The notes below the pieces were generated by a model, which worked only from the letters and a program-made list of their open reading frames with translations, had not been told where the DNA came from and searched no databases. A DNA stretch of 64,000 nt from Olsenella sp. An188 (lineage in GTDB: Bacteria > Actinomycetota > Coriobacteriia > Coriobacteriales > Atopobiaceae), in assembly GCF_002160255.1 (NCBI RefSeq), contig NZ_NFKF01000005.1:62001-126000 (forward strand). The letters are read 5' to 3'. The translations under genes were made by a program, and so were the position numbers. Shown here piece after piece: positions 1 through 64,000 of the stretch. Positions within the stretch are counted from its first letter, which is position 1. Each line of letters opens with the position of its first letter.

Positions 1-1
1 G

Positions 2-553
2 CACGTGATCGCCCCGGTCCTGGACGCCGTGGGCATCGCCTGGGACAACGCCGTCATCTACGTGAACCCCACCGGTCGCTTTGTTGTGGGCGGCCCCATG
101 GGCGACACCGGCCTCACCGGCCGCAAGATCATCGTGGACACCTACGGCGGCATGGGTCGCCACGGGGGCGGCTGCTTCTCCGGCAAGGACTGCACCAAGG
201 TTGACCGCTCGGCTGCCTACGCCGCGCGCTGGGTTGCCAAGAACGTGGTGGCCGCCGGCCTTGCGCACCGCTGCGAGATCGAGCTTGCCTACGCCATCGG
301 CGTGTCCCACCCGCTCTCCATCATGGTGGACACCTTCGGCACAGGCGCGGTGGAGGACGAGAAGATCAAGAAGGCCGTCGAGCAGGTCTTTGACCTGCGC
401 CCGGGTGCCATCATCCGTGACCTGGACCTGCGTCGCCCCATCTACGAGAAGACCGCCGCGTACGGCCACTTCGGCCGCGAGCTCCCCGAGTTCACCTGGG
501 AGCGCACGGACCGCGTGGAGGAGCTCCGCGCGGCTGTGGAGGAGCTGGGCTAG
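2..553 (+). CDS. metK: S-adenosylmethionine synthase, C-terminal part (5' end outside window)
   Basis: This is the 3' part of methionine adenosyltransferase, the cytosolic enzyme that makes S-adenosylmethionine from methionine and ATP. The reading frame is already open at the first base, so the N-terminal half lies before the window. Family signatures are clear: [20 protein letters not shown], then [18 protein letters not shown] (the phosphate-binding loop region), then the C-terminal domain with the usual [19 protein letters not shown]-like stretch. The end ([11 protein letters not shown], short acidic helix) is where MetK proteins normally stop. It is followed at once by a strong intrinsic terminator, so it ends its transcription unit. 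The assignment is secure; only the start cannot be seen. Confidence 0.97.
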
Positions 554-590
554 GCCTTCACGCCCCGCAGAGCGCGGGACAATAAACAAG

Positions 591-639
591 AGGGGCCGAG
601 AAGAACCTGCGTGCGCGGGTTCTTCTCGGCCCCTTTTTG
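591..639 (+). terminator. Rho-independent terminator after metK
   Basis: A perfect 17-bp stem (591-607 pairing with 618-634) with a 10-nt loop is followed by a run of T. Each arm carries the GAGAAGAACC/GGTTCTTCTC motif that recurs through the window. Confidence 0.93.
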
Positions 640-690
640 TGTGGCGTCGCGCCGTGACCAGACAATCGAAGCAAACGAGGAGGAGCCCCG

Positions 691-1320
691 ATGGAGTATG
701 GGTATGCTCGGGTGTCAAGCAAGGACCAGAACCTCGATCGACAGCTGGACGCCCTTCGAGCGTTTCCCGTCGCCGAGCAGTGCATCTACGCGGACCGCTG
801 CTCTGGCGCGACGTTTGAGCGCCCGCGCTACCAGGAGCTCGTGGAGCGCTTCTCGACGGGGGACGTGCTTGTGGTGAAGAGCATCGACCGGCTTGGCAGG
901 AGCTACGAGGAGATTCTGGAGCAGTGGCGCTACCTCGTCCGCCGGAAGGGCGTGGACATAGTCGTCCTGGACATGCCTCTGCTGGACACGCGTGCCGTGG
1001 GCGACGCCGCCCGCGGCGTGACGGGGGTGTTCATCGCGGACCTCGTGCTTCAGGTGCTCTCCTACGTGGCTCAGGTCGAGCGCGAGAACATCCGCCAGCG
1101 GCAGGCCGAGGGGATAGCGGCGGCGCGCCGTCGCGGGATCAAGTTTGGGCGACCGAGCAAGGAGCGCCCGCGGCACTACTCGACGGTGGTCGGGCTCTAC
1201 GCGGGCGGCGAGCTCTCCAAGTCCAAGGCCGCCGAGACCCTCGGCGTGAGCCGGGCGACCTTCGACAAGTGGCTTGCGCAGGACCGGGAGTGTCTGGCGG
1301 GGGGAGGGTCGGGCCGCTGA
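691..1320 (+). CDS. Small serine recombinase (resolvase/invertase family)
   Basis: This 209-aa protein has the layout of DNA invertases and Tn3-type resolvases. The catalytic domain begins MEYGYARVSSKDQN, with the nucleophilic serine at residue 9 or 10 of the YARVSS motif. The IDRLGRS arginine loop follows at about 65-71, then the long E-helix (QVERENIRQRQAEGI), the linker RRGIKFGRPS, and a C-terminal Hin-like helix-turn-helix (SKSKAAETLGVSRATFDKWL, about 170-190). The length fits simple invertases or resolvases rather than large phage integrases. AGGAGG lies just before the ATG. It stands alone between metK and a headless surface-protein fragment, with a crossover-like dyad at 1434, so a role in rearranging surface genes is attractive but inferred. 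A resolvase of a lost transposon is the alternative. Confidence 0.9.
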   Translation: MEYGYARVSSKDQNLDRQLDALRAFPVAEQCIYADRCSGATFERPRYQELVERFSTGDVLVVKSIDRLGRSYEEILEQWRYLVRRKGVDIVVLDMPLLDTRAVGDAARGVTGVFIADLVLQVLSYVAQVERENIRQRQAEGIAAARRRGIKFGRPSKERPRHYSTVVGLYAGGELSKSKAAETLGVSRATFDKWLAQDRECLAGGGSGR

Positions 1321-1433
1321 GAGGGTCCGGCTCGATGGCCTGAGCGACTTTTCGTGCATCCTGGCAAGTTATTAAAAAAAGATAATTCCCTGCTCCGAAG
1401 GCTAGAAAAAGTGAAGGAGCCGGAAAGAAAGCT

Positions 1434-1457
1434 GTCAGAAAAGTAGACCTTTCTGAC
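1434..1457 (+). repeat. 24-bp dyad resembling a serine-recombinase crossover site
   Basis: GTCAGAAA at the left is mirrored by TTTCTGAC at the right. The inner bases also pair (GT/AC), leaving a central asymmetric AG dinucleotide. Two roughly 11-bp half-sites around a 2-bp core is the architecture of Hin/Gin-type sites. It lies 114 bp after the recombinase gene, in an AT-richer spacer, ahead of the surface-protein fragment. I saw no second copy in the window by eye. The recombination function is inferred. Confidence 0.5.
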
Positions 1458-1590
1458 TGGCTGCGCATGGCGGCCCCGGGTTGGTCCTGGGGTCGCCCCT
1501 CTTTGGGTCCCTGGCGAGAAACCCCTGTTGGGGGACGCTTCCACGGACTCACTTCAACACCTTTTCAGAGACCAACACTCCCTTTCGCAA

Positions 1591-2039
1591 ATGTCTACGC
1601 CTCCTACGAGAAGGTCGTCGACCCCGTCGCCGAGACCCACAAGGTCACCTTCGACGACTGCCTCGAGAGCACCGAGAACCAGGTTGTCGTGGTTGAGGAC
1701 GGGCAGGCCGTCGCCAAGCCGGCAGATCCGACCTGCGAGGGCTACGCCTTCGTCGGCTGGTTCTCTGACACCGAGCTCACGCAGGAGTGGGACTTCTCCA
1801 CGCCCGTGACCGAGGACATGACGCTCTGGGCCAAGTGGGAGAAGAACGCCGACGCCGTCGACCCGGGCGAGGACGTCGAGACCCCGAGCACCCCGTCCGA
1901 GGACGACTCCACCGACGCCACTGACGAGACCGAGGACGTCGTCCCGAACACCGGTGACGCCTCCATCGCGGTCTCCGGCATCGCCCTTGTCGGCGCTGCC
2001 CTCGCCGGCGCGGGCGCGCTGCTGAAGCGTCGCCGCTAG
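1591..2039 (+). pseudogene. Headless cell-wall-anchored surface protein fragment (InlB-type repeat + LPxTG-like anchor)
   Basis: The coding character begins near 1591 and runs to TAG at 2037-2039. It opens inside the end of one InlB B-type (Flg_new) repeat (VYASYEKV). One full repeat follows (KVTFDDC to GYAFVGWFSDTEL and LWAKWEK), then a Thr/Glu/Asp-rich spacer, the sorting-signal-like VPNTGD, a hydrophobic helix and KRRR. VPNTG departs from LPxTG at position 1, as in some sortase substrates. No signal peptide, ribosome site or credible start exists. The frame stays open back to about 1467, but that upstream sequence is not protein-like. It is either the 3' remnant of a deleted adhesin or a silent C-terminal cassette for the neighbouring recombinase. 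Confidence 0.7.
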
Positions 2040-2047
2040 GGGCCGGC

Positions 2048-2341
2048 GTGACCGCCACGGCCGGGGCGCCCGGCGCCCTCACCCTGGACGGCGTCGCCTC
2101 GACCGTCGGCGGCCGGCACGCGTTCGTGCGCGAGCGCGTGCTGGCCCTGGTCGCGCGCGAGACCGAGCGCTCGGGCGGCCTCAGCGCCACCAAGCGCGAT
2201 CTTGCCGAGCTCCTGGGCTGCGACGTCAGCTCCGTCGACGGTGCCATAAAGCGCCTGAGGCGCGAGGGGGCCATAGTCTCGGCCCCGCGCTTCGACGAGA
2301 GCGGAGGCCAGCTCGCCAACGTCTACCGCACGACGTCCTGA
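2048..2341 (+). CDS. Small winged-helix-type DNA-binding protein
   Basis: This 97-aa protein starts with GTG 8 nt after the surface-protein fragment ends. The second half reads as a helix-turn-helix with wing: SATKRDLAELLGCDVSSVDG, then IKRLRREGAIVSAPRF and a short beta strand ending NVYRTTS. The first 45 residues are a probable long helix (HAFVRERVLALVARETERSG). It probably binds DNA; the target is unknown. Its tight position behind the anchor fragment suggests it was cotranscribed with the intact surface gene and could control it, which is inference. The start could also lie at a later GTG. It is followed by a GC-rich hairpin. Confidence 0.6.
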   Translation: MTATAGAPGALTLDGVASTVGGRHAFVRERVLALVARETERSGGLSATKRDLAELLGCDVSSVDGAIKRLRREGAIVSAPRFDESGGQLANVYRTTS

Positions 2342-2347
2342 CGCGCC

Positions 2348-2384
2348 GGGGGCGCGGCCCGCAGAGGGCCGCGCCCCCTTCTCG
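2348..2384 (+). terminator. Hairpin terminator after the small HTH gene
   Basis: A 13-bp perfect GC stem (2348-2360 with 2366-2378) and 5-nt loop, followed by TTCTCG. The T-run is weak, so termination may be inefficient. Confidence 0.65.
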
Positions 2385-2424
2385 TCCCGCGCCCCCTGCA
2401 CGGTTCTTCTCGCCCTTCCCCTTG

Positions 2425-2433
2425 TGCTATAAA
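2425..2433 (+). promoter_or_regulatory. Extended -10 promoter for the LCP gene
   Basis: TGCTATAAA gives an extended -10 element (TGn plus TATAAA, 2428-2433) about 30 nt before the start codon at 2464. No good -35 box is visible at the standard distance, as expected of extended -10 promoters. Confidence 0.5.
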
Positions 2434-2463
2434 GAGCAGAACCGCGCAGAGGGGATCCCAGAC

Positions 2464-3630
2464 ATGACGCAGCCTCCCGAGGACGAGAAGAACGCAGCCG
2501 GCAACGCCCGCCACCTCGCCGAGCAACCTCGCCGCGTGCCGCTTGCGGCCAAGGTGCTCGTCGCGCTTGTCGCGGTCCTGGCGGTCGCCGCCCTTGCGGG
2601 CTGGGCGTGGCTGTCCGGCGTCGAGCGCTCCATGCGCGTCGACGAGGAGCAGCAGGCGGAGCTCGACGAGGCCCTCTCCAGCCCCGAGCCGGCGCTCACC
2701 GACGCCCCGGAGCCCTTCTACGTCCTCCTGATCGGCTCGGACGCCCGCAAGGGGGACACCGTCTCCCGCTCCGACACGATCATGCTCGCCCGCGTGGACA
2801 TCGCCGGGGGCGCCGTCAGCCTCGTCTCCATCCCGCGCGACACGATGATCTACAGCGAGTCCGGCTACGTCGAGAAGATCAACGCCGAGTACAACTACGG
2901 GCCCGCGGCCACCGTGCGCGCCGTCTCCGAGTTCGCCGGCGTGGACATCGCCCACTACATCGAGATCAACTTCGAGGGGCTCAAGGACGTGGTCGACGCG
3001 CTCGGGGGCATCACGGTGGACATCCCCGAGGACATAGACGACGCCAAGGCGAAGCTCACGATCTCGGCAGGCGAGCAGGTCCTCGACGGAGCGACCGCGC
3101 TCAAGTACGCCCGCGCGCGCTACAGCGTGACGGGCGGGGACTTCGGGCGCGCCCAGGCGCAGCGCCAGGTGGCCGAGGCCATCGCGCGCGAGGTCCTGGC
3201 GAGCAGCCCGATGGAGCTCCCGGGCGTGATCGCGGAGCTGGCCGAGTCCGTCAAGACCGACCTCAGCGTCGCGGACATCGTCTCCTACGCGCTCGGCCTG
3301 CAGGGCCTCGAGGGCTCCCTCGACGTCTACTCCGCCACCGCCCCGAGCTACGCCTACGACGAGGGCGGCGTGTCCTACGTCGCGACCATGTACGACGAGT
3401 GGCGCGCCATGATGCAGCGCATGGACGCCGGGCTCGACCCGGCCGACGAGGACGCCGTGATCCCCGCCGAGCAACTCGCGGACGAGCGCCTCGGCGCGGC
3501 GACGAACGCGGCCGGCCCGCGCGACTACGCCTACCTCGCCGAGACCTCCGCCCTCACGACCGACGACGTGGCCGCCGCGGACGAGGGGGACGACGCCTCC
3601 GAGACGTCCCAGCTCCCCTCGGCGGAGTAG
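2464..3630 (+). CDS. LytR-CpsA-Psr (LCP) family cell-wall glycopolymer ligase
   Basis: This 388-aa membrane-anchored enzyme is of the family that transfers teichoic acid or capsule-like polymers from undecaprenyl pyrophosphate to peptidoglycan outside the membrane. Residues about 27-50 form a single transmembrane helix after a basic N-terminus. The LCP domain follows with its conserved points: FYVLLIGSDAR (about 86), SRSDTIML, the SIPRDT loop (about 122), NAEYNYG, and the arginine-rich KYARARYSVTGGDFGRAQAQ (about 216). The last 60 residues are acidic and low in complexity. The ATG at 2464 is preferred over an in-frame ATG at 2422 because GAGGGGA lies just upstream and the earlier start falls in the promoter. 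A PP2C-like gene follows after 24 nt, probably cotranscribed. Confidence 0.93.
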   Translation: MTQPPEDEKNAAGNARHLAEQPRRVPLAAKVLVALVAVLAVAALAGWAWLSGVERSMRVDEEQQAELDEALSSPEPALTDAPEPFYVLLIGSDARKGDTVSRSDTIMLARVDIAGGAVSLVSIPRDTMIYSESGYVEKINAEYNYGPAATVRAVSEFAGVDIAHYIEINFEGLKDVVDALGGITVDIPEDIDDAKAKLTISAGEQVLDGATALKYARARYSVTGGDFGRAQAQRQVAEAIAREVLASSPMELPGVIAELAESVKTDLSVADIVSYALGLQGLEGSLDVYSATAPSYAYDEGGVSYVATMYDEWRAMMQRMDAGLDPADEDAVIPAEQLADERLGAATNAAGPRDYAYLAETSALTTDDVAAADEGDDASETSQLPSAE

Positions 3631-3654
3631 GCCGCCGGGGCGCGGGGAGGCGGC

Positions 3655-4518
3655 ATGGCCCGGCACTTCGACTTCACGGACCGCGGCAACGCGACCAACG
3701 AGGACTTCGCCCGCGCGGGGGCGCTGCCGGGCGGACGCGCCTACGGCGTCGTGATCGACGGCGCCACGGGGCTCTCCGGCGAGCCGCTCTTCCCGGGGCG
3801 CTTCGCCACCAACGCACAGTGGCTCGCGCAGACGGTGGGAGGCGAGACGTGCCGCGCGCTCGAGGCGGGCGCGTCGGCGGCAGACGCGCTCTCCCGCGCC
3901 GTTCTCGCCGCGCGGGCGGAGTACGAGGCCGCGCTCGGGCGCCCCGTGGAGCTGGCGGACCCGGACGCCGTGCCGTCCGCCACGCTCGCCCTCGCGGTCG
4001 TGGGGGAGGACGACGTGGAGCTCTGGGGCCTCGGCGACTCGCCGCTCGCGGTGCTTCGCCGCGACGGCTCGCTCGCGGTCTCCACCGACGAGACGCTCGA
4101 GGAGCTTGACGGCCGCGCGGTCGCGCTCATGGCCGAGCGCGCCGCGGGACGCGACCTCACGGCCCCCGAGAAGCGCTCGCTCGTATCCGACGTGGTTCTC
4201 GCCAACAGGCGCCTGCGCAACTCCGAGGGCGGCTACTGGTGCCTCGACCCCACCGGCTCCGGGCTCGCGCACGCCCGCCGCCTCACGCTGCCGCGTCGCG
4301 AGGTGGTGGCGGTCGCCGGCATGAGCGACGGGCTCTTCCGCGCGTTCGGCCAGTACGGGATGGCGCGGCTCGAGGACGAGCTCGCGGGCCTCACGCCCCG
4401 CTCGGTCCGCCGGCTCGTGGCAAGGATGCGCGAGCTCGAGGCGTCCGACCCGCTCCTGGAGCGCTTCCCGCGCCTCAAGGTCGGCGACGACGCGAGCATG
4501 TTCTGGATCGCCCCGTAG
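3655..4518 (+). CDS. PP2C-like (PPM-type) protein phosphatase domain protein
   Basis: A 287-aa cytoplasmic protein with the ordered aspartate motifs of PPM/PP2C phosphatases: RGNATNEDF near the start, VVIDGATGL (about 32), PSATLALAVV, LWGLGDSPLAVL (about 124-136), AGMSDGLFRAF (about 222) and GDDASMFWIAP at the end. These are the metal-binding positions of the family, so a Mn/Mg-dependent Ser/Thr phosphatase role is likely, though the core is divergent (DGATG rather than DGMGG). No kinase partner is nearby. It sits directly after the LCP gene and before priA. In many bacteria a PP2C lies near priA-def-fmt-rsmB, so the placement fits a known neighbourhood. Confidence 0.72.
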   Translation: MARHFDFTDRGNATNEDFARAGALPGGRAYGVVIDGATGLSGEPLFPGRFATNAQWLAQTVGGETCRALEAGASAADALSRAVLAARAEYEAALGRPVELADPDAVPSATLALAVVGEDDVELWGLGDSPLAVLRRDGSLAVSTDETLEELDGRAVALMAERAAGRDLTAPEKRSLVSDVVLANRRLRNSEGGYWCLDPTGSGLAHARRLTLPRREVVAVAGMSDGLFRAFGQYGMARLEDELAGLTPRSVRRLVARMRELEASDPLLERFPRLKVGDDASMFWIAP

Positions 4519-4619
4519 GGCCACGCGCGCCGCTCCCTCGCCCGCCTGCCCGGGTACAATGGTCTGCCGAGAAGAACGCGCCGGCCAAGCGCGCCGGCGC
4601 CGCAGGAGACGGAGGCGAC

Positions 4620-6923
4620 ATGCGCTACGCGAGCGTCGTGCTCGACATACCCACGCGGGCGCTCGACGCCGCCTTCGACTACGCCATACCGCCCGCGCTC
4701 GAGGGCGAGGCCGTGACGGGCGCCACCGTGCTCGTGTCCTTCTCGCACCGCATGGCCGTGGGGTACGTGGTGGGCACCTCCGACGAGCCCCCGGCCGGCG
4801 TGCCCGCCGAGAAGATCCAGCCGATAGCGCAGGTCCTCGCCCCGAGCGCCTTCGACGACGTCGCCGCCGGGCTCGCGGCCTGGATGGCCCGCGAGTACGC
4901 CTGCCCGCTGCCCGACGCCGTCCGCCCGTTCCTCGCGCCCGGCCAGAAGGTCAGGGTCACGCGCGCCGCCCCGGACGCCCCCTGGGAGCTCGCCTGCGAG
5001 CGCACGGGCGCCGTCGACGCCCGCTGGGCCGCCCTCACCCCCGCCGCCAACGACTTCGTGCCCGCGCGCTCCGCAAGCCGCCAGCGTGCCGTCATCGAGG
5101 CGCTGCGCCAGGGACCCCAGCGCGTCTCGGAGCTCTCGGCCACCATCCCCGGCGCCCGCGCGGCCGTGACGGCCCTGGAGAGGCGCGGGGTGGTCGCCGT
5201 GAGGAGCCTCAGGGAGCTGCGCGGGGGAGGGGACACCACGCTCTCGACGGCCGCGGCCCCCCGTCCCGAGGCCCTCACCGCCGGCCAGCGCGCCGCCCTC
5301 GCCGCCATCGACGCGGCGCGCGAGGCCGCCCGCGGCGACGTGGTTCTCGTCGACGGCGTGACCGGCTCGGGCAAGACCGAGGTCTACCTCGCCGCCATCG
5401 AGCGCTCGCTGGCGGTCGGCCGCGGCGCCCTCGTCCTCGTCCCCGAGATCTCGCTCACGGCGCAGACCGTGGGCCGCTTCCGCAGCCGCTTCGGCGACGA
5501 CGTGGCCGTGCTCCACTCGCGCCTGTCCGCCGGCGAGCGCTTCGACCAGTGGGACCTCGTGCGCTCCGGGCGGGCCCGGGTGGTGGTCGGCGCGCGCTCG
5601 GCCCTCTTCGCCCCGCTCGCCCAGGTCGGGCTCGTCATCATCGACGAGGAGCACGAGTTCTCCTACAAGCAGGACAAGTCCCCGCGCTACCACGCCCGCG
5701 AGGTCGCCGCCGAGCTCGCCCGCGCGCGCGGCGCGGCGCTCGTGCTCGGGTCGGCAACCCCCTCGCTCGAGAGCCTCGAGCGCTGCCGCGAGGGGCGCTG
5801 CCGCGGCGTGTCGTGGACGCGCGTGGAGATGCCGGAGCGGCCGGGCGCCTCCGTCCTGCCCGACGTCACGGTGGTGGACATGGCCGAGCAGTTCCGCTCC
5901 GGGGGCCGCTCGGTCTTCTCGGGCCCGCTCGTCGACGCCCTGCGCGAGGTCGCGGAGCGGCGCGAGAAGGCCGTGCTCATGCTCAACCGCCGCGGGTTCG
6001 CGAACTTCCTCATGTGCCGCGAGTGCGGCTGCGTCCCCGAGTGCCCGCACTGCTCCACGGCGCTCACCTACCACGAGCGCGGGCACCTCCTGGCGTGCCA
6101 CAGCTGCGGGCGCACCTGGCCCGTGCGCGCCTTCCCCGACCCCTCCACGCGCTGCCCCAACTGCGGCAGCCGCTACCTGGCGGCCTTTGGCGTGGGCACC
6201 CAGCGCGTGGAGGACGAGCTCGCGATGCTGCTGCCCCCGCACGTGGAGGTGATCCGCATGGACGCGGACACCACGCGCGCCAAGGGCGCCCACCAGAGCC
6301 TGCTCGAGCGGTTCGACGCCGCGGAGTGCGCGGTGCTCGTGGGCACGCAGATGATCGCCAAGGGGCTCGACTTCCCCGAGGTCACGCTCGTGGGGGTCAT
6401 CAACGCCGACACCATGCTCAAGCTGCCGGACTTTCGCGCCGCCGAGCGAACCTACGACCTGCTCGAGCAGGTGGCGGGCCGCGCGGGCAGGGGGGAGCGG
6501 CCCGGCCGCGTGATCGTGCAGACCTACTGGGCCACGCACCCCGCCATGCGCGCCGTGGCCGCCCACGACCGGCGCGTCTTCCTGGACGCGGAGCTCGCCG
6601 AGCGCGCCGAGGCCCACTACCCGCCCTACGCGCGCCTCGCCAACGTCGTGGCGTGGGGGCGCGGCGAGAAGGACGTGCGCTCCGCGCTCGACGCGCTCGC
6701 GGCGGCCGTTCGCGAGCGCGCGGGCGACGCGAGCGGCTGGGAGGTGCTCGGGCCGGCGGACTGCGTGAAGGCGCGGGTGAAGGACCGCTTCCGCCGCCAC
6801 CTCATGGTGAAGGCGCCGGCGGGCGCGGACCTCGGCGCGCTTCTCGCCCCGCTCGTCGCATCGCTTCCGAGGCGCGCGGGTATTAACATTGCAGTGGACA
6901 TAGACGCCTACGACCTGATGTAG
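4620..6923 (+). CDS. priA: Primosomal protein N' (replication-restart helicase PriA)
   Basis: A 767-aa superfamily 2 helicase that reloads the replisome at stalled forks. The N-terminal 3'-DNA-binding domain starts YASVVLDIPTRALDAAFDY. The Walker A motif GVTGSGKTEVYL is at about 245, DEEH at about 341, and the cysteine-rich zinc module (CRECGCVPECPHC, CHSCG, CPNCG) at about 465-520, splitting the helicase as in all PriA. Motif V region GTQMIAKGLDFPEVTLV is at about 573. ATG at 4620 has GGAGGCG just upstream; the open frame extends further back but only through sequence that belongs to the preceding gene in another frame. First gene of the priA-def-fmt-rsmB group. Confidence 0.96.
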   Translation: MRYASVVLDIPTRALDAAFDYAIPPALEGEAVTGATVLVSFSHRMAVGYVVGTSDEPPAGVPAEKIQPIAQVLAPSAFDDVAAGLAAWMAREYACPLPDAVRPFLAPGQKVRVTRAAPDAPWELACERTGAVDARWAALTPAANDFVPARSASRQRAVIEALRQGPQRVSELSATIPGARAAVTALERRGVVAVRSLRELRGGGDTTLSTAAAPRPEALTAGQRAALAAIDAAREAARGDVVLVDGVTGSGKTEVYLAAIERSLAVGRGALVLVPEISLTAQTVGRFRSRFGDDVAVLHSRLSAGERFDQWDLVRSGRARVVVGARSALFAPLAQVGLVIIDEEHEFSYKQDKSPRYHAREVAAELARARGAALVLGSATPSLESLERCREGRCRGVSWTRVEMPERPGASVLPDVTVVDMAEQFRSGGRSVFSGPLVDALREVAERREKAVLMLNRRGFANFLMCRECGCVPECPHCSTALTYHERGHLLACHSCGRTWPVRAFPDPSTRCPNCGSRYLAAFGVGTQRVEDELAMLLPPHVEVIRMDADTTRAKGAHQSLLERFDAAECAVLVGTQMIAKGLDFPEVTLVGVINADTMLKLPDFRAAERTYDLLEQVAGRAGRGERPGRVIVQTYWATHPAMRAVAAHDRRVFLDAELAERAEAHYPPYARLANVVAWGRGEKDVRSALDALAAAVRERAGDASGWEVLGPADCVKARVKDRFRRHLMVKAPAGADLGALLAPLVASLPRRAGINIAVDIDAYDLM

Positions 6924-6973
6924 GCCAGGAGCCGCCGCGGCGCGCCCGCGGCAGGCAGAAGGAGGACCGTCAC

Positions 6974-7525
6974 ATGAACGAGCTCAGCGAGATCGTGCTC
7001 TCGCCCGACCCGCGCCTCTCGCAGGAGTGCGCCCCCATCGAGACCATCGACGACGAGGTGCGCTCGCTGGCCAAGCGCATGCTCAAGGTCATGTACGCCG
7101 CGGACGGCTGCGGCCTGGCGGGACCGCAGATCGGCGAGATGCGCCAGATCGTGGTCATCGACGTGGACTACGCGGGCAAGGGCACCAAGAAGAACCCCTA
7201 CGTGCTCATCAACCCGCGCGTCGTCACGGCCGACGGCCCGGAGAAGGAGGGCTCGGAGGGCTGCCTGTCGTTCCCGGGCGTAAGCGTCCAGGTGAGCCGC
7301 CCGAGCCACGTGGTGGTCCAGGCCCGCAACCTCGACGGCGACCTCATGCAGTACGAGGCGGCCGACAACCTCATGGCCGTGTGCCTCCAGCACGAGATCG
7401 ACCACGTCAACGGCGTGACGATGTTCGACCACCTCGCCCCGATTGCGCGCGCCCAGGCCGAGCGCGACTACCAGGCGGCGCTTGCCGCCGGCGCGCGCCC
7501 GGGCGAGACCGAGGTCGCGGAGTAG
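6974..7525 (+). CDS. def: Peptide deformylase
   Basis: This 183-aa metalloenzyme removes the formyl group from the N-terminal methionine of new proteins. All three family motifs are intact: GCGLAGPQIG (about 46-55), EGCLSFPG (about 95-102, metal-binding Cys) and QHEIDHVNG (about 139-147, two metal-binding His and catalytic Glu). AGGAGG precedes the ATG. It lies between priA and fmt, the gene whose product adds the formyl group that Def removes. Confidence 0.97.
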   Translation: MNELSEIVLSPDPRLSQECAPIETIDDEVRSLAKRMLKVMYAADGCGLAGPQIGEMRQIVVIDVDYAGKGTKKNPYVLINPRVVTADGPEKEGSEGCLSFPGVSVQVSRPSHVVVQARNLDGDLMQYEAADNLMAVCLQHEIDHVNGVTMFDHLAPIARAQAERDYQAALAAGARPGETEVAE

Positions 7526-7535
7526 GGGGCGCGTC

Positions 7536-8474
7536 GTGGCAGATCAGAGGCAGGGCGCGCGGCTGCGCGTCGTCTTCATGGGCACGCCGGACTTCGCCGT
7601 GCCGTCCCTCGAGCTTCTCGCCGAGCGCCATGACGTGTCGCTCGTGCTCACGCGCCCGGACGCCGTCCGCGGCCGCGGACGGGCGCTCGTGCCCTCGCCG
7701 GTCAAGGCGCGCGCGCTCGAGCTGGGGATTGCCGTGGTCGAGACCTCGCGCATCACGCCCGAGGTCATGGACCGCCTGCGCGACGCCTCGCCGGACGTGG
7801 TCTGCGTGGCGGCCTTCGGGTGCATCCTGCCCGACGAGGTGCTCGAGCTCGCGCCCTGCGTGAACGTGCACGCCTCCCTGCTGCCGCGCTGGCGCGGCGC
7901 CGCCCCAATCCAGCGCTCGATCCTCGCCGGTGACGAGCGCACGGGCGTCTCCATCATGCAGATCGGCCACGGCGTGGACACGGGCGCCTACTGCGCGCAG
8001 GCATCCACGGAGATTGGCGAGAAGGACACCGCGGAGCTCACCGCCGAGCTCGCGCGCATGGGCGCGGAGCTGCTGGTGGAGACGCTGCCGGCGGTGGCGG
8101 GCGGCACGGTCGAGTGGGTCGAGCAGGACGAGGCGCTCGTCACGCACGCCGCCAAGATCGAGAAGGCCGAGCTCATGCTCGACCCGGCCGACGGCGCGCG
8201 CGTCAACGCCCTGCGCGTGCAGGCCTCCGGCGACACTGCCCCGGCGCGCTGCGTGGTCGCCGGCCGCGGCGTGCGCGTCTGCGCTGCGCGCGTGGGTGCT
8301 GGGAGGGACGTGGCGCCCGGCGCGGTCGCCGTGGGGCGCGGTCGCGTGTGGCTGGGGTGCGCCGACGGGGCGCTCGAGCTCGTGCGCGTGAAGCCGGACG
8401 GCAAGCGCGAGATGGAGGTCGCGGCCTGGGCCGCCGGCCTGCGCGGCGACGGCCTGGCCTGGGAGCGTGCCTAG
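7536..8474 (+). CDS. fmt: Methionyl-tRNA formyltransferase
   Basis: A 312-aa enzyme that formylates Met-tRNA(fMet) using 10-formyltetrahydrofolate. The N-terminal Rossmann half starts LRVVFMGTPDFAVPSLELL. The catalytic Asn/His loop is NVHASLLPRWRGAAPIQ (about 109-125), with GDERTGVSIMQI and GVDTG (catalytic Asp near 146). The C-terminal OB-type domain binds tRNA. The GTG at 7536 is chosen because it follows the def stop by 10 nt; the frame is open upstream only through def. It overlaps the next gene by one base, consistent with translational coupling. Confidence 0.95.
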   Translation: MADQRQGARLRVVFMGTPDFAVPSLELLAERHDVSLVLTRPDAVRGRGRALVPSPVKARALELGIAVVETSRITPEVMDRLRDASPDVVCVAAFGCILPDEVLELAPCVNVHASLLPRWRGAAPIQRSILAGDERTGVSIMQIGHGVDTGAYCAQASTEIGEKDTAELTAELARMGAELLVETLPAVAGGTVEWVEQDEALVTHAAKIEKAELMLDPADGARVNALRVQASGDTAPARCVVAGRGVRVCAARVGAGRDVAPGAVAVGRGRVWLGCADGALELVRVKPDGKREMEVAAWAAGLRGDGLAWERA

Positions 8475-9790
8475 TGGCGCGCGCGACTCAGGCGCGCCGG
8501 GTGGCGCTCTCGCTTCTGGGCGAGCGCCGGCGCCGCGGGGCGCGGGCGCGCGACCTGCTGCGCGGCTCCGAGGCGGCGAACGCCCTCTCCGAGCGCGACC
8601 GCGGCTTCGCCATGCGCCTCGTCATGGGCGTCACGGCCGCCGAGGGCGCGCTCGACCGTGCGATAGGCGCGCACCTGCGCCGCGGCGCCCGCCTGGAGCC
8701 GCGCGTGCGCGACGCGCTGCGCCTGGCCAGCTTCGAGCTGCTCTACCTCGGTGGTCGCGAGGACGTCTGCGTGAGCCAGGGGGTGGAGCTCGTGCGCGGG
8801 GTGGCCCCGCGGGCGGCGGGCCTTGCCAACGCCGTCCTGCACCGCGTTGCCGAGAGGGACGTGCCCGCGCTCGCCGAGGCGCGCCGCCGTGTTGAGGCGG
8901 GTGCGTTTGATGCCGCCGACCTGGCCCTCGTTGGCGCGCTGCCGGAATGGCTGTGCGTCCGCGTGCTCGAGTCGACGGGTGCGGGACGTGCCGCCGCGTG
9001 GGCGCTCGCGGCGCTCGAGCCGGCCGGAGCCTGGGTGGCCGCCAACCGCGTGCGCCACACGACCGACGAGGTCGCCGCGCTGCTCGAGGGGGCCGGCTGC
9101 GCGCCCGCGCCGGGTCCGGTGGCGGGGTCCTTCTCGCTCGGCCGTCCGTCGGCGCTCGTGCCGTCCGGGCTGGTGGAGCGCGTCGACGTGCTGCCGTGCG
9201 ACCTCGCGGCGCAGGAGGTGGCGCTCGCGTGCGCGCCCGCGCCGGGGGAGCGCGTGCTCGAGGTCGGCTCCGGGCGCGGCACCAAGACGGTGCTGCTCGA
9301 GGGGGCCGCGGTGGCTGCAGGCGGGACGTGCCGGATCGTGGCCGTGGAGGCCGACGCACGCCGCTCCGAGCGCGCCGCCGCGCGCATGGCGGCCGCCGGC
9401 GTGGCTGACCACGTGCGCTGCGCCTCCGCGGACGGACGCGAGCTTGACGACTCGTACGGTAGCTTTGACCTGGTCTTCGTTGACGCTCCGTGCACCGGAA
9501 CGGGCACGCTCGCGCGCCATCCGGAGATCGCCTGGTCGCTCGCTCCGGAGGCCCCGGCCGAGCTCGCGCGCCTCCAGGGGGAGCTTCTCGCCTCCGCGGC
9601 CGCGCGCGTGGGGGAGGGCGGGCGGCTCGCCTACGCCACCTGCTCGGTGCTCGCCGAGGAGAACGGGCGCGTGGTCGAGGCGTTTCTCGCCGGTCCCGCG
9701 GGCGCGGGGTTTGTCTTGGAGGACGCCGGGCTCACCGAGGCGCGCCCCGGCACGGACACGCACTTTTGCGCGACCCTGCGGCGCCGCTAG
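8474..9790 (+). CDS. rsmB: 16S rRNA (cytosine-C5) methyltransferase RsmB/Sun family
   Basis: A 438-aa SAM-dependent RNA m5C methyltransferase. The N-terminal NusB-like domain (about 1-140: ARDLLRGSEAANALSERDRG, YLGGREDVCVSQGVELVRG) is the hallmark of RsmB over other m5C enzymes. The catalytic domain has EVGSGRGTKTVLLEG (SAM site, about 264), VDAPCTGTGTLARHPEIAW (Cys motif IV, about 336) and YATCSVLAEENG (catalytic Cys motif VI, about 389). The GTG start overlaps the last base of the fmt stop (TAGTG). Last gene of the priA operon. Confidence 0.94.
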   Translation: MARATQARRVALSLLGERRRRGARARDLLRGSEAANALSERDRGFAMRLVMGVTAAEGALDRAIGAHLRRGARLEPRVRDALRLASFELLYLGGREDVCVSQGVELVRGVAPRAAGLANAVLHRVAERDVPALAEARRRVEAGAFDAADLALVGALPEWLCVRVLESTGAGRAAAWALAALEPAGAWVAANRVRHTTDEVAALLEGAGCAPAPGPVAGSFSLGRPSALVPSGLVERVDVLPCDLAAQEVALACAPAPGERVLEVGSGRGTKTVLLEGAAVAAGGTCRIVAVEADARRSERAAARMAAAGVADHVRCASADGRELDDSYGSFDLVFVDAPCTGTGTLARHPEIAWSLAPEAPAELARLQGELLASAAARVGEGGRLAYATCSVLAEENGRVVEAFLAGPAGAGFVLEDAGLTEARPGTDTHFCATLRRR

Positions 9791-9806
9791 CCCTTCTCGA
9801 CTCCGT

Positions 9807-9974
9807 TGTAGGCGCTTGCCGACAGTCTGCATCGGAAAAGTGTCGGTTGGCGCCTACAGTCCCAAGCCGTAGGCGCTTGCCGACACTGCGCGCCGCCAAA
9901 GTGACGCCCCGCGCCTACAGACCAGACCCGCGGGCGCCCCCGGCAACTCTGCCGAGAAGAACCGGCCACCCGCG
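9807..9974. repeat. GTAGGCGC palindromic repeats between rsmB and the HAD gene
   Basis: The first unit (9807-9858) is a dyad: TGTAGGCGC, TTG, CCGACA on the left mirrored by TGTCGG, TTG, GCGCCTACA on the right. A second unit (about 9869-9921) starts with the same GTAGGCGCTTGCCGACA and closes with GCGCCTACAG. A third partial end, GCGCCTACA, sits at about 9971 against the stop of the convergent gene. They occupy the convergent spacer and may also act as a bidirectional terminator. Confidence 0.7.
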
Positions 9975-9975
9975 C

Positions 9976-10653
9976 CTACACCTGCTGCGCGAGCAGCCCC
10001 TCCCAGCCGTCGATCCACAGGTCCGCGGCGCGCCTGAGCTCGAGCGCGGGCTGGCGCGGGTCATCGCAGCGCACGGCGACCGCGGCCATCCCGGCGCGCC
10101 GCGCGGAGAGCACCCCCGCGAGGATGTCCTCGAAGACGACGCAGTCCCCCGGGAGCGCCCCCAGGCGCCGCGCCGCCTCGAGGTAGATGTCGGGGTGGTC
10201 CTTGCCGCGCGCGACCTCCCTCCCGCAGACGACCTCGTCGAAGAGCGCGTAGACGTCCACGTTGCGCATCGAGCCCAGGACGTGCGGGTCGTTCGTGGTG
10301 GCGAGCGCCAGGCGCACGCCCGCGCCGCGCAGGGCCGCGAGGTACTCTCCGGCCCCGGGCCGCAGGGTGACGCGCGTCTCGTAGAGCGCGGCTCCGAGGC
10401 GGTTCCACTCGTCCACGATGTCCTGGACGTCGTCGCGCAGGCGGTAGCGCTCGCGGCACCATCGCGCCCCGGCGGCGAACCCGAGGGTGGCCAGCGTGAC
10501 GGAGGCGTCCTCGTCGAACTCCAGCCCGCGGGAGGAGAAGAAGATCTCGTCCACGCGCCTCCAGAGGTGCCAGGTCTCGGCGAGGGTCCCGTCGAAGTCG
10601 AACACGGCTGCGGTGAAGGACGGCGGCCACAGCGCGGGGGCGCGCCCCGTCAT
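9976..10653 (-). CDS. HAD-superfamily hydrolase (phosphatase/phosphomutase-like)
   Basis: A 225-aa haloacid-dehalogenase-type enzyme. Motif I is VFDFDGTLAET (nucleophile Asp and general acid Asp), the cap follows, motif II is LALATTNDP, the lysine motif is REVARGKDHPDIYLEAA, and motif IV is VVFEDILAGVLSARRAGM. The GKDHPDIY and FEDxxxG forms resemble the beta-phosphoglucomutase/phosphoglycolate-phosphatase branch, but the substrate cannot be told. The internal ATG at 10653 is chosen because it overlaps the upstream gene's stop as ATGA; a longer start would overlap that gene deeply. Last gene of a three-gene minus-strand operon. Confidence 0.85.
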   Translation of the reverse strand: MTGRAPALWPPSFTAAVFDFDGTLAETWHLWRRVDEIFFSSRGLEFDEDASVTLATLGFAAGARWCRERYRLRDDVQDIVDEWNRLGAALYETRVTLRPGAGEYLAALRGAGVRLALATTNDPHVLGSMRNVDVYALFDEVVCGREVARGKDHPDIYLEAARRLGALPGDCVVFEDILAGVLSARRAGMAAVAVRCDDPRQPALELRRAADLWIDGWEGLLAQQV

Positions 10654-12917
10654 CGGTCGGGCTCCGCCTCGATCGAGCGGAGCACGCCGAAGAGCACGTC
10701 GTCCCTGAAGACCGAGCACAGGGAGCGCAGCAGGTCGCGCGCCGGGGCGAAGAGCTCGGCGTCGACGGCGGCGCGCGTGGCCTCGAGCAGCGCCTCTCCC
10801 GTCTCGGGCGTGGGGGAGAGGGGGATCTGGGCGCCCCTCAGCGCGGACTCAGCGGCGTCCTCGGTGGCCGCTCCCGTGGCCTCGCCCACCTGGCCGAGAA
10901 GCGCCACCACCGCGATGCCCGCCACGAGCGCGGGCGCGGGCAGGTTGCGACAGGCGCGCTGGTAGCACGCCTGGGCGGCGAGCACGTGGCCGTCCCTCCA
11001 CTGGAGCTGCGACATCATGAGGTAGGCGAGCCCAACCGACTCCTGGTCGTGCGCCACCGACAGGGCCCGGCAGAGCTCCTCGCAGGCGCCCCTCGCGTCG
11101 TCGGCCGCCTCGAGGCACTGCGCGAGGTGCAGGCTCGCCTGGACCGACATCGGCGCCAGGCGCGCGGCGCGCCGGGCCCGCTCGAGCGCGTCGTCGGGGC
11201 GGTCCTGGGCGAGCGCGGCGGCGGACGCCACGAGCAGGGCCTCCAGGCAGGGGGCGGGGGCGAGGAGGCAGCGCTCGTGCGCGGGCGCGACGAGGCGGTT
11301 GTAGAGCGCCCGGTCGGCGTAGGTGGCAAACGAGCGCCAGGCGACGTCGCCCTCGTCTCGCAGGGCGCCCTCCCGCTCGAGCGACTCCAGGGCCTCGAGC
11401 GCGGCGCGCTCGGCCCCGGCGAAGTCCTGACGCGCGAGGAGCTCCCGGGCCCGGTCGGTCCCGCGCGCGAGCTCCCCGCCGTCCACGAACTCCTCGGTGA
11501 CGGCGAGGGGGTCGTCCTCGAGCGTCCCGTCGATGAGGGCGCGGACGCAGCGCAGCGCGGCGGAGCGGACGTCGCGCGGCTCGTCGTCCCCCGCGTGGGC
11601 GAGAAGGGCGCGGACGCTCTGGGCGGTGGAGTCGCCGACCTGCCGGCACAGCTCGCCCAGCAGCGCGCGTCGCCGCGCCGCCTCGTCTATGCCGAGCCCG
11701 TCGGCGCGGTCGCACCCGAGCGCGGCGGCCTGCGCGCCGGAGAGCTCCCGGTCGGAGAGCTCGACGGCGTCGTAGCGCCGTGCCGGGCAGAAGCGCTCCT
11801 CGTCGAGCGTGAAACCCTGGCGCACGGCCCGGAGCGTGCGGTCGCGCTCCTCGATGGTCGCGCCCGCCGCCGCCATCACGGCCCACGGGTCGACCGGCGC
11901 GTCGGGGTCGATCCCCTCCACGAGGTCGCGGTCGAGCCGCGCGGAGTAGTAGCACGCGTGCCCGGCGGGCCCGTCGACCACACCGGCCACCCACACCTGA
12001 GAGAGCTGCGGCGCCACGGCGAGCGCGTAGGCGGCGAGAAGGACCGCGAGCCTGAGGTTGTAGTCGCTCGCCGCGCGCCGGCGCATCTCAGAGGTGGCGG
12101 CAACGATGCCGAGGCCGTCGACGTAGGCCGAGGACGCCCACGCGCGCGGCGGCACGAGGTCGACCTCGATCGCGGCGACGCCGGTGCGCACGTTCGTGCG
12201 GAAGCGCGCCGTCAGCCGGTGGGGCAGCTGGAGGGCCTCGATGCCGGCGGACAGGGCGCTTCTCACCGCCCACTCCCCGCGCGCCTCCGACCCCAGGCGC
12301 GCGGCGGCGCGCGGGGCCTGCGAGACGATCGAGCGGCAGACGCGCTGCTCGCAGCGGACGAGCTCCTCGAGGCTCGCGGCGTTGGGGTCGTCCAGGGCGC
12401 GCCCGACGAGAAGGGCGCAGTTGAGGGCGGTCTCGACGCGCAGGACCTTGACCTTGGCGAGCCACGGCAGGCTCTCCTCCATGACGCGCAGGTAGAAGAG
12501 GTCGGAGGTGCGCGGGCGCACCACGCTCACGGTCGGCATCGCCACGTCGCGCTCGAGCAGCCCGGCCTCGTCGAGGCGCATGGCGAGGTAGAGCTCGAAG
12601 CCGCTCGGCGCAGCCCGCCCCGGCTCCCCGTCGGCGGGCGCCTCGGAGCGGGCCCGCACGTCGGCGACCACGCCGCGCAGGGCGCCCATCGGGTCGGGGG
12701 AGCCCACGAGGGAGCGGGAGAGCGCCTCGAGGTCGAGCGAGGAGGTCTCCCCGGGGGGCGACCCAGCGTCTCCCTCCGGCTCGGCGTCCTCCCCCTCGCT
12801 GTTCACGAGGGCGGCGAAGAGCCTCCCCAGGCGCCCGCGCTGCGCCTCGGGCGCCTGGTCGCGGCGCTCGGCCGCCTCGCCCCTCGTCTCGTCCCCGCGC
12901 TCGTCAGGTCCTGGCAT
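10650..12917 (-). CDS. Large protein of unknown function with TPR-like C-terminal helices
   Basis: I do not recognise a named family. The 755-aa protein has a charged low-complexity N-terminus (about 1-95), a central alpha/beta region (about 100-330) with VLRVETALNCALLVG and repeated beta-type stretches (TGVAAIEVDLVPPRAW), and an alanine-rich helical C-terminal half (about 430-730). In that half, helix pairs such as DDALERARRAARLAPMSVQ and ASLHLAQCLEAADDARGA have TPR spacing. There is no signal peptide or membrane segment. GGGGAGG lies before the ATG. It sits between a DUF1015 gene (36 nt upstream) and a HAD phosphatase (4-nt overlap), so the three are probably made together. A scaffold role is a guess from the TPR-like part. 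Confidence 0.75.
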   Translation of the reverse strand: MPGPDERGDETRGEAAERRDQAPEAQRGRLGRLFAALVNSEGEDAEPEGDAGSPPGETSSLDLEALSRSLVGSPDPMGALRGVVADVRARSEAPADGEPGRAAPSGFELYLAMRLDEAGLLERDVAMPTVSVVRPRTSDLFYLRVMEESLPWLAKVKVLRVETALNCALLVGRALDDPNAASLEELVRCEQRVCRSIVSQAPRAAARLGSEARGEWAVRSALSAGIEALQLPHRLTARFRTNVRTGVAAIEVDLVPPRAWASSAYVDGLGIVAATSEMRRRAASDYNLRLAVLLAAYALAVAPQLSQVWVAGVVDGPAGHACYYSARLDRDLVEGIDPDAPVDPWAVMAAAGATIEERDRTLRAVRQGFTLDEERFCPARRYDAVELSDRELSGAQAAALGCDRADGLGIDEAARRRALLGELCRQVGDSTAQSVRALLAHAGDDEPRDVRSAALRCVRALIDGTLEDDPLAVTEEFVDGGELARGTDRARELLARQDFAGAERAALEALESLEREGALRDEGDVAWRSFATYADRALYNRLVAPAHERCLLAPAPCLEALLVASAAALAQDRPDDALERARRAARLAPMSVQASLHLAQCLEAADDARGACEELCRALSVAHDQESVGLAYLMMSQLQWRDGHVLAAQACYQRACRNLPAPALVAGIAVVALLGQVGEATGAATEDAAESALRGAQIPLSPTPETGEALLEATRAAVDAELFAPARDLLRSLCSVFRDDVLFGVLRSIEAEPDR

Positions 12918-12953
12918 GGCACCTCCCCTCGGCTTCCTGCGGCCTCACGGCCC

Positions 12954-14207
12954 CTAGGCCCTGCGCGGCCGCGCCCCGTCGATCAGCGAGGCGCGGTGGC
13001 TGACGCGTCGGACGAAGAGCCCGTCGCGCGGGGCGGGCTCGAGCCACGTGGAGCCCGCAGGCAGCGTGCGCCCGGCGTCGGCGACGGCCATGGCCTCTCC
13101 CGTCGAGGGCGGGAAGAGGGCGAGCGCCACGCCGCCCTCGCCCGCGGCCCGCTCGAGCTCGGCGGGGCTGGCCAGGGGCGAGGCGCTCCGCGCGCGCCCG
13201 TCCTCGCGGGCCCCGAGCACGTCGGCGACCACCCTGTCCCACGCGACGGAGGCGTCGGTCTCCTCTCCCGCACCCACGCCGCCGCGGGAGAGCTCGCGCC
13301 AGGCGCCGAACGCGTACATCCCCATCCGCCCGCGCTCGGCGGGCGCGACCGGCTCCTCGCGGCGTGGGCCCACGACGAGCCCGGCGCGCTCGAGCGCGGC
13401 CACGAGCTCCCCCTCGTCGAGCCCCGCCGTGTCCGCCACCACGACGTGGCGGGGCAGCAGGCGGACCTGGCTTGCCGGGAAGAGGGCGCACAGCAGGTAG
13501 TTGTAGGCCTCCGCCCCGCTCGACCGCTCGCCGCCCTCGGTGCGCATCGCCTGGCAGACGCGCGCGGCCGCGGCGGCGCGATGGTGGGCGCCGACGACGT
13601 AGGCGCGTCCCACGTGCTCGAGCATGAGTCGCAGCGACTCGACGGCGGCCGGGCGCGCCACGCGCCACACGCTGTGGCGCGTGGCCTCTTCGTCGGTGAA
13701 GTCGTAGAGGGGGTCGGCCGTCTTGGCGGCCTCGACGAGCGCCTCGAGCACCGGGTTGTCGCGGTAGGCGAGAAGGACCGGCGCGCTCTGGCAGCCCGTC
13801 GCCGCGATGTGGCGGACGTGCGCGTCCTCGAGGTCGCGCGAGGTCGCCTCGACCCTGCGCACCACCCCGTTGTTGCAGTCGTCGACGGAGCACGCCGCCA
13901 CGATGCCGGTCAGCTCGCGTCCCGAGCGCCGCAGGCGGTAGAGGTAGTAGCACGGCGTCCCGTCGCGCAGCAGCGTCCCGTCGGCGACGCGCTCGGCGAG
14001 AAGGTCGTGCGCGCGCTCGAGGGCGGCTCCCTCGTCGCCGCCGTCGGGCCCCGCCGCGCCCGGGCACGCGATCGCCGCGAACGAGGCCTCCCTGGCCTCG
14101 GCCCAGGCGCGCGCCTCGGCCGGGTCGTCAGAGACGCGGTGGGGGACGGAGAACGCGGCCGCCGCGTCGGGGCGGGGCCGGTAGCAGGTGATGGGCTCGA
14201 CGTGCAT
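12954..14207 (-). CDS. DUF1015 family protein
   Basis: A 417-aa protein resembling the widespread DUF1015 family, whose biochemical function is not established. Matching points are the N-terminal YRPRPDAAAAFSVPHRVSDD, the FAAI/ERAHDLLAERVADG region, YYLYRLRRSGRELTGIVAACSVDDC, the VRRVEATSRDLEDAHVRHIAATGCQ segment (equivalent to the family's R.H.E..L..K...R), and VVGAHHRAAAA (equivalent to IADGHHRY). Here the Asp before GHHR is replaced by Val-Gly-Ala, a divergence in the best-conserved motif. The ATG at 14207 is chosen over one 24 nt upstream because GAGGAG lies just ahead of it. First gene of the operon, divergent from 14342. Confidence 0.75.
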   Translation of the reverse strand: MHVEPITCYRPRPDAAAAFSVPHRVSDDPAEARAWAEAREASFAAIACPGAAGPDGGDEGAALERAHDLLAERVADGTLLRDGTPCYYLYRLRRSGRELTGIVAACSVDDCNNGVVRRVEATSRDLEDAHVRHIAATGCQSAPVLLAYRDNPVLEALVEAAKTADPLYDFTDEEATRHSVWRVARPAAVESLRLMLEHVGRAYVVGAHHRAAAAARVCQAMRTEGGERSSGAEAYNYLLCALFPASQVRLLPRHVVVADTAGLDEGELVAALERAGLVVGPRREEPVAPAERGRMGMYAFGAWRELSRGGVGAGEETDASVAWDRVVADVLGAREDGRARSASPLASPAELERAAGEGGVALALFPPSTGEAMAVADAGRTLPAGSTWLEPAPRDGLFVRRVSHRASLIDGARPRRA

Positions 14208-14341
14208 GGCATCTCCTCGGTCTGTGGCCACATAGTGCCATGATACCCCGTGCCGGCTGCGGAGGGCGACGCCCCTTTCTGGCGCCTGCGCGCGCCTCGG
14301 CGGTGCTACCCTGAGACGGACGACGACGAAAGGGGAGGGAC

Positions 14342-15016
14342 ATGGCGCTCACGGGCGTGGACGTCACGGGCAGAAGGCTCGTGATCTTCGACTTCGACGG
14401 GACGCTCGCCGACACGATCCCGGCCATCACGGCAACGGCACGCACGGTTCTTCTCGGCCACGGGCTCGCCGAGGACGAGCTCGGGGACCTCCTGCGCCTG
14501 GTGGGACCCCCGTTCCCGCAGGCCTACAGCCTCGTCTACGGGTTCTCGCCCGAGGAGGCCATGCAGATAACGAGGGAGTACCGGGAGATCTACCACGGCC
14601 TCGGCGTCGCGGCATGGCCGCTCTTCGACGGGGTGCGGGAGCTCCTTGAGGACCTGCGCGCGGCGGGGCGCCTCACGGCGGTCGCCTCGTCCAAGCGCGG
14701 CTTCATGGTCGAGCGCGCCCTCGAGGACAACGGCGTGAGCGCGCTGTTCGACGTGCGCCGCGGCAAGCCCTCCGACGGGGAGGTCGCCAAGGCGACGACC
14801 ATCGCCCAGGTGCTCGACGACCTCGGGCTCTCGGCGGCAGACGCCGTCATGGTGGGGGACCGCTACCACGACGTCGAGGCGGCGAGCGCCTGCGGGATGC
14901 CGTGCGTGGGCGTGACCTACGGCGGCGCCGCGGCGCCCGGCGAGCTCGAGGGCGCGGGGGCCTGCGCCGTCGCGGCCACGGTCGACGAGCTGCGCCGCGT
15001 TCTTCTCGGCTCGTAG
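14342..15016 (+). CDS. HAD hydrolase, phosphoglycolate-phosphatase-like
   Basis: A 224-aa HAD phosphatase. Motif I is LVIFDFDGTLADTIPAI, a four-helix cap covers about 30-100, motif II is TAVASSKRGFMVERAL, the lysine region is RRGKPSDGEVAKATT, and motif IV is VMVGDRYHDVEAASACGM. The VGDRYHD form and the cap match the Gph/PpaX branch, which acts on small phosphoesters or pyrophosphate; the substrate is not resolved. AAAGGGGAGGG precedes the ATG. Divergent from the DUF1015 operon. Confidence 0.87.
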   Translation: MALTGVDVTGRRLVIFDFDGTLADTIPAITATARTVLLGHGLAEDELGDLLRLVGPPFPQAYSLVYGFSPEEAMQITREYREIYHGLGVAAWPLFDGVRELLEDLRAAGRLTAVASSKRGFMVERALEDNGVSALFDVRRGKPSDGEVAKATTIAQVLDDLGLSAADAVMVGDRYHDVEAASACGMPCVGVTYGGAAAPGELEGAGACAVAATVDELRRVLLGS

Positions 15017-15136
15017 CCCCCGCGTCGCGCCCGCCGACCGCTCGGCCCGCTCGCCGGGAAAGGCGTCGGCCGTTTGGGGTAGAAGGGTGAGCATGAAGGG
15101 GGGCGCGCCGCGCCCGGACGTGAGATGGGAGCAGAC

Positions 15137-15481
15137 ATGGCAGACTTTGACGTGACCGAGGGCCTCCGCAAGCTCTTCCTCGCCAGCGTGGGCGCCGTGG
15201 CCATGGGGGCCGAGAAGTCCCAGGAGGTCGTCGAGGACCTGGTCAAGAAGGGCGAGCTGACGGTCGAGCAGGGCAAGACCCTCAACCAGGAGCTCACCCG
15301 CAAGGCCAAGGAGGTCATCGACGGGACCGCCGACAGCGCCCTGCGCGCCCGCCTCGAGGCCATGACGCCCGAGGAGCGCGCCGCCTACGCCGCCAAGGTG
15401 GCCCAGATGTCCGCCGACATCGACGCCGCGGCCGTCAAGGTCGAGGTCGAGGACGCGGCCGACGAGGGCGCGGCGGAGTAG
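15137..15481 (+). CDS. Phasin/PhaI-like small coiled-coil protein
   Basis: A 114-aa alpha-helical protein of the phasin-like type found in many Gram-positives. It starts FDVTEGLRKLFLASVGAVAM, a mildly hydrophobic helix. Then comes an amphipathic region GAEKSQEVVEDLVKKGELTVEQGKTLNQEL (the segment typical of these proteins), then a helical acidic tail. True phasins coat polyester granules; no polyester synthesis genes are seen, so that role should not be assumed. The ATG at 15137 has GGGAGCAG ahead of it; an in-frame ATG 12 nt upstream is less well placed. It precedes an AarF/UbiB kinase by 12 nt, almost certainly the same transcript. Confidence 0.75.
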   Translation: MADFDVTEGLRKLFLASVGAVAMGAEKSQEVVEDLVKKGELTVEQGKTLNQELTRKAKEVIDGTADSALRARLEAMTPEERAAYAAKVAQMSADIDAAAVKVEVEDAADEGAAE

Positions 15482-15493
15482 GCCCGCGCTCGC

Positions 15494-17311
15494 ATGGCGG
15501 AAGCGGACGAGAAAAACGACGTGCCCGAGAGGGAGGAGCGCCCCGCCGACGGTGCCGCCGGCGGGGCGGACGCCGAGGGGGCGGGCGGCTTCGCCGCCGC
15601 GCGCCGCAGCGCCCAGGACCTTCTCGACGCCTGGTACGAGAGCGTGCGCGCCGACTCGGTCTACGACCGGCAGACGATCGGGATCTTTGGCGGGCGCCCC
15701 GACGGGGACTACTCCCTCAGCCGCGCGTCGCGGCTGGCGCGCATCGGGGAGATCGTCTCGATCGTGCGGCGCTACGACATCTTCCACGGGCTCACGCCCA
15801 AGGGGCTGCGCCGCATGCTCGAGGAGCTGGGGCCGACCTTCGTCAAGGCCGGCCAGATCCTCTCGATGCGCTCGGAGATCCTGCCCGAGAGCTTCATGCG
15901 CGAGCTCGGTCGGCTGCGGACCGAGGTCGAGCCGATGGGGCGCGACACGGTCCTGTCCGCCCTGCGCGCCGAGTACGACCGGCCCATCGAGGACATCTTC
16001 GACGCCATAGACGACCGGCCGCTCGGGTCGGCGTCGGTGGCGCAGGTCCACAAGGCGCGCCTCATCACCGGAGAGCTCGTCGCCGTGAAGATCCAGCGCC
16101 CGCACGTCCAGGAGATCATGGCGCAGGACATCTCCATCATGCGCTCGCTCGCGCGCTACGCGAGCCGCTTCATGGGCGACGAGCAGTTCCTCGACCTGCA
16201 GTCGGTCGTCGACGAGCTCTGGCAGTCCTTCCGGGAGGAGACCGACTTCCTCGTCGAGGCCCGCAGCCTCGAGGAGTTCAGGCGCAACAACGCCAGGTGC
16301 GCCTTCGTCGACTGCCCCAAGCCCTACCCGGCGCTCTGCACGCGCCACGTGGTGGTCATGGACTACGTCGAGGGCATCCCGATCAACGACTCCGCGCGGC
16401 TCGTGGCCGAGGGATACGACCTCGCCGAGATCGGCACCAAGCTCGCCGACAACTACACCTCCCAGATGCTCGACGACGGCTTCTTCCACGCCGACCCCCA
16501 CCCCGGCAACCTCGTGGTCCACGGGGGCAAGATCGTCTACCTTGACCTCGGCATCATGGGGAGGCTCTCGAGCCACGACCGCAGCGCCATGCGCGACATG
16601 GTGACGGCCGTGGCCGCCTGCGACTCGGCGGGACTCGCCGAGGGGCTCAAGCGCTTCTCCGTCTCCGACATGGGCGAGGTCGACCACGCGCACCTGCTCG
16701 CCGACCTCGACGCGATCGTGGCCGACTACGGCCTGGCCGACCTCTCGGATCTCGACGTGGGCGCGTTTCTCAACTCGCTCATCTCGATGGCGCAGAAGGA
16801 CGGCATCGAGCTGCCGAGCTCGGTGACGATGCTCGCGCGGTCGCTCGTGACGCTCGAGGGGACCGTGCACTCCCTGCTGCCGGGAACGTCGATCGTCGAG
16901 ATCATCCACGCCCACCTGCGCGCCCACGGCAGCGCCGGGGACCTCGCGCGGCGCGAGGGCGAGCGGCTCGCGCGCGAGGCCGTCGCCGCCACGCACGGCC
17001 TGCTCGGGGCCGCGAGCGACGCGGGGCTCGCGATGCGCATGCTCACGCGCGGCCAGCTGCGCGTCAATCTCGACCTCGCCGGGACGGCCGACCCGCTCGA
17101 GGACCTCGCGCGCATCGCCAACCGCCTCACGATGAGCGTCATCGTGGCCGGCCTGTTCATCGGCTCTTCGGTCGTCTACTACGCGCGCATCCAGCCGGTC
17201 ATCTTCGGCATCCCGATCATCGGCTTCCTCGGCTACCTCGCCGCCTTCGTGCTCGGCGTCTGGGTCGCGGTCGACATCATCCGCGAGAGCCGCCGACGCC
17301 GCCGCAGGTAG
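15494..17311 (+). CDS. AarF/UbiB/ABC1-family atypical kinase, membrane-anchored
   Basis: A 605-aa protein-kinase-like protein. The diagnostic KxGQ motif is in TFVKAGQILSMRSEILP (about 115-131). The Ala-rich nucleotide loop is GSASVAQVHKARL (about 178), the lysine is in VAVKIQRPHVQE, and the catalytic and metal motifs are HADPHPGNLVVHGG (about 333) and YLDLGIMGR. The last 70 residues hold two transmembrane helices (MSVIVAGLFIGSSVVYYARI, GFLGYLAAFVLGVWVAVDII), then a basic RRRRR end. In respiring bacteria UbiB supports ubiquinone synthesis or lipid handling; in this anaerobe-like background the role is unknown. It is coupled to the phasin-like gene, a pairing that hints at lipid or membrane work. 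Confidence 0.9.
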   Translation: MAEADEKNDVPEREERPADGAAGGADAEGAGGFAAARRSAQDLLDAWYESVRADSVYDRQTIGIFGGRPDGDYSLSRASRLARIGEIVSIVRRYDIFHGLTPKGLRRMLEELGPTFVKAGQILSMRSEILPESFMRELGRLRTEVEPMGRDTVLSALRAEYDRPIEDIFDAIDDRPLGSASVAQVHKARLITGELVAVKIQRPHVQEIMAQDISIMRSLARYASRFMGDEQFLDLQSVVDELWQSFREETDFLVEARSLEEFRRNNARCAFVDCPKPYPALCTRHVVVMDYVEGIPINDSARLVAEGYDLAEIGTKLADNYTSQMLDDGFFHADPHPGNLVVHGGKIVYLDLGIMGRLSSHDRSAMRDMVTAVAACDSAGLAEGLKRFSVSDMGEVDHAHLLADLDAIVADYGLADLSDLDVGAFLNSLISMAQKDGIELPSSVTMLARSLVTLEGTVHSLLPGTSIVEIIHAHLRAHGSAGDLARREGERLAREAVAATHGLLGAASDAGLAMRMLTRGQLRVNLDLAGTADPLEDLARIANRLTMSVIVAGLFIGSSVVYYARIQPVIFGIPIIGFLGYLAAFVLGVWVAVDIIRESRRRRRR

Positions 17312-17323
17312 CGCCCCCCCGGC

Positions 17324-17473
17324 GCACGGGCCCGATGCCCTTCTCGGCGTGCGGGGCTGACGTCCTTCTCGTCGTGCGGGCCCGACGTTCCCATCGCAGT
17401 GCGGGCCCGACGTCCTTCTCGCCGTGCGAGCCCGACGTCCTTCTCGCCGCGTGGGCCCGATGTCCTTCTCGGC
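17324..17473. repeat. 25-bp minisatellite, six tandem units
   Basis: Six consecutive 25-nt units begin at 17324, 17349, 17374, 17399, 17424 and 17449, each near GTGCGGGCCCGACGTCCTTC followed by TCGCC. Units differ by a few bases. Most units carry the TTCTCG motif. The array ends 13 bp before the element at 17487. No spacers, so not CRISPR. Confidence 0.9.
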
Positions 17474-17486
17474 GCGCAAAACGCCC

Positions 17487-17619
17487 GCGATTGGGTGGCA
17501 TCCTTTATGTAAGAAACTGATTTACTCACCATTCGTTCATAAAACGAACCATCTAATGACCATTCAAACGTAAAAATACTCCTTGCGATTCGAGAGCATC
17601 AAACATGCCGCCCAATCGC
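17487..17619. mobile_element. MITE-like element, copy A (133 bp)
   Basis: Terminal inverted repeats: GCGATTGGGTGGCATCCTTT on the left, and CATCAAACATGCCGCCCAAT plus CGC on the right. The interior is AT-rich (ACTGATTTACTCACC, then an AACGAA hairpin), in sharp contrast to its surroundings. The ends and the start of the interior match copy B at 22940. No ORF. It lies downstream of the UbiB gene. Confidence 0.8.
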
Positions 17620-17637
17620 CCGGACTTCGTGGCGAAA

Positions 17638-17760
17638 GGGGCCCGCGCCCGTGCGCGGCGAGAAGGACCTGCATCCGGGGTGGCGCCGCGCGGCGAGAGG
17701 GGCCCGCGTCCGTGCGCGTGGCGAGAAGAACCTGACGTCGGGGGTGGTGGCGCGCGCCAT
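17638..17760. repeat. Two tandem 61-bp units before argS
   Basis: Units start at 17638 and 17699. Both begin GGGGCCCGCG, then CCGTGCGCG, GCGAGAAG and ACCTG, and end with a GGGGTGG/GCGCGC stretch. They lie between MITE-like copy A and the argS leader. The rest of the spacer 17761-17843 holds the argS promoter area (TTGCTACACT) and GAAGGAGA ribosome site; I see nothing else in it. Confidence 0.75.
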
Positions 17761-17843
17761 TTGCTACACTTCTTTGGTCACCACCACCAAGATCAGCCAG
17801 ACGTCGCGCCTGCCGCCGCGCGGGGCGCGCAGAAGGAGAGACC

Positions 17844-19688
17844 ATGCCCGAGAAGATCGCCGAGCTCGTCCGCGCCGCCATCGCCGCCGCACAGGAGGCC
17901 GGTGAGCTGCCTCCCTTTGAGGTCGGCGACCTCGGCTTCGAGCGTCCCGCCGACCCGGCGAACGGCGACTGGAGCTCCACGGTCGCCCTGCGCTCGGCCA
18001 AGCTCGCCCGCCGCGCGCCGCGCCAGATCGCCGAGGCCATCGCCGCGCACCTCGCCGATGACCCCTCGGTCGAGCGCGTCGAGATCGCCGGCCCGGGCTT
18101 CATCAACTTCTACCTCGCCACCGCCTCGGCAAACGAGGTCTTCCGCACGGTGCGCGAGCAGGGCGCCGACTACGCCCGCTCGGACTTCGGCGCCGGCGAG
18201 AAGGTCCAGGTGGAGTTCGTCTCCGCCAACCCCGTGGGCCCGCTGCACATCGGCCACGGCCGCTGGGCGGCGCTCGGCGACTCGCTGTGCCGCGTGATGG
18301 AGCACGCGGGCTACGAGGTCGAGCGCGAGTACTACATCAACGACCACGGCTCGCAGATGGACGTCTTCGGGCACTCCATCTCCATGCGCTACCAGCAGCT
18401 GCTCGCCGTGATGGCCGAGCGCGGCTGCGAGCTGCCCGCCGCGCGCGAGGTGCTTCTCGCCGACCGCGAGGCGTTCGTGGCCGACGAGGGCGACTGCCGC
18501 CCCGAGACTCACCCGCTCACCGACGCCTTCAACGAGGCGCTGGGCGGCAACGCCTACGGCGGTGACTACATCGTCGACCTCGCCGTGCGCTTCGTGGAGG
18601 AGGACGGCGACGCCCACGCCGGCGAGGCCGAGGAGGAGCGCATGGCCACCTTCCGCGAGCGCGCCTACCTCTGGATGCTCGACTCCATCCGCGACACCTG
18701 CCACGAGGCCCGCTGCGACTTCGACGTGTGGTTCTCCGAGCGCAGCCTCTACGAGAAGGACGAGTCCGGCACCTCCGCGGTCGACCGCGCCCTGGCCAAG
18801 CTCGACGAGCTCGGCCACCTCTACCGCGACGAGGCGGGCGCGCTGTGGTTCCGCTCCACCGCGTTCGGCGACGACAAGGACCGCGTGCTCATCAAGACCA
18901 ACGGCGAGTACACCTACTTCGCCTCCGACGTGGCCTACCACTGGAACAAGTTCCAGCGCGTCGACCACGTGATCGACATCTGGGGCGCAGACCACCACGG
19001 CTACATCCAGCGCGTGCAGTCCGCCTGCGACGCCCTGGGCTACCCCACGCAGTTCGAGGTCCTTCTCGGCCAGCTCGTGAACCTGCTGCGCGACGGGGCG
19101 CCGGTGCGCATGTCCAAGCGCAAGGGCACGATGGTCACCTTCGACGAGCTCCTCGCCGAGGTGGGCGCCGACGCCACGCGCTACACGCTCATCTCCAAGA
19201 GCTCCAACCAGATGATCGACTTCGACATCGAGCAGGCCAAGCGCCAGGACAACACCAACCCTGTCTACTACGTGCAGTACGCGCACGCGCGCATCTGCTC
19301 GATCCTGCGCCGCGGCGCGGGCGTCACGCTCGAGGAGGCCGAGGCGCTCGGCATGGACGAGGTGGCCGCGCGCGCCGTGGGCGAGGGCTACGACCTGGGC
19401 CTGCTCACCGACGCCTCCGAGGCCGCGCTCGCCCGCAAGCTCTCCGAGCTCCCGGGCCTGGTGGAGAGCTGCGCACGCGACCGCGCGCCGTTCCGCCTCA
19501 CGCACTACGCCGAGGAGCTCGCTGGCGAGTTCCACTCGTTCTACGCCGCCTGCCAGGTGCTCCCCGGCAAGGGCCGCCCGATGGACGAAGCCCTCTCCCG
19601 CGCGCGCCTCGCCGCGTGCGACGCCACGCGCCGCGTGCTCGCCCTCACGCTCGGGCTCGTCGGCGTCTCCGCCCCCCAGAGCATGTAG
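17844..19688 (+). CDS. argS: Arginyl-tRNA synthetase
   Basis: A 614-aa class I aminoacyl-tRNA synthetase that charges tRNA-Arg. The N-terminal Add-1 domain ends in IAGPGFINFYLA. The catalytic HIGH-type motif is NPVGPLHIGHGRWAALGD (about 128-145), followed by YYINDHGSQMDVFG. The arginine and adenylate regions are GEYTYFASDVAYHWNK and DIWGADHHGYIQR. The KMSKS-type loop is MSKRKG (about 422), and the C-terminal anticodon-binding helical domain contains the SYVQYAH-like NPVYYVQYAHARICSIL. AGAAGGAGA precedes the ATG. Length is somewhat above the usual 550-580 because of an acidic insert (about 220-260). Confidence 0.97.
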   Translation: MPEKIAELVRAAIAAAQEAGELPPFEVGDLGFERPADPANGDWSSTVALRSAKLARRAPRQIAEAIAAHLADDPSVERVEIAGPGFINFYLATASANEVFRTVREQGADYARSDFGAGEKVQVEFVSANPVGPLHIGHGRWAALGDSLCRVMEHAGYEVEREYYINDHGSQMDVFGHSISMRYQQLLAVMAERGCELPAAREVLLADREAFVADEGDCRPETHPLTDAFNEALGGNAYGGDYIVDLAVRFVEEDGDAHAGEAEEERMATFRERAYLWMLDSIRDTCHEARCDFDVWFSERSLYEKDESGTSAVDRALAKLDELGHLYRDEAGALWFRSTAFGDDKDRVLIKTNGEYTYFASDVAYHWNKFQRVDHVIDIWGADHHGYIQRVQSACDALGYPTQFEVLLGQLVNLLRDGAPVRMSKRKGTMVTFDELLAEVGADATRYTLISKSSNQMIDFDIEQAKRQDNTNPVYYVQYAHARICSILRRGAGVTLEEAEALGMDEVAARAVGEGYDLGLLTDASEAALARKLSELPGLVESCARDRAPFRLTHYAEELAGEFHSFYAACQVLPGKGRPMDEALSRARLAACDATRRVLALTLGLVGVSAPQSM

Positions 19689-19692
19689 TCCT

Positions 19693-19730
19693 CGCGCCGC
19701 CGGGGGCCGAGCGGCCCCCGCGCGGCGACG
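19693..19730 (+). terminator. GC hairpin after argS
   Basis: GGGGGCC and GGCCCCC with a GAGC loop, extended by imperfect GC pairing on both sides (19693-19727). There is no T-run, so it is a weak or Rho-assisted terminator candidate. Confidence 0.45.
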
Positions 19731-19774
19731 TGGGGCCCACGGGTTCCGGCCAACTGTGTTCGTTCTTTAAAAAA

Positions 19775-19827
19775 GATTTGAGACCTCCTCAAATCGCGGT
19801 CTCGCAACAGTTCAACTTGTGTATACT
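19775..19827 (+). promoter_or_regulatory. Palindromic operator and promoter for the tandem-MarR gene
   Basis: GATTTGAG and CTCAAATC flank a 5-nt centre, giving a perfect 21-nt dyad at 19775-19795. It ends 26 bp before an extended -10, TGTGTATACT (TATACT at 19822-19827). A dyad of this size overlapping the -35 region is the usual place for a MarR-type autorepressor. Regulation is inferred. Confidence 0.5.
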
Positions 19828-19907
19828 GCGGGCCTATAAAGGAAGCAGCCTTACGGGGCTGGCTTGCTGGAGCTCATTCACTCAGACAATAGACAGGGGC
19901 AGGGGCA

Positions 19908-20585
19908 GTGGACCTCAAGGAATTCATGTCCGTCAGAAGGGCATACAACACGGTGCGTCAGATGGTTGAGGCTAAGGACCGCCTGACCTTCGAGGAGTTC
20001 GCCATCCTCTGCCGTCTCTCCGAGGCGGAGGAGCCGATTAAGACGTCGGCCATCGCCGAGTACCAGGGCGCCCTGCGGCCGACGATGACGCACCGCACCA
20101 ACCACCTCTCCGGCCTCGGCCTCATCGAGCGCGCCGAGGGCGAGGTCGACCGCCGCAACGTGGTCTGCTCCATCTCCGAGGCCGGTCGCGAGCGCGTCGC
20201 CGAGCTCGCGTCGCTCACGCGCGCCCAGATCCCCACGGGCAAGGCGCTCTCCCGCACCTCGCCCGAGCGCATCGTGAAGTACGCCGACGCCATGGGCGCC
20301 CTCTTCTGCAAGGCGGGCGACCTCGTGCTGCTCGGCCTGTACGCGGCCGAGGCCGACGCGCTCACCATCATGCAGATCGTCGACGCGCTCGGCCTGCTGC
20401 AGCCCACGGTCTCCATGTCCGTGGCCTCCCTCGGCGAGCGCGGCCTGGTCGAGCGCAGCCACGAGGCGGACGGCAGCCACACCACGAGCGTCTCGCTCAC
20501 CCCGGAGGGCGTCGAGTGCGCCAAGGAGCTTGCCGAGAAGATCGAGGCGCTCGTCGTCCGTCGCAAGCTTCGCGCGACGAGCTAG
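19908..20585 (+). CDS. Tandem MarR-type winged-helix transcriptional regulator
   Basis: A 225-aa cytoplasmic protein made of two MarR-like winged-helix units. The first (about 20-105) has LTFEEFAILCRLSEAEEPIKTSAIAEYQGALRPTMTHR-type helices and the wing ERAEGEVDRRNVVCSISEAG. The second (about 135-215) has ALTIMQIVDALGLLQPTVSMS and the wing ERSHEADGSHTTSVSLTPEG. Normal MarR proteins are about 145 aa dimers, so this could act as an intramolecular pair. GTG start, with the GCAGGGGCAG tract as a weak ribosome site. Single gene between argS and rho; a dyad at its promoter suggests autoregulation. Ligand and regulon unknown. Confidence 0.78.
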   Translation: MDLKEFMSVRRAYNTVRQMVEAKDRLTFEEFAILCRLSEAEEPIKTSAIAEYQGALRPTMTHRTNHLSGLGLIERAEGEVDRRNVVCSISEAGRERVAELASLTRAQIPTGKALSRTSPERIVKYADAMGALFCKAGDLVLLGLYAAEADALTIMQIVDALGLLQPTVSMSVASLGERGLVERSHEADGSHTTSVSLTPEGVECAKELAEKIEALVVRRKLRATS

Positions 20586-20634
20586 CTCGCCTCCCGCGGC
20601 GGCCCTCCCGGCTGCAGCCGGGCCAGATACGTGG

Positions 20635-20686
20635 TAGAATGCATAGGCAGTCTCGCGGGCGGGTCCCGGCGAGACTGCCTATGTTC
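20635..20686 (+). promoter_or_regulatory. rho promoter and leader hairpin
   Basis: TAGAAT (20635-20640) is a good -10. Transcription from it would start inside or just before a perfect 14-bp hairpin, ATAGGCAGTCTCGC (20643-20656) with its complement at 20669-20682, followed by GTTCTTAT. The leader then runs about 110 nt to the rho start. A stable 5'-end hairpin before rho fits attenuation or mRNA protection; rho genes are commonly autoregulated in their leaders. Mechanism inferred. Confidence 0.5.
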
Positions 20687-20795
20687 TTATATGAGCACCT
20701 TTGCTCCCTCATGCCGTGCCACAAAACGCCCCTCCCGCCTCGCGGGAGAGCGGTCGTGAGCGCGTGCGCGGCAAGGACAAACGAGAGGTAGACAT

Positions 20796-22712
20796 ATGTC
20801 GGATGATGTGACTTCCGCACCCGCCGCCGAGGCAGCCAGCGCGCCCGAGGCAGAGGCCCAGCCCAAGCCGCGCCGCAAGCGCCGCACGAAGGCCGAGATG
20901 GAGGCCGCCCGCGCCGCCGAGGCCGCCGCCCGCGCCGCCGCGGAGGCGGCGGGCGAGCCCTGGCCGCCCAAGCGCCGTCGCGGCCGCCCGCGCAAGTCCG
21001 AGGCCGTCGCCGCCGAGGTCGCCGCGCCCGAGGCCGTAGCGCCCGCCGTCGAGGCGACCCCTGCGCACCCCGACGCCCCGGCGGCAGAGGCCGCGCCGCA
21101 GGAGGCCGCGCCCCGTCGCCGTCGCGGCCGCTCGCGCAAGGCAGCCGACGCCCAAGATGAGATGACGCGCATGACGCAGGAGGCGACCGTGGCGAGCTCC
21201 GAGCCCGGTGACGCCCCCGCGCAGACGCTCGCCCCCGAGCCCGCCCCCGCCGAGCAGGAGCGCGATCAGCTCGGCGAGCAGGGCGACAAGGGCGAGAAGG
21301 GCGAGCAGCGCCCCGGGCGCAAGCGCCGCCACCCCGGTGACCACGCGAGCGGCGCGGCGGGGCAGCAGCAGGGGCAGGGCCGTCGCCAGAACGGTCGCGA
21401 CCGTCGCCGCAACCGCCGGCAGGACGTCGTCGCCGAGCCCACGCTCTCCCGCGACGAGCTCTCCGCGATGAAGGTCGCGGAGCTGAGGGCCAAGGCCTCC
21501 GAGCTCGGCATCGACTACGCCGGCGTGCGCAAGGGCGACCTCGTCGAGGCTGTCTTCGAGGCCGCGGCCCGGGCCGAGGGCTTCAGGACCGCCGACGGCA
21601 TCCTCGAGATCGGCAACGAGGGCTACGGCTGGGTCCGGACCGGCAACTACATGGAGGGCGACGACGACGCCTTCGTGCACCAGCAGCTCATCCGCTCGCT
21701 CGGCCTGCGGCCGGGAGACCGCGTGGCGGGCACCGTGGGGCCGGGCCGCGCGGGCAGCAAGTACCCGCCCCTCCAGAGCGTGACCTCCGTCAACGGGAGG
21801 CCGCCCGAGAACCTCAAGGCCCGCCCGCGCTTCCGCGACCTCACCCCGGTCTATCCCAACGAGCGCCTGGTCATGGAGTGCGGCAAGGGCTCCATCACCG
21901 GTCGGGCCATCGACCTGGTGTCCCCGATCGGCAAGGGCCAGCGCGGACTCATCGTCTCTCCGCCCAAGGCGGGCAAGACCACGGTCCTCAAGAAGATCTG
22001 CCAGTCCATCGCCGCCAACAACCCCGAGGTGCACCTCTTCTGCCTGCTCGTCGACGAGCGCCCCGAGGAGGTCACCGACATGGAGCGTTCCATCCGCGGC
22101 GAGGTCGTCGCCTCGACCTTCGACATGCCGGCCGACAACCACACCCACGTCGCCGAGCTCGTGATCGAGCACGCCAAGCGCCTCGTGGAGCTCGGCGAGG
22201 ACGTCGTGGTGGTTCTCGACTCCATCACGCGCCTCGCGCGCGCCTACAACCTCGCGCAGCCCGCGAGCGGGCGCATCCTCTCGGGCGGCGTCGACTCCGC
22301 CGCGCTCTACCCGCCGAAGAAGTTCCTCGGCGCCGCGCGCAACATCGAGAACGGCGGCTCCCTCACGATCATCGCCTCCGCGCTCGTCGACACCGGCTCC
22401 AAGATGGACGAGGTCATCTTCGAGGAGTTCAAGGGTACCGGCAACATGGAGCTCAAGCTCGACCGCGACCTGGCCGACAAGCGCATCTTCCCGGCCATCG
22501 ACCCGGTCTCCTCGGGCACGAGAAACGAGGACCTGCTCATCTCCGCGGAGTTCCAGCCGCTCGTCTGGGGCCTGAGGCGCGTGCTTGCCAACATGAACAA
22601 CGTCGAGCGCGCCGCGAACGCGCTCGTGCGCGGCCTCAAGGAGACCGACTCCAACACCGACTTCCTCATCAAGAGCGCCAAGAAGGCCTCGCAGACGGGC
22701 TACATCGCCTAG
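20796..22712 (+). CDS. rho: Transcription termination factor Rho with long basic/acidic N-terminal extension
   Basis: A 638-aa hexameric RNA helicase that ends transcription. The conserved part starts near residue 210: Rho N domain (DELSAMKVAELRAKASELGI), the RNA-binding cold-shock-like domain (DGILEIGNEGYGWVR), then the ATPase with Walker A SPPKAGKTTVLKKI (about 388), LLVDERPEEVTDM, VVVLDSITRLARAYN, the Q-loop/R-loop RILSGGVDSAALYPPKKFLGAARN and SGTRNEDLL. The first 200 residues are low-complexity Ala/Arg/Glu/Pro, as in actinobacterial Rho, and include an AT-hook-like KRRRGRPRKS (about 58-68). AACGAGAGGT precedes the ATG. Confidence 0.96.
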   Translation: MSDDVTSAPAAEAASAPEAEAQPKPRRKRRTKAEMEAARAAEAAARAAAEAAGEPWPPKRRRGRPRKSEAVAAEVAAPEAVAPAVEATPAHPDAPAAEAAPQEAAPRRRRGRSRKAADAQDEMTRMTQEATVASSEPGDAPAQTLAPEPAPAEQERDQLGEQGDKGEKGEQRPGRKRRHPGDHASGAAGQQQGQGRRQNGRDRRRNRRQDVVAEPTLSRDELSAMKVAELRAKASELGIDYAGVRKGDLVEAVFEAAARAEGFRTADGILEIGNEGYGWVRTGNYMEGDDDAFVHQQLIRSLGLRPGDRVAGTVGPGRAGSKYPPLQSVTSVNGRPPENLKARPRFRDLTPVYPNERLVMECGKGSITGRAIDLVSPIGKGQRGLIVSPPKAGKTTVLKKICQSIAANNPEVHLFCLLVDERPEEVTDMERSIRGEVVASTFDMPADNHTHVAELVIEHAKRLVELGEDVVVVLDSITRLARAYNLAQPASGRILSGGVDSAALYPPKKFLGAARNIENGGSLTIIASALVDTGSKMDEVIFEEFKGTGNMELKLDRDLADKRIFPAIDPVSSGTRNEDLLISAEFQPLVWGLRRVLANMNNVERAANALVRGLKETDSNTDFLIKSAKKASQTGYIA

Positions 22713-22736
22713 CGCCGCCCGCCATCGCGCGTCCGA

Positions 22737-22775
22737 GCCCGCCGCGTCCCGTGACGCGGCGGGCCTCTTGTGTGA
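22737..22775 (+). terminator. Terminator after rho
   Basis: A perfect 12-bp stem, GCCCGCCGCGTC (22737-22748) with GACGCGGCGGGC (22753-22764), 4-nt loop, then CTCTTGTGTG. Confidence 0.8.
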
Positions 22776-22844
22776 GAGGCGCGCCGCGAGGTTCTTCTCG
22801 CCGCGCTAACCCCCTGCGGCTGGGCGGCCCTCCCGATCCCTCGG

Positions 22845-22934
22845 CCCCGTGGTCGCGCAAGACCCCGTGGTCACTCAAAGCCCCGTGGCTGCGCCAACCC
22901 CCGCGGCCGCGCTAACCCCCGTGGCCGCGCAAAA
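22845..22934. repeat. 18-bp minisatellite, five tandem units
   Basis: Units start at 22845, 22863, 22881, 22899 and 22917, all variants of CCCCGTGGCCGCGCAAAA. The last unit ends 5 bp before MITE-like copy B, and its GCGCAAAA tail resembles the flank seen next to other copies of that element. Confidence 0.9.
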
Positions 22935-22939
22935 TCCCT

Positions 22940-23071
22940 GCGATTGGGTGCGTCTCTTTATATGAGAAATTGATTTATAGTCAATCGAAGCTAAATAGCG
23001 ACAGATTACGTTCAATCGAACGTAATCGTGGTCCCCATCTTACTTTCGCATCAAACTTGACACCCAATCGC
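22940..23071. mobile_element. MITE-like element, copy B (132 bp)
   Basis: Left end GCGATTGGGTG, right end CACCCAATCGC preceded by CATCAAACTTGA. The interior begins TTTATATGAGAAATTGATTTA, cognate to copy A, and contains a strong hairpin ATTACGTTC/GAACGTAAT. AT-rich and non-coding within a very GC-rich region. Confidence 0.8.
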
Positions 23072-23089
23072 AGGGGGTTTGTGCCAAAA

Positions 23090-23143
23090 CGGACCACGCG
23101 GCGGACGCGGACCACGCGGCGCACGCGGGCCGACGCGCGGACG
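23090..23143. repeat. 18-bp minisatellite, three tandem units
   Basis: Units at 23090, 23108 and 23126, near CGGACCACGCGGCGGACG. Its complement shares CGTGGTC with the 18-bp array on the other side of copy B. A 15-nt GCGAGAAGAACGGCG duplicate follows at about 23164 and 23181. The remaining spacer to 23423 contains a probable promoter region for the next gene but no gene I can support. Confidence 0.75.
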
Positions 23144-23423
23144 CGACAGCCCGGGCGACCGGGGCGAGAAGAACGGCGCGGCGAGAAGAACGGCGGGACC
23201 GGGCGGCCGGGCGCCGAGAACGGGTGCCGATTGGGGTCGTACTCACTTGCGCGCCCGGGTACAAAGCGGTTATATTCAAAGCTGTCCGCACATGGACAGG
23301 TCACGGTACACGAAGATGAAACGAAGCCCAAGCCGTTGACGCCGAATCCGTCCCCTTCCCGGGGGCGCAATCTCGTGGTTTGAAGCTCGTCTCGTCTTCC
23401 TGGCTCTGGGAGGAGCGGGACAT

Positions 23424-24554
23424 ATGATGCAGAGAAGGAACCCCGCCGTGCGCGCCGGGCTGCTGGGCGTCTCCACGCTCCTCGTGCCGGTCACCGCGCG
23501 CGCAGCCTCCCTCGCGGAGGCCATCGACGCGACCTTCGAGTCTCCCTCCCTCGCTTTCGCCGCCGGCGTCGCCGGGGGCGTGCTCGCCACCGCCTTCGCC
23601 GCGACGACCTTCGCCGTCGCGCACCGCGCCTCGGAGCGTGCCGAGCGCCGCGGCGGGTCCGGCCCGGCGGGCGACCCGCCCGCGCCCGCGTACCGCCCGC
23701 GCCACCTGCGCGAGCAGGCCGAGCCCCAGGACGGGCAGGGGGGTGGGGGCCAGGAGCCGCACGGTCCCAGCCACGCCGCGAGCAGCTACGAGCAGATCGC
23801 CGAGAACTACGCGCGCCGCGCGAGCTTCCGCGCGCGGATGGCGCGCCGCGCCGAGGGCGTGGCCGCGACGCTGCGCGAGCGCATGGGGGCCTCCATGATG
23901 GAGGGCGTCCCCGTGATCGAGCGTGCCGACGGCTCCGTGGGCGACGTCGGCACATCGTGGTGGACGCGCGCCGTGGGCGCCGACGCCATCATCAGGGACT
24001 CCGGCTTCGCCGAGGAGGGCACCGTCGCCATCCCCTCGGACTTCTCCGCCACCGATGAGGAGCGCCTCGCCGCGGCCGCCCGCCGCGCCGAGGGCATATC
24101 GAGGCGCGTCGCGCTCGTCGACGAGGGCGCCTACCCCGAGCGGCGCACCGTCGACGACCTCGACGTGAGGGACGACTGGGAGGCCGCGCTGCGCTCGCTC
24201 GACGAGAAGATCGCCGCCGAGGCGCCCGTCCAGACCCCCTTCCTCGACAGCGTGGGCGACGCGGACACGCTCGACGAGCCCGACAACCTCGAGCCCGACA
24301 CCTCCTTCATCCCGTTCAAGACGCCGGCCGGCCACCCCGAGGTCGTCGACACCGACTCCTACGTCGACTACCTCATCGAGGACGAGTTCTCCAAGAACTC
24401 CTCGACGGCCGCCCGCCGCAGCTCGCGCCGCTTCCTGCGCGTGCTGGAGGGTGGCACGCAGGCGACCTCGCGCCACCTCGCCGACCCCTCCGCGCCCAGC
24501 CGTCGCGGCTACGTGGGCAGGCACTTCTCCGGCGTCGAGGCGGCCGAGGCGTGA
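23424..24554 (+). CDS. Membrane-anchored or exported protein of unknown function
   Basis: I do not recognise this 376-aa protein. The N-terminus looks like a signal peptide (RRNPAVRAGLLGVSTLLVPVTARAASL, possible cleavage after ARA). A second hydrophobic helix follows (FAAGVAGGVLATAFAATTFAVAH, about 45-67), then a Gly/Pro/Gln-rich linker. The remaining 250 residues are charged and probably cytoplasmic, with Arg-rich helices (NYARRASFRARMARRAEGVA), a GTSWWTRAVGADA segment, acidic stretches (DNLEPDTSFIPFKTPAGHP) and VDYLIEDEFS. No catalytic motif is seen. GGGAGGAGCGGG precedes the ATG. It overlaps the VanZ-like gene by 4 nt, so they are cotranscribed. Confidence 0.7.
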   Translation: MMQRRNPAVRAGLLGVSTLLVPVTARAASLAEAIDATFESPSLAFAAGVAGGVLATAFAATTFAVAHRASERAERRGGSGPAGDPPAPAYRPRHLREQAEPQDGQGGGGQEPHGPSHAASSYEQIAENYARRASFRARMARRAEGVAATLRERMGASMMEGVPVIERADGSVGDVGTSWWTRAVGADAIIRDSGFAEEGTVAIPSDFSATDEERLAAAARRAEGISRRVALVDEGAYPERRTVDDLDVRDDWEAALRSLDEKIAAEAPVQTPFLDSVGDADTLDEPDNLEPDTSFIPFKTPAGHPEVVDTDSYVDYLIEDEFSKNSSTAARRSSRRFLRVLEGGTQATSRHLADPSAPSRRGYVGRHFSGVEAAEA

Positions 24555-25030
24555 GGTCCCCGAGGGCGTGCGCCCCGGCGCGCGGCGGCGCCTCGCGACG
24601 CTGGCTCGTGGCGCTCCTGTGCTGGGTGGCCCTCGTCTGGGGGCACTCCCTCGTCCAGGGGCCGGCCTCATCGCTGGAGAGCGGGGCGGTCGTCGCCCTG
24701 CTGCGGCCCCTGTTCGAGGCCCTCGGCGTCACCGACGTCGACCTCATGTCGCTCATCGTGCGCAAGTGCGCACACTTCTCGGAGTACGCGGTCCTCGGCG
24801 TCCTGGCGCACGGCCTCTTCCGCGCGCGCCTGCGCGAGAAGGGCGAGGCGCCGCTGCCCCGCGCTCTTCTCGTCGCGCTCGTTCCCGTGGCGGACGAGTG
24901 CATCCAGCTGCGCGTTCCCGGTCGCTCCGGGCAGCCGACCGACGTCCTCATAGACCTCTGCGGGCTGCTCGCCGGCGCCCTGGCCGCATGGGCGCTCACG
25001 CGCGCGGTGGCCCGCCTGCGGGCGCGCTAA
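24551..25030 (+). CDS. VanZ-like family membrane protein
   Basis: A 159-aa polytopic membrane protein. The family pattern is clear: a first helix (RWLVALLCWVALVWGHSL), the RKCAHFSEYAVLGVLAHGL motif (K-x-x-H-F-x-E-Y), and DECIQLRVPGRSGQPTDVLID followed by the last helix GLLAGALAAWALTR. VanZ proteins confer low-level teicoplanin resistance in one well-known case, but most chromosomal homologues have no proven role. The GTG start overlaps the previous stop (GTGA). Confidence 0.87.
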   Translation: MRSPRACAPARGGASRRWLVALLCWVALVWGHSLVQGPASSLESGAVVALLRPLFEALGVTDVDLMSLIVRKCAHFSEYAVLGVLAHGLFRARLREKGEAPLPRALLVALVPVADECIQLRVPGRSGQPTDVLIDLCGLLAGALAAWALTRAVARLRAR

Positions 25031-25163
25031 TGTTTCTGGGCTGTTAGCAGCGTCACGGCTCGGTTAACAAATCCTCCACATCGCTTACCCGCGCCTGCCC
25101 GAGGGCGTACGGTAGCCACACGCTTTCACCGAGAACCGAGAAAAGCGACGGGAGGAGTCAATC

Positions 25164-26354
25164 ATGTTCGAGAACGTATCGAGGCGCAACTTCCTGCAGG
25201 GCTCTGCGGTGCTCGCGGCGGGCCTTGGCCTCGCGGGCTGCAGCGGCGACGGCGGCGGCGACGCCTCCAGCGACGGCAGCACCATCAAGGTGGGCATCCT
25301 CGGCCCGCACACCGGCGACGTCGCCAACTACGGCATCGCCTGCCGCAACGGTGCCCAGCTTTACTTCGACCAGCTCAACGCCGACGGCGGCATCAACGGC
25401 AAGCAGGTCGAGTACCTCGTCGAGGACGAGCAGGGCGACCCCACCCAGGCCGTGACCGCCTACAACCTGCTCGTCGAGCAGGGTGTCGTGGGCATCGTCG
25501 GTGACGTCACCACCGGCCCCACCACCGCCGTCGCCCAGCAGTCCGTGAACGACAACATGCCCTGCGTGACCCCGTCCGCCACGGCGGCCGAGATCGTCAC
25601 CTACGGCGACAACACGTTCCGCGCCTGCGTCACCGACCCCGAGCAGGGCCGCATCATGGCCGCCTTTGCCAACGAGCAGGGTTACAAGAACGTCGGCACC
25701 CTCTACCTCAAGGGCGACGACTACAACGAGGGCGTCAACAACGCCTTCGTCGAGGAGGCCCAGGCGCTCGGCATCACCATCACCACCGAGCAGTCCTACT
25801 CCGCCGGCGACGTTGACTTCAACTCCCAGCTCACCACCATCATCGCCACGAACCCCGATGCGATTCTCGCCCCCAACTACTACGAGGACGACGGCCTCAT
25901 CGTCACCCAGGCCCGCCAGCAGGGCTACACCGGCGTGATCCTGGGCGTCGACGGCTGGTCGGGCGTCGCCGACTACGCCTCCGCCGAGGACCTGCAGAAC
26001 TGCTACTACTGCTGCGCGTTCTCCTCGGCCAATACCGAGGGTCTTGCGGCGCAATTCACGGCCGACTACGAGGAGGCCTACGGCGAGACGCCGACCAACT
26101 TCTGCGCGCTCGGCTATGACGCCGCCATGGTCCTCGCCGGCGGCATCGCGGCCGCCGAGGAAGCCGGGCTCGAGGCCGGCTCCGACGAGTACCTCCAGGC
26201 CGTGATCGACGGCATCGCCTCCGGCTCGGTCGAGGGCGTCACCGGCACGATCGCCTACGACGGCACCGGCGACCCGGTCAAGTCCTCCCTGGTCCTCACC
26301 TTCGCCGAGGATGGCTCCGAGGAGGTCTTCGAGACCATCGACGCGTCCGCGTAA
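25164..26354 (+). CDS. livK: Branched-chain amino-acid ABC transporter, substrate-binding lipoprotein
   Basis: A 396-aa extracellular solute-binding protein of the Leu/Ile/Val type (periplasmic-binding fold type I). The N-terminus combines a twin-arginine-like SRRNFLQGS with the lipobox LAGC (lipidated Cys about residue 29), then a Gly/Asp/Ser linker. The mature part begins IKVGILGPHTGDVANYG, with GGINGKQVEYLVEDEQGDP and VGIVGDVTTGPTTAVAQQS, as in LivJ/LivK. GGGAGGAG precedes the ATG. First gene of livKHMGF; a hairpin after it probably keeps its mRNA in excess over the permease genes. Confidence 0.93.
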   Translation: MFENVSRRNFLQGSAVLAAGLGLAGCSGDGGGDASSDGSTIKVGILGPHTGDVANYGIACRNGAQLYFDQLNADGGINGKQVEYLVEDEQGDPTQAVTAYNLLVEQGVVGIVGDVTTGPTTAVAQQSVNDNMPCVTPSATAAEIVTYGDNTFRACVTDPEQGRIMAAFANEQGYKNVGTLYLKGDDYNEGVNNAFVEEAQALGITITTEQSYSAGDVDFNSQLTTIIATNPDAILAPNYYEDDGLIVTQARQQGYTGVILGVDGWSGVADYASAEDLQNCYYCCAFSSANTEGLAAQFTADYEEAYGETPTNFCALGYDAAMVLAGGIAAAEEAGLEAGSDEYLQAVIDGIASGSVEGVTGTIAYDGTGDPVKSSLVLTFAEDGSEEVFETIDASA

Positions 26355-26374
26355 CGCGCCATCCAGCCTCGTCC

Positions 26375-26408
26375 GGGGCACCGGGCTCGTGCTCGGTGCC
26401 CCTTTTCG
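26375..26408 (+). terminator. Intercistronic hairpin between livK and livH
   Basis: GGGGCACCG (26375-26383) pairs with CGGTGCCCC (26394-26402), followed by TTTT. Its position inside the operon suggests partial termination, giving more binding protein than permease. Confidence 0.75.
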
Positions 26409-26463
26409 CAGTCTTAGGGGGCGTGTCTCCGCGCACGCCCCCGTTCACGAGAGGAGTGATGTT

Positions 26464-27351
26464 GTGGACGGCGTCGCGCTGATAGTCTCGCAGGTCCTGA
26501 ACGGCCTGCAGCTCGGTAGCATCTACGCACTCGTCGCCCTGGGCTACACGATGGTGTACGGCATCATCTTGCTGCTCAACTTCGCCCACGGCGACATCAT
26601 CATGGCTGGTGCCTACATTCTGTGGATCATTCTCGCGCAGCTCGGGCTCAACCCGGTGATCGCGATGCTGCTCGCCGTGCTCGGGTGCACGGCGCTCGGC
26701 GTTCTCATCGACAAGGTCGCCTACGCCCCGCTGAGAAACGCCCCGCGACTCTCGGTGCTCATCACCGCCATCGGCGTCTCCTACTTCCTCGAGAACGGCG
26801 CCCAGCTCGTCTTCGGGGCCGACGCCAAGGTGGTCCCCTCGTTCGCGCCGGTCTCGAACATTCAGGTCGGGGGGCTCTCCCTCTCCTTCGTCGCGCTCGT
26901 CACGGTGCTCGTCACCGCGGCGTCCACGATCGTCCTGACGTTCCTCGTCCAGAAGACCAAGCTCGGCAAGGCCATGCGCGCGGTGTCGGAGGACATGGGC
27001 GCTGCGCGCCTCATGGGGGTCAACGTCAACAACACAATCACCTTCACCTTCGCCGTCGGCTCCGCCCTCGCCGGCATCGGTGCCGTGCTCTACGTCATGG
27101 CGTACCCACAGGCAACGCCCACGATGGGAATGATGCTCGGCACCAAGGCCTTCGTCGCGGCGGTGCTCGGCGGCATCGGGTCGATTCCCGGAGCCGTGGT
27201 CGGCGCCATGCTGGTGGGCTTCGCCGAGGTCTTCGTCTCGGCCATCGGCCTGTCCGTCTGGCGTGACGCGGTCGTGTTCCTGCTGCTCATCGTCGTCCTC
27301 ATCGTGCGACCCACCGGCATCTTCGGCCGCACCATGAGCGAGAAGGTCTAG
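26464..27351 (+). CDS. livH: Branched-chain amino-acid ABC transporter permease LivH
   Basis: A 295-aa inner-membrane permease with about eight helices. It begins VDGVALIVSQVLNGLQLGSIYALVALGYTMVYG, the standard LivH opening, and contains the NFAHGDIIMAGAY motif, DKVAYAPLRNAPRLS and the coupling-loop EDMGAARLMGVNVNNTI. It ends IVLIVRPTGIFGR. The GTG at 26464 is preferred because AGAGGAG lies 8 nt before it; the frame is open further back only into spacer. Pairs with LivM. Confidence 0.93.
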   Translation: MDGVALIVSQVLNGLQLGSIYALVALGYTMVYGIILLLNFAHGDIIMAGAYILWIILAQLGLNPVIAMLLAVLGCTALGVLIDKVAYAPLRNAPRLSVLITAIGVSYFLENGAQLVFGADAKVVPSFAPVSNIQVGGLSLSFVALVTVLVTAASTIVLTFLVQKTKLGKAMRAVSEDMGAARLMGVNVNNTITFTFAVGSALAGIGAVLYVMAYPQATPTMGMMLGTKAFVAAVLGGIGSIPGAVVGAMLVGFAEVFVSAIGLSVWRDAVVFLLLIVVLIVRPTGIFGRTMSEKV

Positions 27352-27362
27352 GGGGTGTGAGC

Positions 27363-28535
27363 ATGGAAGAGGAGCTCATGGCCAAGAGGCGCCCCATCAT
27401 CTCCATGGGAGGGCGCGGTGGCGCCCAGGACGGGAAGAGGCGGACCCTGCCCATGCCCGTGCGCTACGCCATCAACGCGCTGCTCGTGCTCGTGGTTCTC
27501 GTGGTGGGGGAGCTCATGGTCGACGGCGGCGCCATCACGCGCTACCAGACCTCCGTCCTCCAGCAGGTCGGCGTCTACATCATCATGGCCGTCTCGCTCA
27601 ACATCGCCACGGGCTACCTGGGGCAGCTTCCCCTCGGGCACGCGGGCTTCATGTCGGTCGGCGCGTACGGCTGCGCGATCTTCGTCATGCACCTGAGCGA
27701 GGCGCTCGGCATCGGCGCGCGCGACATCGTCGCCGGGGGACCCATGGTCGCGCTCGTCGTCTTCGCCGGCGTGGTCTTCGGCGGCATCTGCGCCGCGGTC
27801 GCGGGCGTCATCATCGGCATCCCCGCGCTGCGCCTCAAGGGCGACTACCTCGCTATCATCACGCTCGCCTTCGCCGAGATCATCCGCGTGGTCATGCTCA
27901 ACATCGACGACGTGCTCGGCTTCGAGCTCACGCGCGGCGCCGCCGGCCTCACGGGCATACCCAGCTACTCTAACTTCCTGAACGTGTTTCTCGCCGTGGC
28001 GGTCGTGTGCTTCCTCGTCCATACGATGATGAAGTCGCGTCACGGCCGCGCGATCCTGGCCATCCGCGACAACGAGATCGCAGCCGAGGCGACGGGCGTC
28101 AACACGACCTACTACAAGACGCTCGCCTTCGTCGTCTCGGCGTTTTTCGCCGGCGTCGCCGGCGGGCTCTACGCGGGGTGCGTGGGCGTCCTCCAGCCGG
28201 CCAACTTCGGCTTCATGCAGTCGATCGAGATTCTCGTCATGGTGGTCCTCGGCGGCATGGGCTCGATGCTCGGCTCGGTGCTCTCCGCCACCGTCCTCAC
28301 GATCCTGCCCGAGGCCCTGCGCGCGTTCTCGGACTACCGCATGATCGCCTACGCCGTCGTGCTCGTCCTCGTGATGATCTTCCGGCCGCAGGGCCTTCTC
28401 GGCAGCTACGACTTCTCGCTGTCGCGCGTCATCGAGCGCGTGATGAACCGTGACTTCCCGTGGGGGAAGGGCAGGGGCGGGGACGCCGAGAAGGACGCGG
28501 AAGCAGAGGGGGTGAGCGCCGATGCCGGCCGATAA
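27363..28535 (+). CDS. livM: Branched-chain amino-acid ABC transporter permease LivM
   Basis: A 390-aa permease. A basic cytoplasmic N-terminus (about 1-30) precedes the helices. Family motifs are MAVSLNIATGYLGQLPLGHAGFMSVGAYG, GIPALRLKGDYLAIITLAFAEIIR, and the coupling-loop AIRDNEIAAEATGVNTTYYKTLAFVVSAF. The end is FRPQGLLGSYDFS, then a charged tail. The start is the ATG at 27363 or the GTG two codons earlier. Its 3' end overlaps livG by 14 nt. Confidence 0.93.
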   Translation: MEEELMAKRRPIISMGGRGGAQDGKRRTLPMPVRYAINALLVLVVLVVGELMVDGGAITRYQTSVLQQVGVYIIMAVSLNIATGYLGQLPLGHAGFMSVGAYGCAIFVMHLSEALGIGARDIVAGGPMVALVVFAGVVFGGICAAVAGVIIGIPALRLKGDYLAIITLAFAEIIRVVMLNIDDVLGFELTRGAAGLTGIPSYSNFLNVFLAVAVVCFLVHTMMKSRHGRAILAIRDNEIAAEATGVNTTYYKTLAFVVSAFFAGVAGGLYAGCVGVLQPANFGFMQSIEILVMVVLGGMGSMLGSVLSATVLTILPEALRAFSDYRMIAYAVVLVLVMIFRPQGLLGSYDFSLSRVIERVMNRDFPWGKGRGGDAEKDAEAEGVSADAGR

Positions 28536-29376
28536 GAAGAAGCGCCGCAGCGTGCTCGTACAGGTCGAGACGCCCAACCTGATTCCCGAGCGCGACCTCG
28601 GTACCATCCCGGTGCTCCAGGCCGAGCACCTGGGCATCGACTTCGGCGGCCTTACCGCCGTGGACGACTTCAACATCGCCATGGGCAGGACCGAGATCTC
28701 CGGCCTCATCGGCCCCAACGGGGCGGGCAAGACCACGATCTTCAACCTGCTCACCAACGTCTACAAGCCCACGCGCGGCACCGTGCTCGTCGACGGCTAC
28801 GACACGGCGGGCAAGTCCGTGGCTGAGGTCAACCGCATGGGCATCGCCCGCACGTTCCAGAACATCCGCCTCTTCTCCAAGATGACGGTCGAGCAGAACG
28901 TGCTCGTGGGGTTTGGCAACTCGATGAGGACGCACCTCCTGGCCGACATGCTGCGCCTGCCGAGCCACTGGCGGCAGGAGGCGGAGTACCGCGAGCGCGC
29001 CCTCGAGCTTCTCGACATCTTCGGGATGCGCCGCTACGCGGACACGATGGCGGGCAACCTTCCCTACGGCGCCCAGCGCCGCCTCGAGATCCTGCGCGCG
29101 CTCGCCACGAGCCCGAAGGTGCTGCTGCTCGACGAGCCAGCGGCCGGCATGAACCCGGCCGAGACCGAGGAGCTCATGGAGAACATCCAGAAGATCCGCG
29201 ATGAGTTCCAGATCGCGATTCTGCTCATCGAGCACGACATGTCGCTCGTTATGGGCGTGTGCGAGGTCGTGGGCGTGCTCGACTACGGCAAGATCATCGC
29301 CAAGGGGACGCCCGAGCAGATCCAGAACGACCCGCGCGTGATCGAGGCCTATCTCGGCAAACAGGAGGTGAAGTAG
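28522..29376 (+). CDS. livG: Branched-chain amino-acid ABC transporter ATP-binding protein LivG
   Basis: A 284-aa ATPase. An N-terminal extension of about 30 residues (KKKRRSVLVQVETPN) is longer than usual. Then Walker A is GLIGPNGAGKTTIFNLLT, the Q-loop region is RTFQNIRLFSKMTVEQNV (typical of LivG), the signature is a divergent NLPYGAQRRLEI, and Walker B is VLLLDEPAAGMNP. The family's C-terminal GTPEQIQNDPRVIEAYLG is present. Works with LivF on the LivHM core. Confidence 0.95.
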   Translation: MPADKKKRRSVLVQVETPNLIPERDLGTIPVLQAEHLGIDFGGLTAVDDFNIAMGRTEISGLIGPNGAGKTTIFNLLTNVYKPTRGTVLVDGYDTAGKSVAEVNRMGIARTFQNIRLFSKMTVEQNVLVGFGNSMRTHLLADMLRLPSHWRQEAEYRERALELLDIFGMRRYADTMAGNLPYGAQRRLEILRALATSPKVLLLDEPAAGMNPAETEELMENIQKIRDEFQIAILLIEHDMSLVMGVCEVVGVLDYGKIIAKGTPEQIQNDPRVIEAYLGKQEVK

Positions 29377-30087
29377 ATGGCGGCGCTGCTCTCCGTGCGC
29401 GACCTGCACGTCTCCTACGGGGCAATCAAGGCGGTGCGCGGCATCTCGTTCGACATCAACGAGGGCGAGATCGTGACGCTCATCGGCGCCAACGGCGCGG
29501 GAAAGTCCACGACGCTCAACACCGTCGCGGGGCTCATCAAGCCCGAGTCGGGCTCGGTCGAGCTCGAGGGCACCTCGCTGGTGGGCGTGCCCGCGCACAA
29601 GGTCCTCCAGCGCGGCCTGGCGCTCTGTCCCGAGGGTAGGCGCGTCTTCACGCAGATGACCGTGGCCGAGAACCTCGAGATGGGCGGCTACACGCGCTCG
29701 GACGCCGAGAACCGCGAGACGCTCGAGCGGGTCTACGCGCACTTCCCGCGGCTCAAGGAGCGCCGCGGCCAGATCGCCGGCACGCTCTCCGGCGGCGAGC
29801 AGCAGATGCTCGCGATGGGGCGCGCCCTCATGAGTCGGCCGCGGCTGCTCATGCTCGACGAGCCCTCGATGGGCCTCGCGCCAATCCTGGTCCAGGAGAT
29901 CTTCGAGATCGTCAAGCAGCTCAACGCCTCGGGGACCACGATCCTGCTCGTGGAGCAGAACGCCAACATGGCGCTCTCCGTGGCCGACCGCGCCTACGTG
30001 CTCGAGATCGGCACGATCAAGAAGACGGGCACGGGCGCCGACCTGCTCGTGGACGACGACGTGAGGAAGGCGTACCTGGGCGGCTAG
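29377..30087 (+). CDS. livF: Branched-chain amino-acid ABC transporter ATP-binding protein LivF
   Basis: A 236-aa ATPase. Walker A is TLIGANGAGKSTTLNTVAG, the LivF-specific ALCPEGRRVFTQMTVAENLEMG follows, the signature is LSGGEQQMLAMGRALM, and Walker B is LLMLDEPSMGLAPILVQEIF. The ATG directly follows the livG stop with AGGAGG inside the end of livG. Last gene of the operon, closed by a terminator. Confidence 0.95.
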   Translation: MAALLSVRDLHVSYGAIKAVRGISFDINEGEIVTLIGANGAGKSTTLNTVAGLIKPESGSVELEGTSLVGVPAHKVLQRGLALCPEGRRVFTQMTVAENLEMGGYTRSDAENRETLERVYAHFPRLKERRGQIAGTLSGGEQQMLAMGRALMSRPRLLMLDEPSMGLAPILVQEIFEIVKQLNASGTTILLVEQNANMALSVADRAYVLEIGTIKKTGTGADLLVDDDVRKAYLGG

Positions 30088-30117
30088 CCGCCGCGGCGCG
30101 GCAGCCCCCTCGTCGTT

Positions 30118-30155
30118 GGCGGCGGACCTCCTCCCGGGTCCGCCGCCTCTTTTGT
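30118..30155 (+). terminator. Terminator of the liv operon
   Basis: GGCGGCGGACC (from 30118) pairs with GGGTCCGCCGCC (to 30147), followed by TCTTTTG. Confidence 0.88.
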
Positions 30156-30208
30156 GCGCGAGGTTCTTCTCGCCGGTCCGGGCGTGCGTGTCCCGGCGCA
30201 AACCGGGT

Positions 30209-30269
30209 GCGGTTGGGTGGCATCCTTGATATGCGGCCGTTCCCCGCATCAAGGATGCCACCCAGTCGC
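30209..30269. repeat. Short palindromic member of the GATTGGGTGG family, copy C (61 bp)
   Basis: Left arm GCGGTTGGGTGGCATCCTTG and right arm CAAGGATGCCACCCAGTCGC, meeting over ATATGCGG, CCGTTC and CCCGCATC. It is the element reduced to its two ends. It is followed by CGGCCGTTTCGTGGC, the outer flank typical of the family. Confidence 0.85.
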
Positions 30270-30330
30270 GGCCGTTTCGTGGCAGGAACGGTCGCGCTGC
30301 CGCCGCGAGGGGATTTGGGGCCGTGACGGG

Positions 30331-30424
30331 CATCAAGGATGCCACCCAACCGCGCGGGGTTCGTGACGGATTCGCTCCGGCGAGAAGCGCGACGGGGGCA
30401 AGACGCCCAATCGCCCCGGTTTCG
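30331..30424. repeat. 94-bp inverted repeat, left copy (D)
   Basis: It starts CATCAAGGATGCCACCCAAC and ends CAATCGCCCCGGTTTCG. It is the reverse complement of 31745-31838 with only two mismatches over 94 bp. It contains two direct sub-units of the form CCCAAYCGC followed by GG and TTCGTG, i.e. two element outer ends. Together with its partner it encloses the nuclease-like gene. The spacer 30425-30645 is locally AT-richer (GAAGAAGTTAGAGACATCAA) and presumably holds that gene's promoter. Confidence 0.9.
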
Positions 30425-30645
30425 TGGCGCGCGGCCGACCCGCCCCTCGTCGTGTTCTTATCGTGAAGAAGTTAGAGACATCAAAATAGAGATTGAGACA
30501 ATGATGCGCAAGTGACGGGCGCGCGGCCCTTGAGCTGCCAAGACGCAATCTTCCAGCACGCTTGCACGAATCTATCGGCTGACTCCGTCCGCGCGGATCG
30601 GCAAAAGGCCCTATCGTTCGCGCAACCGAGGGAGAGGAGCCGGAC

Positions 30646-31713
30646 GTGGGCGAGAGGCTGTGTGTGGGATTCGAGAGCGCACGTGCCCTGTGGCGGGAGG
30701 TGGGTCATGCGGTCGCGGGGGACAACGAGGCGTCGGAGGGCCGGGCCCCGCTGCTCGTGAGAATCCTTTTCGAGGACGGCGCGGGCATCGACCTGAGGTC
30801 GCTTCCCTCGCGCACGAGGATCACCTCGGTTCCGGGGAGCGTGCGCGCCCGCGCGCTTCTCGCCCTGCGTGACGCCTACCCGGGGCTGGGGCCCGAGGTC
30901 GACGCGTGCGTGTCGCGGCAGTCGGGCCGCCATTGCGTCCGGGGCGCCCGGCTGCATCTCGTGACGGGGAGCTATCCCGCCGGCTCGTTTCGCCTCCTGG
31001 GCGAGGGGGTCCAGCTGGCCTCGCCCGAGCTCACGTTCCTGCAGCTCGCGCGCTCGCTTGACGAGGACCTGCTCGTCGCCTACGGGTACGAGGTCTGCGG
31101 CCTCTTCGCGCGCGACGCGGCCGGCCCGGGTTTCTGCAACTGCCCCGCGCTCACCTCGCGCGCCCGGATCGCGGACTACCTCGACCGCCTCGAGCGGGTG
31201 CGCCGGGAGCGGGGGGAGGGGATGCCCCCGGGGCTTCGTCGCGCGCGCCGGGCCCTGGAGCGCGTGCGTGACGGCGCGGCCTCGCCCGAGGAGGCGGTCG
31301 TCTCCGAGGTGCTCTTCTCGCCGAGGAGGCTGGGCGGGTTCGGGCTGCCGCCCGGCCGGCTCAACGCCGTCGTCCGGCTGAGCCGGACTGCAGCCGACCT
31401 CTTTGGCATGGGCTCATTCGTCTGCGACGTGAGCTGGGACGGGGCGCGCGTGGCCCTCGAGTACCAGGGCTCCCAGCACAAGCTACGCACGCGCCACACG
31501 TACGACCTGCGCAAGGGAAACGTGCTCGGTGCCGACGACCGGGTCGTGGTCAGGGTGGACCGCACGATGCTCGGACGCCAGGACCTCATGGAGGAGGTGG
31601 CGAAGTCCCTCTACCGGACGCTCGGGCTGCGCTGGCGCGAGCCGGACGCAGACGTGCGGACCCGTCAGATGCGTCTGCGCCGCAAGCTGCTGCTCGAGCT
31701 CGAGGGACGCTAG
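30646..31713 (+). CDS. Predicted PD-(D/E)XK-like (DUF559/Vsr-type) nuclease-domain protein
   Basis: I cannot name this 355-aa protein. The N-terminal part (about 1-120) has beta strands (PLLVRILFEDGAGIDLRSLP, RLHLVTGSYPAGSFRLLGEG). A conserved-looking SPELTFLQLARSLDEDLLVAYGYEVCG (about 126-153) follows, then a Cys-containing FCNCPALTSRARIADYLDR and an Arg-rich helix. The C-terminal 110 residues resemble DUF559/Vsr endonuclease folds: CDVSWDGARVALEYQGSQH (D, then E-x-Q-G-x-x-H), HTYDLRKGNVLGADDRVVVRVDR and a closing helix. E-Y-Q replaces the more usual E-x-K/D. The GTG start has GGGAGAGGAG upstream. It is a single gene bracketed by 94-bp inverted repeats; I infer it may act on, or travel with, the palindromic family. 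Confidence 0.65.
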   Translation: MGERLCVGFESARALWREVGHAVAGDNEASEGRAPLLVRILFEDGAGIDLRSLPSRTRITSVPGSVRARALLALRDAYPGLGPEVDACVSRQSGRHCVRGARLHLVTGSYPAGSFRLLGEGVQLASPELTFLQLARSLDEDLLVAYGYEVCGLFARDAAGPGFCNCPALTSRARIADYLDRLERVRRERGEGMPPGLRRARRALERVRDGAASPEEAVVSEVLFSPRRLGGFGLPPGRLNAVVRLSRTAADLFGMGSFVCDVSWDGARVALEYQGSQHKLRTRHTYDLRKGNVLGADDRVVVRVDRTMLGRQDLMEEVAKSLYRTLGLRWREPDADVRTRQMRLRRKLLLELEGR

Positions 31714-31744
31714 GGCCGGCGCGGCGCCGGTGGGGCGGATGCCG

Positions 31745-31838
31745 CGAAACCGGGGCGATTGGGCGTCTCGCCCCCGTCGCGCTTCTCGCCGGCGCGAATC
31801 CGTCACGAACCCCGCGCGGTTGGGTGGCATCCTTGATG
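31745..31838. repeat. 94-bp inverted repeat, right copy (E)
   Basis: Reverse complement of 30331-30424, 92 of 94 positions identical by hand alignment. It begins 32 bp after the nuclease-like gene stops. The following spacer 31839-32050 holds copy F, and I see no gene in it. Confidence 0.9.
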
Positions 31839-31900
31839 CCCCTTGCCAGGGGATGGGCCCGCATCGGCTTTCCGGGGGCGCTTCTGCCACAAAAGCGGCC

Positions 31901-31959
31901 CGGTTGGGTGCCATCCTTGATGCGAAGGACGATCGCACATCAAGGATGGCACCCAACCG
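31901..31959. repeat. Short palindromic member of the family, copy F (59 bp)
   Basis: Left arm CGGTTGGGTGCCATCCTTGA and right arm TCAAGGATGGCACCCAACCG, with TGCGA/TCGCA inner pairing. The change GTGGC to GTGCC on the left is matched by the compensating change on the right, so the palindrome is preserved. Confidence 0.85.
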
Positions 31960-32050
31960 CACCCGGTTTGCGCCGGGGTGGGGCGCTGTCGCGACAGGGA
32001 TGCCGTCCCGACCGCGCGCGGGGGAGAAGCGCGGGCGAGAAGCGCGGCGG

Positions 32051-32959
32051 CTAGTGGACCTCGACGGTCGTGCCGAGGGTGTTGGCGGGGAGGGTCTGCA
32101 GCCAGTAGCCGGGGCACGTCCTCCCGAGCGCGGCCGCCACGCGCGCGGCCGCCTCGTCGCCGTCGGCGACGGCGAGCATCGTGGAGCCGGACCCGGAGAT
32201 CATGAACGCGCAGGCCCCGGCATCGACGGCCGCCTCGCGTAGGGCGTCGTAGTCGGCGATGAGCGGGGCGCGGTACGGCTCGTGCAGCCGGTCGTGGCAC
32301 GCGGCGGCGAGAAGCGCGGCGTCGCCGGTCTCGAGCGCGCGCACCACGGCCACGCAGCGGCCCATCTGCCACACGGCCGTCTCGCGGGACACCTCGGTCG
32401 GCAGCACGCGCCGCGCGTCGGCGGTGCGCACCTCGTAGGGGGGCGCCACCGCGACGAAGCGCAGGTTGCCCGCCACGTCCATGCGCGTCGAGGTGGTCGT
32501 GCCCCCGTCCACGAACGAGCTCACGAGCCCGCCGAGAAGGGCCGGCGCCACGTTGTCGGGGTGTCCCTCGAGGCGCACGGCGAGCTCGAGCGCGCGCGTG
32601 CGGTCGAACCCCTCGGGGCTGAGCGCCATCGCCGCACCGATGCCCGCGATCACGCAGGCCGAGCTCGAGCCCAGGCCGCCCGAGAGCGGGATGGGGGAGA
32701 GGATCGTGATGTGCAGCGGCACCGGGTCCGTCCCGAGCTCGCGGCAGGCGTCGAGGTAGCTCGTCCACACGAGGTTGTCCTCGCCGCGGAAGCGCTCCTC
32801 GCACCCCACCACCTCGAGGCGCTCCGCGGGCGTCACGAGGAAGGTCGCGGTGAGGTCGAGCGCGAGCCCCAGGCAGTCGAAGCCCACGCCCACGTTTGCG
32901 CTCGTGGCCGGCACGCGCACGATGACCATGGGGCGCTCGCGCCCGTCGGCGCCGATCAC
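32051..32959 (-). CDS. thrB: Homoserine kinase
   Basis: A 302-aa GHMP-family kinase making O-phospho-L-homoserine, the substrate of ThrC. The N-terminal VRVPATSANVGVGFDCLGLALDL is the ThrB signature. The GHMP phosphate loop is SPIPLSGGLGSSSACVIAGIGAA, EGHPDNVAPALLGG follows, and the C-terminal substrate motif is ACAFMISGSGSTMLAV. I chose the GTG at 32959 because it overlaps the thrC stop as GTGA; the ATG at 32929 gives a 292-aa protein and is a real alternative, since neither has a clear ribosome site. Confidence 0.94.
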   Translation of the reverse strand: MIGADGRERPMVIVRVPATSANVGVGFDCLGLALDLTATFLVTPAERLEVVGCEERFRGEDNLVWTSYLDACRELGTDPVPLHITILSPIPLSGGLGSSSACVIAGIGAAMALSPEGFDRTRALELAVRLEGHPDNVAPALLGGLVSSFVDGGTTTSTRMDVAGNLRFVAVAPPYEVRTADARRVLPTEVSRETAVWQMGRCVAVVRALETGDAALLAAACHDRLHEPYRAPLIADYDALREAAVDAGACAFMISGSGSTMLAVADGDEAAARVAAALGRTCPGYWLQTLPANTLGTTVEVH

Positions 32960-34440
32960 AGGAACACCCGCGCGCACGCGCCCTCGACGAAGGCGCCCAT
33001 GCGCTCGCGGTCGCAGACGTCGTCGTGGACGACCTCGCCCGCGCGCAGGCCGGAGAGCTGCTCCGGGGCGGCCGTGCCCGAGAGCCGCTCGAGCGCGTCC
33101 ATGCAGGCGAAGCCGTTCATGCCGTCGGTGACCTCGCCGAGCGCCTGCAGCACGTCGGCGGAGAACTTGTAGGGGCTCGCGGTGGAGAGGCACACGCGCT
33201 CCGTGCCGTCCGGCTCCACGCCGTCGAGCACGTGCTTCGCGACCGCGGTGTGCGGGTCGATGACCACGTCGAGCTCCTCCCACGTCTGGCGGATGGTCTC
33301 GCGGGTCTGGGCGTCGTCGGCGCGTCCGCAGGAGAAGGTCGAGCGGATCTCGTCCATGACGCGCGGGGGCACCGTGTAGACGCCCTTCTCGGCGAGGTCG
33401 CGCATGAGCGAGGAGACGAGCTCGCAGTCCCCGTCGGAGGCGTAGTACAGCAGCCGCTCGAGGTTGGAGGAGACGAGGATGTCCATCGAGGGCGAGATGG
33501 TCTTGTGGAAGTCGCGGCGGCGGTCGTAGGTCCCGGTGGTGAGGAAGTCCGTGAGCACGTCGTTTGCGTTGGAGGCCACCACGAGCCGGCGCACGGGCAG
33601 GCCGAGCCTCTTGGCGAAGTAGCCGGCGAGGACGTCGCCGAAGTTGCCCGTGGGGACGCAGAACGTCACCTCGTCGCCGAGCCTGACCGCGGAGCGCCGC
33701 ACGAGCTGGGCGTAGGCGTCGAAGTAGTAGGTGACCTGCGGGGCGAGCCGGCCGACGTTGATGGAGTTGGCGCTCGAGAGCGCAACGCCGCGGCCCGCGA
33801 GCCGCTCCGCGAGCGCGCGGTCGGCGAAGATGCGCTTGACCTCGCCCTGGCAGTCGTCGAAGGTGCCGCGCACCGCGCACACCGCGACGTTGCCGCCGAG
33901 CTGGGTCACCATCTGGAGGCGCTGGATGTCGGAGACCTTGCCGTGCGGGTAGAAGACGGTGACGCCCGTGCCCTCCACGCCCGCGAAGCCGTCGAGCGCC
34001 GCCTTGCCGGTGTCGCCCGAGGTCGCGGTGACGATCATGATCTTGCGGCCGTCGCCGCCGCGCGCGACGCTCATGAGGCGCGGGAGCATCTGCAGGGCCA
34101 CGTCCTTGAAGGCGCAGGTGGGGCCGTGGTAGAGCTCGAGCAGCCAGTCGGTCCCGAGCGGGGTGAGCGGGCACACGGCCGGGGTGTCCCACTGCGCCCC
34201 ATAGGCCCCCTCCACGCAGGCGGCGACCTCGTCGTCTGCGTAGTCGCCCAGCAGCGTGCCCAGCACGAGGCGCGCCGTGTCGTGGAAGCCCTGGGCGCAC
34301 ACGCCGGCGAGGTCGAGGGGCTTCTCGCCGAGCGCGTCGCAGACGTAGAGGCCCCCGTCCGGCGCGATGCCGGCGAGAATTGCTTGCTTGCTTGTTACGG
34401 AATCCTCCGAAGAGCGCGTGCTGTGGTAGAACGTGGTCAC
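32956..34440 (-). CDS. threonine synthase thrC: Threonine synthase
   Basis: A 494-aa PLP enzyme converting O-phosphohomoserine to threonine. The start FYHSTRSSEDSVTSKQAILAGIAPDGGLYV is the family's opening. The PLP lysine is in GPTCAFKDVALQMLPRLM, TATSGDTGKAALDGFAG binds phosphate, and SANSINVGRLAPQVTYYF and VPTGNFGDVLAGYFAKRLGLP complete the fold. Its length matches the longer fungal/E. coli-like class. The GTG at 34440 has AAGGAG 5 nt before it. Divergent from hom, upstream of thrB. Confidence 0.95.
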   Translation of the reverse strand: MTTFYHSTRSSEDSVTSKQAILAGIAPDGGLYVCDALGEKPLDLAGVCAQGFHDTARLVLGTLLGDYADDEVAACVEGAYGAQWDTPAVCPLTPLGTDWLLELYHGPTCAFKDVALQMLPRLMSVARGGDGRKIMIVTATSGDTGKAALDGFAGVEGTGVTVFYPHGKVSDIQRLQMVTQLGGNVAVCAVRGTFDDCQGEVKRIFADRALAERLAGRGVALSSANSINVGRLAPQVTYYFDAYAQLVRRSAVRLGDEVTFCVPTGNFGDVLAGYFAKRLGLPVRRLVVASNANDVLTDFLTTGTYDRRRDFHKTISPSMDILVSSNLERLLYYASDGDCELVSSLMRDLAEKGVYTVPPRVMDEIRSTFSCGRADDAQTRETIRQTWEELDVVIDPHTAVAKHVLDGVEPDGTERVCLSTASPYKFSADVLQALGEVTDGMNGFACMDALERLSGTAAPEQLSGLRAGEVVHDDVCDRERMGAFVEGACARVFL

Positions 34441-34545
34441 GGTAGCTCCTTGCGTCCGGGGCAGGTATGCTGATCTCTGATGCAATCATAGCCGCCGCCC
34501 GCGCCCGAGCGCGCGCCGGACACACACTCGAAAGATTGGACGCAC

Positions 34546-35712
34546 ATGAAGATCGCCCTTCTCGGCTACGGCACGGTGGGCCGCGGCGTGGACGAGATCA
34601 TCTCTGCGCGCGTTCCCTCGCTTGAGGTCGCCCGCATCCTCGAGCTCCCCGACCGCCTCACCGACCCCCGCATGACCGCGAGCTTCGACGACATCCTGGC
34701 CGACGAGCAGGTCGAGCTCGTGGTGGAGTGCATGGGCGGCATCGAGCCCGCGCATACCTACCTCATGGCCGCGCTCGAGTCCGGCCGCCACGTCGTGACC
34801 TCCAACAAGGCCGTGGTGGCGGCCCACTTCGGCGAGCTCGCGCGCGCCGCCGCGGCGCACGGCGTGGGCCTGTACCTCGAGGCGGCGGTCGGCGGCGGCA
34901 TCCCGTGGATCGCGGGCGTCGAGAAGGTCCGTCGCGTCGACGAGGTCACGTCCTTCTCGGGCATCATGAACGGGACGACCAACTACATCGTCGACGCCAT
35001 GCGCCGCGACGGCGCGGACTTCGCCGAGGTGCTCGCCGAGGCGCAGCGCCTGGGCTACGCCGAGCGCGACCCCTCCGCCGACGTCGACGGTCTCGACGTG
35101 CTCAACAAGACCATCATCTCCGCCTCCGTCGCCTTTGGCGTGGCGTGCGAGAAGAACCTCCCCACGAGCGGCATCCGCAACCTGCGCGCCTCCGACCTGG
35201 CCCTGTTCGCCGCGCACGGGCGCACGGTCAAGCTCTTGGGCCGCGGCGTGCGCGAGGCGCAGCGCTACGCGGCGGCGGTGGAGCCGGTCGCCGTGGCGGC
35301 GGGCTCACTCGAGGCCAGCGTGCCCTCAAACTTCAACCTCGTGACGCTCGACGCCACGACGGTGGGCGAGCTCAAGTTTTACGGCCAGGGTGCCGGCAGC
35401 CTGCCCACCGGCAACGCGATCGTCCAGGACGTGCTCGACTGCGCCACCGGGGCGCGCCGCCCGACCTACGACTTCTCGCGCCCGCTCGCCTACGACCCCG
35501 CGCTCCTGCGCGGCGACTACGTCTACCGCACCGAGGCGCTTCTCGGCGACGCCGAGCCCTTCGGGGAGGGCGCCGTGGTCGTGCGCGGCCTCACCGCCGA
35601 GGCCGCCCGCGCGCTTCTCGCCGAGGCGCTCGCGACCGACCCGACCACGTTTATGGCCGCGCTCCCCCCGACGGGCGAGGGCCGCACGGCCGAACCCACC
35701 CAGGAAGGCTAG
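34546..35712 (+). CDS. hom: Homoserine dehydrogenase (short form, without a clear ACT domain)
   Basis: A 388-aa NAD(P)-dependent enzyme reducing aspartate semialdehyde to homoserine. The Rossmann motif is ALLGYGTVGRGVDEII, then VECMGGIEPAHTYLMAALESGRHVVTSNKAVVA, the catalytic region EAAVGGGIPWIAG, SGIMNGTTNYIVDAM, and the substrate helix EAQRLGYAERDPSADVDGLD with catalytic Lys in NKTIISASVAFG. The usual 430-aa form ends in an ACT domain for threonine inhibition. Here the last 60 residues (YVYRTEALLGDAEPFGEGAV, VVRGLTAEAARALLAEAL) are too short for one and look like a single small alpha/beta unit. First gene of hom-lysC-asd. Confidence 0.93.
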   Translation: MKIALLGYGTVGRGVDEIISARVPSLEVARILELPDRLTDPRMTASFDDILADEQVELVVECMGGIEPAHTYLMAALESGRHVVTSNKAVVAAHFGELARAAAAHGVGLYLEAAVGGGIPWIAGVEKVRRVDEVTSFSGIMNGTTNYIVDAMRRDGADFAEVLAEAQRLGYAERDPSADVDGLDVLNKTIISASVAFGVACEKNLPTSGIRNLRASDLALFAAHGRTVKLLGRGVREAQRYAAAVEPVAVAAGSLEASVPSNFNLVTLDATTVGELKFYGQGAGSLPTGNAIVQDVLDCATGARRPTYDFSRPLAYDPALLRGDYVYRTEALLGDAEPFGEGAVVVRGLTAEAARALLAEALATDPTTFMAALPPTGEGRTAEPTQEG

Positions 35713-35720
35713 GTTCCCGC

Positions 35721-37052
35721 ATGATCAAGATCGCAAAGTTCGGCGGCTCCTCGGTCGCCTCGGCCGAGCAGTTCCGCAAGGTCAAGGGCATCGTCGAGTC
35801 CGACCCCGACCGTCGCTTCGTGGTCGTGTCGGCCGTGGGCAAGCGCGACTCCTCGGACAACAAGATCACCGACCTCCTGCTGCTCGTGAACGCGCACATC
35901 CAGTACCACGTGGACTGCACCGCGCTTCTCGCCGACATCGAGCGCCGCTTCCTGGACATCGCCGACGAGCTGGGGCTCAAGTGGCCGGTCCACGAGCGCT
36001 TCCAGATCTTCGCAGACAACATCAAGAAGCACTCTCCCGAGTACATCGTCAGCCGCGGCGAGTGGTTCACGGCCCACCTCATGGCCGAGTACCTGCAGAT
36101 GCCCTTCGTCGACGCCGCCGACGTGGTGGTCTTCCACCACAACGGGGACGTGGACATGGAGCGCACCGCGGCGCGCCTCAAGGACGTGATGGTGCGCGAG
36201 GGCTCCTTCGTCCTGCCGGGCTTCTACGGGGCCACGGTGGACGGGCAGATCAAGCTCTTCCAGCGCGGCGGCGGCGACATCACGGGCGCCATCCTGGCCC
36301 GCTGCATCGACGCGGGCCTCTACGAGAACTGGACCGACGTCTCGGGCTTCCTGTCGGCCGACCCGCGCATCGTCGAGAACCCGCGCTCCATCCGCCGCAT
36401 CACCTTCGACGAGATGCGCGAGCTCTCCTACATGGGCGCCTCGGTGCTGCAGGAGGAGGCCATCTTCCCGGTGCGCGAGGTCAACATCCCCATCCAGATC
36501 AAGAACACCAACCGCCCGGGCGACGAGGGCACCATCATCCGCGAGAAGGCCCGTGCGGGCGAGGACGAGCACCTCATCACCGGCATCGCCGGCAAGCGCG
36601 ACTTCATCTCCGTGCACGTGAAGAAGGCCCACATGTCGGGCGAGGTGGGCTTCGTGCGCCGCGCGCTCTCCGTCTTCGAGCGCTACGGGGTCTCGGTCGA
36701 GCACATCCCCACGGGCGTGGACTCGTTCTCCGTGGTGGTCAACGGCGCCGACGTGCGCGACTCCATCTACTCGATCATCACCGACATCCGCCGCGAGCTC
36801 GAGCCCGACGACATCACGATGGTCGACAAGCTCGCGCTGGTCTCCGTGGTCGGCCGCAACATGTCCAAGCGCAGCGGCACCTCGGGCAAGATCTTCGGGG
36901 CGCTCGGCGACGCGGGCGTCAACATCCGCATGATCACGCAGAGCTCCCAGGAGATCTCGATCATCATGGGCGTCGAGAACGACGACTTCGAGCGCGCCAT
37001 CCAGGTGATCTACGACCGCTTCGTCCGCGACGAGATGGTCACCGCCAGCTGA
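35721..37052 (+). CDS. lysC: Aspartate kinase with tandem ACT domains
   Basis: A 443-aa enzyme phosphorylating aspartate, the first step to threonine, methionine and lysine. The kinase opening is IKIAKFGGSSVASAEQFRKV. Substrate motifs are SRGEWFTAHLMAEYLQM, GFYGATVDGQIKLFQRGGGD (the GRGGSD-type loop) and WTDVSGFLSADPRIV. Two ACT units follow from about 290: ISVHVKKAHMSGEVGFVRRA and LVSVVGRNMSKRSGTSGK plus GVNIRMITQSSQEISIIMGV, so feedback control by an end product is likely. The ATG at 35721 follows the hom stop by 8 nt. The stop overlaps a 27-bp palindrome. Confidence 0.95.
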   Translation: MIKIAKFGGSSVASAEQFRKVKGIVESDPDRRFVVVSAVGKRDSSDNKITDLLLLVNAHIQYHVDCTALLADIERRFLDIADELGLKWPVHERFQIFADNIKKHSPEYIVSRGEWFTAHLMAEYLQMPFVDAADVVVFHHNGDVDMERTAARLKDVMVREGSFVLPGFYGATVDGQIKLFQRGGGDITGAILARCIDAGLYENWTDVSGFLSADPRIVENPRSIRRITFDEMRELSYMGASVLQEEAIFPVREVNIPIQIKNTNRPGDEGTIIREKARAGEDEHLITGIAGKRDFISVHVKKAHMSGEVGFVRRALSVFERYGVSVEHIPTGVDSFSVVVNGADVRDSIYSIITDIRRELEPDDITMVDKLALVSVVGRNMSKRSGTSGKIFGALGDAGVNIRMITQSSQEISIIMGVENDDFERAIQVIYDRFVRDEMVTAS

Positions 37053-37077
37053 TGAAAAGAGACAGTCCCTTTTCATC
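37051..37077. repeat. 27-bp GGGACAG-type palindrome, copy 1
   Basis: GATGAAAAG and CTTTTCATC around GACAGTC-like bases; overlaps the lysC stop codon. Same length and core plan as the copies at 60438 and 62365. Confidence 0.75.
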
Positions 37078-37099
37078 ATTCCGCAGAAAGGACCCGCCA

Positions 37100-38110
37100 A
37101 TGAGCGAGAAGACCGTTGCAATCCTGGGCGCCACGGGCGTTGTTGGCCAGCAGATGCTCCAGTGCCTCGAGGAGCGCGACTTCCCTGTGGGACGCCTCGT
37201 GCCGCTGGCCTCCGAGCGCTCCGTGGGCAAGCCCGTGACCTTCCGTGGCGAGGGGGTTCCGTGCCAGCTCGCCGAGGAGGACGCCTTCGAGGGCGTGGAC
37301 ATCGTGCTCGGTGCCGCCGACGACGCCACTGCCCGCGCGCTGCTCCCCGAGGCCGTGAAGCGCGGTGCCGTGTGCGTGGACAACTCGCACGCCTTCCGCC
37401 TGGAGCCCGACGTTCCCCTCGTGGTGCCCGAGGTCAACGCCGCGGACATCGCCGGCCACCACGGCATCATCGCCAACCCCAACTGCGCCACGATCATCGG
37501 TCTTGTTCCGGTGTGGCCGCTTCACCAGGCCGCCGGCCTCACGCGCCTGATCGTCTCCACCTATCAGGCCGCCTCCGGCGCGGGCAAGCCGGGCCTCGAC
37601 GAGCTCGTGCGCGAGATTCGCTGCGTGGCCGCCGGCGAGCCTGTGGGGGAGAGCAAACCCTTCCAGTACCAGCTCGCGGAGAACCTCATTCCGCAGATCG
37701 GCGGCTTCAACGAGGAGGGCTACACCTCCGAGGAGATGAAGATGCAGAACGAGGGCCGCAAGATCATGCACCTGCCCGAGCTGCGCGTTAACTGCACCTG
37801 CGTGCGCGTGCCCGTGGTGCGCTCGCACTCCGAGTCCATCACCTGCGAGTTTGAGCGTCCCCTCTCCGTGGAGGAGGCGCGCGCGATCCTGGAGGCCGCG
37901 CCGGGCGTGAAGGTCGTGGACGAGCCCGCGGCGAGCCGCTACCCGATGCCGCTCGAGACCTCCGACCAGGACCTCATCTACGTTGGCCGTCTGAGGCGCG
38001 ACCTCTCCGCCCCCGAGGGCGTCTCCGCGCTCACGTTCTGGTGCTGCGGCGACCAGATCCGCAAGGGCGCGGCCACCAACGCCGTGCAGATCGCGGAGTA
38101 CCTGGCGTAG
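37100..38110 (+). CDS. asd: Aspartate-semialdehyde dehydrogenase
   Basis: A 336-aa enzyme reducing aspartyl phosphate to aspartate semialdehyde, linking LysC and Hom. The NADP motif is VAILGATGVVGQQMLQCLEE. The catalytic Cys is in GIIANPNCATIIGLVP (about 131), STYQAASGAGKPGLDELV follows, and KPFQYQLAENLIPQIGGFNEEGYTSEE and RVPVVRSHSESI give the substrate and base residues. AGAAAGGA precedes the ATG. Third gene of hom-lysC-asd, separated from lysC by the 27-bp palindrome. Confidence 0.96.
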   Translation: MSEKTVAILGATGVVGQQMLQCLEERDFPVGRLVPLASERSVGKPVTFRGEGVPCQLAEEDAFEGVDIVLGAADDATARALLPEAVKRGAVCVDNSHAFRLEPDVPLVVPEVNAADIAGHHGIIANPNCATIIGLVPVWPLHQAAGLTRLIVSTYQAASGAGKPGLDELVREIRCVAAGEPVGESKPFQYQLAENLIPQIGGFNEEGYTSEEMKMQNEGRKIMHLPELRVNCTCVRVPVVRSHSESITCEFERPLSVEEARAILEAAPGVKVVDEPAASRYPMPLETSDQDLIYVGRLRRDLSAPEGVSALTFWCCGDQIRKGAATNAVQIAEYLA

Positions 38111-38137
38111 GCCACTTCCTCAGGCCTGGCGAGAAGA

Positions 38138-38172
38138 ACGGCGGGGTCGGCGCGTTGCCGGCCCCGCCGTCG
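38138..38172 (+). terminator. GC hairpin after asd
   Basis: ACGGCGGGGTCGGC (38138-38151) pairs with GCCGGCCCCGCCGT (38157-38170), one G-U pair, 5-nt loop. There is no T-run, so efficiency is uncertain. Confidence 0.6.
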
Positions 38173-38260
38173 TCGTGCCCGCGGGCCTTGCGGCGGCGGC
38201 CTGGGTTGCGGCGCGGGGCCGCGGTCGGGCCTCGGTTGGGCCGCCGCGACGTAAAGCCGC

Positions 38261-38395
38261 GGCGATTGGGTGGCATCCTTGATACGCGACCTCGCGGCGC
38301 GAGGTTCTTCTCGCCCCTCTGGCAGCGTTTTCCCAGTTGGCGGCTGTCACGGAACGCCATGGCAAGCGAGCGCCATCAAACATGCCACCCAATCG
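38261..38395. mobile_element. MITE-like element, copy G (135 bp), possibly chimeric
   Basis: Left end GCGATTGGGTGGCATCCTTG, right end CATCAAACATGCCACCCAAT plus CGC, as in copies A and B. The interior differs: it carries GAGGTTCTTCTCGCC and an 18-mer GTTTTCCCAGTTGGCGGC (38326-38343) also found inside the element at 41057. It occupies the convergent spacer between asd and the M42 peptidase; there is no gene in 38111-38503. Confidence 0.75.
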
Positions 38396-38503
38396 CGCGC
38401 GGTTTCTGGCAGACGGGGCCGTCCTGCCGACGCGCGGGAGGGGAGACGCACAATCGGGCCGCTTTTGCGGCACGGCATCGCCCGTCGCCCGAGCCTCCTG
38501 CGC

Positions 38504-39577
38504 CTAGAACCCCGCGACGACCTCCGGCGTGAGGCGCTCCGCCACCGCAACGGCAACCTCGGCCGTCGTCCGCACGTCCTCGAGCGCGCAGATGGCCGTC
38601 CCCGCGTGGACGTGGCGGCACGGCACGCCGGCCACCACGCACGGGACGTCGAGCTGGTGGACGGGCCCGCCGTCGGTCCCGCCACCCTCGCGGACGGAGG
38701 TCTGGACGGAGAGCCCCGCCTCGGCTGCAGCTCGCAGAACGAAGCGCTGGTAGCGGGGGTTGGTGATCATGCAGCGGTCAAAATAGCGGAACATCGGCCC
38801 GCGGCGCAGGGCGGCCTGGACCTCGTCTGCGGGGGCAAAGGTGTCGTCGGCCGGGCAGCCCTCGAACATGAACGCGACGGCGGGCGAGAAGTGCCGCACG
38901 GCCGCGGCGACCCCGCGCTCGCCGACCTCCTCCTGGGCCGAGACCGACGCCACGACGTCAAACGGCAGGTCGTCGCGGCCGGAGAGCTCGCGCAGGGCCA
39001 GCAGCATCGCGCACACGCCCGCGCGGCAGTCGAAGGCCTTGCCGTGCGCGACGCCCGTGCGCCCGTCAAACGAGAACGAGGTCGCGGGCACGAACGGCTC
39101 GCCCATCCCCATGCCAAAGCGCCCGATCGCGTCCTCGCGCGACGTCGCGCCCACGTCGAGCGCGAGCGATCCGCGCCCGACGGCGCGCTCGGCCTCGCTC
39201 CAGAAGTGCGGGGGCTTCACGCCAACGACCCCGCGCACCCACGAGCCGTCTGTCGCGCGGACCCACACGTCCTGCCCATCCAGCGCGCCCGGCGAGAAGC
39301 GCCCCAGCTCGACGAAGCTCATCGTGCCGTTGGCGTGGATCGCGCGCACCATGCCGCCGACCTCGTCGCCGTGGGCGTCCAGCATGAGCACGGGCTTCTC
39401 GCCGGTGAAGCTGCGCGGCGTGATGAGGCCGTCGCGCAGCGTGTTCTCGTCCACGCGCGCCCAGCCCTCGCAGAACTCGCGGACCACGGCCAGCGTCTCG
39501 TCCTCAAAGCCGGACGGCGCCTTCGCGTCCGAGAGCGCGCCGAGAAGTTCTGCGACCTCGGTTTCGTTGATGTTCAT
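38504..39577 (-). CDS. M42-family metallo-aminopeptidase
   Basis: A 357-aa cytoplasmic two-metal peptidase of the glutamyl-aminopeptidase/tetrahedral aminopeptidase type. Metal and catalytic residues are in order: MLDAHGDEVGGMV (His, with catalytic Asp), KAFDCRAGVCAML (bridging Asp), SVSAQEEVGERGV (catalytic Glu and metal Glu), and CRHVHAGTAICALEDVR (His near the end). The internal PDZ-like domain (DGQDVWVRATDGSWVRGVVG) is typical of M42. It probably trims small peptides; cellulase labels on this family are historical. Convergent with asd. Confidence 0.92.
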   Translation of the reverse strand: MNINETEVAELLGALSDAKAPSGFEDETLAVVREFCEGWARVDENTLRDGLITPRSFTGEKPVLMLDAHGDEVGGMVRAIHANGTMSFVELGRFSPGALDGQDVWVRATDGSWVRGVVGVKPPHFWSEAERAVGRGSLALDVGATSREDAIGRFGMGMGEPFVPATSFSFDGRTGVAHGKAFDCRAGVCAMLLALRELSGRDDLPFDVVASVSAQEEVGERGVAAAVRHFSPAVAFMFEGCPADDTFAPADEVQAALRRGPMFRYFDRCMITNPRYQRFVLRAAAEAGLSVQTSVREGGGTDGGPVHQLDVPCVVAGVPCRHVHAGTAICALEDVRTTAEVAVAVAERLTPEVVAGF

Positions 39578-39721
39578 GTCGATCCCTTCGCACGGCTACG
39601 CGGACAGTATATCCCGCCGCCCCTCCACCGAGCCCCGAGCGCCTCTGACGGAAGAGGCGCCGCCCACCGGCCTGCGGGGCCCTAGAATGCTCGGAAGGTT
39701 ATCCCGGACGGGGAGGTGCCC

Positions 39722-40471
39722 ATGGCAGACTCGTTGAAGGACCGCTACGACCAGCTCGTCGCCGCGTGGGTGGCGCTCTCCGACGAGCGGCGCGAGGAGC
39801 TTCTGCGTGACTTTGTGGTCGACTACGTCTACAACTCCGAGAAGATCGAGAACGAGGAGCTCACGTTTGCCACGGTGAGCCAGATCGTCAAGGGTGACGC
39901 CGTCAAGGACTACACGGGTGACGTCCAGGTGCTCGTCGAGGCGCGCAACCTCAAGATCTCCTGGGACCTCGCCCGCGCCAGACTCGCGGAGGATCCGTGC
40001 CTCAGCGAGGAGCTCATCCAGGAGGCCCATGGCCTCGTGACCATGGGCACCTACAAGGAGAAGCTCCTGCTTGCGGGCGAGCGCCCGGGCACCTTCAAGC
40101 TCGAGAACTACGTGGGCGGCCCGGCAAGCGTCGGCATCCCCGCGGTCGAGGTGCCTCACGCGGTGGGCGTCCTCGCGGACGACGTGAACTCGTACCTGGA
40201 GGAGGGCAGCCGCCACCTCACCATAGCCGCCTACCTTCACGCGCGCCTCTTCGAGATCCACCCCTTCGCCGACGGCAACGGGCGCACGGCGCGTCTGCTC
40301 ATGAACGGCGTGCTGCTTGCCATGGGGATGCCGCCCATCGTGATCCGCGCGCAGGACCACGGCGCGTACCACGCGGGGCTCGACGTCTTCCACCTCGAGG
40401 GCGACATCGGCCCCTTCCGCCGCTTCCTGCGCAGCGAGACGCTGCTCACGTGGGAAGGCGTCCTCGGCTAG
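39722..40471 (+). CDS. Fic-domain protein with N-terminal self-inhibitory motif
   Basis: A 249-aa protein of the Fic (AMP-transferase) family. The active-site loop is FEIHPFADGNGRTARLLMNG (about 176-195), the complete HPFx[D/E]GNGRxxR motif. An N-terminal helix holds NSEKIENEEL (about 37-46), which fits the inhibitory (S/T)xxxE(G/N) motif and so suggests a self-controlled class II Fic. Such enzymes transfer AMP or related groups to protein hydroxyls, or remove them; the target is unknown. GGGAGGTG precedes the ATG. A TAGAAT -10 lies at about 39683. It is not paired with an antitoxin gene. Confidence 0.88.
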   Translation: MADSLKDRYDQLVAAWVALSDERREELLRDFVVDYVYNSEKIENEELTFATVSQIVKGDAVKDYTGDVQVLVEARNLKISWDLARARLAEDPCLSEELIQEAHGLVTMGTYKEKLLLAGERPGTFKLENYVGGPASVGIPAVEVPHAVGVLADDVNSYLEEGSRHLTIAAYLHARLFEIHPFADGNGRTARLLMNGVLLAMGMPPIVIRAQDHGAYHAGLDVFHLEGDIGPFRRFLRSETLLTWEGVLG

Positions 40472-40473
40472 CC

Positions 40474-40623
40474 ATGGCGAGAAGCTCCTCCGACCTTGAC
40501 CGAAGCGGCCGCGGGCCGCGCCTCGGGTGCGGGTCGTGCCTGGGAGGGTGCGCGGCGACGCTCGTTCTTCTCGTCGCGCTCGCCGCGGTGCTCTGGGCGC
40601 TCCTGAGCTGCGTCGGCCCCTGA
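40474..40623 (+). CDS. Small single-pass membrane protein
   Basis: A 49-aa ORF starting 2 nt after the Fic stop. Residues 1-25 are polar with a Cys/Gly run (GCGSCLGGC), followed by one transmembrane helix (AATLVLLVALAAVLWALLS) and CVGP. No known family. The tight spacing to the Fic gene and the well-formed helix argue that it is real; there is no strong ribosome site of its own. Confidence 0.45.
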   Translation: MARSSSDLDRSGRGPRLGCGSCLGGCAATLVLLVALAAVLWALLSCVGP

Positions 40624-40658
40624 GGCGTGGAGGAAACCGGAATCCGGGAAAAAAGTCC

Positions 40659-40687
40659 TTGCATCGCCCGGCGCGGTAGTGCAAAAT
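40659..40687 (+). promoter_or_regulatory. Promoter of the tRNA-His/tRNA-Lys cluster
   Basis: TTGCAT (40659-40664), a 17-bp gap, and CAAAAT (40682-40687), ending 29 nt before tRNA-His. Confidence 0.6.
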
Positions 40688-40716
40688 AGTCGAGCTGCCT
40701 GAAGAGGTCGCTGGAT

Positions 40717-40793
40717 GGTGGGCGTAGCTCAGTTGGAAGAGCGACGGGTTGTGGTCCCGTAGGTCGAGGGTTCGAGCCCCTTCGCCCACCCCA
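40717..40793 (+). tRNA. tRNA-His (GTG anticodon)
   Basis: Full cloverleaf with acceptor GTGGGCG/CGCCCAC, the extra G at -1 (40717) opposite C73 that marks tRNA-His, anticodon loop TTGTGGT, T-loop GTTCGAG, and an encoded CCA (40791-40793). Confidence 0.96.
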
Positions 40794-40806
40794 TACAACA
40801 GAATAC

Positions 40807-40882
40807 GGATCGTTAGCTCAGCTGGTAGAGCAGGGGACTCTTAATCCCAAGGTCCAGGGTTCGAACCCCTGACGATCCACCA
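40807..40882 (+). tRNA. tRNA-Lys (CTT anticodon), copy 1
   Basis: Acceptor GGATCGT/ACGATCC, D-loop AGCTGGTAGA, anticodon loop CTCTTAA, T-arm GGGTTCGAACCCC, discriminator A and encoded CCA. One mismatch closes the anticodon stem (G27-A43). Confidence 0.96.
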
Positions 40883-40888
40883 TTCTTT

Positions 40889-40964
40889 GGATCGTTAGCT
40901 CAGCTGGTAGAGCAGGGGACTCTTAATCCCAAGGTCCAGGGTTCGAACCCCTGACGATCCACCA
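40889..40964 (+). tRNA. tRNA-Lys (CTT anticodon), copy 2
   Basis: Identical in sequence to copy 1 and separated from it by 6 nt (TTCTTT), a recent tandem duplication. Confidence 0.96.
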
Positions 40965-40974
40965 TCGGAATCAC

Positions 40975-41008
40975 GCGGCCGGGCGCCTAGGTGCCCGGCC
41001 GCTTTTCT
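40975..41008 (+). terminator. Terminator of the tRNA-His/Lys cluster
   Basis: GCGGCCGGGC (from 40975) pairs with GCCCGGCCGC (to 41002), followed by TTTT. Confidence 0.9.
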
Positions 41009-41056
41009 GTGCCGAGAGGGCCCGCAGGTGCGGGGCGTTTCTCGGCCGCCCTTTAT

Positions 41057-41178
41057 CGAGTGCGCGATATTCGGCGTGAGTTTTTCAAGTTTACCGACAC
41101 AAACCCGAAGTTTTCCCAGTTGGCGGCAAGGAGCGTAGGCCCGGGGCCAAAGAGAAACCTTCGAATTTCGCGCACTCG
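41057..41178. mobile_element. Second MITE-like element type (122 bp)
   Basis: Terminal inverted repeats: CGAGTGCGCGATATTCG at the left and CGAATTTCGCGCACTCG at the right (one internal mismatch). The interior is AT-rich, non-coding, and contains the 18-mer GTTTTCCCAGTTGGCGGC (41110-41127) shared with copy G at 38326. It lies between the tRNA terminator and the nuclease gene; nothing else is visible in 41009-41292 apart from a GAAGGAGGAC ribosome site. Confidence 0.7.
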
Positions 41179-41292
41179 GCAGGTGCGGGGCGAGAAGGGC
41201 CTGCGGCCGTCGGCGGCGACCGCGGCCCAGGGGCCCCGCTCCGTCCGGCCCCCGTGGTATCCTGCCAGAAGGAGGACGGAAGGGGGGCACGC

Positions 41293-42078
41293 ATGGCACG
41301 CAGGAGGCACGGGAAGACGCGGTCTCGCGGGCCGCTCGCCCTTCTCGCCGCGCTTGTCGTCGCGGTCTCGGCCGTCGTGGGAGCCCCCTCGCCTTGGGGC
41401 TGGCTGCCCCCGTCCGAGCCCGCGGTCCCCTCCGAGGCCCGGGCAGGCCTCGGGGAGTGGGACGCGCAGGCCTACCCCGACTACTACCGCGTCCTCGGCA
41501 CGGCCGTCGTCGATGTCGACCTCGCCCCCGGCGAGGCTCGCTACGAGGGCCTCGACGAGCTCGGGCGCACCGGTCGCGTGGCCGCGCTCGTCACGCCGGA
41601 GATGGCGCGCGCGGGCAGCGAGCGCGAGCGCGAGGACATCTCGGACGTCGAGCCCTCCGGGTGGGGGCACAACGCCGAGGTCGACATCGCCATGCCCGAC
41701 GGCAGCACCTACCACGGCTACCTCTACAACAGAAGCCACCTGCTCGCCAAGTCCCTCGGCGGGGCGGACGCGGCCGAGAACCTCGTCACCGGCACGCGCA
41801 CGCAGAACGTGGGAGACAACCGCGGGCAGGACGGCGGCATGGCCTACACGGAGGGCCTCGCCCGCGACTGGCTGAGAGAGAACCCCGACGGCACCGTCTA
41901 CTACAGCGCCACTCCCGTCTACGCGGGCGCGGAGCTCGTGGCGCGCAGCGTCATCGTGGACGTGCGCTCCTCCGACGGGGCGCTCGACCTCGAGGTGGAG
42001 GTCTTCAACGCCGCGAGCGGATACGACATCGACTACGCGACCGGCGAGTTCTCGGTCGCAGGAGGTGACCAGGCATGA
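41293..42078 (+). CDS. Secreted DNA/RNA non-specific endonuclease (EndA/NUC1-like)
   Basis: A 261-aa protein with a basic N-terminus and one hydrophobic export or anchor helix (GPLALLAALVVAVSAVVGAPS). The beta-beta-alpha-metal nuclease domain follows: YYRVLGTAVVDVDLAPGEARYEGLDELGRTGRV, then YLYNRSHLLAKSLGG (about 143-157, the Gram-positive version of the DRGH motif, His as base). TGTRTQNVGDNRG... then gives the metal-binding Asn region, and the close is PVYAGAELVARSVIVDV. Related enzymes serve DNA uptake, nutrient scavenging or degradation of extracellular DNA. It overlaps the NUDIX gene by 4 nt. Confidence 0.88.
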   Translation: MARRRHGKTRSRGPLALLAALVVAVSAVVGAPSPWGWLPPSEPAVPSEARAGLGEWDAQAYPDYYRVLGTAVVDVDLAPGEARYEGLDELGRTGRVAALVTPEMARAGSEREREDISDVEPSGWGHNAEVDIAMPDGSTYHGYLYNRSHLLAKSLGGADAAENLVTGTRTQNVGDNRGQDGGMAYTEGLARDWLRENPDGTVYYSATPVYAGAELVARSVIVDVRSSDGALDLEVEVFNAASGYDIDYATGEFSVAGGDQA

Positions 42079-42692
42079 CGGAAGGCACTACGCTCGACGC
42101 ACGCCCCGGCGAGAAGGACGACGGCCTCGCGCTCGTCCGCCGCGCCCTCGGGCCCGACCCGGCCCTCCTGGAGGAGGTGACCCGGCGTGACCTCGAGTGG
42201 GAGGGGAGGATCTTCTCGGTCGAGCACCTCGAGGTCGAGCTCTCCGACGGCAGCCGCTCGTGGCGCGAGGTCGTGCGCCACCACGGCGGTGCCGGGGTGC
42301 TCGCGGTGATGGGCGGGCGCGTCTGCCTCGTGCGGCAGTACCGCGTGGCGCTCGGCCGCATGACGCTCGAGATCCCCGCCGGCAAGGTGGACGCCGACGA
42401 GCCGCGCGAGGCGTGCGCGGCCCGCGAGCTCACCGAGGAGACGGGCCTTGTCGCCGAGCAGCTCGAGCTTATCGCCGAGTCGTACGGCGCGCCCGGCTTC
42501 ACCGACGAGCACACCTCGGTCTACCTCGCCCACGGGCTCTCCCAGGGGCCGGCGCGCCCGGACGAGGGCGAGCTTTTGAACGTCGTGTGGGTGCCGGCGG
42601 ACGTCGCCCTCGAGGCCATACGGCTCGGCCTGATCGATGATGCCAAGACCGTTACGGGCATTCTCGCCGCGAAGGCGTTTGGGATGCTCTAA
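42075..42692 (+). CDS. NUDIX hydrolase, ADP-ribose pyrophosphatase-like
   Basis: A 205-aa enzyme. The Nudix box is complete: GKVDADEPREACAARELTEE followed by TGL (about 102-124), matching GX5EX7REUXEEXGU. The preceding VRQYRVALGRMTLEIPAGK and following SYGAPGFTDEHTSVYLA are typical of ADP-ribose or nucleoside-diphosphate-sugar pyrophosphatases. An N-terminal extension of about 35 residues is unusual. The start codon overlaps the nuclease stop (ATGA), so the two are translationally coupled. Confidence 0.88.
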   Translation: MTEGTTLDARPGEKDDGLALVRRALGPDPALLEEVTRRDLEWEGRIFSVEHLEVELSDGSRSWREVVRHHGGAGVLAVMGGRVCLVRQYRVALGRMTLEIPAGKVDADEPREACAARELTEETGLVAEQLELIAESYGAPGFTDEHTSVYLAHGLSQGPARPDEGELLNVVWVPADVALEAIRLGLIDDAKTVTGILAAKAFGML

Positions 42693-42714
42693 AATGTGTG
42701 CCGCGCTCGTCCAC

Positions 42715-42791
42715 GCGCCCTTAGCTCAGCTGGATAGAGCAGGAGACTTCTAATCTCAAGGTCGGGGGTTCGAATCCCTCAGGGCGCACCA
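42715..42791 (+). tRNA. tRNA-Arg (TCT anticodon)
   Basis: Acceptor GCGCCCT/AGGGCGC, enlarged D-loop (TGGATAGA), anticodon loop CTTCTAA, T-arm GGGTTCGAATCCC, discriminator A and encoded CCA. It starts 22 nt after the NUDIX stop. Confidence 0.95.
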
Positions 42792-42806
42792 GCGGACTCG
42801 GACCGG

Positions 42807-42836
42807 GCCGGGTACCCCCAGGGCACCCGGCCTGTG
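42807..42836 (+). terminator. Hairpin after tRNA-Arg
   Basis: GCCGGGT pairs with ACCCGGC over a 12-nt loop; the tail CTGTG is T-poor, so it is a weak candidate. Confidence 0.5.
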
Positions 42837-42942
42837 ACACCTCTGGCCGCAAGGACGCGCGCGCTCGCGTATTTCTGCGCGAGTCGGCTGTGACGTGAGG
42901 CATACTGAACTAGGTGTGGCCGCCCGTTGGAAGGAGCGCGCG

Positions 42943-43962
42943 TTGATCTACACAATGACGTTGAACCCCGCCCTCGACTATGTCATGCACCCCCTGACGC
43001 TCGACATGGGCTTCACAAACCGGTCCTCCTCCGAGGAGCTCCACTGCGGCGGCAACGGCATCAACATCTCCACGCTGCTGAACGAGCTCGACGTCCCGAG
43101 CATCGCCATGGGCATCTCCGCCGGCTTCACCGGCGACTACATGCTCAAGCGCCTCCAGGAGAAGGGCATCGCCAGCAACTTCGTGTGCCTGGACCGCGGC
43201 TACACCCGCATCAACATCAAGCTCAACGGCATCGTCATGACGATGGTCAACGGCATGGGCCCCAAGATCCCGGAGAAGAAGGTCGACGAGCTGCTCGAGC
43301 GCATGGACATCGTCGGCGCCGGGGACACGCTCGTGCTCACCGGCTCCATCCCCAACAGCCTCCCCGAGGACATGTACTCCCAGATCATGAAGCGCCTGGG
43401 CGGCCGCGGCATCCAGTTCGTGGTCGACGCCCCGGGCCAGCTGCTCATGGAGGCCCTCGAGATGCACCCGTTCCTCATCAAGCCCAACAACCACGAGGTC
43501 GGCCGCATCTACGGCGTCAACATCGAGGAGCCCGAGGAGTGCATGCCCTACGCGCACAAGCTCCAGGAGGCGGGCGCGCGCAACGTCATCATCTCCTGCG
43601 GCGGGCACGGCTCGCTGCTGCTCGACGAGAACGGCGCGGAGCACGTGGTCCCCACGGCCAAGATCAAGCTCGTCAACGCCACCGGCGCAGGCGACTCGAT
43701 GGTCGCGGGCTTCCTCGCGCAGGTCACGCGTGGCGTCGACTACGAGACGGCGCTGATCTTCGCCTCCGCGTGCGGCACCGCCACCGCGGCGAGCAAGGGC
43801 ATCGCCAAGCGCGCCACGATCGACCGCGTGGTCGCCGCGCTCTACAAGAAGATGGGCAGGGCCATCCCCGGCACCATCGCCCAGGACATGGAGAACAACA
43901 AGGCCCGCGCCGCCGCGGCCGAGGCAGCGGAGGGGTCCGAGAAGGGCGAGTCCTCCCGATAA
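42943..43962 (+). CDS. fruK: 1-phosphofructokinase (PfkB family)
   Basis: A 339-aa sugar kinase that phosphorylates fructose 1-phosphate to fructose 1,6-bisphosphate. With TTG read as Met at 42943 the protein begins MIYTMTLNPALDYVM, exactly the family opening, and AAGGAG sits 6 nt ahead; an upstream GTG frame has no such match. Other marks are GGNGINISTLLNELDVPSIAMG (sugar site), GDTLVLTGSIPNSLP, FLIKPNNHEVGRIYG, and the PfkB signature VNATGAGDSMVAGFLAQ (about 244, catalytic Asp). The C-terminal 35 residues are an added Ala/Glu-rich tail. ptsI follows after 76 nt; no fructose EIIBC is in the window. Confidence 0.93.
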   Translation: MIYTMTLNPALDYVMHPLTLDMGFTNRSSSEELHCGGNGINISTLLNELDVPSIAMGISAGFTGDYMLKRLQEKGIASNFVCLDRGYTRINIKLNGIVMTMVNGMGPKIPEKKVDELLERMDIVGAGDTLVLTGSIPNSLPEDMYSQIMKRLGGRGIQFVVDAPGQLLMEALEMHPFLIKPNNHEVGRIYGVNIEEPEECMPYAHKLQEAGARNVIISCGGHGSLLLDENGAEHVVPTAKIKLVNATGAGDSMVAGFLAQVTRGVDYETALIFASACGTATAASKGIAKRATIDRVVAALYKKMGRAIPGTIAQDMENNKARAAAAEAAEGSEKGESSR

Positions 43963-44038
43963 GGTGTTTCTCGCCTCCGACGGAGGCGTGAACGTGTTGG
44001 GATCTGGCCGCGACGCGGCCCGAACGTAGGGGGAGAAC

Positions 44039-45742
44039 ATGTACGAGGGAGTCAACGCATCTGACGGCATCGGCATCGGCGTCGCTCGCGTCGCCGTCGA
44101 GCCGGACCTCAGCTTCACGCCGCACGCGCCGGAGGACGCCGGCGACGAGAAGCAGCGCTACGCCGCGGCGGTCGCCAAGTTCATCGAGCAGACCAACGCC
44201 CAGATCGAGCGCATGAAGGTGACGGTGGGCGAGGAGGCCGCCGCCATCATGGGCGCCCACATCGAGTTCGCCGAGGACGAGGGCATCCAGGAGATGGTGA
44301 ACGGCTCCATCGAGAGCGGCATGTGCGCCGAGCAGGCCGTCTCCGAGGCCTACGACATGTACTACAACATGTTCTCCAACATGGAGGACGAGCTGTTCCG
44401 CGAGCGCGCCGCCGACGTCGCCGACGTCAAGACGGGGCTTCTCGCCGACCTTCTCGGCAAGGAGGTCGTCGACCTCTCCACCCTGCCGGAGAACTCCATC
44501 GTCGTGGTGCACGAGCTCACCCCGTCCATGACGGCGGACATCGACAAGGACAACGTCGCCGGCATCGTCACCGAGACGGGCGGCCGCACCTCCCACTCCG
44601 CCATCATCGCCCGCGCCCTCGAGATTCCCGCGGTCCTCTCCGTGGCCGACTGCACCAAGAACATCAAGAGCGGCGACATGGTCATCGTCGACGGCTCGCG
44701 CGGCCGCGTGCTCGCCAGCCCCTCCGACGCCGACCTCGAGCACTACCGCACCAAGGCCAAGCAGTACGCCGAGGAGAAGCTCGCGCTCGAGGCCTACCGC
44801 GGCAAGGAGACGGTGACCGGCGACGGCGAGAAGGTCCTTCTCGTCGCCAACATCGGCAACCCCGACGACGCCAACGTCGCGGCCGAGCACGACTGCGAGG
44901 GCGTCGGCCTGTTCCGCTCCGAGTTCCTGTTCATGGACGCCAAGGAGCTCCCGAGCGAGGACGAGCAGTTCGCCGCGTACCAGAAGGTCGCGCTGCGCAT
45001 GAAGAACCAGCCGGTGATCATCCGCACGCTCGACGTGGGCGGCGACAAGGAGATCCCGTACATGAACCTCCAGAAGGAGGAGAACCCCTTCATGGGGTAC
45101 CGTGCGGTCCGCTACTGCCTCGCCAACCCCGACCAGTACAAGGTCCAGCTCACGGCCCTGCTGCGCGCCTCCGCCTTCGGCGACATCAAGATCATGGTGC
45201 CGCTCGTGACCAACATCGACGAGATTCGCCAGGTCAGGGCCCTCGTCGAGGAGTGCAAGTCCGAGCTTGACGCCCGCGGCGTCGCCTACAACAAGGACAT
45301 CGAGGTCGGCACGATGATCGAGACCCCCGCCGCCTCGCTCATCGCCGACGACCTCGCCGCCGAGTGCGACTTCTTCTCCATCGGCACCAACGACCTCATC
45401 GGCTACACCATGTGCGCCGACCGCGGCAACGACAAGGTCGCCTACCTCTACGACGTCTACCAGCCGGCCGTCCTGCGCTCCCTCAAGCGCATCATCGAGG
45501 AGGGCAACAAGGCCGGCATCATGGTCGGCATGTGCGGCGAGGCCGCGGCCGACCCGCTGCTCATCCCGGTGCTCATCTCCTTCGGCCTGAACGAGTTCTC
45601 CGTGAGCGCCCCGTCGATCCTGCGCACGCGCCGCATCATCTCCGAGTGGACCAAGGCCGACGCCGACGCCCTCACCGAGAAGGTCATGGCGCTCAAGACC
45701 GCGACCGAGGTCAAGGCCATGCTCCAGGCGGCCGCCCGCTAG
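44039..45742 (+). CDS. ptsI: PTS phosphoenolpyruvate-protein phosphotransferase (enzyme I)
   Basis: A 567-aa cytosolic enzyme passing phosphate from PEP to HPr. It opens YEGVNASDGIGIGVARV. The phosphohistidine is in GIVTETGGRTSHSAIIARAL (His about 186). The PEP-binding barrel has GVGLFRSEFLFMDA, RTLDVGGDKEIPYMN, NPFMGYRAVRYCL, MVPLVTNIDEIR and GTMIETPAASLIADDLA, with the catalytic Cys in VGMCGEAAADP (about 500). GGGGGAGAA precedes the ATG. It probably shares regulation with fruK; HPr is elsewhere. Confidence 0.97.
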   Translation: MYEGVNASDGIGIGVARVAVEPDLSFTPHAPEDAGDEKQRYAAAVAKFIEQTNAQIERMKVTVGEEAAAIMGAHIEFAEDEGIQEMVNGSIESGMCAEQAVSEAYDMYYNMFSNMEDELFRERAADVADVKTGLLADLLGKEVVDLSTLPENSIVVVHELTPSMTADIDKDNVAGIVTETGGRTSHSAIIARALEIPAVLSVADCTKNIKSGDMVIVDGSRGRVLASPSDADLEHYRTKAKQYAEEKLALEAYRGKETVTGDGEKVLLVANIGNPDDANVAAEHDCEGVGLFRSEFLFMDAKELPSEDEQFAAYQKVALRMKNQPVIIRTLDVGGDKEIPYMNLQKEENPFMGYRAVRYCLANPDQYKVQLTALLRASAFGDIKIMVPLVTNIDEIRQVRALVEECKSELDARGVAYNKDIEVGTMIETPAASLIADDLAAECDFFSIGTNDLIGYTMCADRGNDKVAYLYDVYQPAVLRSLKRIIEEGNKAGIMVGMCGEAAADPLLIPVLISFGLNEFSVSAPSILRTRRIISEWTKADADALTEKVMALKTATEVKAMLQAAAR

Positions 45743-45770
45743 CGTCTGCGTCTCGCTGAGAGACCCCTTG

Positions 45771-45812
45771 CGGCGCCCCGGGCCCACCTCAGGGTCCGGG
45801 GCGCCGTCTTGC
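45771..45812 (+). terminator. Terminator after ptsI
   Basis: CGGCGCCCCGGGCCC (45771-45785) pairs with GGGTCCGGGGCGCCG (45792-45806, one G-U pair), followed by TCTTG. Confidence 0.82.
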
Positions 45813-45846
45813 GTGCGGCGAGGGGATGGCCCGAGCCCTTCGCACG

Positions 45847-45880
45847 GAAAAGGCGCCCGGACCGTGCGCGCGGTCCGGGC
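45847..45880 (-). terminator. Terminator of the lipid-kinase gene (minus strand)
   Basis: GCCCGGACCG and CGGTCCGGGC form the stem. On the minus strand it is followed by GCCTTTTCC, oriented to end the convergent minus-strand gene. Confidence 0.75.
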
Positions 45881-45909
45881 TTGCGCTCAGGGGCGAGAAG
45901 ACCGTGCGC

Positions 45910-46839
45910 CTACCGGGGGAAGATGACGCGCAGGGCCTGCGGGACGACCTCCACCGAGAAGTGCGAGCCCTCGAGCCGCTCCCCGTCGACCTGGCAGGGC
46001 GGCGCGACCTCGAAGTCCAGCTCGGCGCGGCGAATCCGGCGCAGCCGAACTACGGACGAGCGCGCGTGCAGCCCGCGGCGCGCAAGGCCGAAGAGGCCGA
46101 GCAGGTGGGGGAGGGCCGGAACGCGCACGTTGTAGCAGACGTCGAGCGCCCCGTCGCACGGGCTCGCGTCCGGGCAGATCCTGAAGCCCCCTCCGTAGCT
46201 CGGCCCCACCTGAATCGCAAAGACGAGCGTGGAGAGCTCGCGCGCCGGCTCGCCGTCGAAGCGCGCCGCGCAGGCGTAGCCTCCCCGCGCCTGGGAGAGG
46301 ATCTTGATCCCCGAGGTCACGAAGAGCGCCTCGCCCTCCTGCGAGGTGTCTCGTGCGCGGCGGTCCGTGGTGTCGAGCGCGATGGCCGCGTCGAGGCCGA
46401 AGGAGAGCGTCTGGACGAAGTGGGTCCCGTTCACGCTCCCGACCTCGACCGGGCGCGAGACGCCGCGTACGAGCTGGGCGAGCGCCGCCTCGACGTCGTT
46501 TCTCGCCATGCCGAGCGTGCGGGCGTAGTCGTTGCCGGACCCGAGCGGGATGACGCCGAGCTGCGCGCGCCCCTCGGCCGGGCGCCGCATGAGGCCGTTT
46601 GCCACCTCGTGGATCACGCCGTCGCCGCCGAGGGCCACCACGGTGTCGAAGCCGTCTGCCTCCGCGGCCATGAGCTCGGCGTCCCCGGGCGCGGTGGTGA
46701 GGCGCAGCTCGTAGCCGCGCGTGGCCGAGGAGTAGCTTGCCAGGAAGCGCTCGGCGAACGTGGCGCCCTGGGCCCCGCGCCCGCTGTGCGCGGCGGGGTT
46801 GGCGATGACGAGCGTGCGTCCGAGCGGCGATGTGGACAT
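45910..46839 (-). CDS. Diacylglycerol-kinase-family lipid kinase (DagK/YegS-like)
   Basis: A 309-aa lipid kinase. It opens RTLVIANPAAHSGRGAQ, has the nucleotide motif VVALGGDGVIHEVANGLM (about 67-84) and GVIPLGSGNDYARTLGM (about 94-110), then the second domain with TLSFGLDAAIALDTTD and C-terminal PPCQVDGERLEGSHFSVEVVPQAL, as in DgkB and YegS. The family phosphorylates diacylglycerol, undecaprenol or related lipids; the substrate here is not determined. Convergent with ptsI. Confidence 0.9.
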   Translation of the reverse strand: MSTSPLGRTLVIANPAAHSGRGAQGATFAERFLASYSSATRGYELRLTTAPGDAELMAAEADGFDTVVALGGDGVIHEVANGLMRRPAEGRAQLGVIPLGSGNDYARTLGMARNDVEAALAQLVRGVSRPVEVGSVNGTHFVQTLSFGLDAAIALDTTDRRARDTSQEGEALFVTSGIKILSQARGGYACAARFDGEPARELSTLVFAIQVGPSYGGGFRICPDASPCDGALDVCYNVRVPALPHLLGLFGLARRGLHARSSVVRLRRIRRAELDFEVAPPCQVDGERLEGSHFSVEVVPQALRVIFPR

Positions 46840-46930
46840 GGCGGCCTTTCTCGCGTGGTCTGTCGCCCAACCATTCTACGCCAGGCGTCGCCCGCGGCTC
46901 GGCCCTGGGAAGGGCGCTTTGTGTGCCCGC

Positions 46931-46959
46931 TTGCCCCGCGCGGCCCGCTCGCCTATACT
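46931..46959 (+). promoter_or_regulatory. Promoter of the tRNA-Pro/tRNA-Gly pair
   Basis: TTGCCC (46931-46936), 17-bp gap, TATACT (46954-46959), ending 13 nt before tRNA-Pro. Confidence 0.7.
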
Positions 46960-46972
46960 TCTAGCTTGCGAC

Positions 46973-47049
46973 CGGGGCGTGGCGCAGCTTGGTAGCGCAT
47001 CTGCTTTGGGAGCAGAGGGTCGCTGGTTCGAATCCAGTCGCCCCGACCA
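46973..47049 (+). tRNA. tRNA-Pro (TGG anticodon)
   Basis: Acceptor CGGGGCG/CGCCCCG, D-arm GCGCAGCTTGGTAGCGC, anticodon loop TTTGGGA, T-loop GTTCGAA, discriminator A and encoded CCA. Confidence 0.95.
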
Positions 47050-47055
47050 CCGCAC

Positions 47056-47129
<74 letters not shown>

Positions 47130-47132
47130 TGA

Positions 47133-48689
<1,557 letters not shown>

Positions 48690-48712
48690 GCGAGAAGAAC
48701 CTGTAGCTGGGG

Positions 48713-48755
48713 GTGGCCCCGGTCTCGTGGCGAGACCGGGGCCACTTTCTTCTTG
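48713..48755 (+). terminator. Terminator after gdhA
   Basis: GTGGCCCCGGTCTCG (48713-48727) pairs perfectly with CGAGACCGGGGCCAC (48731-48745), 3-nt loop, then TTTCTTCTT. Confidence 0.93.
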
Positions 48756-48771
48756 AGGTCCTTCTCGCTCA

Positions 48772-48872
48772 CCCCTCCCAAACCTACGGAATCAGGTGAG
48801 AAGTGTTGGCGTGGGAGGGATTAAGCAACCTGAACCCTCCCTAACCTACGTTTCCCGAGCAAAAACGTAGGT
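48772..48872. repeat. CTCCCWAACCTACG direct repeats with a hairpin
   Basis: CCCTCCCAAACCTACG at about 48773 and CCCTCCCTAACCTACG at about 48835 are direct repeats about 60 bp apart. The second forms a hairpin, ACCTACGTTT with AAACGTAGGT (48844-48872), and AGAGGGG further right mirrors the CCCTCC. It is a third kind of non-coding repeat in a convergent-free spacer; the rest of 48873-48980 shows no gene. Confidence 0.6.
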
Positions 48873-48997
48873 ATAAGAGGGGCTATCGCCAGGACCGCAG
48901 GCCGGCGAGAAGGGCGCGCGCCCCTCGCGGCGCGCGATTTTTGCGAAGCCGTTATGTCGTGACACAAGCAACGCCTTTACTGCTATGCTATCCAAGA

Positions 48998-49087
48998 CCT
49001 TTAAGACGGTACGAGAGACCGAAAAGGCGTCCACAACATATGTCGCAGCCTTAGTCGGAGTCTCGCTTGCACGGGCTCCGTTTTTTG
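48998..49087 (+). promoter_or_regulatory. PyrR-type transcription attenuator upstream of carAB
   Basis: The PyrR-binding anti-antiterminator is at 48998-49027: CCTTTAAGACGGT, ACGAGAG, ACCGAAAAGG, very like the Bacillus pyr leaders. An intrinsic terminator follows at 49056-49086 (CGGAG...CTCCG, TTTTTT). The alternative antiterminator pairs GAGAC...AAGGC (49015-49028) with GCCTT...GTCTC (about 49047-49064). A -10-like TATGCT lies at about 48984. Binding of PyrR with UMP would favour termination; pyrR is not in the window. Confidence 0.82.
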
Positions 49088-49134
49088 TAGCTGCGGCCTG
49101 CCTCTGGGCGCGCGGACGAAAGGGCGGTGTTGCT

Positions 49135-50403
49135 GTGAACCTGTTGGTGGATGGCGGCCGGCATCCGAGGGCGCTTCTCGCGCTTGAGAACGGGATGCAC
49201 TTCTTTGGGCGCTCGGCCGGCGCCGAGGGGGAGACCTTCGGCGAGGTCGTGTTCAACACCTCGATGGTGGGCTATCAGGAGATCGTCTCGGACCCGTCCT
49301 ACGCGGGCCAGATCGTGACGCTCACCTACCCGCAGGTGGGCAACTACGGCATCAACGAGAAGGACATGCAGGCCGACCGCCTGCACCTCGCCGGCCTCGT
49401 CGTGCACGACATGTGCTACGAGCCGAGCAACTGGCAGAGCGTCGAGAGCCTGCCCAACTTCCTCGCGAGCCGCGGCGTGGTGGCCATCGAGGACGTGGAC
49501 ACCCGCGCCCTGACCATCGCCATCCGCGAGGGCGGCGCCATGCGCGCGGCCATCTCCACGACCGACCTCGACCCGGAGAGCCTCGTCGCGCGCGTCCGCG
49601 CCTCCGCGCCGATCGCCGACCACAACTACGTCGCCGACGTCTCCTGCGACGAGCCCTACGTGGTGCCCGGCCAGGACGCCGACGGCCAGCCCCGCCTCTC
49701 CGTCGTCGCCTACGACTGCGGCGAGAAGCGCGGCATCGCCCGGCGCCTCTCCGCGGCCGGCTGCGAGGTCACCGTGGTGCCCTGGGACACCCCGGTGGAG
49801 GAGGCCCTCGCGAAGGACCCCGACGGCGTGTTCTTCTCCAACGGCCCCGGCGACCCGTCGAGCGTCCCGTCCGTGGCCGAGGCCGTCCGCGCGTGCCTGG
49901 GCCGCGTGCCGGTCTTTGGCATCTGCCTCGGCAACCAGGTCATCTCCATGGCGGCCGGCGCCACCATCGAGAAGCTCCCGTACGGCCACCACGGCGGCAA
50001 CGAGCCGGTGATGAACCTGCTCACGGGCAAGGTGGAGATCACGGCGCAGAACCACAACTACGGACCGGTCTTCTCGACCTTCGGCCCGCTCGTGCCCGAG
50101 CTCTCGGGCGGCGTGTCCGAGCACCCGGCCGACGAGGACCTGCGCTTCTGGTCCTCCCGCCGCATCGCCCCGGTCGTCCAGAACGAGCGCTACGGCCGCA
50201 TCCGCCTCACGCACGTGAACCTCAACGACGGCACCCCCGAGGGCATCCAGTTCCTTGACGTGCCGGCCTTCTCCATGCAGTACCACCCGGAGGCCAAGCC
50301 CGGCCCCAACGACTCCACGTACGCCTTCTCGGCGTTTGCCAAGCTCATGCGCGGCGAGGACGACTACCTCGCCATCGACGTCCGCGAGGGGAGGCGCTTC
50401 TAG
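49135..50403 (+). CDS. carA: Carbamoyl-phosphate synthase small (glutaminase) subunit
   Basis: A 422-aa glutamine amidotransferase that feeds ammonia to CarB. N-terminal motifs are RALLALENGMHFFGRSAG, GEVVFNTSMVGYQEIVSDPSYAGQIVTLTYPQVGNYGIN. The catalytic Cys is in VFGICLGNQVISMAAG (about 263), with QNHNYGPVF and the His/Glu pair in QYHPEAKPGPNDSTY (about 383). The GTG at 49135 is chosen: earlier in-frame starts fall inside the attenuator RNA. AAAGGGCGG precedes it. The carB start follows the stop with no gap. Confidence 0.95.
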   Translation: MNLLVDGGRHPRALLALENGMHFFGRSAGAEGETFGEVVFNTSMVGYQEIVSDPSYAGQIVTLTYPQVGNYGINEKDMQADRLHLAGLVVHDMCYEPSNWQSVESLPNFLASRGVVAIEDVDTRALTIAIREGGAMRAAISTTDLDPESLVARVRASAPIADHNYVADVSCDEPYVVPGQDADGQPRLSVVAYDCGEKRGIARRLSAAGCEVTVVPWDTPVEEALAKDPDGVFFSNGPGDPSSVPSVAEAVRACLGRVPVFGICLGNQVISMAAGATIEKLPYGHHGGNEPVMNLLTGKVEITAQNHNYGPVFSTFGPLVPELSGGVSEHPADEDLRFWSSRRIAPVVQNERYGRIRLTHVNLNDGTPEGIQFLDVPAFSMQYHPEAKPGPNDSTYAFSAFAKLMRGEDDYLAIDVREGRRF

Positions 50404-53613
<3,210 letters not shown>

Positions 53614-53655
53614 GCTGGAGACGTTCCTCGGGCGACACGCGTCGTTGACGTGAGC

Positions 53656-53695
53656 GCGGGCCGTCGGGCTTCTCGCCCGGCGGCCCGCCTTTGTG
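53656..53695 (+). terminator. Terminator of carAB
   Basis: GCGGGCCGTCGGGC (53656-53669) pairs with GCCCGGCGGCCCGC (53675-53688; one G-U pair), then CTTTGTG. Confidence 0.82.
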
Positions 53696-53768
53696 AAACG
53701 CTTACACTCCCGCGCGCCCCGATGCGGCACAATGGGGCGAGAAGAACCCGCGGCCCCAAGGAGGCACC

Positions 53769-54611
53769 ATGGCCCGACCGCTCGACCCCGGATCGATCGT
53801 GGACACGCACACGCACACGCGCTTCTCGGACGGGGTCGCAACGTTCGAGGAGAACGCCGCCGCCGCGGCGGCCGCCGGCTGCGCGGTGCTCGTGTCCACC
53901 GACCACCTCACGCTCCCGCGCGTCATGGACCCGTCCGGAAGCGTCCAGGTGGTCGAGGCTGAGCTCGCGGAGCACCGGGGCGCCTGGGAGGCGGCCGCCG
54001 CGGCCCACCCCGAGCTCGAGTGCGTCTTTGGCTTCGAGTGCGACTGGTACCCCGGCTGCGAGGGGAACGTTGAGCGCTGGTCCGCCGGCGCGCAGGTGCG
54101 CCTGGGCTCGGTGCACTGGCTCGGCGAGCAGGACGACGGGGCGTGGATCGACGACGTCACCGACCAGCGCATATGGCGCGAGCTCGGCCCCGACGAGGTG
54201 TGGCGCCGCTACGTGGCGGCGTGGTGCTCGGCCTGCGAGAGTCCGCTCGCGTTTGACACGATGGCGCACCCCGACCTCCCCGAGCGCATGCGAAACGAGG
54301 GCTTTGCCGCAACGGTCGACCTCGCGCCGCTCTGGGACGAGATGGTGGCGTGCGCGCACGACACGGGCAGGCGCGTGGAGCTCTCCACGGCCGGCTGGCG
54401 CAAGGGGGTGGGGGACTACTACCCCTCCCGCGGCCTGCTCGAGCGCTTCTGCGCCGCCGGGGTGCCCATCACCGTGGGCTCCGACGCCCACCGCCCGGCC
54501 GACATGTGCGACGGGATCCGCGCCGCCTACGGACACGCCTGGGAGGTGGGCTACCGCACGGTCGAGGTCCCGCGCGCGGACGGCTCCTGGGAGGCCATGC
54601 CGCTGCGGTAG
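53769..54611 (+). CDS. PHP-domain phosphatase, histidinol-phosphatase-like
   Basis: A 280-aa metallo-phosphoesterase. PHP motif 1 is IVDTHTHTRFSDGVAT (His-x-His), motif 2 is LVSTDHLTLP, the GFECDWYPGC glutamate lies at about 94, LGSVHWLGEQ gives His, FDTMAHPDLPERM gives Asp/His, and TVGSDAHRPADMCDG closes the trinuclear site. The order matches HisK-type histidinol phosphatases. No his genes are near, so histidine synthesis is possible but other phosphate esters are too. AAGGAGGCACC precedes the ATG. Convergent with another PHP gene. Confidence 0.85.
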   Translation: MARPLDPGSIVDTHTHTRFSDGVATFEENAAAAAAAGCAVLVSTDHLTLPRVMDPSGSVQVVEAELAEHRGAWEAAAAAHPELECVFGFECDWYPGCEGNVERWSAGAQVRLGSVHWLGEQDDGAWIDDVTDQRIWRELGPDEVWRRYVAAWCSACESPLAFDTMAHPDLPERMRNEGFAATVDLAPLWDEMVACAHDTGRRVELSTAGWRKGVGDYYPSRGLLERFCAAGVPITVGSDAHRPADMCDGIRAAYGHAWEVGYRTVEVPRADGSWEAMPLR

Positions 54612-54625
54612 GGAGTGCCTGCGCG

Positions 54626-55621
54626 CTACGCCTCGTCCGCGAAGGCGGGGTTCGACCAGGCCGTGCGCCCGCGCGCGTCGACGCACTCGACGCGCAGGTA
54701 GGTCTCGCCTCCGCGCAGCTCGAACTCCGCGTGCGTGAGGCCCTCGGTGCCGGCCTGCGCGATCACGGTGCCGCCCGCGTTGATGGGGCCTCCCGCCACG
54801 AGGTTCACGCGCTCGCACGGCGAGCACTCGACCCACACCCGCCCGGCCTCGACGCCCCAGGAGAGGAGCTCCGGACCGCTCGAGGAAAAGTAGTCCCCGG
54901 CGAGAAGCGCACGGACGATCGCCTCCCTCGTGAGGGCATCGGCGCGCACCACGACCCAGCCGCCGAAGGCGTCGTCGAACAGGCCCTCGTTGTGGTTGTC
55001 GTCGGATGCGAAGCCGAGCACGCGGCGCCCGCGGCGCAGCATGAGGTCCCAGTAGGTGGTGTCGAAGCCCGTTCCGGACTCGTTGACCGTGCCGTAGTTG
55101 AAGAGCTCGAGCGCGAAGTAGCCCTCGGCCCCGCAGAACTCGCCGGGCTCCACGCGGCTCCAGATGGGGTGGTTGTAGGTGACGGCGCAGCCGCGCTCGG
55201 CCAGGCGCCGCGCCAGCTCGGAGGCCACGGCCTCGCCGTCCCAGCTCCCGTGGCAGCGGATGGGCTCGAGGCGCTCCATGTGCGAGAAGCGCCGCGGCGC
55301 CGCGGCGACCATCTCGTCGGTCCCGAGGATGCCGTGCATGTGGTGGCAGCGCAGGCGTACGGACTCGGACTCGTCCGCGTAGAGGTAGGCCGAGGCCTCG
55401 AGGCCGGGGAGGATGACGAAGCCCTCGTCGTCGAAGGCGTCCGAGTAGTCGGTGTAGAGGTCGTGCTCGGAGAGGCACAGGAAGTCGTAGCCGTGCGCGC
55501 GGAAGGCCGCGACGGACTCCGCGGGCGTGAGGCAGCCGTCGGAGTTGGTGGTGTGGCTGTGCAGGTTGCCCTTGTAGCGGTTGCCGCCGGGGGCGAGGAA
55601 GGTCTGGTCTGAGAAGGGCAT
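54626..55621 (-). CDS. PHP-domain metallohydrolase, CehA/McbA-like
   Basis: A 331-aa protein with YKGNLHSHTTNSDGCLTPAESVAAFRAHGYDFLCLSEHDLYTDY (PHP motifs 1 and 2), FVILPGLEASAYLYADESES, CHHMHGIL, AVTYNHPIWSRVEPGEF, and RVLGFASDDNHNEGLFDDAFGGWVVVRAD. A C-terminal beta domain (about 255-331) follows. This is the CehA/McbA arrangement, whose members hydrolyse carbamate or phosphodiester compounds. The ATG at 55621 has CCAGGAGCG upstream. It is probably the last gene of the minus-strand ABC operon (122-nt gap, containing GAAGGAAGGAAGGAAGG), so its substrate may be what that transporter imports. Confidence 0.82.
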   Translation of the reverse strand: MPFSDQTFLAPGGNRYKGNLHSHTTNSDGCLTPAESVAAFRAHGYDFLCLSEHDLYTDYSDAFDDEGFVILPGLEASAYLYADESESVRLRCHHMHGILGTDEMVAAAPRRFSHMERLEPIRCHGSWDGEAVASELARRLAERGCAVTYNHPIWSRVEPGEFCGAEGYFALELFNYGTVNESGTGFDTTYWDLMLRRGRRVLGFASDDNHNEGLFDDAFGGWVVVRADALTREAIVRALLAGDYFSSSGPELLSWGVEAGRVWVECSPCERVNLVAGGPINAGGTVIAQAGTEGLTHAEFELRGGETYLRVECVDARGRTAWSNPAFADEA

Positions 55622-55743
55622 GGTTCGCTCCTGGGTCTGACGTCGCGTGGCGCGGCGTACGGTGCTCTTGTGGGCCGGCCCGCGCGTCGGGGGACGCACG
55701 GGCCGGAGGAAGGAAGGAAGGAAGGGTCGCTTGTCCCCGCGCT

Positions 55744-56775
55744 CTACGCGGCGCTCTCGGCGGGGATGCAGAGGCAGTCGTGCTCGGGGAGGGTGAGCCA
55801 GACGGTGTCGAGGTCGTTGAACATGTGGAAGCTGCGGAAGAGGACGTCGACGCGCAGCGTGGTCTCGCCCACGTTGACGGTGTAGCGCAAGACGTTGCCG
55901 CGCGGGGTGCTGTCGACGACGGTTCCGCGCACCACGTAGGCGCCCTCGGCGGCCTCGGGCCTCTCGAGGGAGATGCCGATGGTCTCGGGGCGCACGGCGA
56001 CCACGTTGCCGGCCGGGACGGAGACGCCGGTCAGGCGGGAGAACTCGCCGGCGCTGAGCTGGTTGTAGCTCCCGATGAAGCTCGCGGCGAACTCCGAGAC
56101 GGGGCTCGTGTAGACCTCGACGGGGCTGCCTGCCTGCTCGATGCGGCCGGAGTGGAAGAGCTGGATCACGTCGGACATGACCATGGCCTCGTCCTGGTCG
56201 TGCGTGACGAAGATGGTGGTGAGGCCGAGCTCCTTGTGGATCTCGCGGATGCGGGACTGCAGCGCCTTGCGGAGCTTGGCGTCGATGGCCGAGAGGGGCT
56301 CGTCGAGCAGGAGCACGGAGGGCTCGGTCACGATGGAGCGGGCGAGGGCCGCGCGCTGCTGCTGGCCGCCGGAGAGGTTGGCCGGGTAGGCGCGCTCCTT
56401 GCCCTTGAGCTCGACCATCTCGATGGCGTCGGCGACCTTCTTCTCGATCTGGTCCTTCGGCACCTTCTTCATCTTGAGGCCGAAGGCCACGTTCTGCTCG
56501 ACGGTCATGTTGGGGAAGAGGCTGTACTGCTGGAAGACCATGCCGATGTTGCGCTTGGACGCGGGCACGTTGGTGACGTCGCGGCCGTCGAGCACGATCT
56601 GGCCCTCGCTGACGCTCTCGAGGCCCGAGAGGCAGCGCAGCAGCGTGGACTTGCCGCAGCCGGAGGGGCCGAGCAGCGTCACGAGGTCGCCCCGCTGGAT
56701 GCCGAAGTTGATGTGGTCGAGGACGGTGTTGTCGCCGAAGCGCTTCACGACGTCCCTAAACTCGATGTAAGCCAT
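55744..56775 (-). CDS. ABC importer ATP-binding protein, PotA/FbpC/PhnT-like
   Basis: A 343-aa ATPase of the CUT1/polyamine/iron type. Walker A is TLLGPSGCGKSTLLRCLSG, the Q-loop is NIGMVFQQYSLFPNMTVEQNVAFG, the signature is LSGGQQQRAALARS, Walker B is VLLLDEPLSAIDAKLR, and the switch is FVTHDQDEAMVMSD. The C-terminal TOBE-like regulatory domain (about 240-343: VVAVRPETIGISL, VVDSTPRGNVLRYTVNVG) is complete. It starts 1 nt after the upstream permease stop. Energises the two permeases upstream. Confidence 0.92.
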   Translation of the reverse strand: MAYIEFRDVVKRFGDNTVLDHINFGIQRGDLVTLLGPSGCGKSTLLRCLSGLESVSEGQIVLDGRDVTNVPASKRNIGMVFQQYSLFPNMTVEQNVAFGLKMKKVPKDQIEKKVADAIEMVELKGKERAYPANLSGGQQQRAALARSIVTEPSVLLLDEPLSAIDAKLRKALQSRIREIHKELGLTTIFVTHDQDEAMVMSDVIQLFHSGRIEQAGSPVEVYTSPVSEFAASFIGSYNQLSAGEFSRLTGVSVPAGNVVAVRPETIGISLERPEAAEGAYVVRGTVVDSTPRGNVLRYTVNVGETTLRVDVLFRSFHMFNDLDTVWLTLPEHDCLCIPAESAA

Positions 56776-56776
56776 G

Positions 56777-57613
56777 TTATGCCTGCTCCTTAGCGTTGTT
56801 CTGGGCGGCGCCCTGAAGCTTCAGGACGAGCGCGGTCACGAGGGCGACCACCACGAAGATGACGACGACGATGGCGCTCGACAGACCGCTCGAGACGTCC
56901 ATGTTCGCCTGGAGGAACACCTGGATGTTCTGGTAGTTGGTGCCGGCGATGTTGTTGGCGAGCACGAAGTCGCCGAAGATGATGCTCTCGGCGAGCAGGC
57001 TCGAGACGAGGATGCCGGAGAGGATGTTGGGCAGGACCACCTGCACGTAGGCGCGGAAGCGCCCGCACCCGAGCATCTCGGCCGCCTGGATGAGCATGCC
57101 CGCGTCGATGGAGTTGAGCGCGTTGCGGATGCCCTGGTAGATGTAGGGGAGCACCAGGATCGTGTAGGCGCCGAAGAGCATGAACATGCGGTTGGAGAGG
57201 ATCGTGCCCGTCCCGGTGTAGAGCGAGATGATGCCGATCGAGAGGATCACGCCCTGCAGGGCGTACGGGATCATGCAGAGGAACTGCATCACCGGCGCGA
57301 CCTTGCGGTTGACGGCCACGACGACGTACATCGCGAGCAGGATGAGCACGATCGTGATGGCGACGCTCACCAGGCACAGGACGAGCGTGCGCCCGATGGA
57401 GGCCCAGAACACGGTGTTGGTGAAGAGCTCCTGGTAGTTGCGCAGGGTGAAGCCGGACGGAAGGATGTCGGTCCACTCCACGAACAGCGAGTACACGAGC
57501 GTCGCCAGGAAGGGGACGAGCAGGTAGGCGGCAACGACGCCGAGGAAGATCTTGCCGGCGAGCGAGGTCCTCTGGGCGGGCGCGTGCGCGGTGCGCAGGT
57601 TCTTCTCGGCCAT
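56777..57613 (-). CDS. ABC importer permease 2
   Basis: A 278-aa inner-membrane permease with about six helices (FLGVVAAYLLVPFLATLVYSL, RTLVLCLVSVAITIVLILLAMYVVVAVN, MQFLCMIPYALQGVILSIGII). The EAA-like coupling loop is near AEMLGCGRFRAYVQVVLPNI, then ILVSSLLAESIIFGDFVLANNIAGT. The ATG at 57613 overlaps the previous gene's stop (ATGA). Forms the channel with permease 1. Confidence 0.9.
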   Translation of the reverse strand: MAEKNLRTAHAPAQRTSLAGKIFLGVVAAYLLVPFLATLVYSLFVEWTDILPSGFTLRNYQELFTNTVFWASIGRTLVLCLVSVAITIVLILLAMYVVVAVNRKVAPVMQFLCMIPYALQGVILSIGIISLYTGTGTILSNRMFMLFGAYTILVLPYIYQGIRNALNSIDAGMLIQAAEMLGCGRFRAYVQVVLPNILSGILVSSLLAESIIFGDFVLANNIAGTNYQNIQVFLQANMDVSSGLSSAIVVVIFVVVALVTALVLKLQGAAQNNAKEQA

Positions 57614-58560
57614 CAGACGAGCTCCCTTCCCTTGGCGGCGCGACGCGTGAAGTAGTTGTTCACGAGCGTGCACACGACCATGAGCGCGATGAGAACCACG
57701 GCCAGCGCGCCGCCGGTGGCCGCGTCGGTCTGGACGTCGCCCTTGAAGCGCGAGGTGATCTGCAGGGCGAGAAGTGCGTAGTTGTTCATCACGAGCGCGT
57801 AGGCGGTGGCGTAGGCCGCGAGCGCGTTGGAGAAGAGCACCGAGAGGGTGCCGAGGATCGACGGCATGAGGTTGGGGATGACGATCTTGAACCAGTAGTC
57901 GAAGGTCGACGCCTGCAGGATCGTGGCGGCCTCGCGCCAGGACTTGCGGATGCCCGCGAAGGCGGGGATGAGCAGCAGCGTGGCCAGCGGGATCTGGAAG
58001 TAGATGTACATGATCACGAGGCCGTCGGCTCCGTAGAGGTTGAAGTCGGCGAGGAAGGGGATCCCGAAGCGCTGGCCGATGAGCGTGAGCACGCCGGCGT
58101 TGCCCATGAGGATCATGAAGGCGAATGCCAGGGGCACGCCCGAGAAGTTCGACATCATGTTGAGGATCATCGTGAAGGCGTTGCGCACGCGCGGGCTCGC
58201 CTCGTGGGCGAAGCGCGCGGCGAGAAACGCCACGACGATGCCGACCACCGCGGACAGCAGGCTGATCCAGACGCTGTTCCAGATGGACTGCTGGTAGAGC
58301 GGGGTGGTGAAGACGCGGACGTAGTTCTCGAGGCCGAACGCCTCGGAGTCGCGCCCGATGACGCTGTTGAGCGCCAGCTGCAGCAGCGGCATGATCTCGA
58401 AGAGCGCGACGACGACGAAGAACGGGACGATGGCGACCCAGCCGAGGCGCCTGCGGGAGCCTGCGCGGCCCTGCGCGCGGGTCCCGGTCCCGGAGCCCGA
58501 CGCGGCGGTCGCGCCCCGGGCGGCCGCGTCCTTCTCGCCGATGGTGACGGTGTTTTCCAT
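57613..58560 (-). CDS. ABC importer permease 1
   Basis: A 315-aa permease. A polar Ala/Gly-rich N-terminus of about 38 residues precedes WVAIVPFFVVVALFEIMPLLQLALNSV, then further helices and the coupling loop IRKSWREAATILQASTFDYWFKIVIPNLMP, as in PotB/PhnU-like proteins. It ends MVVCTLVNNYFTRRAAKGREL. Gap to the binding-protein gene upstream is 49 nt. Confidence 0.9.
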   Translation of the reverse strand: MENTVTIGEKDAAARGATAASGSGTGTRAQGRAGSRRRLGWVAIVPFFVVVALFEIMPLLQLALNSVIGRDSEAFGLENYVRVFTTPLYQQSIWNSVWISLLSAVVGIVVAFLAARFAHEASPRVRNAFTMILNMMSNFSGVPLAFAFMILMGNAGVLTLIGQRFGIPFLADFNLYGADGLVIMYIYFQIPLATLLLIPAFAGIRKSWREAATILQASTFDYWFKIVIPNLMPSILGTLSVLFSNALAAYATAYALVMNNYALLALQITSRFKGDVQTDAATGGALAVVLIALMVVCTLVNNYFTRRAAKGRELV

Positions 58561-58609
58561 ACGCGTGGGCCGGGCGCCCGCGGCACCCGGCCCTGCCTCC
58601 TTCTTGTGA

Positions 58610-59761
58610 CTAGCCGAGGATGGGGATGATGTTCTCCTGGTACCAGGTGATCATGTCCTGGCACACGCCGCTCCAGACGGACTCGTCGACGGTCTGGACG
58701 TGGTCGCCGTACTGCTCGTCGGGCAGGCGCAGGGCGGCCACGTCCTCGGGCAGCTCCACGTCGCGGATCGGGGTGGCGTAGCCGCGGGCGAGGTTGACCT
58801 GGCCCTCGTCGGAGAGGATGAACTCGCGGGCGAGGCAGGCGGCAGCCGGGTGCGGCGCGTTCTTGTTGATGATGGTGCAGTAGCCGGACTGGACGGAGGC
58901 GTCCGACGGGATGTTGACCGAGAACTGCGCGTTGGGGTTGTTCTCGAGGATCTGGTCGCGGTAGTTGAGGGAGTTGTAGTCCCAGTTGATGCAGACGTCG
59001 ATCTCGCCGGACTCGATGCGTGCGAGCGAGGCGTCGGAGACGTCGAGGCGGCCCTGCTCGGCGAGCTGCCGCAGGAAGTCGTAGCCGGGCTGCATGTCGT
59101 CGATGCCGCCGCCGAGCGCGTAGGCCGCGGCGAGCACCGCGTACTGCGCCACGGCCGCCGCCGTGACGTCACCTACGCAGACGTTGTAGTCGCCGTCGAG
59201 AAGGTCCTGGAAGCTCGTGGGGGCGTTCGGGACGGTGGAGTCGTTGGACATGAGGGAGATGGTGCCGTAGTAGGCCACGACCCAGTCGCCGTCGTCGTCC
59301 TTGGCCCAGTCGGGGATCTCGTCCCAGTAGCTGGTCTTGTACTTGAGGGTGAGCTCCTGCTCCTCGGCCGTGGGGCCCCAGGACTGGCCCACGTCGCCGA
59401 TGTCCTTGGTGCCGTCGGTGCCCTCCTCGCGGAACATCGCCAGCTCCTCGGACGAGGACATGTCCTGGTCGGCGTGCGTGATGCCGTACTCGGCCTCGAT
59501 GTCCTGCCAGGTCTCCACCCAGTTGGCCCAGGTGTCCGGCATGCCGACGGAGGCGATCTCGCCCTCCTCCTGCGCCTGGGCGATGAGGTCCTCGAGGCTC
59601 ATCGAGTTGTAGTCGACGGCAGCGGCGGCGGAGCTGCCGTCGTCGCAGCCGTCGAGGCCGAGGCCGGCGGCGCAGGCAAAGCCGGCCATGCCGACCATGC
59701 CGAGGAAGGAACGGCGCGAGAGCGCGCGCGTGCCGGCGAGGGGGGTGGTGCTCTTCTTCAC
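58610..59761 (-). CDS. ABC importer substrate-binding lipoprotein (PotD/AfuA/PhnS-like)
   Basis: A 383-aa extracellular binding protein. The N-terminus carries a twin-arginine-like LSRRSFLGMVGMAGFACAAG and lipobox LDGC (Cys about residue 39). The mature part has the type II periplasmic-binding plan: LIAQAQEEGEIASVGMPDTWANW, IGDVGQSWGPTAEEQ, PTSFQDLLDGDYNVCVGDVTAAAVAQYA and SGEIDVCINWDYNSLNYRDQI. The close is AREFILSDEGQVNLARGYATPIR. This resembles iron, phosphonate and polyamine binders; the ligand cannot be told. GTG at 59761 with GGGAG ahead. First gene of the operon. Confidence 0.9.
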   Translation of the reverse strand: MKKSTTPLAGTRALSRRSFLGMVGMAGFACAAGLGLDGCDDGSSAAAAVDYNSMSLEDLIAQAQEEGEIASVGMPDTWANWVETWQDIEAEYGITHADQDMSSSEELAMFREEGTDGTKDIGDVGQSWGPTAEEQELTLKYKTSYWDEIPDWAKDDDGDWVVAYYGTISLMSNDSTVPNAPTSFQDLLDGDYNVCVGDVTAAAVAQYAVLAAAYALGGGIDDMQPGYDFLRQLAEQGRLDVSDASLARIESGEIDVCINWDYNSLNYRDQILENNPNAQFSVNIPSDASVQSGYCTIINKNAPHPAAACLAREFILSDEGQVNLARGYATPIRDVELPEDVAALRLPDEQYGDHVQTVDESVWSGVCQDMITWYQENIIPILG

Positions 59762-59900
59762 AGGTGCTCCCTTCGGGTCGTGCCATGGGAAACGGTCCGC
59801 CGCGCTTCGGTCGCACGGCTTGCTCACGGCGTGAGTCTATGGGACGCTCGCCGCGCCGTGTCGCCCGTTCGGAGCGCACTTTCGAAAAGCTGACGCTTCA

Positions 59901-59959
59901 TTACGTCTCGCTGACCTCGTCGTGCCGTCGGCTTACGCAAGTCTGCGCGTTCGCTTACG
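59901..59959. promoter_or_regulatory. TTACG direct repeats upstream of the LytTR-type remnant
   Basis: GCTTACG at 59931-59937 and again at 59953-59959, exactly 22 bp apart, with a further TTACG at 59901, 32 bp before the first. Two- and three-turn spacing of short direct repeats is the plan of LytTR-regulator sites. The spacer 59762-60043 otherwise holds the promoter area of the minus-strand ABC operon and no gene. Confidence 0.3.
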
Positions 59960-60043
59960 TAGGGATTGCACGGGCTCCCGCCGCGACCCGTCCGGGCGGG
60001 AGGCGCGCTATCGGCTAGGTCGGAGAGAGGGGGCGAGAAGGGC

Positions 60044-60436
60044 GTGCTGCAGATAGCCGTGTGCGACGACGAGCGGGCCGCCGCTGACCTCATCGCGGGC
60101 CTCGCGCGCGACTGGGCGCGCGGGCGCGGCGTCGAGGCGCGCGTGGACACGTTCGCCTCCGCCGACGCGCTGATCTTCTCGCTCGACGACGGCGCCCCGG
60201 ACGTGGCGCTGCTCGACATAGAGATGCCCGGCGCGAGCGGCATGGAGCTCGCGCGGCTCCTGCGCGAGCGCGGGGAGCGCACGCAGGTCGTCTTCGTGAC
60301 CGGCATCATCGACCACGTCTTCGACGGCTACGACGTGGACGCGGTCTCCTACCTGCTCAAGCCGGCGACGTCCCGGGGGCGGTCCTTTCCGGGGCCGGAT
60401 GGGGCGTGGCCGCGGCATGGCTCGTGGCGACCATAG
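60044..60436 (+). pseudogene. Truncated LytTR/AgrA-type response regulator (receiver domain only)
   Basis: The first 108 codons are a clear receiver domain: LQIAVCDDERAAADLIAGLA, phosphorylation Asp in VALLDIEMPGASGMELARLL (about 54), VVFVTGIIDHVFDGYDVDAVSYLLKP (Lys of the active site). Right after LLKP, where a linker and LytTR DNA-binding domain should follow, the frame turns to unrelated sequence and stops at 60436. In another frame the tail reads PGAVLSGAGWGVAAAWLVATIA, the end of a membrane helix from a different gene. A 27-bp palindrome begins 2 bp after the stop. It is a deletion/fusion remnant and probably inactive. No gene is seen in 60437-60644. Confidence 0.72.
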
Positions 60437-60437
60437 C

Positions 60438-60464
60438 GTGCAAAGGGGACAGTCACTTTTGCAC
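60438..60464. repeat. 27-bp GGGACAG-type palindrome, copy 2
   Basis: GTGCAAA and TTTGCAC around AGGGGACAGTCACTT-like core; lies at the junction where the response-regulator remnant ends. Confidence 0.8.
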
Positions 60465-60644
60465 GGCGCGGTCGGTCGGCGCCGCTCGCCGAAAGCCGTG
60501 GGCCCGCGCGGCGCCCGCGCCCTCATTTGCCGCCGAGGTGGGCCCGCCGTTGCAGTACACTGGGCTTCGTCCTGCACCCGGCGAAGGGTCATCATGCTCT
60601 AGGTCTCTCCTGACATACCGGTTTCGTTTGAACAGGGGAGAGAC

Positions 60645-62360
60645 ATGACATCCATCACACCTGCCGCGCGGGAGTACTTCCGCGCCTTCTACGACCACAA
60701 CCGCGCCCGCTTTGTGGCTGCGCTCGTGCTCACGGTGCTTGACATCCCGTCGGCGCTCATCGGATCGTGGCTGCTCGGAGAGATCATCGACGTCATCTCC
60801 ACCGGCGACCTCGGCCGGCTTCAGGTTCTTCTCGCCTTTGGCATCGTGTTCACGGTGGTTGCGTTTGCGATCAGCGTTGGCATGTACCGCGCCAAGTCTG
60901 ACTTTGTGTGCCGAGCGCTCGTAAACTACAAGTCGCTGGCGTTCAGGCGGCTCTCCGAGAAGAGCATCCGCGCCTTTTCGCGCGAGAACACGGGCAGCTA
61001 CCTCAGCCTGCTCACCAACGACGTGGCCTCCATCGAGGAGGGCTATCTCAAGCGGTCGTTCATTTTGATATATCACGTGCTGCTCTTCGTAGGCACGCTC
61101 GCGATGATGCTCTTCTACAGCGTGCCGCTGACGCTGGCGGCCGTGGTGCTCTCGCTGCTGCCGCTCGTGGCGTCCGTGCTCATGGGCCGCGAGCTCACCG
61201 TCCGCGAGCGTGCCGTGTCCGACCGCAACGAGGCCTTCGTCTCCGAGCTGCGCGACCTCTTGGCCGGGTTCTCCGTCATCAAGAGCCTCAAGGCCGAGGC
61301 GCAGGCGCGTGGCCTTTTTGACGTGGCGAGCGGGACGGCCGAGGAGGCAAAGCGCGCCCGCTACTGGTGGGACTGCCTGATCACGGCGGTCTCCAGCAAC
61401 CTGTGCTCGATGGTGCTGCAGTTCGGCGTGTTCTTCATCGGCGCGTGGCTCGCCATCGAGGGGCAGATCACGGCCGGCACCGTGCTCATCTTCGTGAACC
61501 TATGCAACTACCTCATCCAGCCCATCAACATCGTGCCGCAGTACTGGGCAAGCCGCCAGGCCGCCGCGGGCCTGGTTAAGAAGCTGGCTGCTGCCACGCG
61601 CGAGAACGCGGAGCGCGCGGGCGAGAAGATCGAGCCGCGACTTGAGCGGGGCATCGAGGTCTCCGACGTGACCTTCGGCTATGTGCCCGGCGAGCCCGTG
61701 CTGCGCGACGTTTCCCTGGAGTTTGCAGCCGGGCGCAGCTACGCGGTGGTGGGCGCCTCCGGGTCCGGCAAGTCCACGCTGCTCAACCTTTTGATGGGCG
61801 GCTACGACGGCTACGAGGGGTCCATTGCGATCGACGGCCACGAGCTGCGCGACGTGGAGGCCGGCAGCCTCTACGACCTCGTGAGCCTCATCGACCAGAG
61901 CGTCTTCCTCTTTGACGACACGATTCGCGCCAACGTCACGATGTTTCGCAACTTCCCGGACGAGGCGGTGGACGACGCCGTGCGCCGTGCCGGCCTTGCG
62001 GAGCTTGTGGCCGAGAAGGGCGCTGACTTCCGCTGCGGCGAGAACGGCGCGCTGCTCTCCGGCGGCGAGCGGCAGCGCGTGTCGATTGCGCGGGCGCTTC
62101 TGCGACGCACGCCGGTGCTTCTGGTGGACGAGGCCACGGCGGCGCTCGACAACCAGACGGCTCGCGCGGTGGGCGAGGAGATCTTGGGCCTCGAGGGGCT
62201 TACGCGCGTGGTGGTGACGCACCGCCTCGAGGCGTCGCTGCTCGCGCGCTACGACGAGGTCGTGGCCCTGCGCGACGGGCGCGTGGTCGAGCGCGGCACC
62301 TTCGACGAGCTCATGGCCGCCCGCGGGTACTTCTACGCGCTCTTCACGGTGAGCGGATAG
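60645..62360 (+). CDS. ABC exporter (transmembrane and ATPase domains fused)
   Basis: A 571-aa half-transporter. Residues about 20-300 form six helices (FVAALVLTVLDIPSALIGSWLLG, LLAFGIVFTVVAFAISVGM, FILIYHVLLFVGTLAMMLF, LTLAAVVLSLLPLVASVL, MVLQFGVFFIGAWLAIEG and the next). The ATPase has Walker A AVVGASGSGKSTLLNLL (about 368), Q-loop LIDQSVFLFDDTI, signature LLSGGERQRVSIARALL (about 469), Walker B VLLVDEATAALDNQTA and VVTHRLEA. Such proteins export lipids, drugs or peptides as homo- or heterodimers; no peptidase domain is present. GGGGAGAG precedes the ATG. Flanked by copies 2 and 3 of the 27-bp palindrome. Confidence 0.93.
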   Translation: MTSITPAAREYFRAFYDHNRARFVAALVLTVLDIPSALIGSWLLGEIIDVISTGDLGRLQVLLAFGIVFTVVAFAISVGMYRAKSDFVCRALVNYKSLAFRRLSEKSIRAFSRENTGSYLSLLTNDVASIEEGYLKRSFILIYHVLLFVGTLAMMLFYSVPLTLAAVVLSLLPLVASVLMGRELTVRERAVSDRNEAFVSELRDLLAGFSVIKSLKAEAQARGLFDVASGTAEEAKRARYWWDCLITAVSSNLCSMVLQFGVFFIGAWLAIEGQITAGTVLIFVNLCNYLIQPINIVPQYWASRQAAAGLVKKLAAATRENAERAGEKIEPRLERGIEVSDVTFGYVPGEPVLRDVSLEFAAGRSYAVVGASGSGKSTLLNLLMGGYDGYEGSIAIDGHELRDVEAGSLYDLVSLIDQSVFLFDDTIRANVTMFRNFPDEAVDDAVRRAGLAELVAEKGADFRCGENGALLSGGERQRVSIARALLRRTPVLLVDEATAALDNQTARAVGEEILGLEGLTRVVVTHRLEASLLARYDEVVALRDGRVVERGTFDELMAARGYFYALFTVSG

Positions 62361-62364
62361 AATC

Positions 62365-62391
62365 GTGCAAAAGGGACAGGCACTTTTGCAC
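62365..62391. repeat. 27-bp GGGACAG-type palindrome, copy 3
   Basis: GTGCAAAAGGGACAGGCACT followed by TTTGCAC; 4 bp after the exporter stop. Same orientation plan as copy 2. Confidence 0.8.
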
Positions 62392-62431
62392 GGGACTACC
62401 GCAATCGTCCCGCAGACGGGAGGCCCGCCGC

Positions 62432-63133
62432 ATGGCGCAGGTACTGGTGATAGAGGACGACGGCGCGATCAACGACGTCGTGACCACGCGGCTCTCACGC
62501 GACGGGCACGTGGTGACCCAGGCGTTCTCCGGCTCCGAGGCGCGCATGCTGCTCGAGGGCCCCTCGGCCTTTGACGTGGTCGTCTGTGACCTCATGCTCC
62601 CCGGGGTCACGGGCGAGGAGCTCGTGGGGCTGATTCGCGGTCGTGGCGCATCGACCCCCATCGTCGTGATCTCCGCGCGCACCGCGCCGGCGGACCGTGT
62701 CGGGCTGCTGCGCCTCGGCGCTGACGACTACCTCCCCAAGCCCTTCGACCTCGACGAGCTCGCCGCGCGCGTGGAGGTGCAGCTGCGCCATCATGGCACC
62801 CCGGCCGCGACCGGCGGCACGGCCCTGCGCTGGCGCCGCTGGGAGCTCGATCCCGAGGCGCGCACGCTGGTCGTGGCCCCCGGGGAGGGCGGCGAGCCTG
62901 GCGGCGCGCCCGCGCTCACCCGGATCGAGTTCAACATCCTCGAGACGCTCGTTCGCAGGCCCGGGCGCGTCTTCTCCAAGGCGGAGCTCTTCGAGCTGGC
63001 GTGGGGCGAGCCCTTTGCCGGCGACGACTCGACGGTCGCCGTCCACGTGTCGAACATCCGCGCAAAGCTGCGCGCCACCGGCACCGACGCGTACCTCAGG
63101 ACCGTCTGGGGGATGGGCTTCAAGCTCGCGTGA
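62432..63133 (+). CDS. OmpR/PhoB-type response regulator
   Basis: A 233-aa two-component regulator. Receiver: VLVIEDDGAINDVVTTRL (acidic pocket), VVVCDLMLPGVTGEEL (phospho-Asp about 53), VVISARTAP, and DDYLPKPFDLDEL (Lys about 102). The C-terminal winged helix (about 135-233) has LTRIEFNILETLVRRPGRVF, SKAELFELAWGEPFAGDDSTVAVHVSNIRAKL and the wing YLRTVWGMGFKL. An ABC ATPase of the antibiotic-resistance type follows after 149 nt, the classic RR/ABC layout for peptide sensing and detoxification; the histidine kinase should lie beyond the window. Confidence 0.93.
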   Translation: MAQVLVIEDDGAINDVVTTRLSRDGHVVTQAFSGSEARMLLEGPSAFDVVVCDLMLPGVTGEELVGLIRGRGASTPIVVISARTAPADRVGLLRLGADDYLPKPFDLDELAARVEVQLRHHGTPAATGGTALRWRRWELDPEARTLVVAPGEGGEPGGAPALTRIEFNILETLVRRPGRVFSKAELFELAWGEPFAGDDSTVAVHVSNIRAKLRATGTDAYLRTVWGMGFKLA

Positions 63134-63282
63134 GGGGCCTGGGGCTGCGACGGCCCGCCCCGGGCGCGACCGACGCGACGGGTCCCGTCCCACCGACATC
63201 TTCAATCATTCTTTAGACTTGGCTCACGGTTTCTGAAGGGTCGCCCGCCATCATGGGGGGCACCCTCAGGAAAGGAGCGAGC

Positions 63283-64000
63283 GTGAACGTCATAGAGACG
63301 CACGGCCTCACCAAGCGCTACCGGAGCAAGCTTGCCGTCGACGGCCTCGACATGACCGTCGCCGCGGGCGACATCTACGGCTTCGTGGGCAGGAACGGCT
63401 CTGGCAAGTCCACCACGATGAAGATGGTCTGCGGCCTGGCGCGCCCCACGGCCGGCGAGGTCGTCCTCTTCGGCGACCCCGTGGGCGGCGGCGCCACCCC
63501 GCAGGGCTTCTCGCGCATCGGTGCCCTCATCGAGAGCCCCGGCGTCCTGGCCAGCCTCACCGCCCGAGACAACCTCGTTGCCAAGGCCCTCGCCCTCGGC
63601 CTCACGCACGCCGGCGCCGTTGCGGACGACCTGCTCGCGCTCGTCGGCCTCGACCCGTGCGACCACCGCCGCGTGAAGGCCTACTCGCTCGGCATGCGGC
63701 AGCGCCTGGGGCTCGCGCTCGCGCTTGTGGGCGCGCCCGACCTGCTGATGCTCGACGAGCCGTTCAACGGCCTCGATCCTGAGGCCACGCGCGCCATGCG
63801 CCTCGCCCTCGTGCGGCTCAACCACGAGCACGGGGTCACCGTCGTGATTTCGAGCCACGTCCTCGACCAGCTCGACCGCGTGGCCACGCGCTTCGGCGTC
63901 ATCTCCGCGGGTCGCCTCACCGCGGAGTTCACCGACGTGGAGCTCCACGAGCGCTGCGGCAGCTCCGTGCGCGTGCGCCTCGCCCGCCCCGAGCGCGGCC
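63283..64000 (+). CDS. ABC transporter ATP-binding protein, BcrA/LanF-like (3' end outside window)
   Basis: At least 239 codons are open to the window end without a stop. The GTG start at 63283 has AGGAAAGGAG ahead. The protein begins VNVIETHGLTKRYRSKLAVDGL. Walker A is GFVGRNGSGKSTTMKMVCG (about 34-50), the signature is AYSLGMRQRLGLALALVG (about 131), Walker B is LLMLDEPFNGLDPEATRAMR (about 152), and the switch His is in VVISSHVLDQLDRVATRFG. The SLGMRQRLGLA form and IGALIESPGVLASLTARDNL are typical of bacitracin/lantibiotic self-protection ATPases. A separate membrane subunit is expected downstream. The upstream spacer has TTTAGACTTGG, a possible promoter. Confidence 0.9.
   Translation, partial: MNVIETHGLTKRYRSKLAVDGLDMTVAAGDIYGFVGRNGSGKSTTMKMVCGLARPTAGEVVLFGDPVGGGATPQGFSRIGALIESPGVLASLTARDNLVAKALALGLTHAGAVADDLLALVGLDPCDHRRVKAYSLGMRQRLGLALALVGAPDLLMLDEPFNGLDPEATRAMRLALVRLNHEHGVTVVISSHVLDQLDRVATRFGVISAGRLTAEFTDVELHERCGSSVRVRLARPERG

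Follow-up and report, generated by a model that had tools for sequence, protein, structure and literature searches.

A putative partnership between a predicted AbiEi-like, Vsr-type protein and dispersed, helically phased palindromic sites in Olsenella sp. An188

Results

A single gene lies between two mirror-image modules of a 21-bp site

The window analysed here is a 64-kb stretch of the genome of Olsenella sp. An188 (2.14 Mb in 16 contigs), a strain with kin in Olsenella and Thermophilibacter. An inverted-repeat search and arm comparison delimited a left arm (30192–30452) and, as its mirror image, a right arm (31717–31977), with one gene encoding 355 aa (30646–31713, plus strand) as the sole gene between them. 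An earlier note on this DNA had described 30331–30424 and 31745–31838 as near-identical inverted repeats bracketing one gene. Both observations hold (each stretch matches the reverse complement of the other at all but 2 of 94 positions, or 98% identity), and the repeat proved larger, these 94-bp arms being the best-kept section of a gapless 261-bp inverted repeat of 79% identity. A search of the 64-kb window for inverted repeats whose arms lie no more than 3 kb apart recovered two pieces of the 261-bp repeat (125 nt at 90% and 99 nt at 83%), and the next unrelated pair came far behind (51 nt at 71%).

Site scoring placed three copies of a 21-bp site, with the consensus GATTGGGTGGCATCCTTGATG, in each arm and in mirror order. 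The left module reads plus, 36 bp, minus, 84 bp, minus, and consists of an outer site at 30211–30231 (plus strand), an inverted site 36 bp on at 30247–30267 (minus) and a third site 84 bp, or 8 helical turns, further on at 30331–30351 (minus). The right module reads plus, 84 bp, plus, 36 bp, minus, with its inner site at 31818–31838 (plus), a second site 84 bp on at 31902–31922 (plus) and an outer, inverted site 36 bp further on at 31938–31958 (minus). A longer profile built from 66 arms revealed a weaker second unit lying some 64 bp farther outward; an inner dyad, GCCAcaAA..TTGGGTGGC, was also made out by eye.

The 355-aa protein is predicted to join an AbiEi-like domain to a nuclease fold

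On the basis of its open reading frame, structure models, fold matches and Pfam searches, the protein is predicted to combine an AbiEi-like N-terminal domain (approximately residues 1–208) with a fold of the Vsr/DUF559/EDxHD nuclease type (approximately residues 212–328). The structure model, made from 21 relatives, had a mean pLDDT of 91, with values <50 at residues 278–281, which include H278. The fold matches to residues 212–328 comprised I-Bth0305I (Z 9.9 over 96 residues, 2.7 Å), NGO0050 (Z 8.4) and Vsr (Z 7.4), in a list that also held two mitochondrial-ribosome chains at Z 9.0, and the nuclease-like C-terminus proposed in the earlier note is therefore predicted to be of the Vsr/homing-endonuclease type. 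In sequence comparisons, DUF559 was detected in 13 of the 21 relatives at E ≤1 (best 1.2e-5), the window protein alone giving E 0.095, below the Pfam cut-off. The PADLOC homing-endonuclease model matched 3 of the 21 (best 3.8e-4), and a profile search of solved structures gave weak matches to two sliding clamps (E 0.03, regarded as chance hits) and to 3r3p (E 0.92). Among the 21 relatives, E272, H278 and D287 were invariant and D261 was kept in ≥90%; going by the family motifs, these four residues are probably catalytic. The resemblance of the modelled C-terminal domain to nucleases is supported by the fold comparison and, weakly, by sequence.

The N-terminal domain modelled alone (pLDDT 90.7) had as its best two matches the AbiEi antitoxin of S. 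agalactiae (6y8q, Z 6.9 over 122 residues) and Rv2827c (1zel, Z 4.9), both scores being below 8. These alignments start at residues 64 and 94 of the two matched proteins, respectively, mainly past the winged helix, and leave the winged-helix part uncovered, with the AbiEi domain limits taken in part from PMC7319586. The Pfam matches for the family included no AbiEi family. Foldseek returned no match <1e-3 for either model, and the fold statements made here rest on the second aligner. A search for Y1 transposases (PF01797) found none in the An188 genome; 5 of 14 control genomes were positive.

The sites recur in intergenic elements across the An188 genome

A 23-mer pattern allowing ≤3 mismatches matched 46 places in the 2.14-Mb genome, and the reversed pattern matched none. 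Beyond the gene flanks, the pattern together with seeds written in the genome's own site letters identified in the 64-kb window two clear elements, one formed by an inverted pair at 17489–17617 (in the intergenic region 17311–17844) and one downstream of asd at 38264–38394, as well as one degenerate single site at 23049–23070 (plus strand). The earlier note had counted at least five other palindromes of this kind in the window; the dispersed family is real, but that count is reached only by including palindromes inside both arms of the repeat.

In the analysed stretches of the An188 genome, 81 sites (≤6 mismatches) were grouped into 33 elements, including the two modules of the gene. The total (31 beyond these modules) is a lower bound, because further places matching the pattern, for example near C10:265151 and C15:96250, fall outside the analysed stretches. 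All 33 elements were intergenic as defined by a codon-usage gene caller, which was used in place of annotation here and for the control genes below. They occupied 12 convergent, 18 tandem and 3 divergent gaps, versus 21, 49 and 16, respectively, among gaps ≥180 bp in the same stretches, a background that includes the element-bearing gaps. Signs of copying were found in two element cores at unrelated loci sharing 88% identity over 108 bp and in two element units sharing 87% identity over 285 bp. Neither a target-site duplication nor a clean empty site was seen at the element copies compared, in the asd gap of several species or at the serC site; in the close relatives compared, whole intergenic stretches differ. 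Searches of phage and plasmid collections gave no match.

The sites follow a strict geometry. All 45 inverted pairs in An188 pointed inward and none outward, with spacings of 26, 36, 89, 99, 108–110, 120, 130–132 and 142 bp and a best period of 10.50 bp (R 0.966, a statistic in which pairs inside one element are not independent). The phasing was repeated in four other species (sites from G001, G002 and G005 in full and from 35 of the 114 places in G008), where 39 inward pairs gave R 0.963, 12 same-strand pairs gave R 0.965 and no outward pair occurred. This 10.5-bp phasing argues for duplex recognition and points to proteins arrayed on one face of double-stranded DNA, not to RNA or a folded single strand.

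Orthologues occupy a fixed locus and carry diverged sites

Each of the 31 genomes of the genus contained 6 to 17 homologues of the protein (E ≤0.001). A clear orthologue (57–65% identity) was present in 14 genomes besides An188 and a distant one (34–39%) in three more. Among 17 orthologue loci (L117–L133), 15 lay between livF and thrB, all 15 in the same orientation; the livF–thrB neighbours were approximately 78–95% identical and the orthologue gene 34–65%. No family gene was found between livF and thrB in 15 genomes, and of 14 such gaps measured, 13 spanned 112–451 bp; the remaining one, in G022, measured 779 bp and contained an apparent gene remnant, as judged by eye. Two of these genomes, G016 and G017, carry the orthologue beside serC instead, the one in G016 looking partial, with a match that begins at residue 139.

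Left–right inverted repeats surround most orthologues, with changed letters. At the closer orthologues most sites fit a gapless skeleton, nnnTGGG(N8)TTGATG; two of the three distant orthologues had no well-fitting skeleton site and the third had two weaker ones. Three-site modules recur among the orthologues with pitches of 36/84, 46/52, 46/83 and 36/105, and some flanks hold fewer than three scoring sites. Across these flanks the letters change more than the geometry. The left and right arms were more alike within than between species in some genomes and not in others, an inconsistent pattern on which no claim of concerted evolution of the two arms is made.

Own-letter seeds matched in all eight genomes for which blocks of 55–64 kb were compared, and reversed seeds gave no match in any of the eight. 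The seeds cross-matched within groups of relatives and hardly between groups, the letters not being distinct in every case. In the blocks of the seven relatives (55–63 kb), eight places away from the gene carried sites (seven elements and one single site), and all eight fell in three intergenic regions that hold a site in the window too. The place downstream of asd held an own-letter element in five of the seven relatives examined. The region near 17 kb was shared by two (the G029 block ends short of it), with counterparts of 17489–17617 upstream of the same gene in the form of an element in G005 and a single site in G001, each in the letters of its own species. The region near 23 kb was shared by one, G008, which carries there a full element in its own site letters. 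In a comparison by hand of An188 with G029, 6 of 14 testable G029 elements (two at contig ends being excluded) lay at shared places, so that the places of the elements are partly kept and partly turned over. Element turnover is real, and the kept places of several elements are explained at least as readily by a fixed role, in regulation or structure, as by active spread.

Sites co-vary with the protein and their number depends on the gene

Distances between sites, measured outside the skeleton, correlated with distances between proteins (r 0.71) in a Mantel test of 10 of 18 loci, from which loci with <3 scoring sites or located elsewhere were excluded. The correlation held after removing the distance of LivF, LivG, ThrB and ThrC (partial Mantel r 0.61, p 0.0009), and site divergence thus follows protein divergence beyond that of the neighbouring genes.

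Palindrome number, which the earlier note proposed to compare with gene presence, tracked it, with 3–114 matches in genomes with the orthologue versus 0–6 in those without. With a generic pattern, the 15 orthologue genomes gave 3, 4, 8, 8, 17, 21, 29, 37, 37, 38, 38, 44, 99, 105 and 114 matches, and the 13 genomes without an orthologue gave 0 (nine times), 1, 3, 4 and 6 (p 6.5e-6). This test omits the three genomes with a distant orthologue, which gave 2, 3 and 3 matches; counting them as carriers gives p 1e-5. Across all these genomes the reversed control gave 0 or 1. Generic matches were few in four orthologue genomes, G012 (3), G029 (4), G013 (8) and G027 (8). With a pattern in its own letters, G029 gave 27 matches (generic 4) and An188 gave 55 (generic 17); the counts for G012, G013 and G027 are of the generic pattern only. 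Three genomes approximately 95% identical at livF–thrB provide a close comparison, G016 and G017, which have the orthologue, giving 38 and 37 matches and G021, which has none, giving 6.

Flanking arrays extend to paralogues in the genus

In six genomes, 20 of 52 family genes reached ≥40 bits for left–right inverted repeats versus none of 283 control genes (Fisher p 2e-18), among them 66 controls with intergenic DNA on both sides; at 35 bits the figures were 25 of 52 and 3 of 283. For this scoring the genus-wide motif was masked, the controls were drawn from the same stretches and one of 53 family loci (L247, at a contig end) was dropped. Because the codon-usage caller missed or shortened some family genes, these were placed by a six-frame profile search. 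Repeated 11-mers occurring at least three times on both sides were found for 12 of 52 family genes versus 1 of 283 controls, and a softer measure of at least two on both sides gave 27 of 52 versus 46 of 283. The arms of the best 26 family genes mostly differ in sequence, some being common to related paralogues such as L218 and L223. In An188 the orthologue is single copy, the other family matches being six distant paralogues with 28–38% identity. A second protein–site pair was apparent in the same genome: GGTGTACACGATGCG had 18 matches in An188 versus 0–2 in each of 30 other genomes (reversed control 0–2), and it forms pairs 93–94 bp apart at five other loci as well as beside its own paralogue.

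Of 246 genomes sampled from the class, a set that includes the genus, 152 contained the protein family. Among 20 homologue loci tested beyond the genus, one passed 40 bits and two more scored 38.9; with most of these homologues lacking arrays, the pairing of protein and site appears to have been elaborated in this lineage. The earlier note proposed to check homologues for flanking inverted palindromes and named, as one of its refutations, homologues unflanked in most genomes. Flanking repeats accompany most orthologues and the 20 of 52 family genes above, whereas about half of the family genes in the six genomes have no arrays and 19 of the 20 loci outside the genus fall below the threshold. 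The partnership therefore does not characterise the protein family as a whole, which agrees in part with that refutation.

Discussion

A probable protein–repeat partnership that works like REPIN/RAYT

The findings support a partnership between the gene and its palindromes on the REPIN/RAYT pattern, with a protein of predicted nuclease fold and of non-HUH type. This parallel had been suggested in the earlier note and is supported by the mostly fixed locus, the flanking arrays, the number of sites and their co-variation with the protein, and its non-HUH side by the lack of any Y1 match in An188; it does not extend to the whole family. In REPIN/RAYT systems, one vertically inherited gene serves each repeat family and is flanked by the repeat, the dispersed copies are extragenic inverted doublets, and protein and repeat co-evolve (PMC3116915, PMC8266576). 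Here too the repeat flanks its gene, the dispersed elements are extragenic inverted doublets (33 of 33 intergenic, all pairs inward), and protein and repeat co-vary under vertical inheritance, with 2 of 17 orthologues at another locus. The differences are that no Y1 HUH protein was found in An188 and the flanked protein is predicted to be AbiEi-like and Vsr-like, that the 21-bp sites stand in phased groups extending over as much as 160 bp or so, which suggests that duplex DNA is recognised, and that two mirror modules of three sites surround the gene. The system works like REPIN/RAYT and is not a member of it, because the defining Y1 HUH transposase was not found.

Other known systems share parts of the arrangement. 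AbiEi, of the AbiE type IV toxin–antitoxin system, and Rv2827c resemble the predicted N-terminal fold at modest scores (Z 6.9 and 4.9). AbiEi antitoxins are described as regulating their own expression by binding paired 23-bp inverted repeats, whose gaps of 3 or 13 bp differ by one turn (PMC7319586). As in AbiEi, inverted-repeat pairs of similar length and pitch lie near the gene, and the AbiEi pitches of 26 and 36 bp derived from that account equal the two short pitches found here, a parallel that is suggestive and does not amount to a test, because the site limits are defined differently. Unlike AbiEi, the present gene has no adjoining toxin (AbiEii) gene, being single between livF and thrB, its product has an extra predicted nuclease domain, and its sites lie on both sides of the gene and are dispersed. 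The Vsr/DUF559/EDxHD proteins, which include homing endonucleases such as I-Bth0305I, share the predicted nuclease fold and the conserved D/E/H/D residues, but here the gene is free-standing and intergenic between full-length livF and thrB, with no intron or interrupted target, and arrays of sites flank it. Short, dispersed, non-coding elements with inverted ends are likewise seen with MITEs and their parent insertion sequences; here no target duplication was seen, the gene mostly keeps to one locus, and a transposase search covering the Y1 family found none.

Proposed binding, cutting and copying

Flanking arrays, co-variation and gene-dependent copy number are most simply accounted for by taking the 355-aa protein as the reader of the sites, and on this comparison of sequences it very probably binds them. 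The gene and the palindromes would then form a cis–trans pair in which the AbiEi-like, Vsr/EDxHD-type protein recognises the 21-bp site, and the inverted, helically phased sites would place several copies of the protein on one face of the DNA, where they could link one arm of an element to the other. The gene would be kept at one locus between its two mirror three-site modules, with further modules in intergenic DNA elsewhere, and protein and site would drift together to give private site sequences in each species and for several of the paralogues within a genome. The nuclease domain would, as the most likely course, nick or cut at bound elements, after which repair, templated by another copy or by incoming allelic DNA, would copy elements into place and keep them alike. 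The outcome would be a REPIN/RAYT-like arrangement with a different enzyme and double-stranded recognition. We regard this full account, from cis–trans pair through cutting to repair-driven copying, as evenly balanced between right and wrong; the step in which cutting by the protein spreads the elements or makes them uniform is put forward as a conjecture that falls a little short of even.

The best-surviving alternative is a regulator or DNA-architecture protein that binds the phased inverted sites, represses its own gene and organises or insulates intergenic DNA without any mobility, its nuclease domain being rarely used or serving another purpose; selection would keep elements at fixed places while their letters follow the protein. 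The exact helical phasing, the conserved places with changed letters and the AbiEi-like fold fit this well, the last through the reported autoregulation of AbiEi antitoxins via inverted repeats near the 26- and 36-bp pitches (PMC7319586). Such a role sits less easily with the presence of modules past the 3' end of the gene as well as between convergent genes (12 of 33 elements, just 3 being between divergent genes), with counts ranging from 3 to 114 among orthologue genomes, with whole-element copies at unrelated loci and with the invariance of catalytic-type residues, and we consider it possible but rather doubtful. The persistence of places and the strict phasing speak for a standing nucleoprotein role, whereas the predicted nuclease fold with its kept residues, the element copies at unrelated places and the counts of 3–114 favour spread by cutting and repair; both may operate together.

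A mobile cassette, with the gene and its two mirror modules behaving like a transposon and the dispersed elements as non-autonomous derivatives, would account for loci L121 and L130 (the latter a partial gene), where the orthologue and its modules lie beside serC/serA and not between livF and thrB, and for the short livF–thrB gaps of G016 and G017 (297 and 316 bp). It is improbable given that 15 of 17 orthologues share one locus, that An188 has one copy beside six distant paralogues (28–38% identity), that no target duplication was seen, that a rearrangement around a tRNA gene sets the serC site apart and leaves no clean empty site, and that phage and plasmid collections gave no match. A chance placement of the gene between two copies of a dispersed repeat that has no connection with it would agree with the unflanked paralogues and the mostly unflanked homologues outside the genus, but it is largely contradicted, and very unlikely, in view of the enrichment over 283 control genes, the motifs that differ by paralogue, the site–protein co-variation and the gene-dependent copy number. 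Equally unlikely is the invertible 1.5-kb segment entertained in the earlier note, switched by recombination between arms 98% identical over 94 bp, which is not supported given the same gene orientation in 15 of 15 livF–thrB orthologues and arms that are much less alike in several other species.

Returning to the protein–site partnership, the literature covered, which was partial, yielded no paper in which flanking or dispersed repeats are connected with DUF559 or AbiEi-like nucleases, in keeping with the statement of the earlier note that such a pairing would be, as far as its author knew, undescribed; a search on repetitive extragenic palindromic sequences in Coriobacter- gave nothing judged related. 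Because the Y1 feature fails and no linking paper was found, a partnership between palindromes and a protein of predicted nuclease fold seems undescribed. In its broadest form, the proposal is that AbiEi–Vsr fusion nucleases, several to a genome, bind, cut and copy by repair their private phased palindromic modules, with rival families replacing each other in the same intergenic sites, and we advance this tentatively, as somewhat less than an even prospect. If this holds, families of intergenic palindromes can exist without HUH transposases, a comparable system being run by a fold that occurs in enzymes of repair, restriction and homing. With 6 to 17 members per genome and several protein–site pairs diverged in step, the family offers a natural data set for the evolution of DNA specificity in this fold, and its phased geometry yields concrete predictions for binding.

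Recurrent motif and palindromes in the window

A short motif, GGCGAGAAGNAC, occurred 22 times in the 64-kb window against an expected 0.05 (for example at 17412–17423, 30163–30174, 38128–38139 and 48689–48700), and GGCGAGAAG gave 55 matches, 22 of them intergenic, the intergenic share of the window being 14% by our own gene calls. In several species the GGCGAGAAGNAC/GGCGAGAAG motif was seen again within and near the elements; it is not the site of any single paralogue. A palindromic pair at 41057–41178 of the window, CGAGTGCGCGATATTCG ... CGAATTTCGCGCACTCG, has a pitch of 105 bp (ten helical turns) and lies outside the studied palindrome family, with no further copies in the other An188 stretches searched.

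Gene and element copies in An188 and its relatives

One An188 paralogue, on contig C16 near 30 kb (L044, 6465–8268), is flanked by an inverted repeat 218 bp long with 93% identity and composed of GGTGCGGGC units. The related genome G028 carries one family gene in two copies (loci L215 and L247), far apart on a single chromosome, with equal scores and both frame-disrupted. In G020, which is without the orthologue, an element near 4530–4640 of stretch L268 was almost identical to the An188 element at C1:366675, the identity being 86% elsewhere in the region; perhaps the element was shared by transfer.

Downstream of asd, from stop codon to stop codon, the orthologue loci of two relatives (L118, 13310–13590; L125, 15490–15905) differ entirely in DNA and have separate palindromes, between very similar flanking genes. 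Many of the livF–thrB gaps that are without the gene (L168–L182) contain, by eye, palindromic pairs of other motifs, such as GGGTATGTACAC in G003 and GGGTATGTGCAC in G015. It is as if rival families occupied the same livF–thrB gap.
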